Positions 1 through 64,000 are shown, counted from the stretch's first letter. The stretch: DNA of 64,000 nt from Rhodoferax sp. (GCF_018780565.1 NZ_JADMJN010000002.1:496001-560000), one strand, 5' to 3'. Notes: generated by a model not told the origin, from the letters alone. Program-made: numbers and translations.

Positions 1-1
1 C

Positions 2-529
2 CGCGTTCAATCAATCAGCGGGGAAATCCAGTCCATGCTGGCGGCGACATTCCGGCAATTGAATGCCGAGCACGGCTTCTCGCTGCAGGCCCCGACCGAG
101 CCCCCCATGGACAGGTATTTTCGCGATCTCGATCTGGTGGAGCGCAGCCATCTGCAGTATCTTGGCATTGGCAATGCCTTCAGGTTGGCACAGCCCGAGT
201 TCGCCGATCGTCTGGTACGGGCGCTGTCGAACCGTCTTCGCGTCATCCACGAAACGGCGCTGGCCGACGTGGAGTTGTGGAGCAAATCGGCCGCGGCGCA
301 GCTTGATGCGCAATTGCGGGAGCGACGCCGCAACTTTGTGCGTCGTCTGGAAGCGATCGATCGCATACAGCAGGCCGCCGGTGGACTTGATGACCGGATG
401 AATGAAATAGCGGCGAGTGATGCGGCTTTGAATCAGCTTGATGCCAAGTTGTCCGAGCTGACCGCTTATCTGATGACGCCCGTGGCGACGGTTCGCTCCG
501 AAGTGCCCCTTGGCGTCGAGCACGTTTGA
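2..529 (+). CDS. C-terminal part of a dynamin-like GTPase family protein (truncated by window start)
   Basis: The reading frame is open from the first bases of the window, so this is the C-terminal ~175 residues of a longer protein. What is visible is helical, charged and Ala/Leu/Arg-rich, with no catalytic motif, as expected for the stalk region of a large protein. The dynamin-like assignment comes from memory of gene order: in many Comamonadaceae a large dynamin-family GTPase gene sits directly upstream of mutY. The stop TGA overlaps the TTG start proposed for mutY by four bases, which suggests translational coupling. The GTPase domain would lie outside the window, so the name is an inference. 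Confidence 0.5.
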   Translation, partial: RVQSISGEIQSMLAATFRQLNAEHGFSLQAPTEPPMDRYFRDLDLVERSHLQYLGIGNAFRLAQPEFADRLVRALSNRLRVIHETALADVELWSKSAAAQLDAQLRERRRNFVRRLEAIDRIQQAAGGLDDRMNEIAASDAALNQLDAKLSELTAYLMTPVATVRSEVPLGVEHV

Positions 530-1596
530 CAAGCAGGAATTTGGCGGTCGAGGTGGACCTTGCTGCTCGCATCGTGCGATGGCAGCAAGCTTTCGGCCGC
601 AATGATCTGCCTTGGCAGAACACGCGGGATCCTTACCGCGTCTGGCTGTCTGAAATCATGCTGCAGCAGACCCAGGTGGCAACTGTCCTGGACTATTTTC
701 CCCGCTTTCTGGCTCGTTTTCCCGACGTGGCATCGCTGGCCGCGGCACCGCTTGACGATGTTCTGGGTTTGTGGAGCGGCCTGGGCTACTACAGCCGTGC
801 TCGCAATCTGCATGCCTGTGCGCTGGACGTTGTGCGATTGCACGGCGGTGCATTTCCCCAGACTGCGCAATTGCTTCAAACCTTACCAGGTATCGGGCGT
901 TCTACGGCCGCTGCGGTGGCCTCGCTGTGCTTTGGTGAACGAGTGGCCATTCTGGATGGCAACGTCAAGCGGGTACTGACACGCGTTCTGGGTTTTGATG
1001 CAGATTTGTCAGTCGCTGCCAATGAGCGATGGTTATGGGATGAAGCCTCGCGGGTGTTGCCCGCACGCGACTTGCAGCGTGCGATGCCACGCTACACACA
1101 GGGCGTCATGGATCTGGGCGCAACCGTGTGCACGGCCCGGAAGCCTGCCTGCGGCGCCTGTCCGGTCGCCGAGCTTTGTGTGGCGTTTGGGCAGGAGCTG
1201 CCCGAGCGCTACCCCGTGAAAACGCGCAAGATCAAGCGCAGCGCGCAGTCAATTTGGCTGCTGTGGGCTCAGGCCCGCGATGGCTCGGTGTGGCTTGACA
1301 AGCGGCCGACCCCCGGTGTGTGGGCTGGGCTCTATTGCCTCCCCCTGTTTGACAGCCGTGAGGCACTCGAAGCTGCTGTGACAACGCGCTACCGCAAGCA
1401 CTTGGAGGACGTACCGGCTTTCACCCATGTCCTGACGCACAAGGACCTTTATCTGCATCCCGTGAAAGTGCAAATACCAACGGGCGCGAAGCAGGATATC
1501 GATGGCGCCTGGATGAGCCCTGACGAATGGCTTCGCCTGGGCTTGCCCGCACCGGTCAGGAAGCTTCTGGCTGAGGTCGCAAGGGGTTCCGACTAG
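526..1596 (+). CDS. mutY: A/G-specific adenine glycosylase MutY
   Basis: Base-excision repair enzyme that removes adenine mispaired with 8-oxoguanine. The 356-residue product has the helix-hairpin-helix glycosylase fold: the segment WLSEIMLQQTQV carries the catalytic Glu, LPGIGRSTAAA is the hairpin, and AILDGNVKRVL holds the catalytic Asp. A C-x6-C-x2-C-x5-C cluster (CTARKPACGACPVAELC) binds the [4Fe-4S] centre. The C-terminal third is the NUDIX-like domain that recognises 8-oxoG. The start is TTG at 526, overlapping the upstream stop; TTG 541 and GTG 553 in the same frame are alternatives. It converges on rapZ with 20 bp between stops, where CCTCG-ACG-CGAGG could form a small hairpin. Confidence 0.95.
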   Translation: MTSRNLAVEVDLAARIVRWQQAFGRNDLPWQNTRDPYRVWLSEIMLQQTQVATVLDYFPRFLARFPDVASLAAAPLDDVLGLWSGLGYYSRARNLHACALDVVRLHGGAFPQTAQLLQTLPGIGRSTAAAVASLCFGERVAILDGNVKRVLTRVLGFDADLSVAANERWLWDEASRVLPARDLQRAMPRYTQGVMDLGATVCTARKPACGACPVAELCVAFGQELPERYPVKTRKIKRSAQSIWLLWAQARDGSVWLDKRPTPGVWAGLYCLPLFDSREALEAAVTTRYRKHLEDVPAFTHVLTHKDLYLHPVKVQIPTGAKQDIDGAWMSPDEWLRLGLPAPVRKLLAEVARGSD

Positions 1597-1616
1597 ATAC
1601 CTCGACGCGAGGCCTT

Positions 1617-2507
1617 TCAGATGGCTTCAATTTCCCGGTGGCGTTTCAGTGTGACCCACTTGTCTTCAAACAGCTTTACCAACTGCTCCACCAGGTAGAC
1701 CGAGCGGTGCTGGCCCCCGGTGCAGCCAATCGCCACGGTGACATAGCTGCGATGATCCCGCGCCAGCATATCCAGCCAGTGTTCCAGAAAATCCTGAATG
1801 TGTTCCAGCATCTGCGTGACATCGGGCTGCTCTTTCAGAAATTTGGCCACGGGCTCGTCCCGTCCCGTCAAATGGCGCAGCTCCGGCTCGTAATGCGGAT
1901 TGGGCAGCATGCGCACATCGAATACATAGTCCGCGTCGCCCGGCACGCCACGCTTGAAGGCAAACGATTCGAACACCAGTGTCAGCTGACCACCCGGTGT
2001 TGAAATCAGGGACTTGACGTAGCCCTGCAATTGGGAAGGACGAATAATGCTGGTGTCAATGACATGCGCCTGTTCACGCAAATCTGCCAGCAGTTCGCGC
2101 TCCAGTTCGATGGCGTCGACCAAAGCACGCCGCATGTCGACGGCAGAGTGTTCGGAATCAAGCTGGGACAGCGGATGCTTGCGCCTGGTTTCGGAATAGC
2201 GACGAACCAGCGTTCCAGTCGTGGCATCCAGAAACAGGGATTTGATTTCAACATTTTGCTGGCGCAGGGCAGCCAACTGCTCGGGAACCAGGGGCAAAGA
2301 CTTGGCACTGCGAATGTCCATCGCAATGGCGACGCGACTCGCTTTGTGCTTTTTTTCAAGCTCCACAAAGTCCAGAAGCAGTTCCGGGGGGAGGTTGTCA
2401 ACACAGAAAAAACCGGCGTCCTCCAATGCGTGTAGCGCCACCGACTTGCCGGAGCCCGACATGCCGGTGATCAACACAATCTGCAAATCGAGGGGGTCAT
2501 TTTTCAT
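1617..2507 (-). CDS. rapZ: RNase adapter protein RapZ
   Basis: Nucleotide-binding adapter that in enterobacteria presents the small RNA GlmZ to RNase E and so tunes amino-sugar synthesis. The 296-residue product has an N-terminal P-loop (GMSGSGKS, about residues 14-21) and the conserved C-terminal portion with [15 protein letters not shown] near the end, characteristic of this family (formerly YvcJ/YhbJ). The start chosen is ATG at 2507; the frame stays open further upstream, but that part overlaps recN and lacks family similarity. The gene follows recN by 4 bp. Whether the GlmZ role holds in this lineage cannot be seen here. Confidence 0.93.
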
Positions 2508-2511
2508 TTGC

Positions 2512-4161
2512 TCACTCCCGCGCCTGCAGCATTTCCTTGGCGTGGGCCAACGTGGTGCCGGACAAACGTTCGCCACCCAGCATGCGGGCCACTTCGGCCA
2601 CGCGCTGTTCACCCAGCGCCGTGGTAACTGAGCTCAGTGTGCTGTGGCCTTGCATCTGCTTGCTGACCACCAGATGGTGATCGGCGCAGGCGGCGACTTG
2701 GGGTAGGTGGGTGACCGCGAGTACCTGCCGGTCCACGCCCAATTGCTTCATCAGGCGCCCCACTGTTTCGGCCACGGCACCGCCTACGCCCGCATCGACT
2801 TCGTCAAAAATCAGGGTCTGAGCTGTGCCGAGCTGGCTGGTGGTCACAGCCACGGCCAGTGCCATGCGGGACAACTCACCGCCCGAGGCCACTTTGTTGA
2901 CCGGTCTGGGGGTGCTGCCCGCATGCCCCGCGACGAGAAAGCTGACCTCTTCCAGTCCGCTTTGCATGGGTTGTGCGGCTTTTTGAAGCGCCACCTCGAA
3001 TTGGCCTCCTTGCATGCCCAGGCCTTGCATGGCCTGGGTAATGGCCTGTGACAGCTGGGGTGCCGCTTTGGCGCGTGCCTTGGAGATCAGCTTGGCTTCC
3101 TGCAGATAGGCCTCATGCGTGGCCTTCTCGGCCATGGTCAAGCCTGCCAGATCGGCTGCTGCATTGAGCCTTTCCAGTTCCTGATGCCAGGACGCCAGCA
3201 ATATGGGTAAATCTTCTGGCGCACGTTTGTAGCGCCGTGCCAGCGACAGCCACAGGGCCATGCGTTCATCGAGTTCAGTCAAACGCTGCGGGTCCAGTTC
3301 TGTTTTGCGCAAGTAGATGCGCAGGGAGTGCACGGTGTCCTCCACCTGTGCCAGACTGGAGGCCAAAACCTCGGTCAACCCCTGAAAATAGGGCTCCAGA
3401 TGCTCTTGTTGTTGTAGCGCCTGACAGGCGCTGTGCAGCGAGCCCAGTGCACCACGCTCATCGTCGTCAAGCGTCTGGATGGCGCCTTGCGCTGCGTCCA
3501 GAAGGGCTTGCGCATTGGCGAGGCGTCCATGTTCGGTGCTCAGCGTCCCCCACTCGTCAGGCTGCGGGGCAAGTTTTTCAAGCTCGCCAATTTGCCAGTT
3601 CAGGCGCTCGCGCTCGCGTTGCAGTGACTCCTGTGCGGTTTGGGCCTCGGCCAGATCATTCTGAGCTTGCCGCCACCGCTCCCACAGCAGTGCCAAGGTT
3701 GCAGGTGAGATACGGGCATAGGCGTCCAGCAGACCGCGGATCGCATCCGCACGCGTCAAGCTCTGCCACGCGTGCTGGCCATGGATGTCCAGCAGTTGTT
3801 CGCCGATCTCACGCAATTGGGTGGCCGTGGCCGGGCTGCCGTTGATCCAGGCGCGGCTCTTGCCCTGCGTGTCGACCGTGCGTCGCAGCAGCAGGCTGTC
3901 GCCCGCATCAAAGCCGGCTGCGTCCAACCACGTCGCCAATGCAGGCGTCGCGTCGAACTCGGCGCTGACATCCGCGCGCTGGGTGCCTTCGCGGATCACC
4001 CCCACATCTGCCCGACCACCGGTAACCAGTTGCAGCGCGTCAATCAGTATGGATTTGCCGGCACCAGTTTCGCCCGTCAGAACGGTGAAGCCCGTAGACA
4101 GGTCGAGCTCAAGTTCGCTCACGATGACGAAGTCGCGCAGGACTATACGTTTCAAGCTCAC
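2512..4161 (-). CDS. recN: DNA repair protein RecN
   Basis: SMC-like ATPase of recombinational double-strand-break repair. The 549-residue protein begins [14 protein letters not shown] and has a Walker A site in [15 protein letters not shown] at about residue 30. A long coiled-coil-rich middle follows, then the ABC-type signature [12 protein letters not shown] and the Walker B segment [13 protein letters not shown]. The length fits the family (about 550). It starts 2 bp after the nadK stop and ends 4 bp before rapZ, so nadK-recN-rapZ look like one transcription unit. Confidence 0.96.
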
Positions 4162-4163
4162 GG

Positions 4164-5060
4164 TCAGGCTACTCCTTCATTCCAGTGCAATTTTTGCCGC
4201 AGCGTATCAAAGTAGGACCAGCCCTTGGGATGGAGAAAGCGGACATGGTGTTTTGAACGCGTCACCACGATACGGTCACCGTGAAGCAGCGAGGCCAGCG
4301 ACTGCATGTCGAAACTGGCGCTGGCGTCGCGGCCAGCTACTATTTTTATAGCAATTTCGGCAACATTGGCGAGAACAATCGGCCTGTTTGACAAGGTGTG
4401 CGGGGCAATGGGCACGAGCACCCAGCCGGGAATGGAAGGGTGCAGAAGCGGCCCGCCAGCTGACAGCGCATAGGCCGTAGAGCCCGTGGGGGTGGCAATA
4501 ATCAGTCCGTCGGCACGCTGGTTGGCCACGAAATGGCCGTCGACTTCGACCCGAAGCTCGACCATGCCCGAGGTGGCGCCGCGGTTGACCACCACGTCAT
4601 TCATGGCCAGCGCATCAAACACGCAGTGCCCATCGCGCATGACCTTGGCGTGCATCAGGCTGCGGTGGTCTTCTTCGTATTCGCCGCGCAGCATGGGCGC
4701 CAGCGTGGAGGTGAAACTGTCAAACGGAATGTCGGTGATGAAGCCCAGGCGCCCCTGGTTGATGCCAATCAGCGGCACACCAAAGTGCGCCAACTGGCGG
4801 CCAATGCCCAGCATGGTGCCGTCGCCGCCAACCACCAGGCCCAAGTCACATTGCGCTCCAATGCCTGCGACATTGAGCACCGGGTAGCCGGAAATACCCA
4901 TGTTGAGTGCCGTGTCATGCTCAAACACCACTTCACAGCCCTGGGCATGTAAAAAATGGGCAATGCTTTCCAGCGCGTTGCGGGAAGACGCGCCGGAAGC
5001 ACCAGATGCCACCGTCTGGTACTTGCCAATAAGTGCGACATGCCGAAATTTTGATTTCAT
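4164..5060 (-). CDS. nadK: NAD kinase
   Basis: Phosphorylates NAD to NADP with ATP or polyphosphate. The 298-residue product has the family motifs GGDGTMLG (about residue 78), a conserved NDVVVNRG segment, and [24 protein letters not shown] 5060 was chosen; an in-frame TTG two codons upstream (5066) is also possible. Part of its sequence (AIKIVA) is encoded by a copy of the 17-nt GCTAT/ATAGC repeat. The gene is divergent from hrcA with under 30 bp between starts and leads the nadK-recN-rapZ unit. Confidence 0.95.
4336..4352 (+). repeat. 17-nt GCTAY/ATAGC palindromic repeat, copy 1
   Basis: GCTACTATTTTTATAGC, inside nadK. Read on the nadK strand it contributes the residues A-I-K-I-V-A. One of seven 17-nt copies recognised by eye in the window. 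Confidence 0.55.
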
Positions 5061-5088
5061 CGGCAAATTACATCACTAAAATGACTTC

Positions 5089-6093
5089 ATGCTGGATGAT
5101 CGTGCCAAGTTGTTATTGAAAGCGCTGGTCGAGCGCTATATTGCCGATGGACAGCCGGTGGGCTCGCGCACCTTGTCCAAAGCCTCGGGGCTGGAGTTGT
5201 CGCCAGCCACGATCCGTAACGTCATGTCGGATCTGGAAGCGCTGGGGTTGATCGTCAGTCCGCATACCTCTGCGGGGCGCATCCCCACGGCACGCGGCTA
5301 CCGCCTGTTTGTCGACACCATGCTGACCGTTCAGCAGGGACAATTCGCGAGCCACAGCCTGGCACCGGACCAGCCGCAAAAAGTGATTTCCAACGCGGCC
5401 AATCTGCTTTCCAGTTTGTCGCAGTTTGTCGGCGTGGTGATTGCGCCGCGCCGCTCCTCTGTGTTTCGTCACATCGAGTTTTTGCGACTCTCTGAACGAC
5501 GCCTGTTGGTCATCATTGTCACCCCCGAAGGAGATGTGCAAAACCGCGTCATCTTCACGGAAGTCGATTATTCGCAGGCGCAACTGGTTGAGGCGGCCAA
5601 CTACCTCAACAGCAATTATGTCGGCCTGGCTATCGAGCAGGTGCGCGAACGCCTGAAGAACGAGGTGGAGTCCCTGCGCTCGGAAATCGCCAGTCTCATG
5701 CAAGCGGCTGTGGCTGTCAGTTCCGAAGCCATTGCCGAGACCCAGGGCGATGTGGTGATTTCCGGTGAGCGCAATCTGCTGGCTGTGACCGATTTTTCAA
5801 GCGATATGGGTCACCTGCGGCGCGCTTTTGAGCTGTTTGAGCAAAAAGCCCAGCTCATGCGCCTGCTGGATGTGGCTGGTCAGGCAGAAGGCGTGCGCAT
5901 TTTCATTGGTGGAGAAAGCCAGGTCGTGCCGTTTGAGGACCTGTCCATCGTTAGCTCGCCGTACGAGGTAGATGGCCAGGTGGTGGGCACTTTGGGTGTC
6001 ATTGGTCCAACCCGCATGGCCTATGACCGCATGATCCAGATTGTGGACATCACATCCAAATTGGTCAGCAACGCCCTGAGCCACCACAAGTAG
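5089..6093 (+). CDS. hrcA: Heat-inducible transcription repressor HrcA
   Basis: Repressor of chaperone genes that binds CIRCE elements. The 334-residue protein opens with a winged-helix DNA-binding domain ([29 protein letters not shown], then [13 protein letters not shown] and [18 protein letters not shown]), followed by the GAF-like HrcA domain and the C-terminal segment [17 protein letters not shown]. Length and start fit the family. I saw no clear CIRCE inverted repeat in the short gap shared with nadK, so autoregulation is not evident. Confidence 0.95.
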
Positions 6094-6098
6094 CCCGG

Positions 6099-6104
6099 TA
6101 CAAT
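6099..6104 (+). promoter_or_regulatory. -10 box of the CAT tRNA gene
   Basis: TACAAT lies 13 bp before the first base of the tRNA, with a weak CTGAGC 17 bp further upstream as possible -35. Confidence 0.45.
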
Positions 6105-6117
6105 CACCGGCTGGTTC

Positions 6118-6194
6118 GGGCCGTTAGCTCAGTTGGTTAGAGCAGAGGACTCATAATCCTTTGGTCCACAGTTCAAGTCTGTGACGGCCCACCA
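6118..6194 (+). tRNA. tRNA with CAT anticodon (Ile2 with modified C34, or elongator Met)
   Basis: A full cloverleaf can be folded: acceptor GGGCCGT/ACGGCCC, D-stem GCTC/GAGC, anticodon stem GAGGA/TCCTT with loop CTCATAA, and T-stem CACAG/CTGTG with loop TTCAAGT. The discriminator is A and CCA is encoded. The anticodon is CAT. The variable region TGGTC resembles the minor isoleucine tRNA whose C34 becomes lysidine, but elongator Met is not excluded. Its 3' end from the anticodon stem onward is the left copy of a 50-bp repeat, so it is the integration site of the element that follows. Confidence 0.93.
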
Positions 6195-6197
6195 TTT
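6148..6197 (+). repeat. Left attachment site of the integrated element
   Basis: A 50-bp stretch running from the tRNA anticodon stem to three T residues after the CCA end. It is identical to 12322-12371. The tRNA gene on this side is complete, which is the usual result when an element carries its own copy of the tRNA 3' end. Confidence 0.93.
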
Positions 6198-6223
6198 CAG
6201 ACCTCGTCAGATATAGAAAGCCT

Positions 6224-6240
6224 GCTACTTAATTGATAGC
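6224..6240 (+). repeat. 17-nt GCTAY/ATAGC palindromic repeat, copy 2
   Basis: GCTACTTAATTGATAGC, in the intergenic region just inside the left end of the integrated element. Confidence 0.55.
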
Positions 6241-6348
6241 GGTCTTTTCTGTTTTTGGGGTTTTGATGTTGTTTTTGTGGTCATACCTGCGCCGTGCTTT
6301 TTTTGGTACGTGGGTTTGTACTCAATACACCAGCCCAAAACGTAAGAA

Positions 6349-6371
6349 AACCCAGCAGGCTAGGCTGGGTT
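6349..6371 (-). terminator. Terminator of the element's minus-strand operon
   Basis: AACCCAGC and GCTGGGTT form a perfect 8-bp stem with a 7-nt loop. On the minus strand the stem runs into a T-rich tail (GGGTTTTCTT), 28 bp after the stop of the last element gene. Confidence 0.7.
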
Positions 6372-6399
6372 CGTCGGTGGTCGCTGTTTAGCGGGTGAA

Positions 6400-6639
6400 T
6401 CAGAAGCAAAGAAACACGTTGCTACATCCTGACTTTGGCGGCGGTGTCTCTCGGATCGCACGGTCTTTCAGGTCTTGCGCTGATTCGTCCGGCTGGCGCT
6501 GCCACTCTTGATAGCCTTTTTCAATGCGTTGAATCTCGCTGTCTTTGGTGTCTAGTCCGACAAAGTGAATGAATATCGGCCCCATGTTGCTGGGGCTGGC
6601 CTGCTCCAGTGTTGCGATGCGTTTTTCAAGTGTTGCCAT
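6400..6639 (-). CDS. Small hypothetical protein of the integrated element
   Basis: A 79-residue protein of unknown function. The N-terminus MATLEKRIATLEQ reads as a short coiled coil; the rest is charged, with many Glu, Asp and Gln, and ends with two Cys. ATG 6639 is preceded by a good GGAGG site and the gene overlaps the DUF5681-like gene by 14 bp, supporting real coupled translation. It is last in the minus-strand operon. Small coiled-coil proteins of this form are common after terminase-small-subunit-like genes in prophages, but no function is claimed. Confidence 0.6.
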   Translation of the reverse strand: MATLEKRIATLEQASPSNMGPIFIHFVGLDTKDSEIQRIEKGYQEWQRQPDESAQDLKDRAIRETPPPKSGCSNVFLCF

Positions 6640-7048
6640 GTTTGGCCTCCAGTGTGGTGATCCTTGCGGCTAGGTCGTCAACTTCGGAAAGCTTCGCCAG
6701 CGATCCCAGTGCGGCTATCAGTTGGGCGGCTTGTCCTGGTGCAACGTCACCAGATGCGGCCGCAGAGAGCACGGCGCTGGCTTTTGCGGTCAAGGTGTCA
6801 CCATCGAAAAACTCAAGCCGAACGGCCTGCTCTATGGCCTTCACGGGCGGCAGTACTCGGTCCAGAATGATGCGGGCGGCTTGGACGTCCCCACCTTTGG
6901 CAGCTATCACCAGCCCGGCCAGAATCTCGGGCACATCGGCGGCAATGGTTGCGCGCAGCTTTTGGAGTGCGCCGCTTCCGGGCGTTTTCCCCGTTGGATT
7001 ACCCGATTCGCCAGCTTTCCAGCGCCCAATACGTCTTTTTTCAGTCAT
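6626..7048 (-). CDS. DUF5681-like protein
   Basis: A 140-residue protein whose N-terminus (GRWKAGESGNPTGKTPGSGA) matches the KxGxSGNPxG pattern I associate with DUF5681, a family found in prophages and often placed near terminase genes. The middle is helical and Ala-rich, and the C-terminus LAARITTLEAKHGN again looks like a coiled coil. It overlaps the ATPase gene upstream by 4 bp (ATGA). No terminase large subunit is nearby, so a packaging role is unproven; DNA binding is plausible from the basic N-terminus. Confidence 0.7.
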   Translation of the reverse strand: MTEKRRIGRWKAGESGNPTGKTPGSGALQKLRATIAADVPEILAGLVIAAKGGDVQAARIILDRVLPPVKAIEQAVRLEFFDGDTLTAKASAVLSAAASGDVAPGQAAQLIAALGSLAKLSEVDDLAARITTLEAKHGNT

Positions 7049-8244
7049 TGCAAACCTCCTGCAATTTCAAGGTGCTCAAGGTGCTCATCTTTTAAAGGTT
7101 GAGCATGTTGAGCTTCTTGAGCATGTTGAATAGATAACTCTCGGTCGTTCAGCTTCCAATACCAGCCACTGGCACCTTTGCGCTTCACCACTGAGCTTGA
7201 ATCAGCAGCCCGGCGAATGGATGCCCAACTAATACCCGCGTCCTTGCCTTCCGCTTGAATGGTCTTGCACGGTGTTAGGCCGTCCTTGAGCACCTCGCGC
7301 AGAAACTCGGTCGCAGAATCAATAGCTGATTTGCTATCGTCTTGGCCTTCGTTGGGGTCGCTCAGTAGCTCCCGCGCAGATCCAGCAACTGACGCGCCCC
7401 AAGTCACATAGCTGGCATGGATGCCCGGCAGTGGCTCGCCTTGCTCCAGGTTGTACTCATAGCCGCCATCGTCCGGGCCAATATTGGATTTGCTGCGCGC
7501 CAATATGCGGCGGTCGTCGTTGCCATCCTCTCCCTTCACTTTGGCCGCGACCAGCACAACCCGCGCCACCGCAGTAAACGCTACAGAGCCCATAACCCGC
7601 TGCGATGGGTCGCCACCTTGCCCGCCTTTGGAAAAGTGCGTGATGCCAACGAGCGCGGCATTCATGCTGGCGGCTAGGTCAACCAGTGGTTGCAGTGCCC
7701 GGCGTGTCTCCGTGTTCTTGTGACTGTCACCGGTCACAGCACTGACGATGGGGTCAACGATGATTAGTCGGACGTCACCGATCCTTTCCGCCGCCGCCTG
7801 CAATGCCTTCATATCGCGGGCTGGATCGAACGATAGAAGCTCGCCAGCTATACGGGTGCTCTCCACGAAATAGACGCGGCTCCTGTCACCACCAGCAGCC
7901 ATGAGGCGCGGTAGCAGCGTATCGGCTGGGTCGTCCTCGCCACTCCATACCAGCACATTGCCGCGCTCACACCTAGAGCCGTCAGGCCATCGCCCGCCAC
8001 TGGTGATGGTTGCGGCGAAGGCGATAGCAATGGTCGTCTTTCCCTGTCCGGGCGCTCCTGCCAATAGGTGAAGCTTTCCCTTAGCCAGCCATTCATGCCA
8101 GAGCCACTGCACCGGCTCCGGTTTCAGGTCAGAGCCACACAGTAGGACAACACCATCGCGGGCCGATTTAGATCGCGCCTCAACTTGCGCCGCCATGCTG
8201 CGGTCAATCTGCGACGTAGCCTGTTCAATGGTCGCGCTACGCAT
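7045..8244 (-). CDS. RepA-like AAA ATPase / DnaB-fold helicase-type protein
   Basis: A 399-residue RecA-fold ATPase. HLLAGAPGQGKTTIAIAFA (about residue 60) is the Walker A region, VLVWSGEDDPADTLLPRL follows the second strand, and VRLIIVDPIVSAVTG is Walker B. ALVGITHFSKGG and RVMGSVAFTAVARVVL are typical of the plasmid RepA / AAA_25 group of hexameric helicase-like proteins. The C-terminal ~100 residues resemble a winged-helix DNA-binding end. It overlaps the CHC2 gene by 8 bp and has a GAGGTGG site before ATG 8244. Likely the replication ATPase of the element; helicase activity is inferred. Confidence 0.82.
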   Translation of the reverse strand: MRSATIEQATSQIDRSMAAQVEARSKSARDGVVLLCGSDLKPEPVQWLWHEWLAKGKLHLLAGAPGQGKTTIAIAFAATITSGGRWPDGSRCERGNVLVWSGEDDPADTLLPRLMAAGGDRSRVYFVESTRIAGELLSFDPARDMKALQAAAERIGDVRLIIVDPIVSAVTGDSHKNTETRRALQPLVDLAASMNAALVGITHFSKGGQGGDPSQRVMGSVAFTAVARVVLVAAKVKGEDGNDDRRILARSKSNIGPDDGGYEYNLEQGEPLPGIHASYVTWGASVAGSARELLSDPNEGQDDSKSAIDSATEFLREVLKDGLTPCKTIQAEGKDAGISWASIRRAADSSSVVKRKGASGWYWKLNDRELSIQHAQEAQHAQPLKDEHLEHLEIAGGLQ

Positions 8245-8704
8245 TTGCCACCTCAGAGATATAGATCACACGGCCAGTAGCTTCACGAAATCGATCAAAG
8301 TCGCCGTCGTTGATAAATCCATTCATGGCGTCGGCCAGCACCATCGTGCAAATGGTCAACTCCAATGCCGCGACTTCCAGCAATGCTCTAGCGGGCACAG
8401 GTGAAGGCTTCGCAGAGCCTTGATGTGGTTTGCCGTCATCACGGTAAGCCCCTAGCGCCTTTGCTGCTTCCACAAAGCCAACGCCGTTGGATGCCATGTG
8501 ATAGGCCAGTACGTCGCCACCCTTGGCACCACAACCAGCCATGCAGACAAACGCGCCAGAATCGGAATTGACGCGCATGGAATCGCTACTGCCATGAAAC
8601 TCACAGCGTGTAGTCCTCCATTTCTTACCGGGTTGCAAGACAAGCCCCACGGACTCGTAAAAGCTCACGGGGTCGGGCAATTGCTCCTTAATGAAATTAC
8701 CCAT
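8237..8704 (-). CDS. CHC2 zinc-finger (primase-like) protein
   Basis: A 155-residue protein with a DnaG-type zinc-binding domain: C-x2-H (TRCEFHG), then C-x3-C (FVCMAGCGAKGGDVLAYHM). The KGGDVLAYHM tail is the usual end of this domain. The C-terminal half is helical and of no family known to me. There is no TOPRIM or archaeo-eukaryotic primase catalytic domain, so alone it should bind template DNA but not make primers. ATG 8704 was preferred over an upstream in-frame start because it overlaps the preceding stop by 8 bp. Coupled to the RepA-like ATPase, it forms a replication-initiation pair. Confidence 0.78.
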   Translation of the reverse strand: MGNFIKEQLPDPVSFYESVGLVLQPGKKWRTTRCEFHGSSDSMRVNSDSGAFVCMAGCGAKGGDVLAYHMASNGVGFVEAAKALGAYRDDGKPHQGSAKPSPVPARALLEVAALELTICTMVLADAMNGFINDGDFDRFREATGRVIYISEVANA

Positions 8705-8981
8705 GATGGATGCCTCCCAATCGACGAACAAAGATCGACGCGGCTCGCATGTCGGCTGCTCTGTGCGTCAGACCGTCATAGGTAACGATCAAGAAATCGT
8801 CAATTCCAAGCGGGTAGACGTTGACGCCTTTCCTCTTTGCGTCTGCCTCAAGGCGCTTGAAACTCGTAAGTTGTTCACCTAGCCTGTCGAGTTTGCAATC
8901 ACGGGAATGATCAGCAAACACTTTGGTGACTGGGACGAAGTCCACTGTTCGCAGAATCTTGTCGTAACTGGTGCTGCTCAT
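8697..8981 (-). CDS. Hypothetical element protein, 94 residues
   Basis: No family recognised. Sequence starts MSSTSYDKILRTVDFVPV, is mixed in charge, and ends GGIHHG. A strong AAGGGGG ribosome site lies upstream of ATG 8981. The frame extends far upstream, but that part is Arg-rich and has no ribosome site. First gene of the tightly overlapping cluster with the CHC2 protein and the ATPase, so a replication-accessory role is possible. Confidence 0.6.
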   Translation of the reverse strand: MSSTSYDKILRTVDFVPVTKVFADHSRDCKLDRLGEQLTSFKRLEADAKRKGVNVYPLGIDDFLIVTYDGLTHRAADMRAASIFVRRLGGIHHG

Positions 8982-9053
8982 GACAACCCCCTTACGGCAA
9001 CTGCCATCCATGACGCCACGCGGAACAACTTGCTTTTGAAGTTTGTGTAGATT

Positions 9054-9070
9054 GCTATAAAATATGTAGC
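9054..9070 (+). repeat. 17-nt GCTAT/GTAGC palindromic repeat, copy 3
   Basis: GCTATAAAATATGTAGC lies in the AT-rich gap upstream of the 94-residue gene, inside the integrated element. Being AT-rich it may also serve as promoter sequence. Confidence 0.5.
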
Positions 9071-9138
9071 GTATATATTGGGAATCTTGGCGGGCCGATC
9101 TTTGGCGAGATCGAGCCCGTTGCCTTTTGTGGCGGCCA

Positions 9139-9399
9139 TTACAGCGAAACGCCCAGCAATTGGCGAATGTCATCAGTTTTCCAGTGGAGGTGTGCGCCTA
9201 CGCGAATAGGTCGAATTGGCCCGTTTTCTCGACAGGCGTAAATTCGCATGGTTTGCTGTTGCTTGTGCAGGTAGTAGGCAGCCGCAGCAGTTCCCACAGT
9301 TGGGCGGGTTTCAAGTTCCAGCGGCGGGAACGATTGCGGGGCAGTTGCCGCGCGGCGGGTTTCTTGGCTGTGGTTTACAGCCTGGGTCGTAGTCAGCAT
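9139..9399 (-). CDS. AlpA/HTH_17-like DNA-binding protein (candidate excisionase/activator)
   Basis: An 86-residue protein. Its C-terminal half (TVGTAAAAYYLHKQQQTMRIYACRENGPIRPIRVGAHLHWKTDDIRQLLG in outline) has the layout of short MerR-like helix-turn-helix proteins: a helix with Ala-Ala-Tyr-Tyr-Leu, a recognition stretch, then a wing ending in a Leu-Leu helix. The first ~35 residues are low-complexity and probably flexible. ATG 9399 has a perfect AGGAGG site. Such proteins act as excisionase or as activator of element genes (AlpA of phage P4 is the model). About 155 bp separate it from the next gene. Confidence 0.65.
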   Translation of the reverse strand: MLTTTQAVNHSQETRRAATAPQSFPPLELETRPTVGTAAAAYYLHKQQQTMRIYACRENGPIRPIRVGAHLHWKTDDIRQLLGVSL

Positions 9400-9545
9400 T
9401 TAAGCCTCCTGTAGCGTCTTCGACGTTTACAAACCTTTCAGCCCGAATTGACCAAAAGGCACCAATGGCGAATCACTTCGTTGATTGGTTGGTGCCCATG
9501 ATAAGAATTGGTAAAGGGTTATCTTTCGCGTTGTTTTTAGGCAAA

Positions 9546-9573
9546 GAAAAACCCGCGATAGGCGGGTGTTTTT
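9546..9573 (-). terminator. Intrinsic terminator inside the element
   Basis: ACCCGC (9551-9556) and GCGGGT (9562-9567) pair around GATAG, with A-runs on one side and T-runs on the other. On the minus strand it ends in TTTTTCTTT, so it would stop transcription from the 174-residue gene before the AlpA-like gene. Confidence 0.75.
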
Positions 9574-9642
9574 GAGTTCAGTTTCAGGACTATTAGTCAG
9601 CGGGAATTAGTCACAAACTAGGCAGAGGCAAAACTATGCGCT

Positions 9643-10167
9643 TCAGTTAGACCTGCTGGGGCGGCCCCGTCCGGGCTTTGGCTCTCCCGTCAGTCGGTTT
9701 CTAAAGGCCATGTACTTATCGTCCGAGCGCGCTTTATAGGCTCGGTTGAACAGGAAGTTAAATTGGGGGCTGCCGCGATACAGAACGAAGGCGAGCTCTT
9801 GTTGTTTTTCGTAAATGTCGGCGGCCTGATAGCCACCCCATTCTTGAGATGTTAGTCCGCGCCGCACAAACCAATAATCACCATCCATCCATGAACACAT
9901 TGGGCCTTTGTGTCCTTCAGGACGGCGGCGACCCAGCCAGAACGTAAATTCTCCCAACTTATAGTAGAGGCGTCCTGATCCAACAGGCCACTTGAACCCG
10001 TCAGGGATAAGGCCTTCAGCTATTAGCTGTGCAGCGGTTCCACGGTATTCTGTGTGTGCCCTTGGGGTTATCGATATCACCAGGTCGGATACGCCACCAA
10101 TCGCATTCACTGCCTCCCAATAAGTTGGGGTGGTGCGCGCCGATTGATTTACATTCACGTCAGCCAT
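9643..10167 (-). CDS. Hypothetical element protein, 174 residues
   Basis: No family recognised. The sequence begins MADVNVNQSARTTPTYWEAVNAIGG, is rich in Trp, Tyr, Phe and Arg in the middle (WLGRRRPEGHKG, CSWMDGDYWFVRRG), and ends in a basic tail (GEPKPGRGRPSRS) that could contact DNA or RNA. ATG 10167 has an AGGAG site 8 nt upstream; an upstream in-frame start is less well placed. It is isolated between a terminator downstream and the Cro-like regulator upstream, so it may be a cargo gene. Confidence 0.6.
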   Translation of the reverse strand: MADVNVNQSARTTPTYWEAVNAIGGVSDLVISITPRAHTEYRGTAAQLIAEGLIPDGFKWPVGSGRLYYKLGEFTFWLGRRRPEGHKGPMCSWMDGDYWFVRRGLTSQEWGGYQAADIYEKQQELAFVLYRGSPQFNFLFNRAYKARSDDKYMAFRNRLTGEPKPGRGRPSRSN

Positions 10168-10249
10168 TTTCAAACTCCTGTTTTGATTGTGGTTAGGGGC
10201 TGGCTTGTGTGTCACCACTTGCTAGCCCCGACTATTGCCTGAGAACCGC

Positions 10250-10468
10250 TCAGGTGTCGGTGTCGCCCTTAGCTGGCGCAACGTATTTGGCATGCAGGTC
10301 TGCAAGGTCTTGCATTGCCCCAAGGTAAGCAGGCACCCATGCCTGAATCGGTGTCTCACCATTCACCCAGCGCGAAGGCGTGTTCTTAGTAACACCAGTT
10401 TTTCGGCAAAAGTCTGATTGCTTCCAGCCCAGCTTATCTAGCGCGGCGGTGAATTGTTCGGGTGTCAT
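10250..10468 (-). CDS. Cro/CI-type helix-turn-helix regulator
   Basis: A 72-residue single-domain regulator. MTPEQFTAALDKLGWKQSDFCRKTGVTKNTPSRWVNGETPIQ has the lambda-repressor fold pattern: helix 1, helix 2 WKQSDFCRKTG and recognition helix TKNTPSRWVNG. The start at 10468 lacks a strong ribosome site. An inverted repeat lies 29 bp upstream (10497-10515). It probably controls the element's own genes, but there is no partner antirepressor or cleavage domain to say how it is relieved. Confidence 0.78.
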   Translation of the reverse strand: MTPEQFTAALDKLGWKQSDFCRKTGVTKNTPSRWVNGETPIQAWVPAYLGAMQDLADLHAKYVAPAKGDTDT

Positions 10469-10496
10469 AGTGGGGAAGGTTTGAAGTGTTTAATAT

Positions 10497-10515
10497 TGCG
10501 ATTGAGTGTATCGCA
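10497..10515. promoter_or_regulatory. Candidate operator TGCGAT-N7-ATCGCA
   Basis: A perfect 6-bp inverted repeat with a 7-nt spacer in the AT-rich gap upstream of the Cro-like gene. The size suits a dimeric HTH regulator; binding is inferred from position only. Confidence 0.4.
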
Positions 10516-10704
10516 CGTTTCCCCTATTGGGTAAAATAAATTCATAAACGTACCCATTATTAACATAACGCCCGTTGTATAAAGTAGCCAATGTGGATGG
10601 TTTTCTTCCTCAATAAGGGAATATTCAAGTAAATCAACGGGTTGCGCTTGCTGGCCTTGGTGCCTAAAAAATAGGCGTCCGACAGATTGCGGAAAACATA
10701 AAAG

Positions 10705-10713
10705 TTATCCACA
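10705..10713 (+). other. Single consensus DnaA box
   Basis: TTATCCACA, an exact DnaA box, just past the integrase stop codon. Only one perfect copy was noticed, so an origin is not claimed. Confidence 0.3.
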
Positions 10714-10719
10714 AGGGGA

Positions 10720-12141
10720 TTACGACACCACGCGCAGCGCACCGGGCGTGGCCTTGGCATCGAACGTAATCTTTGCCTGCTCCAAAATCCACGCTTCAAT
10801 CTTTTCATGGTGAACGCGCAGCAGGTCAAGCGGGCGCACGGTGTAGTGCTTTTCGGCGGTTGCGCTGGGTTTGTGCCCCATGAGTTGTGCAACCACGCCT
10901 GCAGGTATCTCTAGCCATTCGGTCAGGCTTTTGAATGAGCGGCGCAGGCCATGCAGGGTCATGCCATCAATGCCAGCCACAGTACACGCGGTGGTGTGGG
11001 CATGGTTTGGCTCTGTGATGTGCCCTGTATCGCTGGAAGGACTGGAAAACACCAACTCATTGCGGCGGGGCAGGGCGGCTAGTAGGCTGGAAACGTATTG
11101 TGTCAGCGGAATAACGCGGGTTCCCTCCACTTTGTCGCGTATGGTTAAACCCTTCCATTGGGTGTTCATATCCTCCCAACGAACTCCAATGATTTCACCC
11201 GGCCTTGCGCCAGTGAGTAGCAGGGTTTGCAAGTAGGCGGCGGTCACGGGATTACCAATCTTCTGTACAGCCTCAAACCAAACGCCCAATTGCTCACGCT
11301 GTAGTGCGTCCGACTTAGTGCCAGCCTTGCCCAAATGCTCGCGGCTCTTTTTGGTCTTGGCTGGGTTCTTCAGTGGCAGCAGGGCTGCATAAACATGTTC
11401 CCCTGTAACTGGGTTGATTTGTTCTTCGCACCATCCTAGAAACACCTTCAACATACGCCATGCAAGTCTCGCGGATGTTTGGCGGATCTTGGCTTCCTTA
11501 GCGGCCCATGCCTCCACGGTTGCGGCTGTCAGGTCGCGCAGAGGTATTGCCATCAATGCGAACAGCGGCCCCTCCACGGTGGTGCCAGTGCCACGCTTGA
11601 ACGGTTCACCACCGGGCGCAGCCTTGCGGATGTGGTCACGGTAGTGCAGGCCACCCCAATGTGGGCGGCGTTCTTCCACGTACAGGGCCCACACCTCGCC
11701 CACGGTTATTGAATTAACGACGGTCAAGGCGGCTTGGGCTGCGGCTTCTATTTTGTCGGCCTCCACCAGCGCAGCAGCAGCGGCATTCGCAACAGCGGTG
11801 GCTTCCTGTTGCTGGCGCTCCAATTCTCTCGGGTCTTGCTTCTTGGTTTTTACCGTTGTTGCCAATTCGCGTGCTTTGGCTTGCGCCTCGGGAATCGGCA
11901 TCAGTGGGAAACGTCCCAGCGTCTTGCTGAACACCTTGCCGTTAATCTTCGCCTCATATACGAACGCCTTTGCACCATTGGCCGTAACTCGCACCTTTAG
12001 GCCATTGCCTTCTTTGTCTTTTAGGAAGGCTTTGGACATTCCAGCAGGGCAAGTGAACCTGTCGCCAATTAGCGGCGCGGTCAATTCATGGGGATGCTTT
12101 AGCTCGTCGGCGGTCAGTGGGGTCGTTTTCGGTCTTGCCAT
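10720..12141 (-). CDS. Tyrosine recombinase integrase, P4 type
   Basis: A 473-residue site-specific recombinase that would insert and excise the element at the tRNA. The N-terminal DUF4102-like arm-binding region (LKVRVTANGAKAFVYEAKINGK) is followed by an Ala/Gln-rich coiled linker, a core-binding domain, and the catalytic domain with TGARPGEIIGVRW (catalytic Arg), LHGLRRSFKS (H-x-x-R) and AEKHYTVRP (nucleophile Tyr). All catalytic residues seem present, so it may be functional. Its start lies 180 bp from the right attachment site, and that gap holds repeated ATCAATCA motifs. Confidence 0.93.
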   Translation of the reverse strand: MARPKTTPLTADELKHPHELTAPLIGDRFTCPAGMSKAFLKDKEGNGLKVRVTANGAKAFVYEAKINGKVFSKTLGRFPLMPIPEAQAKARELATTVKTKKQDPRELERQQQEATAVANAAAAALVEADKIEAAAQAALTVVNSITVGEVWALYVEERRPHWGGLHYRDHIRKAAPGGEPFKRGTGTTVEGPLFALMAIPLRDLTAATVEAWAAKEAKIRQTSARLAWRMLKVFLGWCEEQINPVTGEHVYAALLPLKNPAKTKKSREHLGKAGTKSDALQREQLGVWFEAVQKIGNPVTAAYLQTLLLTGARPGEIIGVRWEDMNTQWKGLTIRDKVEGTRVIPLTQYVSSLLAALPRRNELVFSSPSSDTGHITEPNHAHTTACTVAGIDGMTLHGLRRSFKSLTEWLEIPAGVVAQLMGHKPSATAEKHYTVRPLDLLRVHHEKIEAWILEQAKITFDAKATPGALRVVS

Positions 12142-12321
12142 GAAATGCCCTGTGTTGGTACATCAATCAGTCCATACCTGCGCCATACCGCCCGAATTGG
12201 GCTATTTAAGCGAATATCAATCAACGAGGTGACTGCTTGCTTATCCAGTATGTGACTTGTAAGTGATTGATTTGTAAGATGATACTACTCCAATCAACAC
12301 TGGCAAATGCATTTATTCTGC
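12142..12321. other. Gap between integrase and right att site, with candidate arm-type integrase sites
   Basis: With the att repeat and terminator that follow, this is the only gene-free stretch over 300 bp. ATCAATCA occurs at 12162-12169 and 12216-12223 and, inverted, at 12264-12271; TTGTAAG also repeats around the last. CATACCTGCGCC at 12173-12184 recurs near the other end of the element at 6282-6293. These resemble the arm sites of P4-type integrases. No ORF or promoter stands out apart from the integrase start. Confidence 0.45.
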
Positions 12322-12371
12322 GACTCATAATCCTTTGGTCCACAGTTCAAGTCTGTGACGGCCCACCATTT
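12322..12371 (+). repeat. Right attachment site of the integrated element
   Basis: Exact 50-bp copy of 6148-6197. It is a tRNA 3' fragment without the 5' half, i.e. the displaced original end of the tRNA gene. Confidence 0.93.
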
Positions 12372-12380
12372 GATTCAAAA

Positions 12381-12410
12381 GCCTGCAACCTTTTTCGTTG
12401 CAGGCTTTTT
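12381..12410 (+). terminator. Original terminator of the tRNA gene
   Basis: GCCTGCAAC (12381-12389) pairs with GTTGCAGGC (12397-12405) around CTTTTTC and is followed by a run of T. It sits 10 bp after the right att copy, so the insertion separated the tRNA from its terminator. Confidence 0.85.
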
Positions 12411-12517
12411 CTTTTGACAGCGCTTTAGATTTGCTTTTTGACAGGCGACCCAGAGCCAGCTCAGAAATACAATGTTCTCGTAAGCTCATTGACTCTTCGC
12501 AAAAGGACCCCCGCCCC

Positions 12518-14587
12518 ATGAAAGCCCTACGCATCGTTGGTATTGTTGTGGGGGCTGTTGTGGTCCTGCTTTTGCTGGGGGCCGTGGCGCTCTATGCCTT
12601 GTTCGATGGCGAGAAAGTCAAATCAGAACTCAGCCGCGTCATGCTGGAGGAAAAGCAGCGCACACTGGTGATCGAAGGTCAGCCCAAGCTGTCCCTCTGG
12701 CCGGACATCGGCATTGCACTGGACCGAGTGACGCTGAGTGAGCGTGCCAGCAAGACCGAGTTTGTTGCACTGCAGTCTGCGCGGGTGTCGGTGGCGCTGA
12801 TGCCGCTGTTGTCCAGGCAGGTCAAGGTTCGTGGCCTGGAGCTCAATGGCCTGAAGGCGACGGTGGTCAAGACCAAGAGTGGCAGTTTCAATTTTTCCGA
12901 CCTGATGGGGGAGGAGCAGAAGCCCGCCAAAACACCAGAGGCCCCAGCCACCAAGCCGGCGGAGCCCTTGCAAATCGACATCGCCAGCATCAAGATCGCC
13001 GATGCCCAGGTCACATGGCGGGATGAGAAAAGCGGCAGCACCACCGTGCTGTCCAACATCGGGCTGAACACCGGGCGTGTGCAGGCCGATGGCGCCAGGA
13101 AAACAGTTGCGGTGAATGCGCTTGCTTTGTCAGCCAGGGGCAAGAGCGCCGCTGACGTGTTCGAGGTCAAACTGGATGCGCCCAGGCTCGACATTTCACC
13201 GGAAAAATCGGGTGGTGACAAGGTGAGCCTAGCCGTTACGCTGGCCGGTGGTGATCGTCGTATACAGCTTGACTTGAGCCTGTCGGGCGTGCAGGGTAAT
13301 GCAGACGCCTTGCAGATCAACAGTCTGGCGCTGAAGCTGGATGCCAAGTCGGGCGACACCACAGTCAAGGGTCAGCTTGGCTCGCCGGTGGCGGTGAACG
13401 TGACGGCGCAGACGCTGGCACTGAGCAAGCTGTCTGGCAACTTCGATGTGGCCAGTCCCAAGATGCCGATGAAGCAATTAAAGCTGCCGGTGTCCGGTAG
13501 TCTGAAGGTCGATGCAGCCCGCCAGTCTGCTGTGCTGGACCTGGCAACGCAGTTTGATGAATCCCATATCGCCGTCAAGCTGAATGTGTCCAAATTCGCC
13601 CCGCTGGGGTTGGCCTTTGAACTGGATGTGGACAAACTCAACGTGGACAAGTATTTTCCGCCCCAGTCGGGCGAGGCCGCAGCCGCGGGCGGTGGCAAGG
13701 GTGACAAGACTGCCAAGGAGGCACCATTGGACTTTTCTGCGCTCAAGGGGCCCAGTGTGCGCGGCGTGGTTCGCGTGGGTGCCTTGCAGGTGTCTGGCAT
13801 CAAGCTTGACAAGCTCAACACCACGGTCAATCTGGCAGGCGGGCGACTGGAGCTGGCGCCCCTGAGCATGAATCTGTACCAGGGCAGCGCCAGCGGGCGT
13901 GTGGCCGTGAATGCGGTGGGCAACAGCGTTTCCATCCAGCAAAATCTGGTGGGCGTGAGCATTAATCCGCTGATGAAGGACCTGGTTAACAAGGATCTTC
14001 TGGAAGGACGCGGCAATGTACAAGTGGACCTGAGCAGCCGGGGCGATACCGTGAGCGCGATGAAGAAGGCTCTTGCGGGCACTGCGTCGCTGAGCCTGAA
14101 AGATGGCGCGATCAAGGGCATTAACCTGGCGCAAAGCCTGCGCGACATCAAAGGCAAACTGGGCGGACAGTCCGACTCGACCCAGCAGGCCAAGGCGGGC
14201 GAGAAAACCGATTTCTCCGAGTTGACGGCTTCGCTCAAAGTAGCCAACGGTGTGGCGCACAACGACGACCTGGCCATGAAGTCGCCGTTTTTGCGGCTGG
14301 CGGGGGCTGGCGATATTGATATTGGCGCGGGCCAGATGAACTACCTGGCCAAGGCCAGTGTGGTGGCCAGCGGTGAGGGGCAGGGCGGCAAAGGCCTGGA
14401 CCAGTTGAAGGGGTTGACCGTGCCGGTGCGGGTGAGCGGGCCGTTTGAGAGCTTGTCTTACAAGCTCGAATTCAGCAGCATGGTGAGTGACCTTGCCAAA
14501 GCCCGGGTGGAAGAGAAGAAGCAGGAGATCAAGACCCAGGCCGAAGACAAGGCCAAAGGGTTTTTGAAAGGCTTGCTGGGTCGCTGA
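12518..14587 (+). CDS. AsmA family protein
   Basis: A 689-residue protein with one N-terminal membrane anchor (MKALRIVGIVVGAVVVLLLL) and a long periplasmic region built of repeating beta segments, as in AsmA/TamB-like proteins linked to lipid transport and outer-membrane assembly. The AsmA N-terminal part (KLSLWPDIGIALDRVTLSE) and the C-terminal AsmA_2 part (GRGNVQVDLSSRGDTVSAMKKALAG in outline; DGAIKGINLAQSLRDIK) are both clear. A Lys/Glu-rich coiled tail ends the protein. ATG 12518 was chosen because the membrane segment follows at once; an upstream in-frame start would add about 40 unrelated residues. Confidence 0.88.
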   Translation: MKALRIVGIVVGAVVVLLLLGAVALYALFDGEKVKSELSRVMLEEKQRTLVIEGQPKLSLWPDIGIALDRVTLSERASKTEFVALQSARVSVALMPLLSRQVKVRGLELNGLKATVVKTKSGSFNFSDLMGEEQKPAKTPEAPATKPAEPLQIDIASIKIADAQVTWRDEKSGSTTVLSNIGLNTGRVQADGARKTVAVNALALSARGKSAADVFEVKLDAPRLDISPEKSGGDKVSLAVTLAGGDRRIQLDLSLSGVQGNADALQINSLALKLDAKSGDTTVKGQLGSPVAVNVTAQTLALSKLSGNFDVASPKMPMKQLKLPVSGSLKVDAARQSAVLDLATQFDESHIAVKLNVSKFAPLGLAFELDVDKLNVDKYFPPQSGEAAAAGGGKGDKTAKEAPLDFSALKGPSVRGVVRVGALQVSGIKLDKLNTTVNLAGGRLELAPLSMNLYQGSASGRVAVNAVGNSVSIQQNLVGVSINPLMKDLVNKDLLEGRGNVQVDLSSRGDTVSAMKKALAGTASLSLKDGAIKGINLAQSLRDIKGKLGGQSDSTQQAKAGEKTDFSELTASLKVANGVAHNDDLAMKSPFLRLAGAGDIDIGAGQMNYLAKASVVASGEGQGGKGLDQLKGLTVPVRVSGPFESLSYKLEFSSMVSDLAKARVEEKKQEIKTQAEDKAKGFLKGLLGR

Positions 14588-15034
14588 TCAGGATTTCTCG
14601 GACTTCTGGCGCTCGGCCAGGTGTTTGCGGCAACTGGCGTTGATGACTCGCAACTCGGCCAGCGTCTCGTCGATTTGGGCACGCTTTTTCTCCAGCTCGA
14701 TGATTTCGGAATCGGTTCGTTCGATCACGAAGCTGAGTTGCTGCACACGGCCTTCGCCCTGATCGCCATATAAATCCAGATAGCGCTTGATCTCTGACAG
14801 CGATGAGCCAATGGCTTTGGCGCGCAGGATCAGTGCCAGGCGGGCGCGGTCCCGGCGGGTGTAGACGCGGGCACCGTTGACGCGCCGTGGCGACAACAGG
14901 CCTTTGTCTTCATAAAAGCGCAGCGCGCGCAGGGTGATACCGAACTCGCGGCATAACTCGGTAATGCCAAAGAGCTCGGCAGTGTCCACGTCCCGATGGG
15001 AGTCGACAAAGGCCTGGGCGTCGCTCACCGCCAT
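14588..15034 (-). CDS. MerR family regulator (LiuR-like)
   Basis: A 148-residue regulator. The N-terminal winged helix reads FGITELCREFGITLRALRFYEDKGLLSPRR and is followed by the typical Tyr-Thr-Arg-Arg-Asp-Arg-Ala-Arg-Leu stretch. The C-terminus is a long dimerisation coiled coil (VIERTDSEIIELEKKRAQID). It lacks the Cys pattern of metal-sensing MerR proteins and looks like the acyl-CoA-catabolism group that includes LiuR. Its ATG overlaps the SCP2 stop by one base, so the two are co-translated, and both diverge from the acyl-CoA carboxylase operon it probably controls. AsmA ends at the adjacent base on the other strand. Confidence 0.85.
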   Translation of the reverse strand: MAVSDAQAFVDSHRDVDTAELFGITELCREFGITLRALRFYEDKGLLSPRRVNGARVYTRRDRARLALILRAKAIGSSLSEIKRYLDLYGDQGEGRVQQLSFVIERTDSEIIELEKKRAQIDETLAELRVINASCRKHLAERQKSEKS

Positions 15035-15330
15035 CAGATGACGCGCTGCAGGCGCATGGCCACGCTCATGTCGCCAGACACTTTGAGTTTGCCTGCCATG
15101 AAGCCAGTAGCAGGCTCCAGATCGCCACTGAGCATGGCGTTCAGATTGTCCAGCGTGATGCCCACGGTGCAATCCACGTCGGTGTTCTCATTGCTCACCG
15201 TATTGGGGGTGGACTTGCCGTCGATCACGATCACGCCGTCAGCGCCGCAATCGAATTTCAGGGTAGCGGCCAAACCGCTGTCAGCGCCCACTTTGGTACG
15301 GATCGCTTGTGTGCATTCTTCGAGGTTCAT
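15034..15330 (-). CDS. SCP2 sterol-binding domain protein
   Basis: A 98-residue single-domain protein. The family pattern is clear: a short helix (MNLEECTQAIRTKVG), then beta strands with LKFDCGADGVIVIDG, DCTVGITLDNLNAMLSGDLEP and FMAGKLKVSGDMSVAMRL. SCP2 domains carry fatty acyl-CoAs or isoprenoid lipids in a hydrophobic tunnel, which suits a place beside an acyl-CoA catabolic operon. AAGGA precedes ATG 15330. It is the first gene of the MerR unit. Confidence 0.88.
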   Translation of the reverse strand: MNLEECTQAIRTKVGADSGLAATLKFDCGADGVIVIDGKSTPNTVSNENTDVDCTVGITLDNLNAMLSGDLEPATGFMAGKLKVSGDMSVAMRLQRVI

Positions 15331-15406
15331 ATGGATTTCCTTGGGGTAAGAGTGTTGGGAATAAAAAAGGCGTACTCCGGACGACACGGATGCTAACAGC
15401 CTTCGA

Positions 15407-15460
15407 TGACGTTAAGCATAGTATAAACACCTATACGATATTAAGTTGACGTTAACGTCA
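15407..15460. promoter_or_regulatory. Candidate MerR/LiuR operator region
   Basis: TGACGTTAACGTCA (15447-15460) is a perfect 14-bp palindrome in the divergent gap between the SCP2 gene and the carboxylase operon. The half-site TGACGTTAA recurs exactly 40 bp upstream, at 15407-15415. Between them GTATA-N6-TATAC (15421-15436) is another inverted repeat. As I recall, ACGT-containing palindromes of this sort are reported for LiuR in proteobacteria. Core promoter boxes are not clear. Confidence 0.55.
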
Positions 15461-15504
15461 CCTTGATTTCTAATGGGGTAACTTTAAACAGAGGACCCGT
15501 CCCG

Positions 15505-17115
15505 ATGCCTGCACTCCGTTCCAAGATCAATGTCCGAGCCGATGGATTTGCTGCCAATGCCAAGCGCATGGCTGACCTGCTTGCCGAAGTGCAGCGCCTG
15601 GAAGGCCAGGTCATTGCCGAATCTGAATCCAAGCGCGACAAGTTTGAAAAACGCAAGCAACTGCTGCCGCGCGAGCGTTTGGCCCGGCTGCTGGACCGTG
15701 GCACGCCGTTTCTGGAAATCAGCCGCCTCGCTGGTTTGAACATGCACGATGACGACGGGAAAAAGTCGGTGTTGGGCGGTGGCTCGATCGTGGGCATTGG
15801 CGTGGTGGCAGGCAAGCGCTGCCTGATTTCAGTGAATGACAGCGCGGTCAAGGGCGGTACCGTGGCACCCATGGGCTTGCGCAAAGGTCTGCGCGCGCAG
15901 CAGATCGCCCAGGAGAACAAGCTGCCCCTGATTTCCCTGGTGGAGAGTGGCGGCGCCAACCTGATGTACCAGAGCGAAATTTTCATCGAAGGTGGCCGTA
16001 CGTTTGCCAACCAGGCCCGTATGTCTGCGATGGGGCTGCCGCAAATCGCCGTGGTGCACGGCTCCAGCACGGCCGGTGGGGCGTATTTGCCGGGCCTGTC
16101 GGACTATGTGATTCTGGTGCGTGGGCGCTCCAGCATTTACCTGGCCGGCCCGCCGCTGGTGAAGGCGGCGATTGGGGAGGACTGCACCGACGACGAACTG
16201 GGCGGTGCTGAGACCCATGCCCAGGTCACCGGTTTGGGCGAGTACCTGACCGAGGACGATGCACACGCGATTGCGATGGCGCGCGAAGTGATGGACAAGC
16301 TCAACTGGGATACCGCGCCAGTGGCTGCAAGCCACGCCGAGCCGCTGTTCGACGAGCAGGAGCTGATGGGCATTGTGCCCGCGGACGAGCGCGAGCCCTA
16401 CGATGTGCGCGAGATCATTGCCCGCCTGGTTGATGGCTCTGATTTCCTGGAGTTCAAGGCGTCTTATGCGCCCGAGATGATGTGCGGCCATGCCCGCGTG
16501 CAAGGCCATCTGGTGGGCATTCTGGGCAACAACGGCCCGATCCAGCCGGCCGGTTCGACCAAGGCGGCGCAGTTCATCCAGCTCTGCGACCAGAGCGGCA
16601 CGCCTTTGGTGTTTTTGCAGAACACCACCGGCTACATGGTGGGTTCGGTGGCCGAGCGCAGCGGCGCCATCAAGCACGGCTCCAAGATGATCCAGGCGGT
16701 GGCCAATGCGCGGGTGCCCAAGTTCACCTTCGTGCTGGGCGGCTCCTACGGTGCCGGCAACTACGGCATGTGCGGACGTGGTTTTGATCCGCGCTTCATC
16801 TTTGCCTGGCCCACGGCGCGCACTGCGGTGATGGGCGGAGCACAAGCTGCCAAGGTGATGGACATCGTCAACCGGGCCAAGATCGAGCGCATGGGCATGG
16901 AGGCCAATGACGAGGCGCTCAAGACCATGTCCGATGGTCTGCGCCTGCGCCTGGACAAGGAGTCCGCCGCCCTGTTTGGCACGGCCCGCTTGTGGGACGA
17001 CGGCATCATCGACCCGCGCGACACACGCCGCCTGTTGGGCTTGTGCCTGGCTCTGGCCCAAGAGGCCGAGCAACGCAAGCTGCGCCCCAATACCTTTGGC
17101 GTCGCCCGCATGTAA
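15505..17115 (+). CDS. Acyl-CoA carboxylase carboxyltransferase (beta) subunit, MCC/GCC type
   Basis: Transfers carboxyl from carboxybiotin to an acyl-CoA. The 536-residue size and motifs fit the methylcrotonyl/geranyl-CoA carboxylase group: KLLPRER-like QLLPRERLARLLDRGTPFLE, VESGGANLMYQ, HGSSTAGGAYLPGLSDY, the oxyanion-hole region NTTGYMVG, and GGSYGAGNYGMCGRGFDPRF. ATG 15505 has AGAGGA upstream. The order carboxylase-beta, acyl-CoA dehydrogenase, hydratase, carboxylase-alpha equals atuC-D-E-F of Pseudomonas, while the MerR neighbour is more like liu. The acyl-CoA substrate cannot be decided from sequence alone. Confidence 0.9.
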   Translation: MPALRSKINVRADGFAANAKRMADLLAEVQRLEGQVIAESESKRDKFEKRKQLLPRERLARLLDRGTPFLEISRLAGLNMHDDDGKKSVLGGGSIVGIGVVAGKRCLISVNDSAVKGGTVAPMGLRKGLRAQQIAQENKLPLISLVESGGANLMYQSEIFIEGGRTFANQARMSAMGLPQIAVVHGSSTAGGAYLPGLSDYVILVRGRSSIYLAGPPLVKAAIGEDCTDDELGGAETHAQVTGLGEYLTEDDAHAIAMAREVMDKLNWDTAPVAASHAEPLFDEQELMGIVPADEREPYDVREIIARLVDGSDFLEFKASYAPEMMCGHARVQGHLVGILGNNGPIQPAGSTKAAQFIQLCDQSGTPLVFLQNTTGYMVGSVAERSGAIKHGSKMIQAVANARVPKFTFVLGGSYGAGNYGMCGRGFDPRFIFAWPTARTAVMGGAQAAKVMDIVNRAKIERMGMEANDEALKTMSDGLRLRLDKESAALFGTARLWDDGIIDPRDTRRLLGLCLALAQEAEQRKLRPNTFGVARM

Positions 17116-17154
17116 GCCCCCACTGTCTAACTATTCAACCTCAAGAGTACACCC

Positions 17155-18306
17155 ATGAAATTCACACCCGAACACGAACAGATTTCCGACACCGTGCGCA
17201 AGTTTGTCAAGAATGAAATCAACCCCAACCTGCCCGTGTGGGAAAAGGCTGGCATCTTCCCGGCCCACCAGCTGTTCAAGAAGATGGGCGACCTGGGCCT
17301 GCTGGGCATCAAGTACCCCACCGAGTTTGGCGGCATGGGGCTGGACTTCAGCTACTCGATGGTGATGGCCGAGGCCTTGGGCGACTGCGCTGCCGGTGGC
17401 GTGCCCATGGCGATTGGCGTGCAGACCGACATGTGCACCCCGGCACTGGCGCGCTTTGGCTCGGATGCTTTGCGTCACGAGTTCCTGGCGCCCAGCATCG
17501 CCGGCGACATGGTGGGTTGCGTCGGTGTGAGCGAGGCCGGCGGCGGCTCCGACGTGGCCGCACTCAAGACCACGGCGCGCAAGGATGGCAGCGACTACGT
17601 CATCAACGGCTCCAAGATGTGGATCACCAACGGCATGCAGGCCGACTGGTGTTGCCTGCTGGCCAACACCTCCGAAGGATCGGCGCACAAGAACAAGTCG
17701 ATGATCATCGTGCGCCTGGACAGTCCGGGTGTCACGCGCCAGAAGATCGAGAAGATCGGCATGCATTCCAGCGATACCGCCCAGCTGTTTTTTGACAACG
17801 TGCGCGTGCCGCAATCCAACCTGATCGGGCAAGAAGGCATGGGCTTCATGCTGCAGATGCTGCAGTTCCAGGAGGAGCGTCTGTACGGCGCCGCCGGTTG
17901 CCTGCGCTCGCTGGACAACCTGATCGACCAGACCATTGACTACACCCGCCAGCGCCAGACTTTTGGCAAGCCGATCCTGCACAACCAGGTGGTGCATTTC
18001 CGCCTGGCCGAGTTGCGCACCGAGGTGGAAGCCCTGCGCGCCTTGACCTACCGCGCGGTGGAGTCGTATGTGGGGGGCAAGGATGTGACCAAGCTGGCAT
18101 CGATGGCCAAGCTCAAGGCCGGTCGTCTGAGCCGCGAGGTGGCGGACAGCTGCCTGCAGTACTGGGGTGGCATGGGCTTCACCGCAGACAACCCGATTTC
18201 GCAGTCGTACCGGGATGGTCGCCTGATTTCGATTGGCGGTGGCGCCGATGAAATCATGCTGGGCATCATCTGCAAGCTCGAGGGCACGCTGCCCGGCAAG
18301 GCCTGA
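17155..18306 (+). CDS. Acyl-CoA dehydrogenase (isovaleryl/citronellyl-CoA dehydrogenase-like)
   Basis: FAD enzyme that introduces a 2,3 double bond into an acyl-CoA before carboxylation. Length is 383 residues, with GCVGVSEAGGGSDVAALKTTA and YVINGSKMWITNG as family motifs. The usual catalytic Glu near the C-terminus (YEGT in medium-chain enzymes) is replaced by glycine in ISIGGGADEIM, whereas FQEERLYGAAG puts a Glu at about residue 241, where isovaleryl-CoA and long-chain dehydrogenases have theirs. This favours a branched or long substrate. It lies 40 bp after the carboxylase beta gene, with the hydratase starting 2 bp after its stop. Confidence 0.9.
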   Translation: MKFTPEHEQISDTVRKFVKNEINPNLPVWEKAGIFPAHQLFKKMGDLGLLGIKYPTEFGGMGLDFSYSMVMAEALGDCAAGGVPMAIGVQTDMCTPALARFGSDALRHEFLAPSIAGDMVGCVGVSEAGGGSDVAALKTTARKDGSDYVINGSKMWITNGMQADWCCLLANTSEGSAHKNKSMIIVRLDSPGVTRQKIEKIGMHSSDTAQLFFDNVRVPQSNLIGQEGMGFMLQMLQFQEERLYGAAGCLRSLDNLIDQTIDYTRQRQTFGKPILHNQVVHFRLAELRTEVEALRALTYRAVESYVGGKDVTKLASMAKLKAGRLSREVADSCLQYWGGMGFTADNPISQSYRDGRLISIGGGADEIMLGIICKLEGTLPGKA

Positions 18307-18308
18307 TC

Positions 18309-19136
18309 GTGGATGCTATGAATTTGGAAGCTATCCGGGCAGATAAGACGGGGGCTGTACTTCATATTACCTTGAACAGGCCGGAGTCCCGCAACGCCAT
18401 GTCGCTCAAGATGGTGGCCGAGCTGCGCCAGGTGCTGCAAGCCGCACAAGCCAGCGCGGGCAAGCCCGATGCCGTGCGCGTGCTGGTGTTGCGCGGTGCT
18501 GGCGGCCATTTCTGCGCCGGGGCTGATCTGAAAGACATGGCCGGCGCACGCATGCGTGCCATGCAAAACAGCGATGGCGCACACGACCCGATCGCTGAAG
18601 TGAACGCGGAGTTTGGCCAGTTGTGCGTGGCTTTTGCCCACACGCCGCTGGCGGTGGTGGCGGTGCTGGAGGGCACGGTCATGGGTGGCGGCTTTGGGCT
18701 GGCGTGCGTGGCCGACGTGGCCATTGCCAGCGACACGGCGAATTTTCGTCTGCCAGAAACCGCCCTGGGCGTGATCCCCGCACAGATTGCTCCGTTCCTG
18801 GTCGAGCGTCTGGGCTATTCGCAGGCCAAGCGTCTCGCAGTAACGGGTGGACGGTTGGACGCGCGCGCCGCGCTGGGCCTTGGCCTGGTGCACGCCGTCA
18901 GCAACACCGAAGGCTTGCAGGCCGAACTGGACAAAGTGCTGGCCGATATATTGGCCTGTGCACCGGGGGCGCTGGGTGCCACCAAGGCCCTCATGGCCCG
19001 AGCCCGTCTGAGCGCACCACAAGATCTGGTGCTCGACGCTGCCGCCATTTTTTCGCGTGCCGCCCAAGGCCCCGAGGGCCTGGAAGGCATGACCGCGTTC
19101 ATGCAGAAACGCAAACCAAACTGGGTAACTCAATGA
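18309..19136 (+). CDS. Enoyl-CoA hydratase, methylglutaconyl-CoA hydratase-like
   Basis: Crotonase-fold enzyme of 275 residues. HITLNRPESRNAMS, HFCAGADLKDM (oxyanion hole) and MGGGFGLACVADVAIAS are clear. Of the two crotonase acid/base Glu, the first (GGGCE in typical enoyl hydratases) is Gly here and the second is kept in LPETALGVIPAQIAP. The Gly form followed by IPA-x-IAP/ISP fits LiuC/AtuE-type hydratases acting on methylglutaconyl- or isohexenylglutaconyl-CoA. The start is GTG 18309, two bases after the previous stop, or ATG 18318, which lies in a copy of the 17-nt repeat. The 3' end overlaps the next gene by 4 bp. Confidence 0.88.
   Translation: MDAMNLEAIRADKTGAVLHITLNRPESRNAMSLKMVAELRQVLQAAQASAGKPDAVRVLVLRGAGGHFCAGADLKDMAGARMRAMQNSDGAHDPIAEVNAEFGQLCVAFAHTPLAVVAVLEGTVMGGGFGLACVADVAIASDTANFRLPETALGVIPAQIAPFLVERLGYSQAKRLAVTGGRLDARAALGLGLVHAVSNTEGLQAELDKVLADILACAPGALGATKALMARARLSAPQDLVLDAAAIFSRAAQGPEGLEGMTAFMQKRKPNWVTQ
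18315..18331 (+). repeat. 17-nt GCTAT repeat, copy 4
   Basis: GCTATGAATTTGGAAGC, a diverged copy covering the possible ATG start of the hydratase gene and reading A-M-N-L-E-A in frame. Confidence 0.4.
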
Positions 19137-21115
19137 CTTCGGCAATGACTTTCTCCAAAATTTTGATCGCCAACCGGGGCGAGATCGCCTGCCGCGTCAT
19201 CCGCACCGCGCGCAATCTGGGCTACCAGACCGTGGCCGTGTTCGCCGATGCCGACCGCGAGGCACCCCATGTGGCGCTGGCCGATGAAGCCGTGCACATT
19301 GGTGCATCCCCTGCGGCAGAGTCCTATTTGCGCTTTGACGCGATCCTGGAGGCAGCCCGCAAGACGGGCGCTGACGCGGTTCACCCCGGCTACGGCTTCC
19401 TGAGCGAGAACGCTGCGTTTGCGCAGGCCTGTGTCGATGCGGGGCTGGTGTTCATCGGACCCCCGGCTTCGGCCATTGAAGCCATGGGCGACAAGGCACT
19501 GGCCAAGCGCCGCATGATTGACGCCGGCGTGCCGTGTGCCCCGGGTTATCTGGGCGAGCAGCAAGGCGATGCACAACTGATTGAAGAGGCTGAAAAACTG
19601 GGCTTTCCGCTGCTGGTGAAAGCGGTGGCCGGTGGTGGTGGGCGCGGCATGCGGCTGGTGCGTCATTTCGCCGAATTGCAGCAGGGCATTGACGGTGCGC
19701 GGCGCGAAGCGACCAGCGCTTTCGGGGATGGCACGCTGATGCTGGAGCGGTTGATTGACAACGGCCGCCATATCGAGATTCAGGTGTTTGCAGATGCCCA
19801 TGGCAATGCCGTGTACCTGGGCGAGCGTGACTGCACCGCACAGCGCCGCCGGCAAAAAGTGATCGAAGAGGCACCGTCACCGGTGGTCACACCCGCCATG
19901 CGCGAAGCCATGGGCAAGGACGCGGTGGCTGCTGCTTTGGCCGTGGGTTACCGCGGTGCCGGCACGGTCGAGTTCATTGTCGATGACAAGCTCAAGCACT
20001 ACTTTCTGGAGATGAACACCCGCCTGCAGGTCGAGCACCCGGTGACCGAGATGATCACAGGCTATGACCTGGTGGAATGGCAATTGCGTGTGGCCGCGGG
20101 TGAGCCCTTGCCCGCGAAGCAGTCCGACATTCAGCTTACCGGCCACGCCATCGAGGCACGCTTGTATGTGGAAGACCCCTATGCGGGCTTTGCACCGCAA
20201 ACCGGCAAGGTGCTGTGGTGGCAGCCTGCGCGCGCGCTGCATGCGGGGGTCCGCATTGACGATGGCATTGTGCAAGGCAGTGTGATCTCGCCTTTTTATG
20301 ATCCGATGGTGGCCAAGGTGATCGTGCACGGGCGCGACCGCAATGACGCGATTCGCCGCTTGCGTGCGGCCCTGGCCAACACGCCGCTGCTCGGTTTGCG
20401 CAACAACGGCCGCTTCTTGTCAGACCTGGTGGACCACCCGGCCTTTCGCAATGCCGGGATGACCACCACCATGATCGACCAGTGGATGGAGCAGGGCGAG
20501 CCTCTGTTGCAGGCCGCAGTGCCCAGTGACGATGTATGGCGTGTGGCCGCCATGGCCATGGCCATGCGCCACGGCAATAGCTGGCGATCGGACAGTGTGG
20601 CCGCATTCGACATGAACGTGCAGTGCGGCGACCTGGTGCGCAGTGTGCGTGCGCGCCCCGACCGGCTGGGTGGCATTTCGCTCATTCTGGACGGCGTGGC
20701 GGTGCAGGCCCGGGTGTTGACCTTTACCGAGGGTGTGCTGCGCTTTGAAATCCATGGTGTCGTTCAGTCAGCGGTGGTGGTCGCCAGCGGCACCGAAGTG
20801 CACATGGCGCTCAATGGCCACAGCTTTGTGTTTTCCGAGGTATCGGCCTTCCCCAATGCCGATGCCTTGAAGGACGCCAGCCGCGCCCGCTCGCCGGTGG
20901 CGGGCAAGGTCACCCAGATTCTGGTGGCCGCCGGTGACGCGGTGCAGGATGGGCAAGCCATGGTCTGCGTCGAAGCCATGAAGATGGAAATGTGGCTCAC
21001 GGCGGAGGCCATAGGCACGGTCCAGGCGGTGAACGCCAAGGTGGGCGATCAGGTGGAATCTGGTGCTCTGCTGATAGAACTTGAAATCGAACTGAAAACA
21101 ACCAAGGATGCATGA
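19133..21115 (+). CDS. Acyl-CoA carboxylase biotin-carboxylase/BCCP (alpha) subunit
   Basis: Carboxylates its own biotin with ATP and bicarbonate and passes it to the beta subunit. The 660-residue product has the biotin carboxylase domain (FSKILIANRGEIACRVIRTA; HPGYGFLSENAAFA; ATP grasp KAVAGGGGRGMRLV; EMNTRLQVEHPVTEMITG), a linker domain, and a C-terminal biotinyl domain with VEAMKMEM, where the second Met-flanked Lys carries biotin. ATG 19133 overlaps the hydratase stop by 4 bp (ATGA); ATG 19145 is a second choice. The open frame extends far upstream but there only shadows the hydratase. Confidence 0.93.
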   Translation: MTSAMTFSKILIANRGEIACRVIRTARNLGYQTVAVFADADREAPHVALADEAVHIGASPAAESYLRFDAILEAARKTGADAVHPGYGFLSENAAFAQACVDAGLVFIGPPASAIEAMGDKALAKRRMIDAGVPCAPGYLGEQQGDAQLIEEAEKLGFPLLVKAVAGGGGRGMRLVRHFAELQQGIDGARREATSAFGDGTLMLERLIDNGRHIEIQVFADAHGNAVYLGERDCTAQRRRQKVIEEAPSPVVTPAMREAMGKDAVAAALAVGYRGAGTVEFIVDDKLKHYFLEMNTRLQVEHPVTEMITGYDLVEWQLRVAAGEPLPAKQSDIQLTGHAIEARLYVEDPYAGFAPQTGKVLWWQPARALHAGVRIDDGIVQGSVISPFYDPMVAKVIVHGRDRNDAIRRLRAALANTPLLGLRNNGRFLSDLVDHPAFRNAGMTTTMIDQWMEQGEPLLQAAVPSDDVWRVAAMAMAMRHGNSWRSDSVAAFDMNVQCGDLVRSVRARPDRLGGISLILDGVAVQARVLTFTEGVLRFEIHGVVQSAVVVASGTEVHMALNGHSFVFSEVSAFPNADALKDASRARSPVAGKVTQILVAAGDAVQDGQAMVCVEAMKMEMWLTAEAIGTVQAVNAKVGDQVESGALLIELEIELKTTKDA

Positions 21116-21984
21116 TGGAAAAAGCAATACTGACCTGCGCGCTGACCGGCGTGCTGACCAATCCCAAGCAGCACCCCGTGCCGGTCACCCCGGCACAAAT
21201 GGCGGCCGAGGCACGGGATGCGTTCAATGCAGGCGCATCCATCATGCACGTGCATGTGCGCAACCAGGAAGAGGGCATGGGCCATATGCCCTCGTGGGAC
21301 CCGGAGGTGATGGCCTCGGTGGTTGATGCCATTCGCGAAGCCTGCCCCGGCGTCATCATCAACCTGACCACCGGCGTGGTGGGCAAGGATGTATCGGGCC
21401 CCCTGGCCTGTATTCGCCGCGTCAAACCGGAAATTGCGGCTTGCAATGCCGGCAGCCTGAACTACCTGAAACTCAAGGAAGACGGCAGCTGGGCCTGGCC
21501 ACCCATGGTGTTCGACAACCCGGTGTCCAAAGTGCAGCAGTTTCTGGATGTGATGGGCGAGTGCGGCACTCACCCCGAATTTGAATGCTTTGATGTCGGC
21601 ATCGTGCGCTCCGTCACCATGTATTTGAAGAACGGCATGCTCAAACCCGAGATGGGCCGCCCTGAATACAATTTGGTGATGGGCGTCGCCTCCGGCATGC
21701 CGTGCGATGCCGATTTGCTGGCCTTGCTGCCGCAGTGGATGGCGCCCAGCAGCGTCTGGCAAGCCACGCTGATTGGCCGTCAGGAAATCTGGCCGGTGCA
21801 CCAAAAGACGGCGGATCTGGGGGGCATGTTGCGCACCGGTCTGGAAGACACGTTTTACCTGCCCAGCGGTGAGCGGGCCAAAGGCAATGGCGAGTTGATC
21901 ACGGCCCTGGCCCAATGTGCACGCAACGCTGGCCGCTCAATCGCCAGTCCGGCTGAAGCGCGCACCTTGTTGGGTTTGCATTGA
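21112..21984 (+). CDS. BKACE family beta-keto acid cleavage enzyme (DUF849)
   Basis: Family of zinc enzymes that take a beta-keto acid and acetyl-CoA and give acetoacetate and a new acyl-CoA; the founding member is 3-keto-5-aminohexanoate cleavage enzyme. The 290-residue product has the metal-binding IMHVHVRN near residue 45, the INLTTGVVG strand, and the NLVMGVASGMPCD segment near residue 190. It overlaps the carboxylase alpha gene (ATGATGG), so it is translated with the operon. In liu operons this place belongs to HMG-CoA lyase; having a BKACE instead suggests a different end product. The substrate is unknown. Confidence 0.88.
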   Translation: MMEKAILTCALTGVLTNPKQHPVPVTPAQMAAEARDAFNAGASIMHVHVRNQEEGMGHMPSWDPEVMASVVDAIREACPGVIINLTTGVVGKDVSGPLACIRRVKPEIAACNAGSLNYLKLKEDGSWAWPPMVFDNPVSKVQQFLDVMGECGTHPEFECFDVGIVRSVTMYLKNGMLKPEMGRPEYNLVMGVASGMPCDADLLALLPQWMAPSSVWQATLIGRQEIWPVHQKTADLGGMLRTGLEDTFYLPSGERAKGNGELITALAQCARNAGRSIASPAEARTLLGLH

Positions 21985-22037
21985 CGGGCAGGAATCAAAA
22001 TCTTTTCTGAATTTTCTGAAGACTGCGAGCTTGGTGC

Positions 22038-22043
22038 TATAAT
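22038..22043 (+). promoter_or_regulatory. -10 box of tRNA-Arg
   Basis: A perfect TATAAT 10 bp before the tRNA. No convincing -35 box was found, only TTCTGA-like sequence at a suitable distance. Confidence 0.6.
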
Positions 22044-22053
22044 TTAAAGCTTA

Positions 22054-22130
22054 GCGGCTGTAGCTCAGTTGGATAGAGTACTTGGCTACGAACCAAGGGG
22101 TCGTGGGTTCAATTCCTGCCAGCCGCACCA
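22054..22130 (+). tRNA. tRNA-Arg (ACG)
   Basis: Acceptor GCGGCTG/CAGCCGC, anticodon stem CTTGG/CCAAG with loop CTACGAA giving anticodon ACG, T-loop TTCAATT, and encoded CCA. The wobble A is normally deaminated to inosine to read CGU, CGC and CGA. Confidence 0.95.
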
Positions 22131-22135
22131 AAAGT

Positions 22136-22171
22136 AAAGGCCTGTAACTGTAAAGTTACAGGCCTTTTTCT
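22136..22171 (+). terminator. Terminator of tRNA-Arg
   Basis: A perfect 14-bp stem (AAAGGCCTGTAACT / AGTTACAGGCCTTT) with loop GTAA, then TTCTT. It begins 6 bp after the CCA end. Confidence 0.92.
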
Positions 22172-22219
22172 TGTCTACCGTCCAGGGCGTAGTTGCGCAA
22201 GCTATTTGACGAAATCGTC

Positions 22220-22789
22220 ATGAACAAGGCGTTCACCAAAGAAGTTGACGATGCGGACGATGATGATCCGCAGCTTCCCGCATTGCCGTCTGGCGGGAAA
22301 AATTACATCACGCCACAAGGCTACGCCCGCATCCGCGCCGAACTGCTGGAGCTGATTGACAACGAGCGCCCCAAAATTGTTGAAATCGTCCATTGGGCGG
22401 CCAGCAACGGCGACCGGTCCGAGAATGGGGACTACATCTACGGCAAACGGCGCTTGCGCGAGATTGACCGACGAATCCGCTTCCTGACCAAGCGACTGGA
22501 AATCATGGAAGTCACCGATCCGGCGGTTCACCACGGCAGCGAGCAGATATTCTTTGGCGCCACCGTTGTTTATGTGGATGACAAGGACGTGCAGCGTACC
22601 GTCACGATTCTGGGTATTGACGAGGCTGACAGTTCAAAAGGGCAGGTCAGCTGGGTTTCGCCAATCGCCCGGACATTGCTCAAGGCACGGACCGGCGATG
22701 TACTCCAGTTGGTGACGCCTGCTGGCATCGTCGAAATCGAGGTGATGGATGTTCAGTATCCGTCGCCTGCGGATGGGTCGACTCACTGA
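22220..22789 (+). CDS. greB: Transcription elongation factor GreB
   Basis: Rescues backtracked RNA polymerase by stimulating transcript cleavage. The coiled coil is recognisable from NYITPQGYARIRAELLEL; its tip carries the acidic residues in HWAASNGDRSENGDYIYGKRRLREIDRRIRFL, the Gre signature. The FKBP-like C-terminal domain ends VEIEVMDVQYP. At 189 residues it is longer than E. coli GreB because of an acidic N-terminal extension, which is common in this order. ATG 22220 was chosen over an in-frame TTG at 22193. Its end overlaps the spoT end by 7 bp on the opposite strand. Confidence 0.93.
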   Translation: MNKAFTKEVDDADDDDPQLPALPSGGKNYITPQGYARIRAELLELIDNERPKIVEIVHWAASNGDRSENGDYIYGKRRLREIDRRIRFLTKRLEIMEVTDPAVHHGSEQIFFGATVVYVDDKDVQRTVTILGIDEADSSKGQVSWVSPIARTLLKARTGDVLQLVTPAGIVEIEVMDVQYPSPADGSTH

Positions 22790-25062
22790 TTGATTTTGGT
22801 CCGATGTGCTTCGAGGACGGAGGGTGTCCGCCGCAGATTACGCAGTGCTGTTTCAACATGATTGCGGTCGCGCACTGCAATAACAAACCGTAAATCGGTG
22901 GCATCCTGGGCGGATTCGTCTGCCATATCGATGTGGGTGATGTCTGCTTCGGCCGCTGCCAATGCCGAGGCGACGCGGGCCAGTACGCCCTTGCCGTTGC
23001 TTACCGTCACCACGACCTCGGTTTCAAAGGTGCGAACCGGCTCATCCGACCATTCCACGCTGATGAAGCGTTCACTATCCTTGCTTTTGAGCTTGCGCGC
23101 AACAGGGCAATCGTGTGCATGCACGATCAAGCCTTCGCCGCGGCCCAGGTAGCCCACGATGGTGTCTCCAGGGACTGGTCGACAGCAGCTTGCAAACCGG
23201 ACCGATGCGTTTTCGCTGCCGTCCAGTGTGACGCCTCCTTGTGCCACCGATTCGCTGGCTGCGTAACGCTCGCGCGTCAGAAGCAGGGCGTCCGGTCTTT
23301 CTCCGCTGTCAATCAGCAGTGTCAGCAGACGCTTGGCGACAATGCTGGCAATCCGCTTGCCCAGGCCAATATCGGTTAAAAGTTCGGATCGGCTCTTGTT
23401 GCCGCTAAAACGCAATAACTTTTCCCAAATTGCCTGATTTTTTCCAGCTTCGTCTGGCAGCTTGTCAATTCCCTCGGCCCGAAGTGCCTGTGCCAGCATC
23501 TGCTCGCCGAGTCTCTCCGACTCGGCATGCGCCCGCGTTTTCAGGTGGTGGCGAATTTTGGAGCGTGCGCGTGCGGTGCGCACAAAACTGAGCCAAGCTG
23601 GATTGGGCGTGGACACTGGCGCCGTCACAATCTCGATGACGTCGCCATTTTTGAGTTCGGTGCGCAGTGGTACCTGTTGACCATTGATTTTGGCAGCGAG
23701 CGTGCGATCCCCGATGTTGCTGTGAATGGCGTAAGCGAAGTCGACTACCGTGGCACCTCGCGGCAACGCCATGATCCGGCTTTTCGGTGTGAAGACGTAC
23801 ACCGCATCCGGAAATAAATCCACCTTGACGTGGTCCCAAAATTCGGCGGCATCACGCGTCTCGTCCTGGATGTCCAGCAGTGACTGCAGCCATTTTGAGC
23901 CTAAACGGTCGCCATTTGTTGCTTCCTGTGGGTTATTGACCTTATAAAGCCAATGAGCGGCAACCCCGGATTCTGCAACGATGTGCATGGCCTCGGTACG
24001 GACCTGGAATTCCACGTTCACGCCAGAGGGGCCAACCAGGGTTGTGTGCAGAGACTGGTAGCCGTTGAGTTTGCCAATGGCAATGTGATCCTTGAACTTG
24101 CCCGGCACCGGTTTGTAGAGTTGATGCAGGGTGCCCAGGGCCGTGTAGCAATCCAGCACGGTAGGCACAATGACCCTGAGTCCATAAATGTCGGTAACCT
24201 GGGCGAAACTCAAGTGTTTTTCATCCATCTTCTTGTAAATGGAGTACAAGGTCTTTTCGCGCCCGTCAATTTTCACCTTCATGCCATTGCTGGCGAAAGC
24301 AGCTTCGACTTCTCGTTGTACTTTCTGAATCAGATCCCTGCGTCTGCTGCGGGCCTTTGCCACTGCTTTGGACAAAACGGCATAGCGCCATGGGCGCAAG
24401 TGACGAAATGCCAGGTTCTGCAGTTCGCGGTAGGTCTGGTTCAAGCCTAGGCGGTGCGCAATCGGCGCGTAGATGTCCAGGGTTTCAGAGGCAATGCGCG
24501 TCCATTTGGTCTGTGGTACATCGGACAGCGTACGCATATTGTGTGTTCGGTCCGCGAGTTTGATCAAAATCACGCGCACGTCACGCGCCATGGCCAAAAG
24601 CATTTTTCGAAACGATTCGGCCTGATTTTCTTCGCGGGTATTGAATTGCAGCTTGTCGAGCTTGGTCAGCCCATCCACCAGTTCAGCCACTGGAGAGCCG
24701 AAGCGCTCGATCAGCTCGATCTTGGTAACGCCACAGTCTTCCATGGCGTCGTGCAACAGTGCGGCCATAAGGGCCTGTGCATCCAGTTTCCATTCCGCAC
24801 ATTGGGCGGCAACAGCGATCGGGTGGGTGATGTAGGGCTCGCCATTGTTGCGAAGCTGCCCCAAGTGTGCTTCATCGGCAAATCGGTAGGCTTGGCGTAC
24901 CTGTTCCAGATCGACTGGCGACAGATAGTCCAGAATAGCCGTCAGATTGGCGAAGCTGGCAGCTGCTGCATTGACTGCGGCCGGGCTCGGCACGGTCGCC
25001 GTTTGACGATGACCGACCGCACTTATGCCATTGCCCGATGAAGATTTAATTGCTGTACCCAC
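22783..25062 (-). CDS. spoT: Bifunctional (p)ppGpp synthetase/hydrolase SpoT
   Basis: Makes and degrades the stringent-response alarmone. Domains in order: HD hydrolase with intact LLHDAMEDC and ADRTHNMRTL, synthetase with GREKTLYSIYKKM and YGLRVIV...NGYQSLHTTL, TGS (VYVFTPKSRIMALPRGATVVDFAYAIH), helical/zinc region and C-terminal ACT (VVVTVSNGKGVLARVASALA). The intact HD motif supports hydrolase activity. The start is uncertain: GTG 25062 is chosen because the in-frame TTG at 25104 lies in the tail of the rpoZ terminator; neither has a good ribosome site. Confidence 0.93.
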   Translation of the reverse strand: MGTAIKSSSGNGISAVGHRQTATVPSPAAVNAAAASFANLTAILDYLSPVDLEQVRQAYRFADEAHLGQLRNNGEPYITHPIAVAAQCAEWKLDAQALMAALLHDAMEDCGVTKIELIERFGSPVAELVDGLTKLDKLQFNTREENQAESFRKMLLAMARDVRVILIKLADRTHNMRTLSDVPQTKWTRIASETLDIYAPIAHRLGLNQTYRELQNLAFRHLRPWRYAVLSKAVAKARSRRRDLIQKVQREVEAAFASNGMKVKIDGREKTLYSIYKKMDEKHLSFAQVTDIYGLRVIVPTVLDCYTALGTLHQLYKPVPGKFKDHIAIGKLNGYQSLHTTLVGPSGVNVEFQVRTEAMHIVAESGVAAHWLYKVNNPQEATNGDRLGSKWLQSLLDIQDETRDAAEFWDHVKVDLFPDAVYVFTPKSRIMALPRGATVVDFAYAIHSNIGDRTLAAKINGQQVPLRTELKNGDVIEIVTAPVSTPNPAWLSFVRTARARSKIRHHLKTRAHAESERLGEQMLAQALRAEGIDKLPDEAGKNQAIWEKLLRFSGNKSRSELLTDIGLGKRIASIVAKRLLTLLIDSGERPDALLLTRERYAASESVAQGGVTLDGSENASVRFASCCRPVPGDTIVGYLGRGEGLIVHAHDCPVARKLKSKDSERFISVEWSDEPVRTFETEVVVTVSNGKGVLARVASALAAAEADITHIDMADESAQDATDLRFVIAVRDRNHVETALRNLRRTPSVLEAHRTKINQ

Positions 25063-25106
25063 CCATTTAATATAACGTGCGTCTGTCGATTTGCCAGAGG
25101 GCAATA

Positions 25107-25132
25107 AAAAAGCACCGCAAGCGGTGCTTTTT
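25107..25132 (-). terminator. Terminator between rpoZ and spoT
   Basis: AAAAAGCACCGC and GCGGTGCTTTTT form a GC stem flanked by A and T runs, 18 bp after the rpoZ stop on the minus strand. Confidence 0.85.
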
Positions 25133-25149
25133 CCAGTGCTGGCAAGTAC

Positions 25150-25353
25150 TTAAAGTGGTACTTTTTTCAGCATTTCCAGGCCAATCTTGCCAGCTGCTAT
25201 TTCACGCAGGGCGGTGACGGCGGGTTTGTTCTTGCTTTCAACTTTGGGTGAGTGACCTTGGCTCAGCATGCGCGCACGGTAAGTAGCGGCCAACACGAGT
25301 TGGAAGCGATTGGGAATCTGCTGAAGGCAGTCTTCGACGGTAATACGAGCCAT
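25150..25353 (-). CDS. rpoZ: RNA polymerase omega subunit
   Basis: A 67-residue protein with the omega pattern [30 protein letters not shown], and [16 protein letters not shown] near the end. It helps assemble the beta' subunit and, in E. coli, forms part of a ppGpp site, which fits its place between gmk and spoT. ATG 25353 lies about 30 bp after the gmk stop. Confidence 0.95.
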
Positions 25354-25383
25354 GAAATTCTCCGAAAGACCAAAGGGGAGGCA

Positions 25384-26004
25384 CTAAGGAATGGAAAGTG
25401 CTTTGAAGGTCTCAGCCCTGGCGCGCCGTTGCGCTAAAAACTTGAGACGCTGAGAATGAACGATCGCTTTCAGGTCAAAAAGCGCGCGGTCAAACAACTC
25501 GTTGATTATAACGAAGTCAAAATGATGTACCTGGGCGACCTCGATGGCTGCATTTTTCAACCGCAATTCAATGACTTCCGGCGAATCTTCCCCGCGGCGC
25601 TCCAGCCGTGAGCGCAACTCTTCCCAACTCGGTGGCAAGATGAAAATGCTGATGGCGTTGGCAAAGATTTTCTTGATCTGGATGGCACCCTGAAAGTCGA
25701 TTTCAAGAATGACGTCAGCACCTTGTGCCATACGATCTTCAATCGCTCTTTTCGAAGTGCCGTAGCGGTGGTTGTGGACATGGGCCCATTCCACAAAGGC
25801 ATCGGCCTTCACCATGGCGTCGAATTCCTGCTCGGACACGAAGAAGTACTCCCGTCCGTGTTTTTCCTGCCCTCTAGGCGCTCGCGTGGTGTGTGAAACC
25901 GACGGCTGCACATGGGAGTCAAGTTCCAGCAAGGCCTTGACCAGGCTGGATTTGCCGGCTCCGCTGGGGGCCGCAACGACGAACAAATTTCCGGGATAGT
26001 CCAT
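25384..26004 (-). CDS. gmk: Guanylate kinase
   Basis: Converts GMP to GDP. The 206-residue protein has P-loop [19 protein letters not shown], the GMP-binding segment [22 protein letters not shown], and [16 protein letters not shown]. Length fits the family. It follows yicC on the same strand by 35 bp and precedes rpoZ, the usual proteobacterial order. Confidence 0.96.
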
Positions 26005-26039
26005 GAAGAGACGGCTCTAGGCGGTGATTGAGGGGCGCC

Positions 26040-26957
26040 CTATTCTATGTTCTGCACCTGCTCGCGCATTTGCTCGATCAGTACTTTCATGTCCACCGAA
26101 ATGTGGGTCAGCTCCAGCGCTGCCGATTTCGAGCCCATGGTGTTGGCTTCCCGGTGCAGTTCCTGGATCAGGAAATCAAGCCGCTTGCCGAGCTCGCCCC
26201 CCTTTTTGATCAGGCGTTCAAGCTCATCCAGATGGGAATTGAGGCGTGTGATTTCCTCTGCAACGTCAATGCGGATGGCAAACGCGGTGGCTTCGGTCAG
26301 GGCCCGGTCCTGGGCCGCTTCCGGCAAGGTGGCGCCATCGCTCAGGTCCATGGCCTCTTTCCAGCGATCCAGAAAGCGCTGGCGCTGCTGCGCAACCAGC
26401 TGGGGCACCAATGGCACCGCCTGTGCCGCCAGCGTGCGCAACTGGCCGATGTGTTCCGTCAGCATGCTGGCCAGGCGGGCGCCTTCACGCTGACGCGCTG
26501 ACAGCAGTTCCTTCAAGGCTGTTTCGGCCAGCGGGAGGATCTCCTCGCGCCAGTCCTGGGTAGATGTTTGCTCGTTGGCCGCAAGGCGGATCACGTCGGC
26601 CACGCTCAATGGGGCTGCGTTGGGAAGCCAGGCTTTCACGTTGTCCTGCACGGCATTCAAACGCTGCAACAGTCTCGTGCTCGGATCCTGCACTGTGTTC
26701 TGGGTGTTGGATTCGATGGCGGCGCGCACTTCAACCTTGCCACGTTTGAGTCGTCCAACCAGAAGCTCCCTCAACGCGGGCTCAAACTGCCGAAGCTCCT
26801 CCGGGAGCCGGAAGGAGAGATCCAGAAACCGGCTGTTGACAGACCGTATTTCCAGTCCCAGATGGCTCGCTGGCGCGCTTTTGGATTCGGTGTCGGAAAC
26901 GGATTTGGCTGTGCTGTGCTGCGCACTGGCATAGCCGGTCATACTGTAAACTGGCAT
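26040..26957 (-). CDS. YicC family protein (endoribonuclease YicC-like)
   Basis: A 305-residue protein with the family N-terminus MPVYSMTGYASA, the segment LEIRSVNSRFLDLSFRLPEELR, and the C-terminal KRLDFLIQELHREANTMGSKS. E. coli YicC was reported to act as an endoribonuclease on a small RNA; that activity is assumed from family, not shown here. Compared with E. coli the N-terminal part has an extra ~15-residue Ser/Ala-rich stretch (HSTAKSVSDTESKSAPA). It diverges from the kinase gene, with 77 bp between the starts. Confidence 0.9.
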   Translation of the reverse strand: MPVYSMTGYASAQHSTAKSVSDTESKSAPASHLGLEIRSVNSRFLDLSFRLPEELRQFEPALRELLVGRLKRGKVEVRAAIESNTQNTVQDPSTRLLQRLNAVQDNVKAWLPNAAPLSVADVIRLAANEQTSTQDWREEILPLAETALKELLSARQREGARLASMLTEHIGQLRTLAAQAVPLVPQLVAQQRQRFLDRWKEAMDLSDGATLPEAAQDRALTEATAFAIRIDVAEEITRLNSHLDELERLIKKGGELGKRLDFLIQELHREANTMGSKSAALELTHISVDMKVLIEQMREQVQNIE

Positions 26958-27034
26958 CTCGGCTCTTTGATCAATGGAATGGGCCTGAGAATAACCCGGT
27001 TCAGGCAGATCAGACGAGAGCTCATCCGAAAATT

Positions 27035-28042
27035 ATGTCAAAGGTCAAACCCGCACCGCTCCCTCCAGACACCATGATTGGTGGCTACCGCGTCATCCGC
27101 AAGGTGGCTGCTGGAGGATTTGGCGTGGTGTATCTGGCGATTGATCCGGAAGGGCAGCAGGTTGCAGTCAAGGAGTATCTGCCTTCCTCCCTGGCATCGC
27201 GTGCCCCGGGTGCGCTGCTGCCTCAGGTGCAACCCGAGAAGCTGTCGTTGTACCGCTTGGGTCTGAAGAGCTTCTTTGAGGAGGGGCGTTCACTGGCCCA
27301 GATTTCACACCCCTCCGTGGTGAGTGTGATGAACTTCTTCCGGGAGAACGAGACGGTTTACATGGTGATGAATTACCTGGAGGGTGCGTCCCTGCAGGAC
27401 TTCATCATCACGGCCAGGGATCTCAAGCAGGCGAAGGTGTTCCGGGAGTCCACCATCCGTTCCCTGTTCGACGAAATTCTGCGTGGTTTGCGAATCGTTC
27501 ACCAGCACCGTATGCTGCATCTGGATATCAAGCCGGCCAATATTTTTATCACCGACGACAACAAGTCGGTGCTGATCGACTTCGGTGCGGCGCGTGAGGT
27601 CCTGAGCAAAGAAGGCAATTTCATCCGGCCGATGTACACCCCCGGTTTTGCCGCGCCCGAAATGTACCGGCGGGATGCCTCGATGGGCCCCTGGACCGAC
27701 ATTTATGCCATCGGGGCCTGTATTTATGCCTGCATGCAGGGCTATCCGCCCAACGAGGCCCCGCAGCGACTTGAAAACGACCGGATTGCCATCGCACTGG
27801 CGCGTCTGAGGGGGGTCTATTCCGACAACCTGATCGAGGTGGTGGAGTGGTGCATGTCGCTGGATCCGCTGTCCAGACCACAGTCGGTTTTTGCCCTGCA
27901 AAAAGAGCTTAGCCGTGAAGGTGAGCGTCGCTACACCAAGCTCAGCGTGACTGAGAAAGTTCGCCTCCAGTTTGACACCATGGTGTCGGACACCAAAAAA
28001 ACCGCCCAAAAAGCGACCGGTATCGGCGGAAAAATTAAATGA
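27035..28042 (+). CDS. Hanks-type Ser/Thr protein kinase
   Basis: A 335-residue cytosolic kinase with no transmembrane sensor. Motifs: glycine loop KVAAGGFGVVYLA, catalytic Lys in VAVKEY, catalytic loop HLDIKPANIF, DFGAA metal site, and APE-type AAPEM. The catalytic loop is HLD, not HRD, so it belongs to the non-RD kinases. After the kinase domain there is only a ~40-residue Lys-rich tail. The stop overlaps the phosphatase start by 4 bp, a common kinase/phosphatase pairing. Targets are unknown. Confidence 0.92.
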   Translation: MSKVKPAPLPPDTMIGGYRVIRKVAAGGFGVVYLAIDPEGQQVAVKEYLPSSLASRAPGALLPQVQPEKLSLYRLGLKSFFEEGRSLAQISHPSVVSVMNFFRENETVYMVMNYLEGASLQDFIITARDLKQAKVFRESTIRSLFDEILRGLRIVHQHRMLHLDIKPANIFITDDNKSVLIDFGAAREVLSKEGNFIRPMYTPGFAAPEMYRRDASMGPWTDIYAIGACIYACMQGYPPNEAPQRLENDRIAIALARLRGVYSDNLIEVVEWCMSLDPLSRPQSVFALQKELSREGERRYTKLSVTEKVRLQFDTMVSDTKKTAQKATGIGGKIK

Positions 28043-28953
28043 AATTCTCTGTTTTTCAGGTGAGTCGCAAGGGCGGACGGGAAAAGAACGAAGATCGCAT
28101 GGGGTATTCCTACACCCGCGGATCGGGCATTTTCATACTGGCCGATGGCATGGGTGGACATCCCGAAGGGGAAGTTGCGGCGCAGCTTGCCTTGCAGGCC
28201 ATCTCCGCCATGTTTCAAAAAGAGGCCCGGCCGGAAGTACCCGACGTCAACGTGTTTCTGGAGGCCGCCTTGATGGCTGCCCACCGACAGATCCTGCGGT
28301 ATGCAATTGAAAAAGGCATGCTGGATACGCCTCGCACCACCATCGTGGCTGCGGTGGTGCAGGCCGGGGCCGTGTCCTGGATTCACTGCGGCGATTCCCG
28401 GCTTTATCTGGTTCGTCAAGGTGAGCTGCTGGCACGAACCCGTGATCATTCTTTTATCGAGCAGCACCAGAGTACCGGTTCAACGGCCAAGTTGCCGGAC
28501 CGTTTCAATCGCAACGTTCTGTTCACCTGCCTCGGTTCGCCGACCAAGCCGGTATTCGACTTGACAGGGCCTGTCGTACTGCAGCAGGGCGACAAAGTCA
28601 TGCTGTGTTCAGACGGTCTGTGGGGGACCCTGAACGATGCAGACATTACCTATGACCTGAGCCACAAGCCGGTGGGTGAAGCCGTTCCCGATCTGGTGGA
28701 AAAAGCCTTGCGCAAGGCCGGTGACAGCAGCGACAACGTCACCATGATCGCGCTGGAATGGGAGACCCCCGAGGGCTTTGAAACCACACGGGGCAGTATC
28801 TCCACCGACACCATCAGCGACGGTGTGTTCGCGTCCACGGTGCAGGCCGGCTGGCTGGACTCCGGCATGGAAGATCTGGATGACGCCGCCATTGAGCGCT
28901 CGATCGCTGAAATCAACGAGGCTATTCGCCGCTCTGCCGCCAAGAAGGGCTGA
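28039..28953 (+). CDS. PP2C-type protein phosphatase
   Basis: A 304-residue metal-dependent phosphatase that probably opposes the kinase encoded just upstream. The motifs are present: KGGREKNEDRMG (first Asp), FILADGMGGHPEGE, WIHCGDSRLYLVRQGEL, VMLCSDGLWG and DNVTMIALEWE. The last ~60 residues, rich in Thr/Ser then acidic, lie beyond the catalytic domain and may be regulatory or a kinase target. ATGA overlap couples its translation to the kinase. Confidence 0.93.
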   Translation: MKFSVFQVSRKGGREKNEDRMGYSYTRGSGIFILADGMGGHPEGEVAAQLALQAISAMFQKEARPEVPDVNVFLEAALMAAHRQILRYAIEKGMLDTPRTTIVAAVVQAGAVSWIHCGDSRLYLVRQGELLARTRDHSFIEQHQSTGSTAKLPDRFNRNVLFTCLGSPTKPVFDLTGPVVLQQGDKVMLCSDGLWGTLNDADITYDLSHKPVGEAVPDLVEKALRKAGDSSDNVTMIALEWETPEGFETTRGSISTDTISDGVFASTVQAGWLDSGMEDLDDAAIERSIAEINEAIRRSAAKKG

Positions 28954-29031
28954 GGCAGCGATCGGATTCCCGGTATTCGGGAGCGGGCGCAAAGCTCGCT
29001 CCATCAAAAACATTATTTGCGAGAACGCACC

Positions 29032-29763
29032 ATGAGTGAATTTTTTAGAAGCGGCGCGCGTGCTGTGGATCAACTGCGACCAGTCCGTATCACACGGGCT
29101 TACACCATCCATGCAGAGGGTTCGGTGCTGATTGAGTTTGGGCACACCAAGGTCTTGTGCACGGCATCGGTCGAAGAAAAAGTACCGGGCCACAAAAAGG
29201 GCAGCGGTGAGGGCTGGGTAACGGCCGAATACGGCATGCTGCCGCGCGCCACACACACCCGCAGCGACCGCGAGGCTGCGCGTGGCAAGCAGAGTGGGCG
29301 CACCCAGGAAATCCAGCGCCTCATTGGCCGCTCCATGCGCGCCGTGTTTGATCTCACCAAGTTGGGCGAGCGCACGATCCACCTTGACTGTGATGTGTTG
29401 CAGGCGGACGGTGGCACCCGCACTGCCGCCATTACCGGTGCTTTTGTGGCCGCGCAGGATGCGGTAGCCAAGCTGATGGCGCAAGGCAAGTTGCAGACGT
29501 CGCCGATTCGCGACCATGTGGCCGCCATTTCGGTAGGCATCGTGCAGGGCACGCCTTTGCTGGACCTGGAGTACACCGAGGACGCGGCTTGCGATACCGA
29601 CATGAACGTGGTGATGACCGGGGCGGGCCATTTCGTTGAAGTCCAGGGAACCGCCGAGGGTGCCGCGTTTTCCCGCCAGGAAATGAATGCCTTGCTGGCA
29701 CTGGCCGAAAAGGGCATCGGTGACCTGGTTGTGCTGCAGAAGAATTCACTATCAAATGCATAG
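29032..29763 (+). CDS. rph: Ribonuclease PH
   Basis: Phosphorolytic 3'-5' exoribonuclease that trims tRNA 3' ends. At 243 residues it is full length. Recognised segments are [56 protein letters not shown] in outline, and [23 protein letters not shown] 29032 was chosen over an upstream in-frame start. The stop TAG lies in copy 5 of the 17-nt repeat. rdgB follows after 39 bp. Confidence 0.95.
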
Positions 29764-29764
29764 C
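29748..29764 (-). repeat. 17-nt GCTAT/ATAG repeat, copy 5
   Basis: On the minus strand GCTATGCATTTGATAGT, one base off the pattern. It contains the stop codon of rph. Confidence 0.45.
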
Positions 29765-29802
29765 AATTCAAGCTTGTACGACAAAGGCAAGGGCCTGATT
29801 TC

Positions 29803-30402
29803 ATGAAGATTGTTCTGGCATCCAATAACAAGGGCAAGCTGGCCGAGCTGCGCGCCATGTTTGCGCCGCTCGGGCTGGAGCTGGTTGCGCAAGGTGAACT
29901 TGGCATTCCCGAGGCCGCCGAGCCTTTTCATACGTTTGTTGAAAATGCGCTGGCCAAGGCCCGCCATGCGGCGGCGCACAGCGGCTTGCCCGCGCTGGCT
30001 GACGACGCGGGTTTGTGCGTTGACGCCTTTGGGGGCTTGCCAGGCGTTGATACGGCCTACTACGCCACGCAGTTCGGGTACGACAAGGGCGACGACAACA
30101 ATGTGCGAGCCCTTCTGGAACAAATGCGCGATGTCGACAATCGCCGCGCGGCGCTGGTGAGTACGCTGGTGGCGGTGCGCTCGGCGCAGGATCCGGAGCC
30201 GCTGATTGCGGCTGGCCGCGTGGTGGGCGAGATCAGTCGCGAGCCGATGGGCAGCAACGGATTTGGTTTCGATCCGGTGATGTACATCCCCGAGTTCGGC
30301 AAGACCTTTGCGCAGCTGCCCGTGGAGGTTAAAAATGCCAACAGCCACCGCGGTCGGGCTGCGCGTGCGATGCTTGAGCTGATCCGTGAGCGGTGGCTGT
30401 AA
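29803..30402 (+). CDS. rdgB: RdgB/HAM1 non-canonical purine NTP pyrophosphatase
   Basis: Removes ITP, dITP and XTP from the nucleotide pool. The 199-residue protein has the N-terminal MKIVLASNNKGKLAELRAMF, the TFVENALAKARHAA helix, LADDAGLCVDAFGG (catalytic Asp), and GSNGFGFDPVMYIPEFGKTFAQL. Length and motifs are standard for the family. rph-rdgB-hemW in one direction is a common order in this bacterial group. Confidence 0.95.
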   Translation: MKIVLASNNKGKLAELRAMFAPLGLELVAQGELGIPEAAEPFHTFVENALAKARHAAAHSGLPALADDAGLCVDAFGGLPGVDTAYYATQFGYDKGDDNNVRALLEQMRDVDNRRAALVSTLVAVRSAQDPEPLIAAGRVVGEISREPMGSNGFGFDPVMYIPEFGKTFAQLPVEVKNANSHRGRAARAMLELIRERWL

Positions 30403-30419
30403 GGCCTTTGGTATTGACC

Positions 30420-31658
30420 ATGATTCCCATCGCACCTGCATCGCCCGCACCGCAGCCATCCACACCCCGGGATGTACAGCACTACATGCGCCCCGGCCTG
30501 TTGCAGCTGGCCGCGCTGCCACCGCTGTCACTTTATGTGCATCTTCCCTGGTGCCTCAAGAAGTGCCCGTATTGCGACTTCAATTCCCATGAGATGCGCG
30601 CTGCCGACATGCCTGAGCAGCGCTACCTGGATGCCGTCATGGCAGACCTGGAGGCGGCCTTGCCGCTGGTCTGGGGGCGCACGGTGCACAGCATTTTTAT
30701 CGGTGGTGGCACGCCCAGCCTTTTCTCGCCCGAGGCCATTGACCGGCTGATTGGTGGCATCCGTGCCCGCCTGCGGCTGGAGCCCGATTGCGAGATCACG
30801 CTGGAGGCCAATCCCGGCACCTTTGAGCGGGATCGTTTCCGGGCTTTCAGATCAGCGGGTGTGACGCGCCTGTCCATCGGGGTCCAGAGCTTCAACGACG
30901 CGTACCTGAAGGCGCTGGGCCGGGTGCACGATCGCGCGCAGGCGCTGGCGGCGGTGGAGGAGGCGGCGCAGGCCTTTGACACTTTCAACCTGGACATCAT
31001 GTACGCACTGCCGGGTCAGACCCTGGCTGACCTGAAAGAGGACATGGCTACCGCCCTGGCTCTGGCGCCACCCCATATTTCGATCTACCACCTCACCATA
31101 GAGCCCAACACTTATTTCGCCAAGTACCCGCCCGTGATCCCGGAGGAGGATACGGCATACGACATGCTGGACCTCATCACCGATATGACGGGCGAGGCGG
31201 GACTGTACCGCTATGAAGTGTCTGCCTACGCGCGTGATGGGCACCGATGTTTTCACAACCTGAATTACTGGCAGTTCGGCGACTATCTGGGCTTGGGTGC
31301 TGGAGCCCACAGTAAGCTCAGTTTTGCCCACCGCGTGGTGCGTCAGGTGCGTTTTCGGGACCCCAAGCTGTACATGGAAAAAGCGCTGGCCGGCTATGGC
31401 GTGGCGCAGGACGACGAAGTCAGCCGTGCTGATTTGCCGTTTGAGTTCATGCTCAATGCCCTGCGTTTGAAAGACGGTTTTTCCCTGCAGCAGTTCCATG
31501 AGCGCACCGGCCTGGCGATCAATGCCATCCAGCAGGGGCTGGATGAGGCAGAACGCAAAGGCTTGATCGAGCGTGACTTTGGTCGAATCAAGCCCAGCCT
31601 ACGGGGTTTTGACTTTCTGAACGACCTGCAGGCCCTGTTTTTACCGCCGTCCCGCTGA
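30420..31658 (+). CDS. hemW: HemW-type radical SAM heme-handling protein
   Basis: A 412-residue radical SAM protein with the CxxxCxxC cluster in HLPWCLKKCPYCDFNSHE and a following GGGTPSLFSPE. The long segment SIGVQSFNDAYLKALGRVHD and the C-terminal winged HemN_C-like part (GFSLQQFHERTGL) fit the HemW group. HemW proteins bind heme and are often misnamed coproporphyrinogen dehydrogenase; the oxidase HemN has an extra Cys that is absent here. ATG 30420 follows rdgB by 17 bp; an in-frame GTG at 30393 would overlap rdgB. Confidence 0.92.
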   Translation: MIPIAPASPAPQPSTPRDVQHYMRPGLLQLAALPPLSLYVHLPWCLKKCPYCDFNSHEMRAADMPEQRYLDAVMADLEAALPLVWGRTVHSIFIGGGTPSLFSPEAIDRLIGGIRARLRLEPDCEITLEANPGTFERDRFRAFRSAGVTRLSIGVQSFNDAYLKALGRVHDRAQALAAVEEAAQAFDTFNLDIMYALPGQTLADLKEDMATALALAPPHISIYHLTIEPNTYFAKYPPVIPEEDTAYDMLDLITDMTGEAGLYRYEVSAYARDGHRCFHNLNYWQFGDYLGLGAGAHSKLSFAHRVVRQVRFRDPKLYMEKALAGYGVAQDDEVSRADLPFEFMLNALRLKDGFSLQQFHERTGLAINAIQQGLDEAERKGLIERDFGRIKPSLRGFDFLNDLQALFLPPSR

Positions 31659-31720
31659 ATCTCCCGGGCACCGGGATTCTGCTCGCGCTATAGTCTGGCG
31701 AACTGGAGAGGGTCTGGACC

Positions 31721-32392
31721 ATGTTCTCTGTCTATGGTGTGTCGGGGCAATTGTTTCGCGGGTCGATGGAGCAGCTGCGTCAGATCGGCGGTGTCGGTGC
31801 GGCTGCGCGCACCCAGGCAATCCAGCCGGTTGGTCGCGATGGGCAGGATGCGCGTGACAACATTTTTGCTGCTTTCACGCGGCAGGCCCCGAGCGACGAG
31901 GCGCATCGCACTGCGTTGACGGCGTATGCGCAAACCCAAAAAGTGGTGCTGCCGCGCCATCCGCTGCGTCAGGTTGATGCGCTGATGAGCCGTGATGTGA
32001 TCACCTTACCCGACACCGTCACCGTTCTGGAAGCCTGGCAGCTGCTGGCGCGGCATGGCGTGGGCCAGGCTCCGGTGGTGAATCAGGCTGGCACTTTGGT
32101 GGGTTTGCTGTCTCGCGCGGATTTGCTGCGCCCGGATCGCCTCCCGACGCCTGACACCAATGTATTGGTATGGCGAGCCCTGCTGGCGCAAAGCGTTTCG
32201 GACATCATGTGGACGCCTGTGCCCAGTGTTGCTCCGGACACGGATATCCGCCGCGTGGCGCATGTTTTGCTGGATACGGGCCTGCCCGGGCTGCCTGTTG
32301 TGGATGAGCAGGGTCTGGTGACCGGTTTTGTGTCTCGATCGGACATTCTGCGTGCCGTGGTGACAGACCCGCCGCTGGACCTCTGGGGCTAG
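31721..32392 (+). CDS. CBS-domain-pair protein
   Basis: A 223-residue protein with two CBS domains in the C-terminal two thirds: VDALMSRDVITLPDTVTVLEAWQLLARHGVGQAPVVN and VSDIMWTPVPSVAPDTDIRRVAHVLLDTGLPGLPVVD in outline. CBS pairs sense adenosine nucleotides. The first ~70 residues (MFSVYGVSGQLFRGSMEQL) are family-specific and of unknown role. I recall such proteins in many Burkholderiales but know no assigned function. Its 3' end overlaps the opposite small gene by 4 bp. Confidence 0.85.
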   Translation: MFSVYGVSGQLFRGSMEQLRQIGGVGAAARTQAIQPVGRDGQDARDNIFAAFTRQAPSDEAHRTALTAYAQTQKVVLPRHPLRQVDALMSRDVITLPDTVTVLEAWQLLARHGVGQAPVVNQAGTLVGLLSRADLLRPDRLPTPDTNVLVWRALLAQSVSDIMWTPVPSVAPDTDIRRVAHVLLDTGLPGLPVVDEQGLVTGFVSRSDILRAVVTDPPLDLWG

Positions 32393-32634
32393 GGGCGGTT
32401 TTTCGGTGATTTTTCAGGCGGCTCGGGCAGCAATTCGGCCGGCATGGTGTTGTCGTACGTGGTGTCCGGCGCATCTTTGGGTGGCGCGATGGAGTCTTCC
32501 CACAGGCCCCAAGCGGTATCGGTATTCGATTCGACGGCTTCAGGTATCGGTATCGGATCGTTCACCGAATACAAATGAATGGTTGTTGAAGGCTTGCGCT
32601 CAGTTGGCGGAATTTTTGAAACTTCCTTGACCAT
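32389..32634 (-). CDS. Small hypothetical protein, 81 residues
   Basis: Unrecognised. The sequence MVKEVSKIPPTERKPSTTIHLYSVNDPIPIPEAVESNT is Pro/Thr/Ser-rich and probably unstructured, with an acidic C-terminal part (SIAPPKDAPDTTYDN). A strong GGAGG site precedes ATG 32634, which supports expression despite the low complexity. It converges on the CBS gene. The 253 bp upstream, up to the acyl-CoA ligase start, show no other gene. Confidence 0.55.
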   Translation of the reverse strand: MVKEVSKIPPTERKPSTTIHLYSVNDPIPIPEAVESNTDTAWGLWEDSIAPPKDAPDTTYDNTMPAELLPEPPEKSPKNRP

Positions 32635-32887
32635 GTGACCTCCACTCCTGTTTCGAATTGACTTTTTGCGGTGCACTTTCTTCCTCACCACCGAAGATCG
32701 GAGATGGCACGCACAAGATCGATTTTAAAGCGCAAATTGTTCTTTGGGGTATTTGCCATTCAGCGGCCTTCGGATGGCCTTTGGTCATGCTGAACATTGA
32801 CTTTCATGAATAATGCGCCTGTTGACTTGCTTGCGCGCTGGTCCACGGATGTTCTTACGCACAATGACATTGACTACAAGGGATCGC

Positions 32888-34513
32888 ATGACCATTCAAA
32901 CGCAGCAGGCACCGGCCATCCGGCTGGAAACCCATTTCCAGAATCGTGTCCTGCGCTGTTTCGTTGACCGGCCCGCCAATATCAATCAGATGTTAACGGC
33001 GGCGGCAAGCCGGCGGCCCGCCGCCGAGGCGCTGGTCTGTGGTGAGCGGCGCCTGTCCTGGGCGGCGATGCAGGAGCAGGTCATGCGCGCCGCTGGCGGG
33101 CTGATGGCGCTGGGTGTGCAACCCGGCGAGCGTGTAGCGCTGCTGCTAGGCAACGGGATCGAGTTCGTGATTGCGACCTTTGCAATCCAGGCGGTGGGGG
33201 GTATTGTTGTCCCCTTGAGCATTCGCGATCAGACCCCGGGCCTGACCTACATCCTGCAGCACTGCGGAGCATCGGTGCTGGTGTCCGATGCGGTGCTGCA
33301 GCCGCTGTGGCCAGCACAGAAGGATGTGCCGGCCATCAGAGACATTCTTCTGGTTGGTGCTGCGCCGGGTCATGCCAACGGATTTGAACAATTGCTGGCC
33401 AGCGAGCCGCTGCCTGAATGCGTTGCGGTGCACGAGGATGATGTTGCCATCATCATGTACACATCTGGCACCACAGGCTTTCCCAAAGGTGCGATGCTGA
33501 CGCATCTCAATGTGGTGCACTCGGTGTTGCACTTTGCACAGGGCTTGTCGCTGAGTGCCGAAGAGCGTGGCGCTGTGGCAGTGCCATTGAGCCACGTTAC
33601 CGGGCTGGTCGGACTGATGATGGTGACCCTGGGCCTGGGTGGTACGCTGTTGATTGTCCCGTCCTTCAAGGCGGCCGAGTTTTTACCACTGGTTGCACGC
33701 GAACGCATGAGCTTCACCATCATGGTGCCGGCGATGTACAACCTGTGCCTGTTGCAGACTGATTTTGCGAAACACGATCTGTCAGCTTGGCGTGTGGGTG
33801 GTTTCGGTGGTGCACCTATGCCGCCGGCCACCATTGACCGGCTGGTGCAGCAGTTGCCGGCCTTGCGTCTGTCCAACTGCTACGGAGCGACCGAAACCGC
33901 TTCGCCAGCCACCGCCATGCCGCCCGACCTGACTCGGACCCATCTGGACAGCGTTGGTCTGCCGCTGATCTGCGCCGAGGTGGCGGTGATGGACGAGGCG
34001 GGCCGGGAGCTACCGCGTGGCGAGGTGGGCGAGTTGTGGATCAAGGGCCCCATGGTGGTCAGTGGCTACTGGAACAACCCGCAGGCGACAGCTGACAATT
34101 TCATCGGTGGCTACTGGCGCAGTGGTGATGTCGGCCGCGTAGACCCCGAAGGTTTTGTGTACGTGATGGACCGGCGCAAGGACATGTTGAATCGCGGTGG
34201 CTACAAGATATTCAGTGTTGAAGTCGAGAACGTGCTGTGCCAGCATCCCGATGTGCTGGAGGCCGCCGTGGTGGCCAAGAGTTGCCCGGTGCTGGGTGAA
34301 CGGGTGCATGTCTTCGTGGCCGCGCGTGAGGGCCGCACGCTGGATGCCGAGGTGCTGCGCCATTTCTGCGCCACACGCCTGTCTGACTACAAAGTGCCCG
34401 AGAGCTACACGCTGAGTACCGAACCCCTGCCGCGCAATGCCAATGGCAAAGTCATCAAGCTGGAACTGCGCCAACGTCTTTCGGCCGAGCTGGCCGCCGG
34501 ACCTGGTGGCTGA
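32888..34513 (+). CDS. AMP-dependent acyl-CoA synthetase/ligase
   Basis: A 541-residue member of the ANL superfamily that activates a carboxylic acid through an acyl-adenylate. Motifs in order: MYTSGTTGFPKGAMLTH (P-loop), LSNCYGATETAS, WRSGDVGRVDPEGFVYVMDR with the hinge, and GYKIFSVEVENVL; the catalytic Lys lies in NANGKVIK near the C-terminus. No PCP or membrane domain is attached. ATG 32888 follows an AAGGG site. It stands alone before a strong terminator; the acid it activates cannot be told. Confidence 0.88.
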   Translation: MTIQTQQAPAIRLETHFQNRVLRCFVDRPANINQMLTAAASRRPAAEALVCGERRLSWAAMQEQVMRAAGGLMALGVQPGERVALLLGNGIEFVIATFAIQAVGGIVVPLSIRDQTPGLTYILQHCGASVLVSDAVLQPLWPAQKDVPAIRDILLVGAAPGHANGFEQLLASEPLPECVAVHEDDVAIIMYTSGTTGFPKGAMLTHLNVVHSVLHFAQGLSLSAEERGAVAVPLSHVTGLVGLMMVTLGLGGTLLIVPSFKAAEFLPLVARERMSFTIMVPAMYNLCLLQTDFAKHDLSAWRVGGFGGAPMPPATIDRLVQQLPALRLSNCYGATETASPATAMPPDLTRTHLDSVGLPLICAEVAVMDEAGRELPRGEVGELWIKGPMVVSGYWNNPQATADNFIGGYWRSGDVGRVDPEGFVYVMDRRKDMLNRGGYKIFSVEVENVLCQHPDVLEAAVVAKSCPVLGERVHVFVAAREGRTLDAEVLRHFCATRLSDYKVPESYTLSTEPLPRNANGKVIKLELRQRLSAELAAGPGG

Positions 34514-34531
34514 GTTGTGGGTGGATCAATG

Positions 34532-34558
34532 AAAAACGGGCCGTGAAGGCCCGTTTTT
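34532..34558. terminator. Bidirectional terminator between acyl-CoA ligase and tRNA-Ser
   Basis: AAAAACGGGCC and GGCCCGTTTTT pair over 11 bp with loop GTGAA; A and T tracts on the two sides let it serve both converging units. Confidence 0.92.
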
Positions 34559-34569
34559 CATTGTCGTTT

Positions 34570-34657
34570 TGGCGGAAGCGGTGAGATTCGAACTCACGGA
34601 CGGTTTCCCGTCGCCGGTTTTCAAGACCGGTGCAATCGACCACTCTGCCACGCTTCC
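34570..34657 (-). tRNA. tRNA-Ser (TGA)
   Basis: Class II tRNA of 88 nt. Acceptor GGAAGCG/CGCTTCC with discriminator G and encoded CCA; anticodon loop CTTGAAA gives TGA; a long variable arm (GACGGGAAACCGTC) and T-loop TTCGAAT are present. Confidence 0.95.
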
Positions 34658-34670
34658 CAAGCCCAATATT

Positions 34671-35323
<653 letters not shown>

Positions 35324-35327
<4 letters not shown>

Positions 35328-36073
35328 GATCGGAACAGTCGTGAGTATTGAACTTCATGCTGGGCACTCAGGATGGCCAGCATGGGGGAAAAGGCCTGGC
35401 GCTCGCTCTCCCTCATGGCCAGGGCGTGCGCCACAGCAGCAGGAATTTCAGCGGTCAGGGCCGACAGGATGCGTTGCCCGGCGCTCTGCCCCAGTGGCAC
35501 TGACTTGATGGCCGCCTGCACCATGTTTTCAGCCCAGCCGAAAGCGTAGGTCAGCAAACAATCGTGCAGGGTAGCCTGGCAGGCGCTGGCCGCCAGGGCA
35601 AAAGCCACGGGGTAGGTGGGCTGCAGGACCGCTAGCACTTGGATTTGCTCTGGCCTGGCGGTGGTGTGGTTGCGCAGCCACTCCAGCAGGGAGCGACCCA
35701 TTTGTTCGGCCTGTGCCCGCAATTCGCTGCTTTCGCGGGTTTGCAGCACCCAGGCGTTGAGTTCCTGAATACGGTCATGGTCACCCCGCTGCCAGGCCGG
35801 CACGGCCTTGGCCAGAACCGCCAGATCGCTGCGCGCCAAACTCAGGTGCAACTGATCCAGCAGCCAGTCAGATGCTTCTGATTCTGTAGCTACATGTCCT
35901 TTATCCACGGAGGATTCAAGGCATTCCGAGTAAGAAAATCCGCCAATGGGAAGGGCTGGTGAGGCCAGCCACATGAGCTGCATCAGGCTGGTGCCGCTGC
36001 GTACCTCGGGCTCAGTGCGACGTCGGCGAATACCGCTGCGCAGATTGCGTTGCATGGCGCCGGGGTGATGCAT
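35324..36073 (-). CDS. ureF: Urease accessory protein UreF
   Basis: All-helical partner of UreG and UreD in the apo-urease activation complex. The 249-residue protein has [25 protein letters not shown] and later [28 protein letters not shown], both family marks. The first ~25 residues ([24 protein letters not shown]) are an Arg-rich extension, so the true start may be a little downstream. Its start overlaps the ureE stop by one base, and it overlaps ureG by 4 bp. Confidence 0.92.
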
Positions 36074-36579
36074 CAGTGGGAGTGACCGTGACCGTGGGCG
36101 TGGGCGTGGTCGTGACTGTGGCCAGAGGACGCGTAAGCGCCACCCTCCGGCTCAAACGCCTCAGTGGCTTCACGCACGGTCAAGTGCATGGCGCGCAGCA
36201 TATCGGCCAGCACATGGTCGGGCTCGATTTTCAGATGATCGGGTTTGAGTTCGATAGGCACATGCCGGTTGCCCAGGTGGTAGGCGGCGCGGATCAGGTC
36301 GAATGAACTGCCGTGTTCGGTGCAGGCCGTGATCACCAGCACCGGCTGTGCAGCAGCCAGCACCTTGATCAGTGAGCCGTCTTCGGCAACCAGCACATCG
36401 CCACCACGCACCACGGTACCACGCGGCAGGAAGATGCCCAGGGTACGCCCCATCGAGTCGGTGGCGTCAAAGCGGCTTTTCTGGCGCACGTCCCAGTCCA
36501 GTTCGATGCTGGATGCGCGTTTGACCAGCACCGGGGCCAGTCCGGCGCCTTGCGACATGAGTTTGGAGATTTGGAGCAT
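36073..36579 (-). CDS. ureE: Urease nickel metallochaperone UreE
   Basis: Dimeric nickel carrier of 168 residues. The peptide-binding N-domain starts [13 protein letters not shown], the metal-binding domain has [21 protein letters not shown] with the interface His, and the tail [17 protein letters not shown] is a nickel-binding His run. It shares one base (TGATG) with the ureC stop. Confidence 0.95.
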
Positions 36580-38321
36580 CAGAACAAAAAGTAACGTTGT
36601 GTCAGGGGCAGACTGACAGCGGGCTCGCAGGTCAGCAACTGGCCGTCGGCACGCACGGTGTAAGTCTGGGCGTCGATTTCCATTTTAGGCAGGTAGCTGT
36701 TGTGCACCATGTGCTGCTTGCGCACGCCCCGGATGTTCTTGACCGCACTCAGTGGTTTGGCCAAACCAAAGCGCTCTTTGATGCCGGCGTTCAGCCCCGC
36801 CTGCGATACAAAGGTCAGCGAGCCCCGCGCCAGTGCGCCACCGTAGGCGCCAAACATGGGGCGGTAATGCACCGGTTGCGGCGTGGGGATGGAGGCGTTA
36901 GGGTCGCCCATGGCGGCCATGGCGATGAAGCCACCTTTCAGAATCAGAGCCGGTTTGACACCAAAGAAAGCCGGCTTCCAGACCACGAGATCAGCCCACT
37001 TGCCGACCTCAATGCTGCCGACCTCATGGCTGATGCCGTGGGCAAGGGCCGGGTTGATGGTGTACTTGGCCACATAACGCTTGACGCGGAAGTTGTCGTT
37101 GCGGGCGTTGTCTTCGGAAAGCTTGCCACGCTGCGCTTTCATCTTGTGAGCCGTCTGCCAGGTGCGAAGGATCACCTCGCCAACGCGCCCCATGGCCTGG
37201 CTGTCGCTGCTCATCATGCTGATGGCGCCCATGTCGTGAAGCACGTCTTCGGCGGCAATGGTTTCCTTGCGGATGCGGCTTTCGGCAAACGCCAGGTCTT
37301 CGGCAATGGCCGGGTCCAGGTGATGGCACACCATGAGCATGTCCACGTGCTCGTCAAGCGTATTCACCGTGTAGGGCATGGTGGGGTTGGTGGAACTGGG
37401 CAGGAAGTTGTCATGCCCCACCACCCGCAAAATATCAGGCGCGTGACCACCGCCCGCGCCTTCGGTGTGGAAGGCACACAGTGTGCGGCCCTTGGTGGCC
37501 GCAATCGTGTTTTCCACAAAGCCTGACTCGTTGAGCGTGTCAGAGTGGATGGCGACCTGCACGTCAGCCACTTCCGCCACGTCCAGACAGTTACTGATGG
37601 CTGCTGGCGTGGTGCCCCAGTCTTCGTGAAGCTTGAGGCCGATCACGCCCGCATTGACCTGCTCGTGCAATGCGCCGGGCAGGCTGGCATTGCCTTTGCC
37701 GAGAAACCCCAGGTTCATGGGGAAGGCGTCGGCGGCCTGCAGCATGCGCTCGATGTTCCAGGGTCCGGGCGTGCAGGTGGTGGCAAAGGTGCCGGTGGCC
37801 GGGCCGGTGCCGCCGCCCAGCATGGTGGTGACACCGCTGGCCAGAGCCTCTTCGATTTGCTGCGGGCAGATGAAATGGATGTGCGAGTCGATGCCCCCCG
37901 CTGTGACAATGTTGCCTTCGCAGCTGATGACTTCGGTGCCGGGGCCGATGACGATGTCCACGCCGGGTTGGGTGTCGGGGTTGCCGGCCTTGCCGATGGC
38001 CACGATACGTCCGCCCTTGAGGCCAATGTCCGCCTTAACGATGCCCCAGTGGTCCAGAATCAGCGCGTTGGTCATCACGCAGTCCACTGCGCCTGCGGCC
38101 TGCGGGCCGGTGCCCGAGCCATCGCGGGTGCGCTGGGATTGCGCCATGCCGTCGCGAATGGTCTTCCCGCCACCGAATTTGACTTCTTCGCCGTACCCGC
38201 CAGCAGCCAGGGTGAAGTCTTGCTCCACCTCGATCAGCAGGTCGGTATCAGCGAGTCGTACGCGGTCGCCCGTGGTGGGGCCAAAAATCTCGGCGTAGGC
38301 GCGTCGTCCAATCGTTGCCAT
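36579..38321 (-). CDS. ureC: Urease alpha (catalytic) subunit UreC
   Basis: Hydrolyses urea to ammonia and carbamate at a di-nickel site. The nickel ligands and the carbamylated Lys are seen: [26 protein letters not shown] (Lys), and [16 protein letters not shown]; the mobile flap is in [21 protein letters not shown]. At 580 residues it is about ten longer than typical, owing to an insertion after IRDGMAQSQ ([16 protein letters not shown]). ATG 38321 lies one base past the ureB stop; the frame continues upstream but there overlaps ureB. Confidence 0.97.
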
Positions 38322-38322
38322 G

Positions 38323-38652
38323 TCAAAGCGCTCCCTTGACGCTTGCGTCAATATGTCCGTTGGTGAGGCCGCGAAATCCGTAGACGGCGCGGTCGCCTGA
38401 ATAGTCCACGAGTTCCACCGTGCGTTGCTGTCCCGGCTCGAACCGCACGGCCGAACCTGATGCAATGTTCAGGCGCATGCCCAGGGCCATGGCCCGGTCA
38501 AAGCCGAGAGCGCCGTTGGTCTCGGCAAAGTGATAGTGGGAGCCCACCTGGATCGGGCGGTCTGCGGTGTTTTTGACCACCAGCGTCAGGGTGCGTCGCC
38601 CGGGATTGAGGGCGTGTTCGCCCTCATCGGTGATGATTTCGCCGGGGGTCAT
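38323..38652 (-). CDS. ureB: Urease beta subunit UreB
   Basis: Structural subunit of 109 residues, starting [19 protein letters not shown], with [18 protein letters not shown] and the C-terminal [16 protein letters not shown]. Separate beta and gamma subunits are the usual state in proteobacteria. Its start follows the small membrane protein gene by 7 bp. Confidence 0.96.
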
Positions 38653-38659
38653 GACCGTC

Positions 38660-38845
38660 TCACTTGCCGTTGTGCGACAGCCAGATGGCCAGCGCAATCA
38701 TGCCGCCCACCGTCACAAAGCCCCATACGTCCGTGGCGTGCCAATGGGTGTCTGTCATCCCATGCCCGTCATGGGAAAATGCGGTACTGGCCCCCGTCGT
38801 TACTGCGACAGTAGCTATCATTTTAAGAGCATTTTTGATTTTCAT
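38660..38845 (-). CDS. Small His-rich membrane protein in the urease operon
   Basis: A 61-residue protein between ureA and ure[25 protein letters not shown] looks like a signal peptide, [16 protein letters not shown] is a short His/Asp-rich segment, and [17 protein letters not shown] is one transmembrane helix. It has the features of a small exported protein that could bind nickel or another metal at the membrane. I recall an orf in this position in other Comamonadaceae urease loci but know no function. Copy 6 of the 17-nt repeat encodes ALKMIA in its N-terminus. Confidence 0.75.
38814..38830 (+). repeat. 17-nt GCTAT/AGAGC repeat, copy 6
   Basis: GCTATCATTTTAAGAGC within the N-terminal coding part of the small membrane protein; read on the gene strand it gives A-L-K-M-I-A. 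Confidence 0.5.
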
Positions 38846-38879
38846 GATGTGGATGGTGAGGGGTGGATGAAGGGGGATT

Positions 38880-39182
38880 TCAGACGATCGGCTGGTGCAC
38901 CGTCACCAGCTTGGTGCCATCGGGAAAGGTGGCTTCTACCTGGATGTCGGGAATCATCTCGGCAATGCCGTCCATCACGTCGGCGCGGGTCAGGATGGTG
39001 CGGCCCTCGCTCATGAGCTGGGCCACGGTCTTGCCGTCACGCGCGCCTTCCATCACGGCGGCACTGATCAGTGCCAGTGCTTCCGGATAGTTGAGCTTGA
39101 GGCCGCGCGCTTTGCGACGCTCGGCCAGCAAGCCGGCGGTGAAAATCAGCAGCTTGTCTTTTTCGCGGGGTGTGAGTTCCAT
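38880..39182 (-). CDS. ureA: Urease gamma subunit UreA
   Basis: Structural subunit of exactly 100 residues: [35 protein letters not shown] in outline, then [17 protein letters not shown] and the C-terminal [17 protein letters not shown] 39182 gives the family length; ATG 39194 in frame is possible but overlaps a promoter-like element. It is the first gene of the operon; ureD, often upstream, is not here. Confidence 0.96.
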
Positions 39183-39194
39183 ACGCTCATCCAT

Positions 39195-39208
39195 GCAAAT
39201 CCCGTGCC
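39195..39208 (-). promoter_or_regulatory. Sigma54-like promoter facing ureA
   Basis: On the minus strand CGGCAC-N5-TTGCAT, with GG and GC exactly 10 nt apart, close to the TGGCAC-N5-TTGCA consensus. The predicted transcription start would fall about one base before the ureA ATG, giving an almost leaderless message, which is a reason for caution. Confidence 0.45.
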
Positions 39209-39210
39209 GT

Positions 39211-39224
39211 GGCATGAAACCTGC
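39211..39224 (+). promoter_or_regulatory. Sigma54-like promoter facing the permease-kinase gene
   Basis: TGGCAT-N5-CTGCA on the plus strand, GG and GC 10 nt apart, back to back with the ureA element and two bases from it. The implied transcription start coincides with the proposed GTG start of the next gene. Confidence 0.35.
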
Positions 39225-39235
39225 ACCATAAAGGT

Positions 39236-42200
39236 GTGACTTCAGATGCCAAACCACCGTCCCCACCCGAAGCGGTCCAGCGCATCACGCTGGTCCGGCG
39301 TGATTACAACGCCTGGGTGGCGAGTGAAACCATGGAAGATTACGCACTGCGTTTCGCTCCGCAGCGTTTTCGCAAATGGTCTGAGTGGCGGGTGGCCAAC
39401 ACCGCATTCGGCGCGGCGTCCTTCCTGATTCTGGAAGCCGTGGGTGCCACGCTGCTGGTGCAGTACGGCTTTACCAACGCGTTTTGGGCCATCCTGGCCA
39501 CCGGGCTGATTATTTTTCTGGCCGGCCTGCCCATTAGCATCTACGCGGCCCGCTACGGGGTGGATATGGATTTGCTCACTCGTGGCGCGGGTTTTGGCTA
39601 CATCGGCTCCACGCTTACCTCGCTCATCTACGCCTCGTTCACATTCATCTTCTTTGCGCTGGAGGCCGCTGTCATGGCCTATGCGCTGGAGCTTGCCCTG
39701 GGCATTCCCCCAAGCTGGGGCTACCTGCTGTGTGCCCTGGTGGTGATTCCCCTGGTGACCTTTGGCGTGTCGACCATCAGTCGCCTGCAAGTGTGGACCC
39801 AGCCGCTTTGGCTGCTCATGCTGGTGGTGCCCTATGTGTATGTCTTTGTGCTCGATCCCGGTGCGTTCTCGGGCGTTGTGCACTACAAAGGGGAAAGAGG
39901 TGTTGATCCGGGCTTCAGTTTGCCCTTGTTTGGTGCAGCGCTGACCGTCGGCATTGCCCTGATGACGCAAATGGGCGAGCAGGCTGATTTCCTGCGCTTC
40001 ATGCCCGTCAAGACGGCCTCCAACAAGGCGCGCTGGTGGTTGGGGGTGCTGGTGGGGGGGCCGGGCTGGGTCGTGCTGGGCGTGCTCAAGATGCTCGGCG
40101 GCGCTTTGCTGGCGTTCCTGGCCATCAGTCACGCCGTGCCCACGGATCGGGCGGTGGACCCGAATCAGATGTACCTGGCGGCCTATGAGTATGTGTTTCC
40201 CAAATATGGCTGGGCCGTGGCCGCCACTGCGCTGTTCGTGGTGATCTCCCAGGTCAAGATCAACGTGACCAATGCCTATGCCGGGTCGCTGGCCTGGTCC
40301 AACTTTTTCTCGCGGCTCACGCACAGCCATCCGGGCCGGGTGGTGTGGGTGGTGTTCAACACCCTGATTGCTTTCATGTTGATGGAGATGAATGTGTTCC
40401 AGGCGCTGGGGGATGTGCTGGGTTTGTATTCCAACATTGCCATTGCCTGGATGATGGCGGTGGTGGCAGACCTGGTCATCAACAAGCCGCTGGGTCTGTC
40501 GCCGCCGGGCATCGAGTTCAAGCGTGCCCATTTGTACGACATCAATCCTGTGGGTGTGGGGGCCATGGCGCTCGCATCCGTGCTGTCGGTCACAGCGCAT
40601 CTGGGACTGTTTGGTGCCACGGCGCAGGCTTTTTCGGCGCTGATTGCACTGGGTACGGCCTTCGTCACCTCGCCGTTGATTGCTTGGGCCACCAAAGGCA
40701 AGTACTACATCGCACGAACCAGCGAAGTGAAGGTCAAGTACTGTGTGATTTGCGAGCGTGAGTACGAAGGGCCTGACATGGCGCACTGCCCGGCTTACCA
40801 GGGCCCCATCTGCTCGCTGTGCTGTACGCTGGATGCCCGCTGTGGCGATCTTTGCAAGCCACACGCCAACCTGGCCTCGCAGTGGACGTCCACTTTGCGC
40901 TGGCTGCTGCCCAGACCCTGCTGGCCGTATCTGGATACCGGGTTGGGTTATTTCCTGCTGCTGATGCTGGTGATTGGGCCGCTGCTCGCCAGTGTGTTCG
41001 GTCTGCTGTATCACCAGGAGCTCAACGCGCTGGTGCGCACGGTTGCAGATTTTGAAATGTTGCAGGCCCCCCAGTCCGCGCTGCGTTCGGGCTTTCTCAA
41101 GGCCTACATGGCTTTGCTGGTGATTGCCGGGCTCGTGGCATGGTGGGTGGTTCTGGCGCACAAGAGCCGCCAGGTGGCCCAGGAGGAATCAAACCGCCAA
41201 ACCAATTTGCTGATGCATGAGATCGAGTCGCACCGCCAGACCGACCAGGCCTTGCAGTCCGCCAAGCTGGTGGCAGAGCAGGCCAGAAAAGCCGCCGACC
41301 ACGCCAACCAGGCCAAGAGCCGCTACATCAGTGCCATCAGCCACGAATTGCGCACGCCACTCAACAGCATCCTGGGTTATGCGCAGTTGATGGGGGAAGA
41401 CGCCTCCATTCCGGCGCATCGCAAGCAGGCGGTCAGCGTCATCAAGCGCGGGGGGGAGCATTTGCTCTCGCTGATCGAAGGCACGCTGGATATCGCCCAC
41501 ATCGAGAGCGGCAAGCTCACCCTCAATGTGCGCCCGATGCCCTTCGCCGAATTTGTGCAGGAGATCGCCAGCATGTTTGAGCTTGAAGCCCATGCCAAGG
41601 GCCTGGTCTTTCACTATGCCGAGGAAGGTTCCCTGCCGGCCGTGGTGCGCGCCGACGAAAAGCGGGTGCGTCAGATCCTGATCAACCTGCTGGGCAACGC
41701 CATCAAGTTCACGACGCAGGGGCAGGTGACGTTTCGCATTCGTTACGCGCGCGAGATGGCCGCCATCGAGATTGAAGACACCGGGCCGGGTCTTTCCACC
41801 CAGGAGCACGAGCGAATTTTTGAGCCCTTTACGCGGGCCAACACGCCAGGTACCACGGCGCCGGGCTCGGGTCTGGGATTGACCATTGCCAAAATGCTCA
41901 CCGACCTGATGGGTGGGCAACTGAGCGTGACCGGCACACCGGGCGTGGGCTCGGTGTTCAAGGTGAAGCTGTTTTTGCCCGAGGTGCATGTGGCGTCCGG
42001 TCCCTTGTCGGGGCGCTCGCCGGCTTCTGCACGCCCGTCCCGCCACGGCTATGCCGGCGTGCGCCGGCGCGTGCTGGTGGTGGACAACGAGGAGGCCGAC
42101 CGTGAGCTGCTGGTGAACCTGTTGCAGCCGCTTGGCTTTGAGCTGCGAACCGCGGCCAGCGGCCATGATTGCCTGGACTTGATCGCCAGCGGCTACCAGC

Positions 42201-42688
42201 CCGACGTCATCTTCATGGACCTGGCCATGCCCGGCATTGATGGCTGGGAGACGATCCGCCGTTTGCGCGTGCTGGCGCCCGCTCGAGCGCAGGCGGTGGC
42301 CATCGTATCGGCCAATGCATTTGACAAGGGCCTGGAGAATGATGTGGGCATTCCGGGTGAGGACTTCATCTTGAAGCCGGTACGCCACTCCGAACTTCTG
42401 GATTGGCTGACGCTGCGACTGTCGCTTGTCTGGACGGAAACCGCCCGCCCCGCGGCAGCTGTCGATGCGCCGGTGATGGATCTGGTGCTGCCAGCCAAGT
42501 CCCACCTGGATGGCTTGCGCGAGCTGGTGAGTCTGGGCTATTACCGGGGCATCATGAACAAGCTGGACGAAATTGAAGCGGCGCAGCCGACAAGCGCAGC
42601 CTTTGTGGCGCAGATGCGCGGCCTGGCGCGTCAGTTTCAATTTGAAGCCATGGGCCAGCAATTGAGCGAGAAGTCCAATGAAAACTGA
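39236..42688 (+). CDS. NCS1-type permease fused to hybrid histidine kinase
   Basis: An 1150-residue membrane protein. Residues ~15-490 are a complete NCS1 (purine/cytosine/allantoin-type) permease: [38 protein letters not shown], then about 12 hydrophobic helices. At ~503-545 lies a Cys-rich segment ([33 protein letters not shown]) that looks zinc-binding, followed by two more helices and a coiled coil. The kinase has His703 in [15 protein letters not shown], an ATPase domain ([28 protein letters not shown]) and a receiver with Asp995 in [11 protein letters not shown]. Start is GTG 39236. It probably senses a urea-related or nucleobase ligand and signals to the next gene's product. Confidence 0.88.
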
Positions 42689-43664
42689 GTCGTCGAATCC
42701 GCAACTGGACCAGACCTTGGACCGCGCCAACAGCGACGTCGTGCTGATTGTGGATGACGTGCCCGACAACCTGTCGGTGCTGCATGACGCGCTGGACGAG
42801 TCGGGCTATACGGTGCTGGTGGCCACCCATGGCGAGGCGGCGCTGCAGCGCGCTGCACAGGCCTTGCCGGACATTGTGTTGCTGGACGCCATGATGCCCG
42901 GCATGGATGGCTTTGAAGTCGCCCGGCGCCTCAAGGCCTCGCCCGCCACGGCGCACATTCCCATCATCTTCATGACCGGCCTGACCGAGACTGAGTACCT
43001 GGTGGCAGCGCTGGAATCCGGCGGTGTGGACTACGTGACCAAGCCCATCAAACCCAAGGAAGTCCTGGCGCGTATCAGTGTGCACCTGCAGGGTGCTCGT
43101 GAAAAGCGCCAGGCCCGCAACGCGCTGGATGCCTTTGGCTATGCCAGCATCACCGTGCGGGTGAGCGATGGCCGCCTGATGTGGCAAACCCCGCTGGCGC
43201 GTGAACTCCTGTTGCGCTACTACGGGACCGAGGCCCCGCACATGCCCGAGCTGGTGCTCAAGTGGCTGCGCCGCCATGTGGTGGAGGCCGCCGCGCTGGC
43301 CGAGCCTCCGCGCCTGAGCATCGAGCAGGGCTCCAAGCGATTGACGTTTCGGCTGCACCAGCAAATTGGCGACAGTGAGGGTGGCGGTGACTGGCTCATC
43401 ATCATGCGCGAGGAGTCGGACGAGAGCGTCATTGAGGCCATCGCCTTGAGCTTCAAGCTCACCCCGCGTGAGGCCGAGGTTTTGTACTGGGTGGTCAAGG
43501 GCAAGATCAACCGCGACATCGGCGATATTCTGGGCTCAAGCCCCATGACCGTGAAAAAGCATCTGGAGCGCGTGTTCGCCAAACTCGGGGTAGAGACGCG
43601 AACGGCCGCTGCGGGCATGGCCATGAGCCGCATCCGGCAGCTGCATCCGCAGTTCGAGGGCTGA
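42678..43664 (+). CDS. LuxR/NarL-type response regulator
   Basis: A 328-residue DNA-binding response regulator. The receiver has Asp70 in DIVLLDAMMPGMDG and Lys in DYVTKPIKPKE. A middle region (residues ~140-250) with no domain I know separates it from the C-terminal helix-turn-helix KLTPREAEVLYWVVKGKIN...SSPMTVKKHLERVFAKLG. Its start overlaps the kinase gene by 11 bp. It is the likely output of that kinase; the divergent urease operon is the obvious candidate target. Confidence 0.9.
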   Translation: MKTESSNPQLDQTLDRANSDVVLIVDDVPDNLSVLHDALDESGYTVLVATHGEAALQRAAQALPDIVLLDAMMPGMDGFEVARRLKASPATAHIPIIFMTGLTETEYLVAALESGGVDYVTKPIKPKEVLARISVHLQGAREKRQARNALDAFGYASITVRVSDGRLMWQTPLARELLLRYYGTEAPHMPELVLKWLRRHVVEAAALAEPPRLSIEQGSKRLTFRLHQQIGDSEGGGDWLIIMREESDESVIEAIALSFKLTPREAEVLYWVVKGKINRDIGDILGSSPMTVKKHLERVFAKLGVETRTAAAGMAMSRIRQLHPQFEG

Positions 43665-43670
43665 CGTCGG

Positions 43671-44204
43671 TCAGCTCATCTCACCTGGCTGGGTCGGGGC
43701 AAAGCCGCTGCTGCGATGGTCGTAGTCTGAGGTGGGCAGGTCAAACTTTCTGGCGGGTGACCCGGCGGTTGGGCCCGTGGCTTTGGCTGTCCAGAATTCC
43801 GGCTCGGGCATGGCCATGGCCGGATAGCTGCCTTCCGGCGCGTAGCTCCAGTAAAACACATACCTGGCGCGATGGGTACCCGCGTCGAATCGGGCCAGAC
43901 CCTGGCCCAGAAGTTGTTGCAGAGCGGGGGCATAGCGCATCAGGTTCTCATTGCCCTCCCTGATGGTCAACTGGACGAGGTGCGAGTCCTTCTCGCCATC
44001 GGCTGCTGGTGTGACGGTTTTCAAGGCGATCCACGTGACGGGGATCCCGTTTTTTTGAAGCGTGTCGCGCAGCACGGTTCGAACCAGTTCGCGCCGGGTG
44101 GTCATTTGCTGGGCGTCACTTTCGGCGACGCTGTCGGGTGGCAAGGTGCTCGGACCTTCCCGTGTGGTTTTCCTGGACTTGCCGAAACCCAAAAACTCGA
44201 ACAT
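43671..44204 (-). CDS. Hypothetical protein, 177 residues
   Basis: Not recognised. It starts MFEFLGFGKSRKTTREG, a short hydrophobic/basic N-terminus, then a folded-looking centre (LVRTVLRDTLQKNGIPVTWIALKTVTP; HLVQLTIREGNENLMRYAPALQQLLGQGLARFD in outline) and a Pro/Ser-rich tail. It has no signal peptide or membrane segment. It converges on the response regulator gene with 6 bp between stops, so it is probably unrelated to the two-component pair. Confidence 0.65.
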   Translation of the reverse strand: MFEFLGFGKSRKTTREGPSTLPPDSVAESDAQQMTTRRELVRTVLRDTLQKNGIPVTWIALKTVTPAADGEKDSHLVQLTIREGNENLMRYAPALQQLLGQGLARFDAGTHRARYVFYWSYAPEGSYPAMAMPEPEFWTAKATGPTAGSPARKFDLPTSDYDHRSSGFAPTQPGEMS

Positions 44205-44286
44205 GCCGCGCCATCCCCATAAGTTGCCACGAGGTGGCTCAGAAGCTTCCTAGGATATCGGGATGGCGCTTTTTGTCAAACAGCCG

Positions 44287-46518
44287 TCAAGCAGGCACAG
44301 CCTCCAGCGCGTGCATGGTAATGGCCACGCCGCCCAGTACCGCATTGCCTGACAGGGGGTCGCGCAATTGATCGTCCAGCAAGGCGTTGAGGTTGGCACC
44401 CGGGCGCTGGGCGGCCAACTGCAGCTGTGTGCCGGGCAGGTTGTGCCCCCAGCCGTGCGGCAAGCTCACCACGCCGGGCATCATTTCGTCGCTGATCTGC
44501 ACCTGGGCTTGCAGGCTGCGTGGGCCGTTGGCAATGTGGGCCATGGCGCCATCCTGCAGGTTCAGGCGCTTGGCGTCGATGGGGTGAATCAGCGCGGTGC
44601 AGCGAAACGGTCCTTTTGCCAGCACGGGCAGGTTGTGCATCCAGCTGTTGTTGGTGCGCACATCGCGGCGCCCGATGATCATCAGCCCGGGCGCCGGGCG
44701 CGCCAGATCGGCGGCGGGGCGCTGCATGTCTGCCAGCAGGCTTGGTGGTGCCAATTCGATCTTGCCGCTGGGGGTGCGCAGCATTTCAGGGACGCGGGCT
44801 TTGAGTTCGCCCAGGTCAATGCCGCCAGTGGCGTTGGAGGCCATCACCTTGGCCAGCGTCAAGCCTTCAGGCCGTGTGCCAAAGCCGTCGCCATAGGGGC
44901 CGGTGCGCAGGGCCACTTCAAGCGTGCGGTGCGGGCCGCGCAGGCCACGGGTGGCCTGGATGATGGCCTCGGCCTGATTGCCAAACATGCGCTGTGCATC
45001 CTCGGCAAACTGGGCATCGTCCAGGGCGTTGGCGTCCACGCCTGCTCCTTGACCGCGCACAATGGCTGCCAGCTTGAGCATGGTTTGCCATTCTTCGGGC
45101 TGGTCTGCTTCGCGCGGCAGGATGGGCGGGCTGTAGCGTGCGTGGTTGCGCCACGAGAGCTGTGGAAAGGCCACGTCGTAATGAAAGTCTTCCAGGGGTG
45201 ACACGCCGGGCAGGATCACGTCCGCATGGCGCGTGGTCTCGTTCAGGTAGATGTCCATGCTGACCATGAAATCGAGTTTGTCCAGGGCCGCCGCCAGGCG
45301 CGGACCATTGGGTGAGGAGAGCACCGGGTTGGTGGCGACCGTGAACAGGGCACGGACCTGGCCGGTGCCGGGGGTCTCGATTTCTTCGGCCAGGCAGGTG
45401 ATGGGCAATTCGCCATAGACCTCGGGTGCGCCACTGACCCGTGCCGTGTGGCGCCCGGTGACGACGCCTTTGCCGGTGCCTGGCTTGCCGCTGGTGTTGG
45501 CGCCAAAGGCCGCAGACTTGGGGAACATGGCGCCGCCCGGCGCATCCAGATGGCCGGTGAGTACGTTGAGCACATCCACGAGCCAGCTGGCCAGCGTGCC
45601 GTATTCCTGGGTGCAAGTGCCTATGCGTGCGTACACCGCGGCGCGCTCGGTGGTGGCGAGGTCGCGCGCCAGTTGGCGGATGGTGTCGGCTGTCATGCCG
45701 CAGCGCTCGGCCACCACCTCGGGTGTGAATGGGGCCACCGACTGCTCCACGGCCTCCACGCCCTGTACCCAGTCGGCCACGGTGCCCAGGCGCACCAGCT
45801 TCTCTGTGAACAGCGTGTGCACCATGGCGGCCAGCAAAAACACGTCTGCGCCCGGGCGGATGAAATGGTGCGCATCGGCCATGGCAGCGGTTTCGGTACG
45901 GCGTGGGTCAATCACCACCAGCTTGCCGCCGCGCCCCTGCATGGCCTTGGCCTTGCCCTTGAAATCCGGCACGGTCCACATGCTGCCGTTGCTGGCCAGG
46001 GGGTTGGCCCCCAGCACCAGCAGCAGGTCAGTGCGCGCAATATCGGGCACCGCCACCGACAGCCAGTGGCCGAACATCAGGCCGCTGGCGAGCTGCTTGG
46101 GCATCTGGTCCAGGGTCGAGGCAGAAAATACATTGCGCGTGCCCAGGGCACGCGCCAGTTTGCCAAAATAGGTCAGCAGTCCGATCTTGTGGGCTGATGG
46201 ATTGCCGACCGCCACGGCCGTGGCATCACGTCCATGGGCCGCGATCAGTGGCGGCAGGCGGCGCTCAATCTCTGCAAAGGCCTCATCCCAGCTGGCTTGT
46301 ACAAACACGCCATCGCGCTTGATGAGCGGCGTGCGCAGCCGGTCGGGATCCTCGTGCAGGTCTTTCAGCGCCACGCCCTTGGGGCAGATATAACCCTCGC
46401 TGAACACATCCTGCGCGTGGCCCCGGATACTGATCACCTGTTGGTCACGGACTTTGATTTCCAGTCCGCAGCAGGCTTCGCACAAGGGGCAAATACGGTG
46501 ATGGGTTGTTTCAAGCAT
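44287..46518 (-). CDS. Molybdopterin-dependent oxidoreductase
   Basis: A 743-residue protein of the DMSO reductase family. N-terminal CPLCEACCGLEI (C10-x2-C13-x3-C17) with a later YICPKG gives a complete [4Fe-4S] site. Cofactor-binding segments include DLLLVLGANPLASNG, LVVIDPRRTETA and the C-terminal VSLPHGWGHN. At the place where formate dehydrogenases have Cys/Sec I read NVFSASTLDQMPKQ, with no Cys, so the molybdenum ligand is probably not thiolate. No signal peptide, so cytoplasmic. It is a single gene without partner subunits; substrate unknown. Confidence 0.87.
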   Translation of the reverse strand: MLETTHHRICPLCEACCGLEIKVRDQQVISIRGHAQDVFSEGYICPKGVALKDLHEDPDRLRTPLIKRDGVFVQASWDEAFAEIERRLPPLIAAHGRDATAVAVGNPSAHKIGLLTYFGKLARALGTRNVFSASTLDQMPKQLASGLMFGHWLSVAVPDIARTDLLLVLGANPLASNGSMWTVPDFKGKAKAMQGRGGKLVVIDPRRTETAAMADAHHFIRPGADVFLLAAMVHTLFTEKLVRLGTVADWVQGVEAVEQSVAPFTPEVVAERCGMTADTIRQLARDLATTERAAVYARIGTCTQEYGTLASWLVDVLNVLTGHLDAPGGAMFPKSAAFGANTSGKPGTGKGVVTGRHTARVSGAPEVYGELPITCLAEEIETPGTGQVRALFTVATNPVLSSPNGPRLAAALDKLDFMVSMDIYLNETTRHADVILPGVSPLEDFHYDVAFPQLSWRNHARYSPPILPREADQPEEWQTMLKLAAIVRGQGAGVDANALDDAQFAEDAQRMFGNQAEAIIQATRGLRGPHRTLEVALRTGPYGDGFGTRPEGLTLAKVMASNATGGIDLGELKARVPEMLRTPSGKIELAPPSLLADMQRPAADLARPAPGLMIIGRRDVRTNNSWMHNLPVLAKGPFRCTALIHPIDAKRLNLQDGAMAHIANGPRSLQAQVQISDEMMPGVVSLPHGWGHNLPGTQLQLAAQRPGANLNALLDDQLRDPLSGNAVLGGVAITMHALEAVPA

Positions 46519-46651
46519 GGCGTTCTCGCAGAATGGATGGAAGACTTTGCCGATTTATGCCTGGGTGAGCATCGATTGTCGAGCACGCACGCGACAAGGC
46601 CGCCATGTGCTGCACCATTGTGCCGGTTGCGTGTAGTGTCAAAATCACAAC

Positions 46652-46942
46652 ATGCAAGCCCCCCCTTCAAACCCTGATCAGCCGCCCAATCCGCCATCCA
46701 GCCCGCCAGCCAGCCAAGCCCGCAACCCCTTGCACGGCCTGACGCTGGAAGCCATCGTGACGGCCTTGGTCGCGCACTACGGCTGGGCCGGCTTGGGTGA
46801 ACGCATACCGGTACGCTGCTTTACCAGCGACCCCAGCATCGCCTCCAGCCTGAAGTTCCTGCGCAAAACGCCCTGGGCCCGCGAGAAGGTGGAAGGCCTG
46901 TATCTTTTCATGTTGCGCGACGCCCGTCGCAAAGGCCCATGA
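46652..46942 (+). CDS. VF530 (DUF2132) family DNA-binding protein
   Basis: A 96-residue protein. After a Pro/Ser-rich lead of ~25 residues the sequence [61 protein letters not shown] in outline is a near-complete VF530 domain, a small helical family named from Vibrio fischeri. Its stop overlaps the next gene's start by 4 bp (ATGA), so the two are coupled. Confidence 0.88.
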
Positions 46943-48429
46943 AGCCCCAAGCTCATCACCGCGCCGACCTCGTTCGCATCGCCAGCCGGGCCATGGTCGA
47001 GCGCGGGCTCGAACCCGAGTTTTCCGAGCGTGTCGAGCAACAATTGGCCACGATCACTGGCCCCCAGGTGGAAGCCGGCGCCGAGATACAGGATCTCACC
47101 CATCTGCTCTGGTGCTCCATTGACAACGATGATTCGCTGGATCTGGACCAGCTGACGGTGTGCGAGCCACTGCCCCTGGGCGCGGTTAGGTTGTGGGTGG
47201 CCATTGCCGATGTGGATGCGCTGGTGAAGAAGGGCACCGCCATTGACGAGCACGCCCTCATCAACACCACGTCGGTCTACACCTCTGCGCGCATCTTCCC
47301 GATGCTGCCCGAGCGTTTATCCACCGATCTGAGTTCGCTTAACGCCAATGAAGACCGGTTGGCGCTGGTGACCGAGATGGTGTTCAACGCAGACGCGTCG
47401 CTGGCAGGCTCCACGGTCTACCGCGCCAAGGTGCGCAACAAGGCCAAGCTGGCCTACGACGCTGTCAGCGCCTGGATCGATGGCGCAGGTCCATTGCCAC
47501 CCGTTGCGGCATCCGTGGCAGGCATGGATGCGCAATTGCGCACCCAGGACGCCGTGGCCCAGCAACTGCGTGCGCGCCGCCGTCAGGAAGGCTCGCTGGA
47601 ACTGGAAACTTTTCAGCCCCGGGCCGTATTTGAGGGTGAGAAGGTGGTCGACATTCGTCAGCAAGTGCAAAACCGTGCGCGCCAGTTGATCGAGGAGGTG
47701 ATGATCGCCACCAACGGTTGCACGGCACGCTACCTGGCCTCCCACGGCGGTGCTTCGCTGCGGCGCGTGGTACGTTCACCCGAACGCTGGCTGCGGATTG
47801 TGGGCGTTGCCAAGGAGTACGGTGAAACGCTGCCCGAGGAGCCTGATTCCAAAGCCCTCGAAGCTTTTTTAGCCAGGCAGCACCAGGCGGACCCGGTGCG
47901 TTTTCCTGATCTGTCGCTGGTCATCGTCAAGCTCATGGGGCGCGGCGAGTATGTGGTGGAAACACAGGGGGGCATGCCGATCGGCCATTTTGGCCTGGCG
48001 GTGCGTGACTACACCCATTCCACCGCACCCAACCGGCGCTTTCCCGATCTGATCACCTCGCGCTTGTTGAAGGCGGCGCTGGCCGACCAGCCGCCGCCTT
48101 ACTCGAACGCCGAGCTGGCCGAGCTGGCGCTGCACTGCACGCAGCAGGAAGATGCCGCACAAAAAGTGGAGCGGCGGCTGCGCAAGTCGGAGGCCGCACT
48201 GTTGCTTGAGTCGCAGATTGGCCGCAGCTTTGACGCCATCGTGACGGGCAGCGCCGCCGATGGCGTTTGGGTCAGGGTGTTCTCGCCGCCAGCCGAGGGC
48301 AAACTGGTGGGTGGCGGTTCCGACCTCAAGGTCGGAGAAAAAGTGCGCGTCAAGCTTCTTGCCACGAACGTGGAGCGTGGGTTTATCGACTTTGGCATGG
48401 TTGCGCATTTCGCCAGCAAGGCGGCCTAA
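46939..48429 (+). CDS. RNB-domain exoribonuclease (RNase II/R family)
   Basis: A 496-residue protein whose core is an RNB nuclease domain: [16 protein letters not shown] supplies the catalytic Asp cluster, then [29 protein letters not shown] and [20 protein letters not shown]. Cold-shock domains at the N-terminus are missing and the C-terminal S1-like part is short, so it is smaller than RNase R (~800) or RNase II (~640). It probably degrades RNA from the 3' end; the coupling to a VF530 protein suggests functional association. Confidence 0.88.
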
Positions 48430-48522
48430 TCACCCGCTGTTTGTTTTGCATCAAAGTTCGGCTGGACTTTGGGAATAGCATCTGGCCCGTCGGGTCAGTG
48501 TTTTCACTTTGAGGAGAGAGCT

Positions 48523-49026
48523 ATGAACATGACTCACTATATGGAGTTGCTGGCGGTCAATCAGCCCTGGAATTTATTGATTTACATGGCCATTCCCGTG
48601 GTGCTTGCAGAGACTTTGGCCATCACGGAGTTGTACCTGCTATTTACCCGGAACTGGTCTGGCGCAATTCACGCCGTGAATCGCTTTGTTGGCATTGCCG
48701 TGGGACTGTATTTCTGTGGGGTCATTGCGTATCTGACAATCAATGCCGTAGTGCCCATCACAAAAGCGGGCGAATGGCGTTCCATCATTGATGTGGTTGC
48801 GGTTGGTTGCTACCTGATCGGAGGTTTGCCTTTGATCTGCATCGCCTTGCAGGAGTTGGGGTTGATCAACCGCGGCGCAAGCCAGAACCAGAAGATCAAG
48901 GTTCATGCGGTGTGCGTAGCCTTGTTCCTGGTATTTGGTCATATTGCCATGATCGCCGGGATGCTGGACCCGGCGCTATTCGGCTATGTGCCCGGTGCAG
49001 CGAACGCGATGCCGGTGCATCACTAG
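48523..49026 (+). CDS. Small integral membrane protein, possibly DUF6803
   Basis: A 167-residue protein with four to five hydrophobic helices (LLIYMAIPVVLAETLAITEL, VGIAVGLYFCGVIAYLTI, VVAVGCYLIGGLPLICIA, VHAVCVALFLVFGHIAMI). The start ATG 48523 has a strong GAGGAG site, giving the N-terminus MNMTHYMELLAVNQPWN. I associate this pattern with DUF6803, with moderate certainty. Its C-terminus MPVHH could bind metal. Function unknown; it stands alone. Confidence 0.72.
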   Translation: MNMTHYMELLAVNQPWNLLIYMAIPVVLAETLAITELYLLFTRNWSGAIHAVNRFVGIAVGLYFCGVIAYLTINAVVPITKAGEWRSIIDVVAVGCYLIGGLPLICIALQELGLINRGASQNQKIKVHAVCVALFLVFGHIAMIAGMLDPALFGYVPGAANAMPVHH

Positions 49027-49064
49027 CCGTCAAGAGCTTCAGAGTTGGCCAGGCGCGGTACGGA

Positions 49065-51656
49065 CTAGTCGGTGCTGAGCAGTGCAAAATCTATGGCGCC
49101 TTCCCGGCTCATGGCTCTTCCGGCCATGACTTCCTGCTCAAACTGGGGTTTGTCCAGTGCAGCACGGGCTGCGTCGACCGCGTCCTCGTAGGCTTTTTGA
49201 ACCCGGCCGGAGAGTTCGATCGGTGCGGTGCGAATTTCGGTATCGAGACTGCCCACCCGGCCCAGGACGCCGGCCAAGCGTGCCGCACTGCGCCAATGGC
49301 TGCAGGCCGCGAATGCGATCAACAACTGCGCGAGACCCCGCGTAACACCCGGTGACGTCGGGTAGTTGCGATGCAGTGGCAGGCTTTGCCGGAACAGTTC
49401 CAGTGCACCCGCCGGGTCGCCCTGGCGCAGTGCCAGGAAACCTTGTTGCGCCAGACTGCCGGCGATGTCGAACATCGACTCCACGGCACGGTAGTGCGCC
49501 AGACTGTCAATGAGCAGTTCACGGGCCCGTTCGAAATGACCAAGCCGGATGGCGATGGTGCCCAGCAACGCGCGGCCGTGCCCGACGTAGAGCCGATCAC
49601 CGCCAATTTTCGCCATCTCTGTTTCACACTCTGCCACCATGGCCTCGGCCGAAGCGTCCCGTCCCATGATCGCCTCGTAGCCGGCAAAGCAGATCAGCGC
49701 CTGCGCCAGCAGGAAGGCCTGACGCCATGGGTCCTGGATACGGCGGCCGTGTTGCATGCTTTCCTCAAACAGCAGGCGGGTCGCCGGGTTGCGCTGCCGC
49801 GTGTCGATGTAGCCCATCCACATAAGTCCCCAGGCCAGCCCCTCGTCGAAGGCGAGAGGGCGCGATGCTTCAACGCAGGCCTCACACAGCCGACGACCCA
49901 GTGAAGTGTCGAAATTGGTGGCGAGCATGGCCGCACCATAGAACGAGCGCGCACAGTGGAGGGACGGAGTGCGCCCGTCGCGCAGGGCGGCGGCGGCCAG
50001 GCGCTCCTGCCAGCCGGTCATTTCCTTCCAGTGCATGTTCTTGTACCAAAAGCGTGTCAGCGAACTGAACAGGCGCAATCCCAGCTCGGGCTCGCCGGTC
50101 GTCAGGGACCATTGCAGTGCCAGTCGGAAGTTGTCCAGCTCGGATTCGGCGCGCGCATGCCACTCCAACTGCTCGGGCCGTGTGAGCATGGGCCGTATGA
50201 CTTCCGCGAGTTCGACGAAGTGGTCCAGGTGGCGGCGTCGCACAGTCTCCAGCTCGTCGGCCATCAGCAGCTTTTCCAATCCGTACTGGCGGATTGTTTC
50301 GAGCAACCGGTAGCGCGGTTGGGCGGCATGCCCGTCCAGCACGACGAGTGATTTTTCGACCAGAAGCGTCAGCAGGTCTACCACGTCCTCGCGCGCGATC
50401 GGGCTGGCGCTGCACACCACCTCGGCTGCCCCGATCGTCCAGCCGCCCGCAAATTGTGACAAACGTCGCAGCAGCACGCGCTCCGGCTCACTTAGCAGCT
50501 CGTGGCTCCAGTCGATCAGCGAACGCAGTGTCTGGTGGCGCTGCAGTGCCGTGCGCCGGCGGTGTGTCAGCAGCGTGAACCGGTCGTGCAGGCGTTCGGC
50601 CACCTGTTCAACCGTCATGGAGCTGACTCGCGCCGCCGCAAGTTCCAGGGCCAACGGAATTCCGTCCAGCCGGTGACAGATCATCGCCACTGCGGCCATG
50701 CTCTTGGTCGTCACCTGGAACGTGGGCAGGACCGCCTGCGCGCGCGCCACAAACAGCCGGATGGCGGGGTAGTCGAGCAAGTCATGGACCGAGGCGGTGG
50801 TATCGGGTGGGGCCGTGCGCAGGGAGGGCAGTCGCCACGCCACCTCACCCGCAACCTTCAGTGCCTCGCGGCTGGTGGTCAGGGTGCGTGTGCTGGCGCT
50901 GGCGCGAAGCACCTGCTCGGCGAAAGCCGAGCAGCACTCGATCAGGTGTTCGCAGTTATCCAGGATCAGGAGCAGGCTTCGGTGGCGCAAGTAGTCCAGC
51001 AAGGTGTCCAGGAGAGGGCGCGAGGGCTCCTCGTGTACGTTCAGCGCGCTGGCCACCGTACGGATCAACAGTGACGGATCGGCTATCGGTGCCAGCTCCA
51101 CGAAGCAGACGCCGTCGGGAAAATCGGCTTCCACGCGATCCGCCACCTCCAGGGCCATGCGGGTCTTGCCCACCCCTCCTGCGCCGACGAGCGACAGCAG
51201 GTGTGTATCGACCAGCAGCCGCAGAACCGCATCCAGATCGGCTTCGCGCCCGATCAGCAAAGGCTTGTTCGCCGGGCGCTGGTCAGCCCCTCCTGGTGCA
51301 CGCTGAGCTGGCAGTTCAGTCGCTCGGCCGAGTGGCGCGCCGTCGACCTTGTACAACTCCGCACCGAAGCGGTAGCCGCGCCCCGGCACTGTCAGTACCA
51401 GCGCGTTGCCCAGAAGCTTGCGCAGGCTGGAAACGTGCTGGCGCAGGTTGTTCTCGTCAACAACAAGACCCGGCCAGACACGCGCGAGCAACTCGTCGTG
51501 CGACAGGAGCCGGTCACGGTGCTCGATCAGCACCCACAAGAGGTCGAACGCCCGCCCACCCAGCGCGACCGGCTCGCCGTCAGCGAGCAACAGCCGCTGT
51601 GCCGGACGCAGTTCGTAGCGTTCGAAGCGGTAGCAGGGGTTTGTCGAAGTGTTCAT
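49065..51656 (-). CDS. Winged-helix regulator with NB-ARC/STAND-type ATPase and TPR-like repeats
   Basis: An 863-residue signal-integrating regulator. Residues ~8-105 form an OmpR-type winged helix (LALGGRAFDLLWVLIEHRDRLLSHDELLARVWPG in outline; NNLRQHVSSLRKLLG). An ATPase follows: P-loop LVGAGGVGKTRMALEVADRV, LLLILDNCEHLI, TLTTSREAL and LPLALELAAARVSSM. The C-terminal half is helical with TPR-like repeats. Such proteins (SARP/LuxR-STAND-like) turn on target genes upon ligand binding. It diverges from the methyltransferase and hydrolase genes, with 126 bp between starts, and probably controls them. Confidence 0.88.
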   Translation of the reverse strand: MNTSTNPCYRFERYELRPAQRLLLADGEPVALGGRAFDLLWVLIEHRDRLLSHDELLARVWPGLVVDENNLRQHVSSLRKLLGNALVLTVPGRGYRFGAELYKVDGAPLGRATELPAQRAPGGADQRPANKPLLIGREADLDAVLRLLVDTHLLSLVGAGGVGKTRMALEVADRVEADFPDGVCFVELAPIADPSLLIRTVASALNVHEEPSRPLLDTLLDYLRHRSLLLILDNCEHLIECCSAFAEQVLRASASTRTLTTSREALKVAGEVAWRLPSLRTAPPDTTASVHDLLDYPAIRLFVARAQAVLPTFQVTTKSMAAVAMICHRLDGIPLALELAAARVSSMTVEQVAERLHDRFTLLTHRRRTALQRHQTLRSLIDWSHELLSEPERVLLRRLSQFAGGWTIGAAEVVCSASPIAREDVVDLLTLLVEKSLVVLDGHAAQPRYRLLETIRQYGLEKLLMADELETVRRRHLDHFVELAEVIRPMLTRPEQLEWHARAESELDNFRLALQWSLTTGEPELGLRLFSSLTRFWYKNMHWKEMTGWQERLAAAALRDGRTPSLHCARSFYGAAMLATNFDTSLGRRLCEACVEASRPLAFDEGLAWGLMWMGYIDTRQRNPATRLLFEESMQHGRRIQDPWRQAFLLAQALICFAGYEAIMGRDASAEAMVAECETEMAKIGGDRLYVGHGRALLGTIAIRLGHFERARELLIDSLAHYRAVESMFDIAGSLAQQGFLALRQGDPAGALELFRQSLPLHRNYPTSPGVTRGLAQLLIAFAACSHWRSAARLAGVLGRVGSLDTEIRTAPIELSGRVQKAYEDAVDAARAALDKPQFEQEVMAGRAMSREGAIDFALLSTD

Positions 51657-51782
51657 TGACGAAGATCGATTATGGGGTATCGGGCCCCGGATTCACAACG
51701 ATTCACAACCGCGTTATGGCGTCAACGTGCAGCCTGACAGACACTGAATGCACCCCAACCAAGCAGAAAGAGGAGACCTCCC

Positions 51783-52595
51783 ATGAATGCCCCAACCGAC
51801 CTGAACGCCCTGAAAACCCGCCAGCAAGCGGCCTGGGCCAGCGGCGACTACGCCGTCATCGGCACGACACTGCAGATCGTCGGCGAACAGCTGGCCGAAG
51901 CCTGCGATCTCAAGACCGACGAGCTGGTGCTCGATGTTGCCGCCGGCAACGGCAATGCCACGCTGGCTGCAGCGAGGCGTGGCTGTCGCGTGACCTCTAC
52001 CGACTATGTGTCCGCGCTGCTGGAGCGCGGCGCCGAGCGTGCCCGCAGCGAACGACTGCATGCGACGTTTGAGGTCGCCGACGCCGAGGCGTTGCCTTAC
52101 GCCGACGCGAGCTTCGATGTCGTCCTTTCGACATTCGGCGTGATGTTCTCGCCCGACCAGGCCAAGGCCGCCGCCGAGCTTGCCCGCGTATGCCGACCGG
52201 GTGGCCGCATCGGCCTGGCGAACTGGACACCCGAGGGATTCATCGGCCAGGTGTTCAAAACCCTGGGACGGCATCTGCCGCCACCCGCCGGCGTGCAGCC
52301 GCCCTCCCGCTGGGGCGTGGAGGCCAACCTGCACACCTTGTTTGGCAACGCCGCAGGAGCTATCTCAGTCAGGCCTAGCATCTTCAATTTTCGTTACCGT
52401 TCGGCCGCGCACTTCATCGACGTGTTTCGCACCTGGTACGGGCCTATCCACAAGGCCTTTGCCGCGCTGCCGGCAGCGGGCGCACAGGATCTTGAGCGTG
52501 ACCTGACGGACTTGTTGAACAGCATGAATCGGGCGTCGGGTGGCTCTCTGGTTGTTCCCAGTGAGTACCTGGAAGTCGTGGTTACCCGGAGCTGA
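51783..52595 (+). CDS. Class I SAM-dependent methyltransferase
   Basis: A 270-residue enzyme with the Rossmann motifs VLDVAAGNGNATLAAARRG (SAM-binding), ADAEALPYADASFDVVLSTFGVMF and LARVCRPGGRIGLANWTPEG. The UbiE/MenG-like pattern does not reveal the acceptor. A good GAGGAG site stands just before ATG 51783. The stop shares a base with the hydrolase start (TGATG), so the two form an operon likely controlled by the divergent regulator. Confidence 0.88.
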   Translation: MNAPTDLNALKTRQQAAWASGDYAVIGTTLQIVGEQLAEACDLKTDELVLDVAAGNGNATLAAARRGCRVTSTDYVSALLERGAERARSERLHATFEVADAEALPYADASFDVVLSTFGVMFSPDQAKAAAELARVCRPGGRIGLANWTPEGFIGQVFKTLGRHLPPPAGVQPPSRWGVEANLHTLFGNAAGAISVRPSIFNFRYRSAAHFIDVFRTWYGPIHKAFAALPAAGAQDLERDLTDLLNSMNRASGGSLVVPSEYLEVVVTRS

Positions 52596-53494
52596 TGATC
52601 ATGTCGACCGCCAACGCATCCATTCGCCCGGCCCTGCCGACGCCTAGCCTGTTTTTTCGGGAAGCCGGTGATGGCCCCGGCGTCGTGTGCATTCACTGCA
52701 ATGGGAGTAGCTCGGCCCAATGGCGCGGGCTGACGGACCGCCTGGCATCGCGTCACCGTGTGCTGGCCCCGGATACTCATGGCGCAGGCAAGGGGCCGTC
52801 ATGGCCCACAAGCCACCCGCTCTCCTTGCGCGACGAGCTTGTGTTGCTCGAGCCGGCGTTCGCGCGCGCTGGCAATCGGTTTGCGCTGGTGGGGCACTCT
52901 TACGGTGCGGCGGTGGCACTGATGGCGGCACTGCAGTTTCCCGATCGTGTGAGCGCGCTGGTGCTTTACGAACCAACGCTGTTTTCCCTGGTGGATGCCG
53001 CATCACCGCCACCCAATGATGCCGACGGTATCCGCCGAACCGTGGAGACGGCCAGCGCCGCCGTGGCCGCGGGCGACCTGAACAGGGCGGCGGAGTTGTT
53101 CATCGACTATTGGATGGGTGCCGGCGCGTGGCAGGCGAAGCCTGAGGCCCAGCGCGGAGCCATCGCATCGGCCGTGATCAATGTGCAGGGTTGGGGGCAG
53201 GCGCTCTTCGGAGAGACAACACGGCTAGCTGCCTTCCGTCGCCTGACGATGCCTGTTTTGCTCATGCTGGGTCGCGAGACAAGGCCATCTGCCAGAGCCG
53301 TGAGCGGGCTGCTGGGGCAGACCTTGCCGAATGTAGAAACGCTGACGCTCGATGGCTTGGGCCATATGGGGCCCATCACACACCCGGAAGTCGTCAATTC
53401 GGCGATTGACGACTTCTTCCGCCGAGTCAATGCCGACAAGAGCCCGGGCCCCGGCACCGGATCTGCCGGCGCTGCTCAAAATTCACGCCACTGA
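52595..53494 (+). CDS. Alpha/beta hydrolase
   Basis: A 299-residue enzyme of the alpha/beta fold. The nucleophile is Ser in LVGHSYGAAVAL, the His is in LDGLGHMGPITHPE, and the acid is probably Asp or Glu near MLGRETRPS. The oxyanion region is VCIHCNGSSSAQWRGL, similar to esterases and C-C bond hydrolases. Start ATG 52595 overlaps the methyltransferase stop; ATG 52601 would be two codons later. Substrate unknown. Confidence 0.85.
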   Translation: MIMSTANASIRPALPTPSLFFREAGDGPGVVCIHCNGSSSAQWRGLTDRLASRHRVLAPDTHGAGKGPSWPTSHPLSLRDELVLLEPAFARAGNRFALVGHSYGAAVALMAALQFPDRVSALVLYEPTLFSLVDAASPPPNDADGIRRTVETASAAVAAGDLNRAAELFIDYWMGAGAWQAKPEAQRGAIASAVINVQGWGQALFGETTRLAAFRRLTMPVLLMLGRETRPSARAVSGLLGQTLPNVETLTLDGLGHMGPITHPEVVNSAIDDFFRRVNADKSPGPGTGSAGAAQNSRH

Positions 53495-53543
53495 GTAACG
53501 GGGGGGGGCGGGCGGGCGAAAGCCCCGCCGGGTTGTAAAACAG

Positions 53544-53559
53544 TTGGCACATTCTTTGC
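53544..53559 (+). promoter_or_regulatory. Sigma54-like promoter upstream of the allophanate hydrolase operon
   Basis: TTGGCAC-N5-TTGC, with GG and GC 10 nt apart, matches the sigma54 consensus almost completely. The predicted transcription start (about 53571) is 23 bp before ATG 53594 and falls in the palindrome that follows. Confidence 0.72.
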
Positions 53560-53564
53560 GTTAG

Positions 53565-53580
53565 ATCTTGTATACAAGAT
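53565..53580. promoter_or_regulatory. 16-bp perfect palindrome, candidate GntR-type operator
   Basis: ATCTTGTATACAAGAT lies 6 nt after the sigma54 -12 GC and is centred on the predicted start of transcription. TTGTATACAA cores are typical of GntR-family operators. A near copy sits at the same distance from the other sigma54 site, at 60058-60073. Confidence 0.65.
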
Positions 53581-53593
53581 TGGATGCTTTGAA

Positions 53594-55282
53594 ATGGTGC
53601 ATACACAATTCCCCGCTGCCGGCCTGGCGCCACAAGCCTGGATATCGCAGTTTTCCGAGCCACTGGTCCTCAATGCCGCTGGCCCTCTTGCGGGCATGCG
53701 CTTCGCGGTCAAGGACAATATGGACGCCAGGGGCCTGCCGACCACGGCTGCCTGCCCGGCTTTTGGCCACATGCCCGAGGCGCATGCCAGCGTGGTGCAA
53801 AAGCTGCTCCAGGCTGGTGCGTCTCTGTTAGGCAAGACCAACCTGGATCAGTTCGCCTGCGGGCTCAATGGCACACGCTCTCCCTATGGCGCTGTGCCCA
53901 ATGCCTTCCATGCGGACTATGTGTCTGGCGGTTCCAGCTCGGGCTCGGCCTACGTGGTGGCGACGGGGCAGGCGGATTTTTCTCTGGGCACCGATACCGC
54001 CGGCTCGGGACGCGTGCCGGCCGGCTTGAACAACATCGTGGGCTTCAAGCCCAGCAAAGGCTTGATCAGCACGCGTGGCGTGTTGCCGGCGGCGCAAAGC
54101 GTGGATTGCATCTCGATCTTTGCGCGCACGGTGGATGTTGCCGCCAGAGTGCTGCAGGCCGCCATGGGGCATGACCCGCTGGACCCTTACTCACGCAAGC
54201 TCAAGCTTTTGAGCACGCCTTGGTCGGGACGCTTTCGCTTTGGTGTGCCGTCCATCCTGGAGTTCTTTGGCGATGCTGCATCCGAAGCCGCGTTTGCCCA
54301 GGCGCTTGCACGGCTCAAGGAGATGGGCGGAACGCCTGTGACCATTGATTACACGCCGCTGGCCCAGGCTGCTTCGCTCTTGTATGAGAGTGCATTGGTG
54401 GCAGAACGCTATGCCGCCATTCGTGCCTTTTTTGACGCGCATGAAGACCAGGTGATGGAGCCCGTGCGAAGCATCATTGCCAAAGGCCGGGACTACAGTG
54501 CTGCCGATCTGTACGAGGCGCAGACCCGGCTGGCGGCGCTCAATCAGCAGGTTGCTGCCATGTGGGAGGGCATTGACTTCCTGCTGGTGCCAACAGCACC
54601 CACGCACTACACCATTGCGCAGATGCAGGCGGACCCTGTTTTGCTCAATCGCAACCTGGGCGCGTACACCAATTTTGTCAACCTGCTGGACTATGCCGCC
54701 ATTTCGGTGCCCAGCTCGATCCGTGCCGACGGTTTGCCATTTGGCATTACCTTCATTGGTCCTTGCGCAAGTGATTGGCAGTTGGCCGAAATCGGGCAGC
54801 GCTATCACCATGCCTGCGGACTGACGCAAGGCGCCTTGGGCACACCCATGCCAGCGCCGCAGCCCTTGCCCGGCATTGCTAAGGAAAGCTCTCGCATGCG
54901 CTTGGCAGTGGTCGGTGCACATCTCTCAGGCATGCCGCTGAACGGCCAGCTGATCGAGCGCGGCGCCCGCTTGCTCAAGTCCACCACCACCGCCACGCGC
55001 TATCGCTTGTATGCATTGCCGGGAACAGTCCCCCCCAAGCCTGGCCTGCGCAGAGTGGCCGACGCAGGTGCCGCCATCGCACTGGAGGTGTGGGAGATGC
55101 CGCAGGAGCATGTTGGAAGCTTTCTTGCGCTCATCCCTGCGCCATTGGGGTTGGGCAATGTGGAGTTGGCCGACGGTAGCTGGGTGACCGGCTTCATCTG
55201 CGAAGGCCATGCCCTGGACAGTGCGCAAGACGTGACGCCACATGGTGGCTGGCGTGCCTACATCGGCTCGCTATCCAAATGA
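53594..55282 (+). CDS. atzF: Allophanate hydrolase
   Basis: Hydrolyses allophanate to ammonia and carbon dioxide, the last step of biuret and cyanurate degradation. The 562-residue protein has an amidase-signature domain with the Ser-cisSer-Lys triad: Lys40 in FAVKDNMDARG, VSGGSSSGSAYVVA, and DTAGSGRVPAGL. A second C-terminal domain from ~residue 430 (MRLAVVGAHLSGMPLN) and the size distinguish AtzF from ordinary amidases; urea carboxylase is not fused. It leads a co-directional operon with the ABC genes and atzGEH. The ribosome site is weak. Confidence 0.92.
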   Translation: MVHTQFPAAGLAPQAWISQFSEPLVLNAAGPLAGMRFAVKDNMDARGLPTTAACPAFGHMPEAHASVVQKLLQAGASLLGKTNLDQFACGLNGTRSPYGAVPNAFHADYVSGGSSSGSAYVVATGQADFSLGTDTAGSGRVPAGLNNIVGFKPSKGLISTRGVLPAAQSVDCISIFARTVDVAARVLQAAMGHDPLDPYSRKLKLLSTPWSGRFRFGVPSILEFFGDAASEAAFAQALARLKEMGGTPVTIDYTPLAQAASLLYESALVAERYAAIRAFFDAHEDQVMEPVRSIIAKGRDYSAADLYEAQTRLAALNQQVAAMWEGIDFLLVPTAPTHYTIAQMQADPVLLNRNLGAYTNFVNLLDYAAISVPSSIRADGLPFGITFIGPCASDWQLAEIGQRYHHACGLTQGALGTPMPAPQPLPGIAKESSRMRLAVVGAHLSGMPLNGQLIERGARLLKSTTTATRYRLYALPGTVPPKPGLRRVADAGAAIALEVWEMPQEHVGSFLALIPAPLGLGNVELADGSWVTGFICEGHALDSAQDVTPHGGWRAYIGSLSK

Positions 55283-55329
55283 AATGAAACGCCCGAAAAA
55301 TTACCTACTCAACCCGAAAGGAAAATACC

Positions 55330-56361
55330 ATGACTGACTCGAACAACGCCACGCCCATCAGCGCCACCTCTGCAAACACCGACGGCACCTCCCGCCGGCA
55401 GGTATTGCAGCGCGCTGGTCTGGCACTGGGCGCCCTGGCAATGCCTGCCCTGGTACGCGCTCAAAGTGGCCCCAAAATTCGCGTGGGGTACTGGCCCATC
55501 GCTGCCGGACTGCCGTTTTACGCCGCTGTGGAACTGGGCTACTTCAAAGAGGCCGGGCTGAACGTCGAAGTGGTGCGCTTCGCTGGCGCCCAGCAGATCA
55601 TGGAAGGCATGCTGGCCGACCGGGTCGACGGCAGTGCCAATGGCACGGGCTCGGCCAACATTGCGGTGGGTGAAATCGCCGCGCCCGGTTCTTTCAAAAT
55701 CTTTTGCTCCAACCCGAGCAATGTGAAGAATGTTCTGGATGAAATCATCGTGCCGATTGGCAGCACGGCCAAAACCATTGCCGATCTCAAGGGCAAGCGT
55801 GTGGGCTCCGGCCCCGGTATCCAAAACGTGACCCTGGCCAAAACCGTCCTGGAGCGCGCCGGCGCGACCGGGGCCACCGTGGTTGAGCTGCCCATCGGTC
55901 AACACGTTGCCGCATTGGCGGCGGGTCAGCTGGACGGCTGCTACACCCTGGAGCCCACCGGCACCATTGGCCGCTTGAACGGCACCACCCGCGTGCTGGA
56001 AGCCGGCGTGATCTCCAAGTATGTACTGGGCGACCCGATGGCTCCCTGGTTTGGTGGCTCCGCCTCACTCACGGCCAGCTTCATCAAGGCCAATCCAGAG
56101 GCCGCCAAGAAATACATCACAGCCTACGGCAAAGGTGTGGCTTATGTGCGCAGCAAGCCGGCCGAGGCGCGTCAGTTCCTCAAGGGCTACACCGCCATTG
56201 AAGGCGCACTGACCAGTGAGGTGCCGCTGGCGGCCTACACCATGTACAACGAGTTCACACCGGCTGACATCGGGCACTTCCAGAAATTCTTTGACCTGTT
56301 CTCGGAAAAAGGCGTTTTCTCGTCGCGCCTGAAGGTCGACTCCATGCTCTACAAGGGATAA
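55330..56361 (+). CDS. NitT/TauT-type ABC transporter substrate-binding protein
   Basis: A 343-residue periplasmic binding protein with a twin-arginine-like signal (SRRQVLQRAGLALGALAMPALVRAQ). The mature part, from IRVGYWPIAAGLPFYAAVELGYFKEAGLNVEVV in outline, matches the SsuA/TauA/NrtA group that binds small sulfonates, nitrate or urea-like compounds. AAAGGA before ATG 55330. Its permease and ATPase follow. Given the neighbours, biuret, allophanate or a related amide is the likely ligand. Confidence 0.88.
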   Translation: MTDSNNATPISATSANTDGTSRRQVLQRAGLALGALAMPALVRAQSGPKIRVGYWPIAAGLPFYAAVELGYFKEAGLNVEVVRFAGAQQIMEGMLADRVDGSANGTGSANIAVGEIAAPGSFKIFCSNPSNVKNVLDEIIVPIGSTAKTIADLKGKRVGSGPGIQNVTLAKTVLERAGATGATVVELPIGQHVAALAAGQLDGCYTLEPTGTIGRLNGTTRVLEAGVISKYVLGDPMAPWFGGSASLTASFIKANPEAAKKYITAYGKGVAYVRSKPAEARQFLKGYTAIEGALTSEVPLAAYTMYNEFTPADIGHFQKFFDLFSEKGVFSSRLKVDSMLYKG

Positions 56362-56366
56362 GCATC

Positions 56367-57209
56367 ATGGCTGCATCCACCACCACTGAAGCGCCGGTTG
56401 CGGGCACGCCCTGGGCGCCACCCCAAGCTGCGCCGCAGGCCAGCGTACCGCGCAAGCCGTCCTGGGACCGGGCGCTTCCCTTTATCGGCCCGGTTCTGCT
56501 GTTCATTGTCTGGGACGTGGTGGTGCGCTTTGGCTTCATCAAGCCAATTCTGCTGCCGCCGCCCGCGGACACGGTCACTTCCCTGATCAATGGACTGGCA
56601 GGCGGGCCTCTTCTGAAGGATTTTGTCGTGACGCTGTGGCGAACCTTCCAGGCCTTCATGATTGCCGCCGTTGTGGGCGTGCCGCTCGGTGTGGTGTTGG
56701 GTAGCAATGAGAAAGCGTATCGCTCGGTCGAGTTCCTGGTGGACTTCTTTCGCTCGACACCGTCGTCAGCGCTGATTCCGCTTTTTCTCATGATCTTCGG
56801 CGTTTCGGATATCAACAAGGTGGCGATCGCCGCTTTTGGTGCGCTGCTGATTGTGGTGTTCAACAGCGCCTACGGCGTGATCAACGCCCGCAAGCAACGC
56901 GTGATGGCGGCCAAGGTGATGGGGGCCTCGAGGTGGCAGACCTTCAAGGACGTGCTCATCTGGGAGAGCTTGCAGCCCAGCTTTGTCGGGCTGCGCTCCG
57001 CAGTCTCGATGGCGCTAGTGATCGTGATCGTGGCGGAGATGTTCATTGGCTCGGACAGTGGCCTGGGCAACCGCATCATCAATTCGCAGCAGGTGATGAA
57101 TGTGCGAGACATGTACGCCTCCATCCTGGCCGCGGGTGCCATGGGCTACACGCTGAATGTTCTTTTTCTCATGGCCGAGCGCCGCATTGTTCACTGGAGT
57201 GGAAGATGA
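56367..57209 (+). CDS. NitT/TauT-type ABC transporter permease
   Basis: A 280-residue inner-membrane permease. After a Pro/Ala-rich cytoplasmic lead come about six hydrophobic helices, with the EAA-like loop KVMGASRWQTFKDVLIWESLQPSFVGLRSAVSMA in outline. It starts 5 bp after the binding-protein stop and overlaps the ATPase gene by 4 bp. Confidence 0.9.
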   Translation: MAASTTTEAPVAGTPWAPPQAAPQASVPRKPSWDRALPFIGPVLLFIVWDVVVRFGFIKPILLPPPADTVTSLINGLAGGPLLKDFVVTLWRTFQAFMIAAVVGVPLGVVLGSNEKAYRSVEFLVDFFRSTPSSALIPLFLMIFGVSDINKVAIAAFGALLIVVFNSAYGVINARKQRVMAAKVMGASRWQTFKDVLIWESLQPSFVGLRSAVSMALVIVIVAEMFIGSDSGLGNRIINSQQVMNVRDMYASILAAGAMGYTLNVLFLMAERRIVHWSGR

Positions 57210-58027
57210 CTGAAGTACGCAATGGGCCGGTGTACGCCGATGTCCCCGCACCGATATTCAAGCCGGGACCGGCTGGCACCCACATCACCATCCGCGGGCT
57301 GACCAAATACTTTGCCGGTTGGCCGCTGTATGAGAACTTTGACCTGGACATCCCGAAGCACAAGATTGTGTCGGTGTTTGGGCCCAACGGCTGCGGCAAG
57401 TCCACCTTGATCAACATGATTGCCGGGCTGGTGCCGATCGACTCCGGCGAGATTCTGTTCGACGGCAAGTCGCTCAAGGACACCAAGATTGGCTACGTAT
57501 TCCAGAACTACCGAGAGGCCATGTTCCCCTGGATGCGCACCATCGACAACATTGCCTACCCGCTCAAGCTGGAGGGCAAGTCCAAGGCCGAGGTGGACCG
57601 CCGCATGGCCGAGTTGGTGGCTTCGTTTGACGTGAAGTTTGATCTGAACCGCTATCCCTATGAGCTGTCGGGCGGCCAGCAGCAAACCGCCTCCATCATG
57701 CGGGCCCTGGCCCCCAACCCCGAGGTGCTGTTTCTGGACGAGCCGTTCTCTGCGCTGGACTTTGAGATGACACTGTTCATTCGCGAAAAGCTGCAAGAGG
57801 TCTTCATGCAAACCGGCACCACCATGCTGCTGGTGTCGCATGACCTGGAAGAAGCGGTGTACCTGGCCGACGAAGTGCTGCTGCTCACCAAGCGCCCGAC
57901 CCGGGTGGCAGAGATTTTGCGCTACGGCGACCCGCGACCCCGCACGGTGGAGACGCTGAGTGAACCCAGTTTCATTCGCACCAAGAAACAAAGTCTGGAA
58001 ATCTTCCAGAGAGAGGTTCGGCGATGA
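57206..58027 (+). CDS. NitT/TauT-type ABC transporter ATPase
   Basis: A 273-residue ATPase with Walker A FGPNGCGKSTLINMIAGL, signature ELSGGQQQTASIMRALA, Walker B VLFLDEPFSALD and H-loop MLLVSHDLEEAVYLADEVLLL. Start ATG 57206 was chosen because it overlaps the permease stop (ATGA); the frame is open further upstream inside the permease gene. It overlaps atzG by 4 bp, tying transport to the amidase genes. Confidence 0.93.
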   Translation: MTEVRNGPVYADVPAPIFKPGPAGTHITIRGLTKYFAGWPLYENFDLDIPKHKIVSVFGPNGCGKSTLINMIAGLVPIDSGEILFDGKSLKDTKIGYVFQNYREAMFPWMRTIDNIAYPLKLEGKSKAEVDRRMAELVASFDVKFDLNRYPYELSGGQQQTASIMRALAPNPEVLFLDEPFSALDFEMTLFIREKLQEVFMQTGTTMLLVSHDLEEAVYLADEVLLLTKRPTRVAEILRYGDPRPRTVETLSEPSFIRTKKQSLEIFQREVRR

Positions 58028-58239
58028 CCGATGCTGACATCCTGGCCTATGTGCGAGCCAGCGCAGCCTTGCAAGGCCTGGCGCTTGACGAGGCGCGTGC
58101 TCTGCGCGTGGCGCAACACATGGCCCGCACGGCCCATCTGGCGCAGCTGCTGGACGGTGTGGCCATGGAGCCGCATGATGAACTGGCCGAAATATTCAGG
58201 CCTTTGGGCACTGAGCCTCCGTCAATAAACACTTTATAG
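58024..58239 (+). CDS. atzG: AtzG-like small amidase subunit (DUF4089)
   Basis: A 71-residue helical protein: MTDADILAYVRASAALQGLALDEARALRVAQHMART in outline, then LDGVAMEPHDELAEIFRP. It is the size and pattern of DUF4089/AtzG, the GatC-like subunit that stabilises the amidase AtzE, and it sits directly before atzE. The stop TAG lies in copy 7 of the 17-nt repeat. Confidence 0.85.
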   Translation: MTDADILAYVRASAALQGLALDEARALRVAQHMARTAHLAQLLDGVAMEPHDELAEIFRPLGTEPPSINTL

Positions 58240-58255
58240 CTATGAATAAAATAGC
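58239..58255 (+). repeat. 17-nt GCTAT/ATAGC repeat, copy 7
   Basis: GCTATGAATAAAATAGC bridges the atzG stop and atzE start; the ATG of atzE is inside it, and it reads A-M-N-K-I-A in the atzE frame. Confidence 0.55.
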
Positions 58256-59645
58256 ATTTCGAGGCATGACCGGGATTGACCTGGCGCGGGCAATCGCCAC
58301 CGGGGAGGCCAGTGCGGCGGAGGTCGTCGAGGCCTGCATCGCCCACATCGACGCCAGCGATGGACGCATCAATGCGTTCACTGGCAAGAGTTACCGGCGC
58401 GCCAGGCAAGAGGCTGCGGCCGTCGATGCTCGACGTGCTCGGGGAGATGCGTTGCCACCTCTCGCGGGTGTGCCCTATGCGGTCAAAAACCTGTTTGACA
58501 TGGAAGGTGAAGTGACCCTGGCGGGCTCGACGGTGAACCGCACCCATGCGCCGGCCGCTCAGGATGCCTTTCTGGTGGCGCAGATGAAGGCCGCCGGTGC
58601 CGTGTTGGTGGGCGCGCTGAACATGGATGAATACGCCTATGGCTTCACCACCGAGAACACGCACTACGGACCGGTCCGCAATCCGCATGATCTGAGCCGG
58701 ATTGCCGGTGGCTCCTCGGGCGGTTCAGGCGCAGCCGTGGCTGCAGGCCAGGTGCCGATCACTCTGGGCTCAGACACCAACGGCTCGATCCGCGTGCCTT
58801 CGTCGCTGTGCGGCGTCTGGGGATTGAAGCCCACGTTCGGTCGACTGTCGCGCCGTGGCTCCTACCCCTTCGTTCACAGCATCGACCATCTCGGTCCGTT
58901 TGCCGACAGTGTGCAGAGCCTGGCACTGGCCTATGAGGTACTGCAAGGTCCCGACCCGCTGGATCCCGGTTGCCACGTGACGCAGATTCAATCCGTGGGT
59001 TCGCTGGCGCGTGGGGTTGAGGGGCTGCGCGTGGGTTTGCTGGGGGGCTACTTCCATGAGAACGCCACACCGCCGGCTCGCGAAGTGGCCATGCTTGCGG
59101 CCAAGGCGCTGGGGGCCGTGGACCTGGTCGAGTGGCCCGATGCGGCGCTGGGCAGGGCGGCGGCCTTCATTGTCTCCGCCAGCGAAGGCGGCAGCCTGCA
59201 CCTGCCAGATTTGCGCACCCGGGCCGACGAGTTCGAACCGTTGTCGGTGGACCGTTTCATCTCCGGCGCTCTGCAACCGGCCTCCTGGTACTTGCGCGCG
59301 CAGCGTTTTCGCCGAATCTACCGGGATCGGGTCAATGCCTTGTTTCAGCAATGGGATGTGCTGCTGGCCCCGGCCACACCGGTCAGTGCCCCGGTGATCG
59401 GCACCGAATGGCTGGACATCAATGGCCAGCAACAGCCTTGCCGACCCTCTCTGGGCTTGCTCACGCAACCTATTTCTTTTGCGGGCTGCCCGGTGGTCGC
59501 TGCACCGATGTGGCCCACCGGCACGGGCGGCATGCCCATTGCGGTGCAGATCATCGCGGCGCCCTGGCGCGAAGACCTGGCCTTGCGTGCTGCATCCGCC
59601 TTGCAGCGGGCCGGGGTGGCGCATCTCAAACCTGTGGAGCTTTAG
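58242..59645 (+). CDS. atzE: 1-carboxybiuret amidohydrolase AtzE
   Basis: Amidase-signature enzyme of 467 residues that with AtzG deaminates 1-carboxybiuret to 1,3-dicarboxyurea in cyanurate catabolism. The triad is visible in [12 protein letters not shown] (Lys), [16 protein letters not shown] (cis-Ser) and [16 protein letters not shown] (nucleophile Ser). It resembles GatA but, with a DUF4089 partner and atzH after it, AtzE is the better name. Start ATG 58242 lies in the 17-nt repeat; ATG 58266 (MTGIDLAR) is an alternative start. Confidence 0.9.
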
Positions 59646-59646
59646 C

Positions 59647-60033
59647 ATGGACATCAATATTCCCGAGGTGCTGGCCGAAGTCGTGCACCAATCCGATCGA
59701 TATGAGCAGGCCCTCGTCACCAACGACGTGGCGGTGCTTGACGAACTGTTCTGGCGCAGTCCGCACACGCTGCGCTATGGCGCCACAGAAAATCTGTATG
59801 GCTATGACGCCATCTGTGAATTTCGCGCAGCGCGTCCGGCGCAAGGCCTGCAGCGCCAGGTCCTGCGCACGGTGATCACCACCTACGGGCGCGACATGGC
59901 CACCGTCAACATCGAGTTCCAGCGCATGGGTAGCGACCGCACCGGGCGCCAGAGCCAGACCTGGGCGCGCACGGAGCAGGGCTGGCGCGTGGTGGCTGCG
60001 CATGTGAGTTTGCTCACGATGCCACAGTCCTGA
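59647..60033 (+). CDS. atzH: AtzH/HpxZ-like protein (1,3-dicarboxyurea amidohydrolase)
   Basis: A 128-residue SnoaL/NTF2-like protein (DUF3225). The pattern [49 protein letters not shown] in outline matches AtzH and HpxZ. AtzH was described as decarboxylating/deaminating 1,3-dicarboxyurea to allophanate. It starts one base after the atzE stop and completes the atzG-E-H set. Confidence 0.87.
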
Positions 60034-60037
60034 AATC

Positions 60038-60053
60038 CGGCACACATATTGCA
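60038..60053 (+). promoter_or_regulatory. Sigma54-like promoter upstream of the BMP transporter operon
   Basis: CGGCAC-N5-TTGCA, GG and GC 10 nt apart. The predicted start (about 60064) is 77 bp before ATG 60141 and falls in the palindrome-like element that follows. Confidence 0.68.
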
Positions 60054-60057
60054 TCCA

Positions 60058-60073
60058 TTCTTGAATACAAGAT
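60058..60073. promoter_or_regulatory. Second CTTGAATACAAG operator-like element
   Basis: TTCTTGAATACAAGAT differs from the 53565-53580 palindrome at two positions and lies at the same 6-nt distance from its sigma54 -12 box. Confidence 0.62.
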
Positions 60074-60140
60074 GGGTTTCTGCAAATCTGCACCATCTTG
60101 ACGCAATTCATCCACTGTCCTGATCCTCGGAGAACCTAAC

Positions 60141-61259
60141 ATGAGCCTGAGTAAATTGAACCGTCGTGACACCCTCAAATCCCTGGCTGCGATCGGCGCC
60201 GCGGGTACGCTGGGTGCCTGGAGCCAACACGCGCTGGCTCAAAAGCCATTAACGGTTGGCATCATCTACGTGGGCCCACGCGATGACTACGGCTACAACC
60301 AGGCACAGGCGCAGGCGGCCGCCGAAATCAAGAAGATGCCCGGCGTGAAAGTGGTGGAAGAAGAAAACGTGCCAGAGACCGCCGCCGTCCAGAAAACCAT
60401 GACCGGCATGATCATGCAGGACGGCGCCGCCTTGGTGATACCGACCTCTTATGGTTACTTCGATCCGCACATTCTGGCCCTTGCGCCCAAGCACCCCACG
60501 GTGCGTTTCGGTCACTGCGGTGGCTTGTGGACCGAAGGCAAGCATCCCAAGAATGTGGGCAGCTTCTTTGGCTACATCGACGAATGCCAGTACCTCAATG
60601 GCGTGATTGCCGGGCACATGAGCAAGAGCGGCAAGATCGGTTTTGTGGCGGCCAAGCCGATCCCTCAAGTGCTGCGCAACATCAACGCCTTTCTGCTGGG
60701 TGCGCGCTCGGTCAAGCCGGGCATTACCTGCAGCGTGATCTTTACCGGTGAGTGGTCCATGGCCATCAAGGAGGCCGAGGCCACCAACAGTCTGGCCGAC
60801 CAGGGGGTGGATGTGTTCACCATGCACGTGGATGGCCCCAAGGTGATTGTGGAGACGGCGGCCAAGCGCGGCAAAATGGTCTGTGGTTACCACGCCAGCC
60901 AAGCCAAACTCGCACCTCAGGCTTACCTGACCGGTGCCGAGTGGAACTGGACCACCGCCTACAAAACCCTGATCGAAGCCGCACAGTCGGGCAAGCCGCA
61001 TCCCAACTTCATCCGTGGCGGTTTGAAAGACGGTTACGTGAAAACGTCGCCTTATGGTGCCATGGTGAGCGATGCCGCCAAGAAAGACGCAGAGGGCATC
61101 AAGGCCAAGATGATGTCAGGCACCTTCGATATTTTCAAGGGCCCGATCAAGGACAACAAAGGCAACGTCGTCATTGCCGCGGGCAAGAGCTACAAGCAAA
61201 CGGATCTTGCGCTGGAAGGCATGAACTACCTGGTTGAAGGCGTGATCGGCTCCGTCTAA
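60141..61259 (+). CDS. BMP-family ABC transporter substrate-binding protein
   Basis: A 372-residue binding protein with a twin-arginine-like signal (NRRDTLKSLAAIGAAGTLGAWSQHALA). The mature sequence KPLTVGIIYVGPRDDYGYNQAQ and later CGYHASQAKLAPQAYLTG fit the Bmp/Med family, known for nucleosides and purines. GGAG precedes the start by about 10 bp. In this setting the ligand may be a urea-like or cyclic ureide compound, which is inference. Confidence 0.9.
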   Translation: MSLSKLNRRDTLKSLAAIGAAGTLGAWSQHALAQKPLTVGIIYVGPRDDYGYNQAQAQAAAEIKKMPGVKVVEEENVPETAAVQKTMTGMIMQDGAALVIPTSYGYFDPHILALAPKHPTVRFGHCGGLWTEGKHPKNVGSFFGYIDECQYLNGVIAGHMSKSGKIGFVAAKPIPQVLRNINAFLLGARSVKPGITCSVIFTGEWSMAIKEAEATNSLADQGVDVFTMHVDGPKVIVETAAKRGKMVCGYHASQAKLAPQAYLTGAEWNWTTAYKTLIEAAQSGKPHPNFIRGGLKDGYVKTSPYGAMVSDAAKKDAEGIKAKMMSGTFDIFKGPIKDNKGNVVIAAGKSYKQTDLALEGMNYLVEGVIGSV

Positions 61260-61286
61260 AGCAGCCCCCATCGGCCACCAGCCACC

Positions 61287-62378
61287 ATGCGCGACACCCT
61301 GAACGACTTCGGCCTGCCGGTGCTTGCCATCGCTGCGGCGCTGGGGGTGTTTGGTGTGTTCGTGAGTTTTTCGGGGGTCAACCCGGTCGATGTCTGGGTC
61401 TTGTTGTTCAAGGGTGCCTTTGGTGACTGGTTTTCCTGGCAGAACACCTTGCAGCGTGCAGCACCGCTGATGCTCACTGCGCTGTGTGTGGCAGTGCCTG
61501 CGCGTGCCGGGCTGGTGATCATTGGCGGGGAGGGCGCGCTGGTGCTGGGCGGGCTGGCCTGCGCTACCGTGGCCTACGCCGTGCCCTTGCCCGATGGGCT
61601 GGCTGGAACGGTCGTCATTTGCGCAGCAGGTGCCGTGGTCGGGGCCTTGTGGGTTGCGCTGGCGGGCTGGCTGCGCCAGTACCGCGGTATCAATGAGACG
61701 ATCAGCAGCTTGCTGCTGGCCTATATCGCCCTGGGCCTGTTCAAACATCTGGTGGAAGGCCCGCTGCGTGATCCGGCGAGCCTGAACAAGCCCTCGACGC
61801 CGGCCGTTGCAGAGGCGCTGCGCATAGGTGGCATCGCGGGCTCCGATGTGCACTGGGGCTTGGTGCTGGGTGTGCTGGCCTGCACCGCGCTGGCGGCATG
61901 GATGCGCTGGACCGCATCGGGCTTTTCTGTGCGCGTGGTGGGGGGCAATCCGCGTACGGCCCAACTGGTGGGCTTGCCTGCATCGCGCCTGATCCTGATG
62001 GCCTGTGCCCTGGGCGGCGCCTGCGCAGGGCTGGCAGGCGCTGTGGAAGTGGCCGCTGTGCACACCAGCGCCAACACTTCTTTGATTGCGTTTTATGGCT
62101 ATGCGGGCATTCTGGTGTCCTTCATGGCGCGGCACCATCCGCTGGCCATCATTCCGGTGGCGATTTTGTTTGGCGGCTTTGGTGCCGCCGGCAGCCTGCT
62201 GCAACGCAGGCTGGGCCTGCCCGATGCCTCGGTGCTGGTGCTGCAGGGCATTGCGTTTGTGATGATTCTGGCCAGCGAGGCCCTGCGTGATGTGAACTGG
62301 AAAGCGTTGGCCACCAAGCTCACCCGCCCGGCCGGGCCGACCAGCGCCCAAATGGCCATGGGAGACAAGCTGCTATGA
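61287..62378 (+). CDS. BMP-type ABC transporter permease 1
   Basis: A 363-residue permease of the BPD_transp_2 type with about ten hydrophobic helices, including MLTALCVAVPARAGLVIIGGEGALVLGGL and GYAGILVSFMARHHPLAIIPVAILFGG in outline. It follows the binding protein directly; the usual ATPase between them is missing from this window and may lie beyond biuH. It overlaps the second permease by 4 bp. Confidence 0.9.
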   Translation: MRDTLNDFGLPVLAIAAALGVFGVFVSFSGVNPVDVWVLLFKGAFGDWFSWQNTLQRAAPLMLTALCVAVPARAGLVIIGGEGALVLGGLACATVAYAVPLPDGLAGTVVICAAGAVVGALWVALAGWLRQYRGINETISSLLLAYIALGLFKHLVEGPLRDPASLNKPSTPAVAEALRIGGIAGSDVHWGLVLGVLACTALAAWMRWTASGFSVRVVGGNPRTAQLVGLPASRLILMACALGGACAGLAGAVEVAAVHTSANTSLIAFYGYAGILVSFMARHHPLAIIPVAILFGGFGAAGSLLQRRLGLPDASVLVLQGIAFVMILASEALRDVNWKALATKLTRPAGPTSAQMAMGDKLL

Positions 62379-63295
62379 CTGCGGACCAATGGCTTGCCCT
62401 GTTTTCCGGCATTGTGGGCGGGGCCCTGCGGGTCGGCACGCCGTTTTTGTTTGTGAGTCTGGGCGAATGTTTGACCGAGAAATCGGGCCGCATCAACTTG
62501 GGGCTCGAAGGGGTGCTGGTGTTGTCGGCCATGGCGGCCTTTGGTGGCGCCTACCTGGGGGGCTCGGCATGGATCGGTGTGCTGGCCGCCGTGCTGGCCG
62601 GTGGCCTGCTGGCTGCGCTGCATGGCGCCTTGTGTTCGCTGGCGCGCGTGAACGACATTGCCACCGGCATCGCCCTGATGCTGCTGGGCACCGGGCTGGC
62701 CTTCTACCTGGGCAAGCCCCTGATCCAGCCGCAGGCACCGCAGCTGCCCGCCATCGAGCTGGGGCTGTGGAGTGATTCTTCGGCTGTGCGCTCGGCGCTA
62801 CAGATCAACATCCTGCTGCCGCTGGGCCTGCTGCTGGCGGTGCTGATGGGATGGGCGTTCAAGTACACCCGCCACGGCTTGCTGGTGCGCATGGTGGGTG
62901 ACTCGGCCCATGCCGCGCGGGCACTGGGCTACTCGGTGGTGGGCGTTCGCATGGCGGCCACCACGCTGGGCGGCATGGTGGCCGGCCTGGGTGGGGCATC
63001 GCTGACGCTGTTCTACCCGGGTAGCTGGAACGAGGGCATCTCCAGCGGCCAGGGCTTGATTGCCGTGGCTCTGGTGATCTTTGCACGCTGGAGCCCTTTG
63101 CGCTGTGTCGCAGCCGCGGCCCTGTTCGGTGGTGCGGGGGCTATTGGCCCGGCGCTGCAGTCGGCCGGTATCGGCTGGGGCTACCACCTGTTCAACACCG
63201 TTCCCTACGCGCTCACGCTGCTGATCCTGGTGCTGACCTGCAAGCCCGGCAGCGTGGCCCGGGGCAGTCCGGGTGAGTTGTCTGCGAACCGGTAA
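62375..63295 (+). CDS. BMP-type ABC transporter permease 2
   Basis: A 306-residue companion permease. Early [41 protein letters not shown] in outline is characteristic of the family, and about nine further hydrophobic stretches follow. The start ATG 62375 overlaps permease 1 (ATGA). biuH follows 22 bp later on the same strand. Confidence 0.9.
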
Positions 63296-63317
63296 ACCAA
63301 TGCTCAAGGAATTTCGA

Positions 63318-64000
63318 ATGCCTCGCCATGTCAATGCCAACCCCTATGCCTGGCCCTGGAACGGTGATCTGCGCCCGGACAACACAGCGCTGATTGTCAT
63401 CGACATGCAGACCGACTTTTGCGGGGTCGGCGGTTATGTGGACAAGATGGGTTACGACATCTCGCTGACCCGCGCACCGATTGCACCGCTCATGACGCTG
63501 ATGGCCGCCCTGCGCGCGGCGGGCTACCCGGTCATGCACACCCGCGAGGGGCATCGCCCTGACTTGTCGGACCTGCCGGCCAACAAGCGCTGGCGCTCCC
63601 GGCAGATTGGGACCGATGGTGTGGGCATTGGCGACGCCGGACCTTGCGGGCGCATTCTGGTGCGGGGCGAGCCGGGCTGGGAAATCATCCCCGAACTGGC
63701 GCCCTGGCCTGGCGAGGTGGTGATCGACAAGCCCGGCAAGGGCTCGTTTTATGCAACAGATCTGGAACTGGTGCTGCGCACCCGCGGCATCAGCAATCTG
63801 ATACTGGCCGGCATCACCACCGATGTGTGTGTGCACACCACGATGCGCGATGCCAACGACAGGGGCTTTGAGTGCCTGCTGCTGTCCGACTGCACCGCCG
63901 CCACAGACCCTGGCAACCACCTGGCGGCACTGAAGATGGTCACCATGCAGGGCGGCGTATTTGGCGCGCATGCCCCCTCTGCTGCAGTCATTCAGGCGCT
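63318..64000 (+). CDS. biuH: Biuret hydrolase (cut at window end)
   Basis: Isochorismatase-fold cysteine hydrolase that turns biuret into allophanate and ammonia. The visible 227 residues have the triad: Asp29 in [12 protein letters not shown], Lys138 in [10 protein letters not shown], and Cys171 in [12 protein letters not shown]. Segments [51 protein letters not shown] and ATDLELVL closely match, from memory, the characterised Rhizobium enzyme. ATG 63318 has AAGGA at good spacing; an in-frame ATG at 63300 is less likely. Only the extreme C-terminus is outside the window. Confidence 0.92.

Follow-up and report, generated by a model that had tools for sequence, protein, structure and literature searches.

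A histidine kinase fused to an NCS1-like permease and divergent from urease in Rhodoferax sp.: a candidate sensor of urea and short-chain amides

CbrA of Pseudomonas is an SLC5-STAC histidine kinase (PMC13022988). CrbS/CrbR and RpuS/RpuR are SLC5-STAC kinase systems for acetate and pyruvate use. Ks-Amt5, a sensor kinase for ammonium from an anammox bacterium, is reported to have lost transport (PMC5764959). The fmdCABDEF cluster of Methylophilus methylotrophus encodes a formamidase and an amide/urea ABC transporter, and is induced by formamide and urea and repressed by ammonia; the review describing it names no two-component system for the cluster (PMC10781810). No report of an NCS1-kinase fusion, or of a urea-sensing kinase of such a type, was found in the open-access literature.

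The window, a stretch of 64,000 nucleotides from Rhodoferax sp. (GCF_018780565.1, NZ_JADMJN010000002.1:496001-560000), contains a kinase-regulator gene pair that can be compared with these systems. The features of the pair are as follows.

39236-42688, + strand: fused NCS1-like permease, Cys-rich tail, two TM helices and hybrid histidine kinase; 1150 aa, start codon uncertain
39341-40705, + strand: permease domain of predicted NCS1 fold, aa ~36-490, 12 TM (AlphaFold2 model)
40742-40855, + strand: Cys-rich tail, aa 503-540 (CxxC ... CSLCC ... C...C), putative zinc site (Cys conservation)
40940-41155, + strand: two additional TM helices, aa ~569-640, running into a coiled coil (model secondary structure; sequence)
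41312-41512, + strand: HisKA, aa 693-759 (Pfam)
41654-41977, + strand: HATPase_c, aa 807-914 (Pfam)
42071-42403, + strand: receiver (Response_reg) of the hybrid kinase, aa 946-1056 (Pfam)
42678-43664, + strand: response regulator, REC and GerE (LuxR-type HTH), 328 aa (open frame; Pfam)

The original prediction had described an 1150-residue fusion in which a permease is followed by two more membrane helices, a histidine kinase and a receiver, with an overlapping LuxR-type regulator downstream. This layout was confirmed by the open frame, Pfam and the structure model. The kinase gene is a single open frame with a GTG start, and the regulator gene overlaps it by 11 nt. The HisKA, HATPase_c and receiver domains lie in one chain and all scored over their Pfam cut-offs, which makes the protein a hybrid histidine kinase; the H, N and G boxes and the receiver Asp are visible in its sequence. 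The partner has Response_reg at residues 22-133 and GerE at residues 261-315 and is a NarL/LuxR-type response regulator. The start codon of the kinase is uncertain because conservation starts near residue 15 and the GTG nearly coincides with a predicted sigma-54 start site. The fused architecture recurred in approximately one-eighth of the sampled Pseudomonadota genomes, indicating that it is not a product of chance, and the REC-LuxR partner was kept at 52 of the 56 fused loci of the phylum sample. In public annotation, homologues of the fused kinase are called "ATP-binding protein" or even "ArcB".

The predicted resemblance to CbrA was supported. Both proteins join a LeuT-fold transporter to a histidine kinase, both concern a nutrient nitrogen or carbon compound, and both have a sigma-54 link (PMC13022988). 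However, the transporter is SLC5 in CbrA and NCS1-like here, and CbrA has STAC and PAS domains, whereas the window protein has the Cys-rich tail, two TM helices and a coiled coil. The window kinase also has a receiver of its own, and its partner is LuxR-type, in contrast to the sigma-54 activator CbrB. CrbS/CrbR and RpuS/RpuR are likewise transporter-kinase fusions controlling nutrient-use genes, but with SLC5 and STAC and for other nutrients. In Ks-Amt5, a transporter module joined to HisKA has also become the sensor of a nitrogen compound (PMC5764959); it belongs to the Amt/Rh family, and neither a hybrid receiver nor a Cys tail is described for it. The NCS1-kinase system is a widespread, and apparently undescribed, form of transporter-kinase fusion.

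The permease part (aa ~36-490) had no direct Pfam match, even at E=10, and PF02133 matched neither the window protein nor either copy in the source genome. Searches of this part against NCBIfam and PDB sequences gave no transporter assignment, and no solved NCS1 was matched by simple sequence search. With the first 500 residues lacking a Pfam or PDB sequence match, NCS1 identity is not derivable from sequence alone. An AlphaFold2 model of residues 1-690 (mean pLDDT 79.8) has 12 membrane helices in the permease part. The top match of the model in the PDB was CodB (Z 34.5, 393 aligned, 3.2 A); Mhp1 scored Z 29.4, and none of the remaining LeuT-fold families exceeded about Z 24, with SSS (SLC5) structures at about Z 22. 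The window protein also had no SSS Pfam match, and its transporter domain was not classed as SLC5. Locus L130 encodes a stand-alone relative with 46% identity, which scored 32.0 for PF02133 against a cut-off of 23.5. Because of the fold match and this relative, the NCS1 permease of the original prediction was retained, and the domain is treated here as NCS1-like, in a divergent branch. A profile comparison with CodB gave an E value of 1e-4 but a probability of only 57%. CodB and Mhp1 resemble the window protein in the fold of aa 36-490 and in TM3 and TM6 motifs (e.g., ADFVRF/ADFLRF, common to CodB and the window protein), but have no kinase and no Cys tail. Comparison of the only PF02133 protein of the source genome (L166) with the alignment of relatives found nothing.

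In CodB, the substrate is sandwiched by the aromatic pair Trp108 and Phe204 (PMC9379551). By sequence alignment only, F139 and L242 take these places in the window protein, which would leave a planar base without a full aromatic sandwich. The invariant E143 aligned with Mhp1 Gln121 (mapping made here; residue roles from PMC9379551). At the Na2 site (TM1/TM8), gap placement in TM8 is ambiguous, and the invariant K341 could fall at or near the site; the mapping of sodium-site residues on CodB was indecisive because this gap placement decides it. A comparison of three stand-alone permeases gave 199 invariant core positions, of which the window protein retains 155. The fused domain shows consistent TM1 changes relative to the stand-alone permeases, e.g., at positions 62, 63 and 66. 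By analogy with Ks-Amt5, these changes could mark a carrier turned receptor.

The Cys-rich tail has the pattern C503-x2-C506 ... C518 ... C526-x2-C529-C530 ... C536 ... C540. The cluster lies on the cytosolic side and is nearly invariant in about 31 relatives (alignment of 30-31 sequences). The Cys segment noted in the original prediction is real, but it did not arise with the fusion: one stand-alone permease (L115) terminates in the same motif and another (L130) retains its CxxC...CSLC half, and a fusion-specific linker was rejected on these grounds. In a Tsukamurella relative the tail is degenerate and the zinc ligands are lost. After the tail, the model has two extra helices (569-603 and 610 to ~640) and then a coiled coil, which together bring the chain back to the cytosol. 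Pfam gave no match over cut-off in aa 501-700, and a STAC domain was not recognised there; in the model, this region holds the Cys tail, the two membrane helices and the coiled coil.

The predicted location divergent from urease was likewise confirmed. The features on the other side of the kinase start, including the intergenic elements, are as follows.

39210-39225, + strand: sigma-54-type -24/-12 element TGGCATGAAACCTGCA toward the kinase, score 10/12, abutting the element toward ureA
39194-39209, - strand: sigma-54-type -24/-12 element CGGCACGGGATTTGCA toward ureA, score 11/12
38880-39182, - strand: ureA (urease gamma), divergent neighbour
38323-38652, - strand: ureB (urease beta)
36579-38321, - strand: ureC (urease alpha), inferred ATG at 38321
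34671-36579, - strand: ureE, ureF and ureG accessory genes

The interval between ureA and ureB (38660-38845, - strand) encodes a peptide of 61 aa that contains His and probably has one membrane helix; in relatives, the gap at this place is often larger or is occupied by a HupE/UreJ gene. The sole UreD match of the genome is outside the urease operon, about 73 kb from ureA on the same contig (G000:C14:608417-609022).

One sigma-54-type element per direction (score of at least 9/12) was found in 62 of the 65 intergenic regions between the kinase and ureA, compared with a chance level of 1.15 from random fragments of the same loci. The window and the loci served as the basis for this background estimate. 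The divergent pair suggests nitrogen limitation as the control, and judging from these elements nitrogen status probably also controls the kinase-ureA locus. When the region was searched by word counts for a conserved site of regulator binding, the output consisted chiefly of these same sigma-54 elements. RpoN and NtrC are both encoded in the source genome. The paralogue described below has a similar element 83 nt upstream of its conserved RREYN, and several alphaproteobacteria have similar elements at matching places. If both abutting elements are used, two polymerases could hardly occupy them at once. The predicted start sites lie about 2 nt or less from the GTG and ATG start codons, indicating either very short leaders or misplaced starts. 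A LuxR-type regulator alone cannot activate or open sigma-54 promoters. Elsewhere in the window, an allophanate hydrolase gene and a PnrA/BMP-type ABC transporter operon are preceded by sigma-54-like elements, TGGCACATTCTTTGCG and CGGCACACATATTGCA (53545-55282 and 60038-61259). This hints that the regulon for nitrogen scavenging may be wider and include amidases and isochorismatase-family hydrolases.

Among 80 close orthologue loci from the genome collection, ureA was divergent from the kinase at 70. Six of the remaining 10 have a contig end within 260 bases of the kinase; the other four are L050, L057, L061 and L083. A kinase serving a urease-free urea pathway in L050, L061 and L083 was considered and dropped, since those genomes have ureC elsewhere. 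In a phylum sample of 398 Pseudomonadota genomes, 55 gave matches, a few of them fragments. The original prediction was open to refutation by homologues placed at random beside unrelated genes, which was mostly not the case: 54 of the 56 fused kinases in this sample had urease, urtABCDE or fmdA genes no more than about 10 kb away, and both exceptions were at contig ends. Most relatives had urt-fmd neighbours with urease absent within 10 kb. This pairing of a formamidase with an amide/urea ABC transporter recalls fmdCABDEF (PMC10781810). The class-level sample, which includes many incomplete genomes, was weaker; about 13 of its 19 fused loci were urea/amide-linked and about 6 (L114, L120, L123, L126, L128 and L129) had no such genes in reach.

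The source genome encodes a paralogue, 52% identical and with its own LuxR-type regulator, that is divergent from urtABCDE, fmdA and fmdB; FmdA and a periplasmic binding protein were confirmed there by Pfam. Both family members of this genome adjoin urea/amide genes, and the other kinases matched in the same search lie elsewhere. In the permease-domain tree, the neighbour type switches repeatedly among ure, urt and fmd, and most lineages keep neighbours of the urea/amide kind. The kinase and regulator genes on Klebsiella plasmids lie opposite urtABCDE and amiF; the latter encodes a formamidase from a different protein family and takes the place of fmdA. The common denominator of the neighbourhoods is urea and small amides.

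These results point to the gene pair being a two-component system in which a transporter-like receptor ("transceptor") senses urea, short-chain amides such as formamide, or both, a reading to which we assign a probability of roughly 0.6. Nitrogen limitation, through NtrC and sigma-54, would turn on the kinase and ureA. Binding or passage of the ligand in the NCS1 domain would then shift the helix pair and coiled coil and alter kinase activity, and the phosphorylated LuxR-type regulator would raise or tune the adjacent urea/amide genes. The original prediction had also listed purine, allantoin and hydantoin as ligands. The ligand could be one of these or cytosine, acting upstream of urea with urease as one downstream target, since the ligands known for NCS1 proteins include nucleobases, hydantoins, allantoin and, more recently, metformin (PMC13390362). 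We consider this unlikely, given the apparently incomplete sandwich for a planar base and the neighbours. The UrtABCDE transporter and formamidases are known for urea and small amides. Because urtABCDE and formamidase genes, rather than purine genes, are the commonest neighbours, the urea-like part of the list fits better than the other three compounds, and short-chain amides were added to it.

It is improbable that the kinase uses the Cys-rich tail to read an internal signal or one of metal or redox state, such as nickel or zinc supply for urease, with the permease as a passive membrane anchor or independent transporter. The near-invariant cytosolic-side cluster, the nickel requirement of urease and the NicO nickel transporter gene after the stand-alone permease in L130 would agree with such a role. 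However, most relatives lie by urt-fmd genes without urease in reach, and the tail is shared with permeases that have no kinase and has lost its zinc ligands in Tsukamurella. The retained core positions would also suit a fused permease that is a urea/amide uptake carrier only, sharing a protein with a kinase that separately reports nitrogen status. This arrangement appears rather improbable, as urt urea ABC transporters are usually adjacent, so that uptake is already provided, and Ks-Amt5 shows that a fusion can lose transport while it still senses (PMC5764959). Synteny among close orthologues comes from common descent, and the neighbourhood might be inherited linkage without functional meaning. 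We regard this as very improbable: two paralogues of one genome sit at two different urea/amide loci, copies occur on plasmids and in another phylum, and the repeated switches of neighbour type within the same function favour a shared function over linkage.

The wider proposal is that Pseudomonadota widely use NCS1-type transceptor kinases as membrane sensors dedicated to urea and short-chain amides. These kinases would act with sigma-54/NtrC to gate the operons for urease and amide uptake, as an AND gate that requires both ligand and nitrogen hunger, and a family of stand-alone NCS1 permeases for urea and amides would be their relatives. We hold the chances of this proposal to be evenly balanced. 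If true, a membrane receptor reading urea or formamide directly would explain how substrate induces urease and amide-uptake operons in much of the Pseudomonadota, and a further transporter family beside SLC5 and Amt would have been turned into kinase sensors. Such sensor copies would also be present on conjugative Klebsiella plasmids. A kinase homologue was found in 340 Klebsiella plasmid records; on IncFIB/IncFII conjugative plasmids such as L205 (CP024500.1, 2879-13234), the homologous kinase-regulator pair is divergent from urtABCDE-amiF, and an acetamidase locus lies close by.

The natural stand-alone relatives permit a direct comparison of carrier and receptor. In L130, the stand-alone permease is the last gene of the urease operon and is followed by the NicO-type gene (L130:8082-10710), and in L115 it precedes fmdA-fmdB. 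The actinobacterial permease of the same branch from Tsukamurella (L207:6947-8635) is annotated "hypothetical protein", has lost most of the tail Cys and adjoins a zinc-ribbon gene and fmdA. Two further loci (L148:9501-12155 and L155:9665-12346) encode the same NCS1-Cys-2TM front on a HisKA kinase without a receiver; a separate REC-HisKA-HATPase protein is encoded next door, and fmdA-fmdB are nearby.
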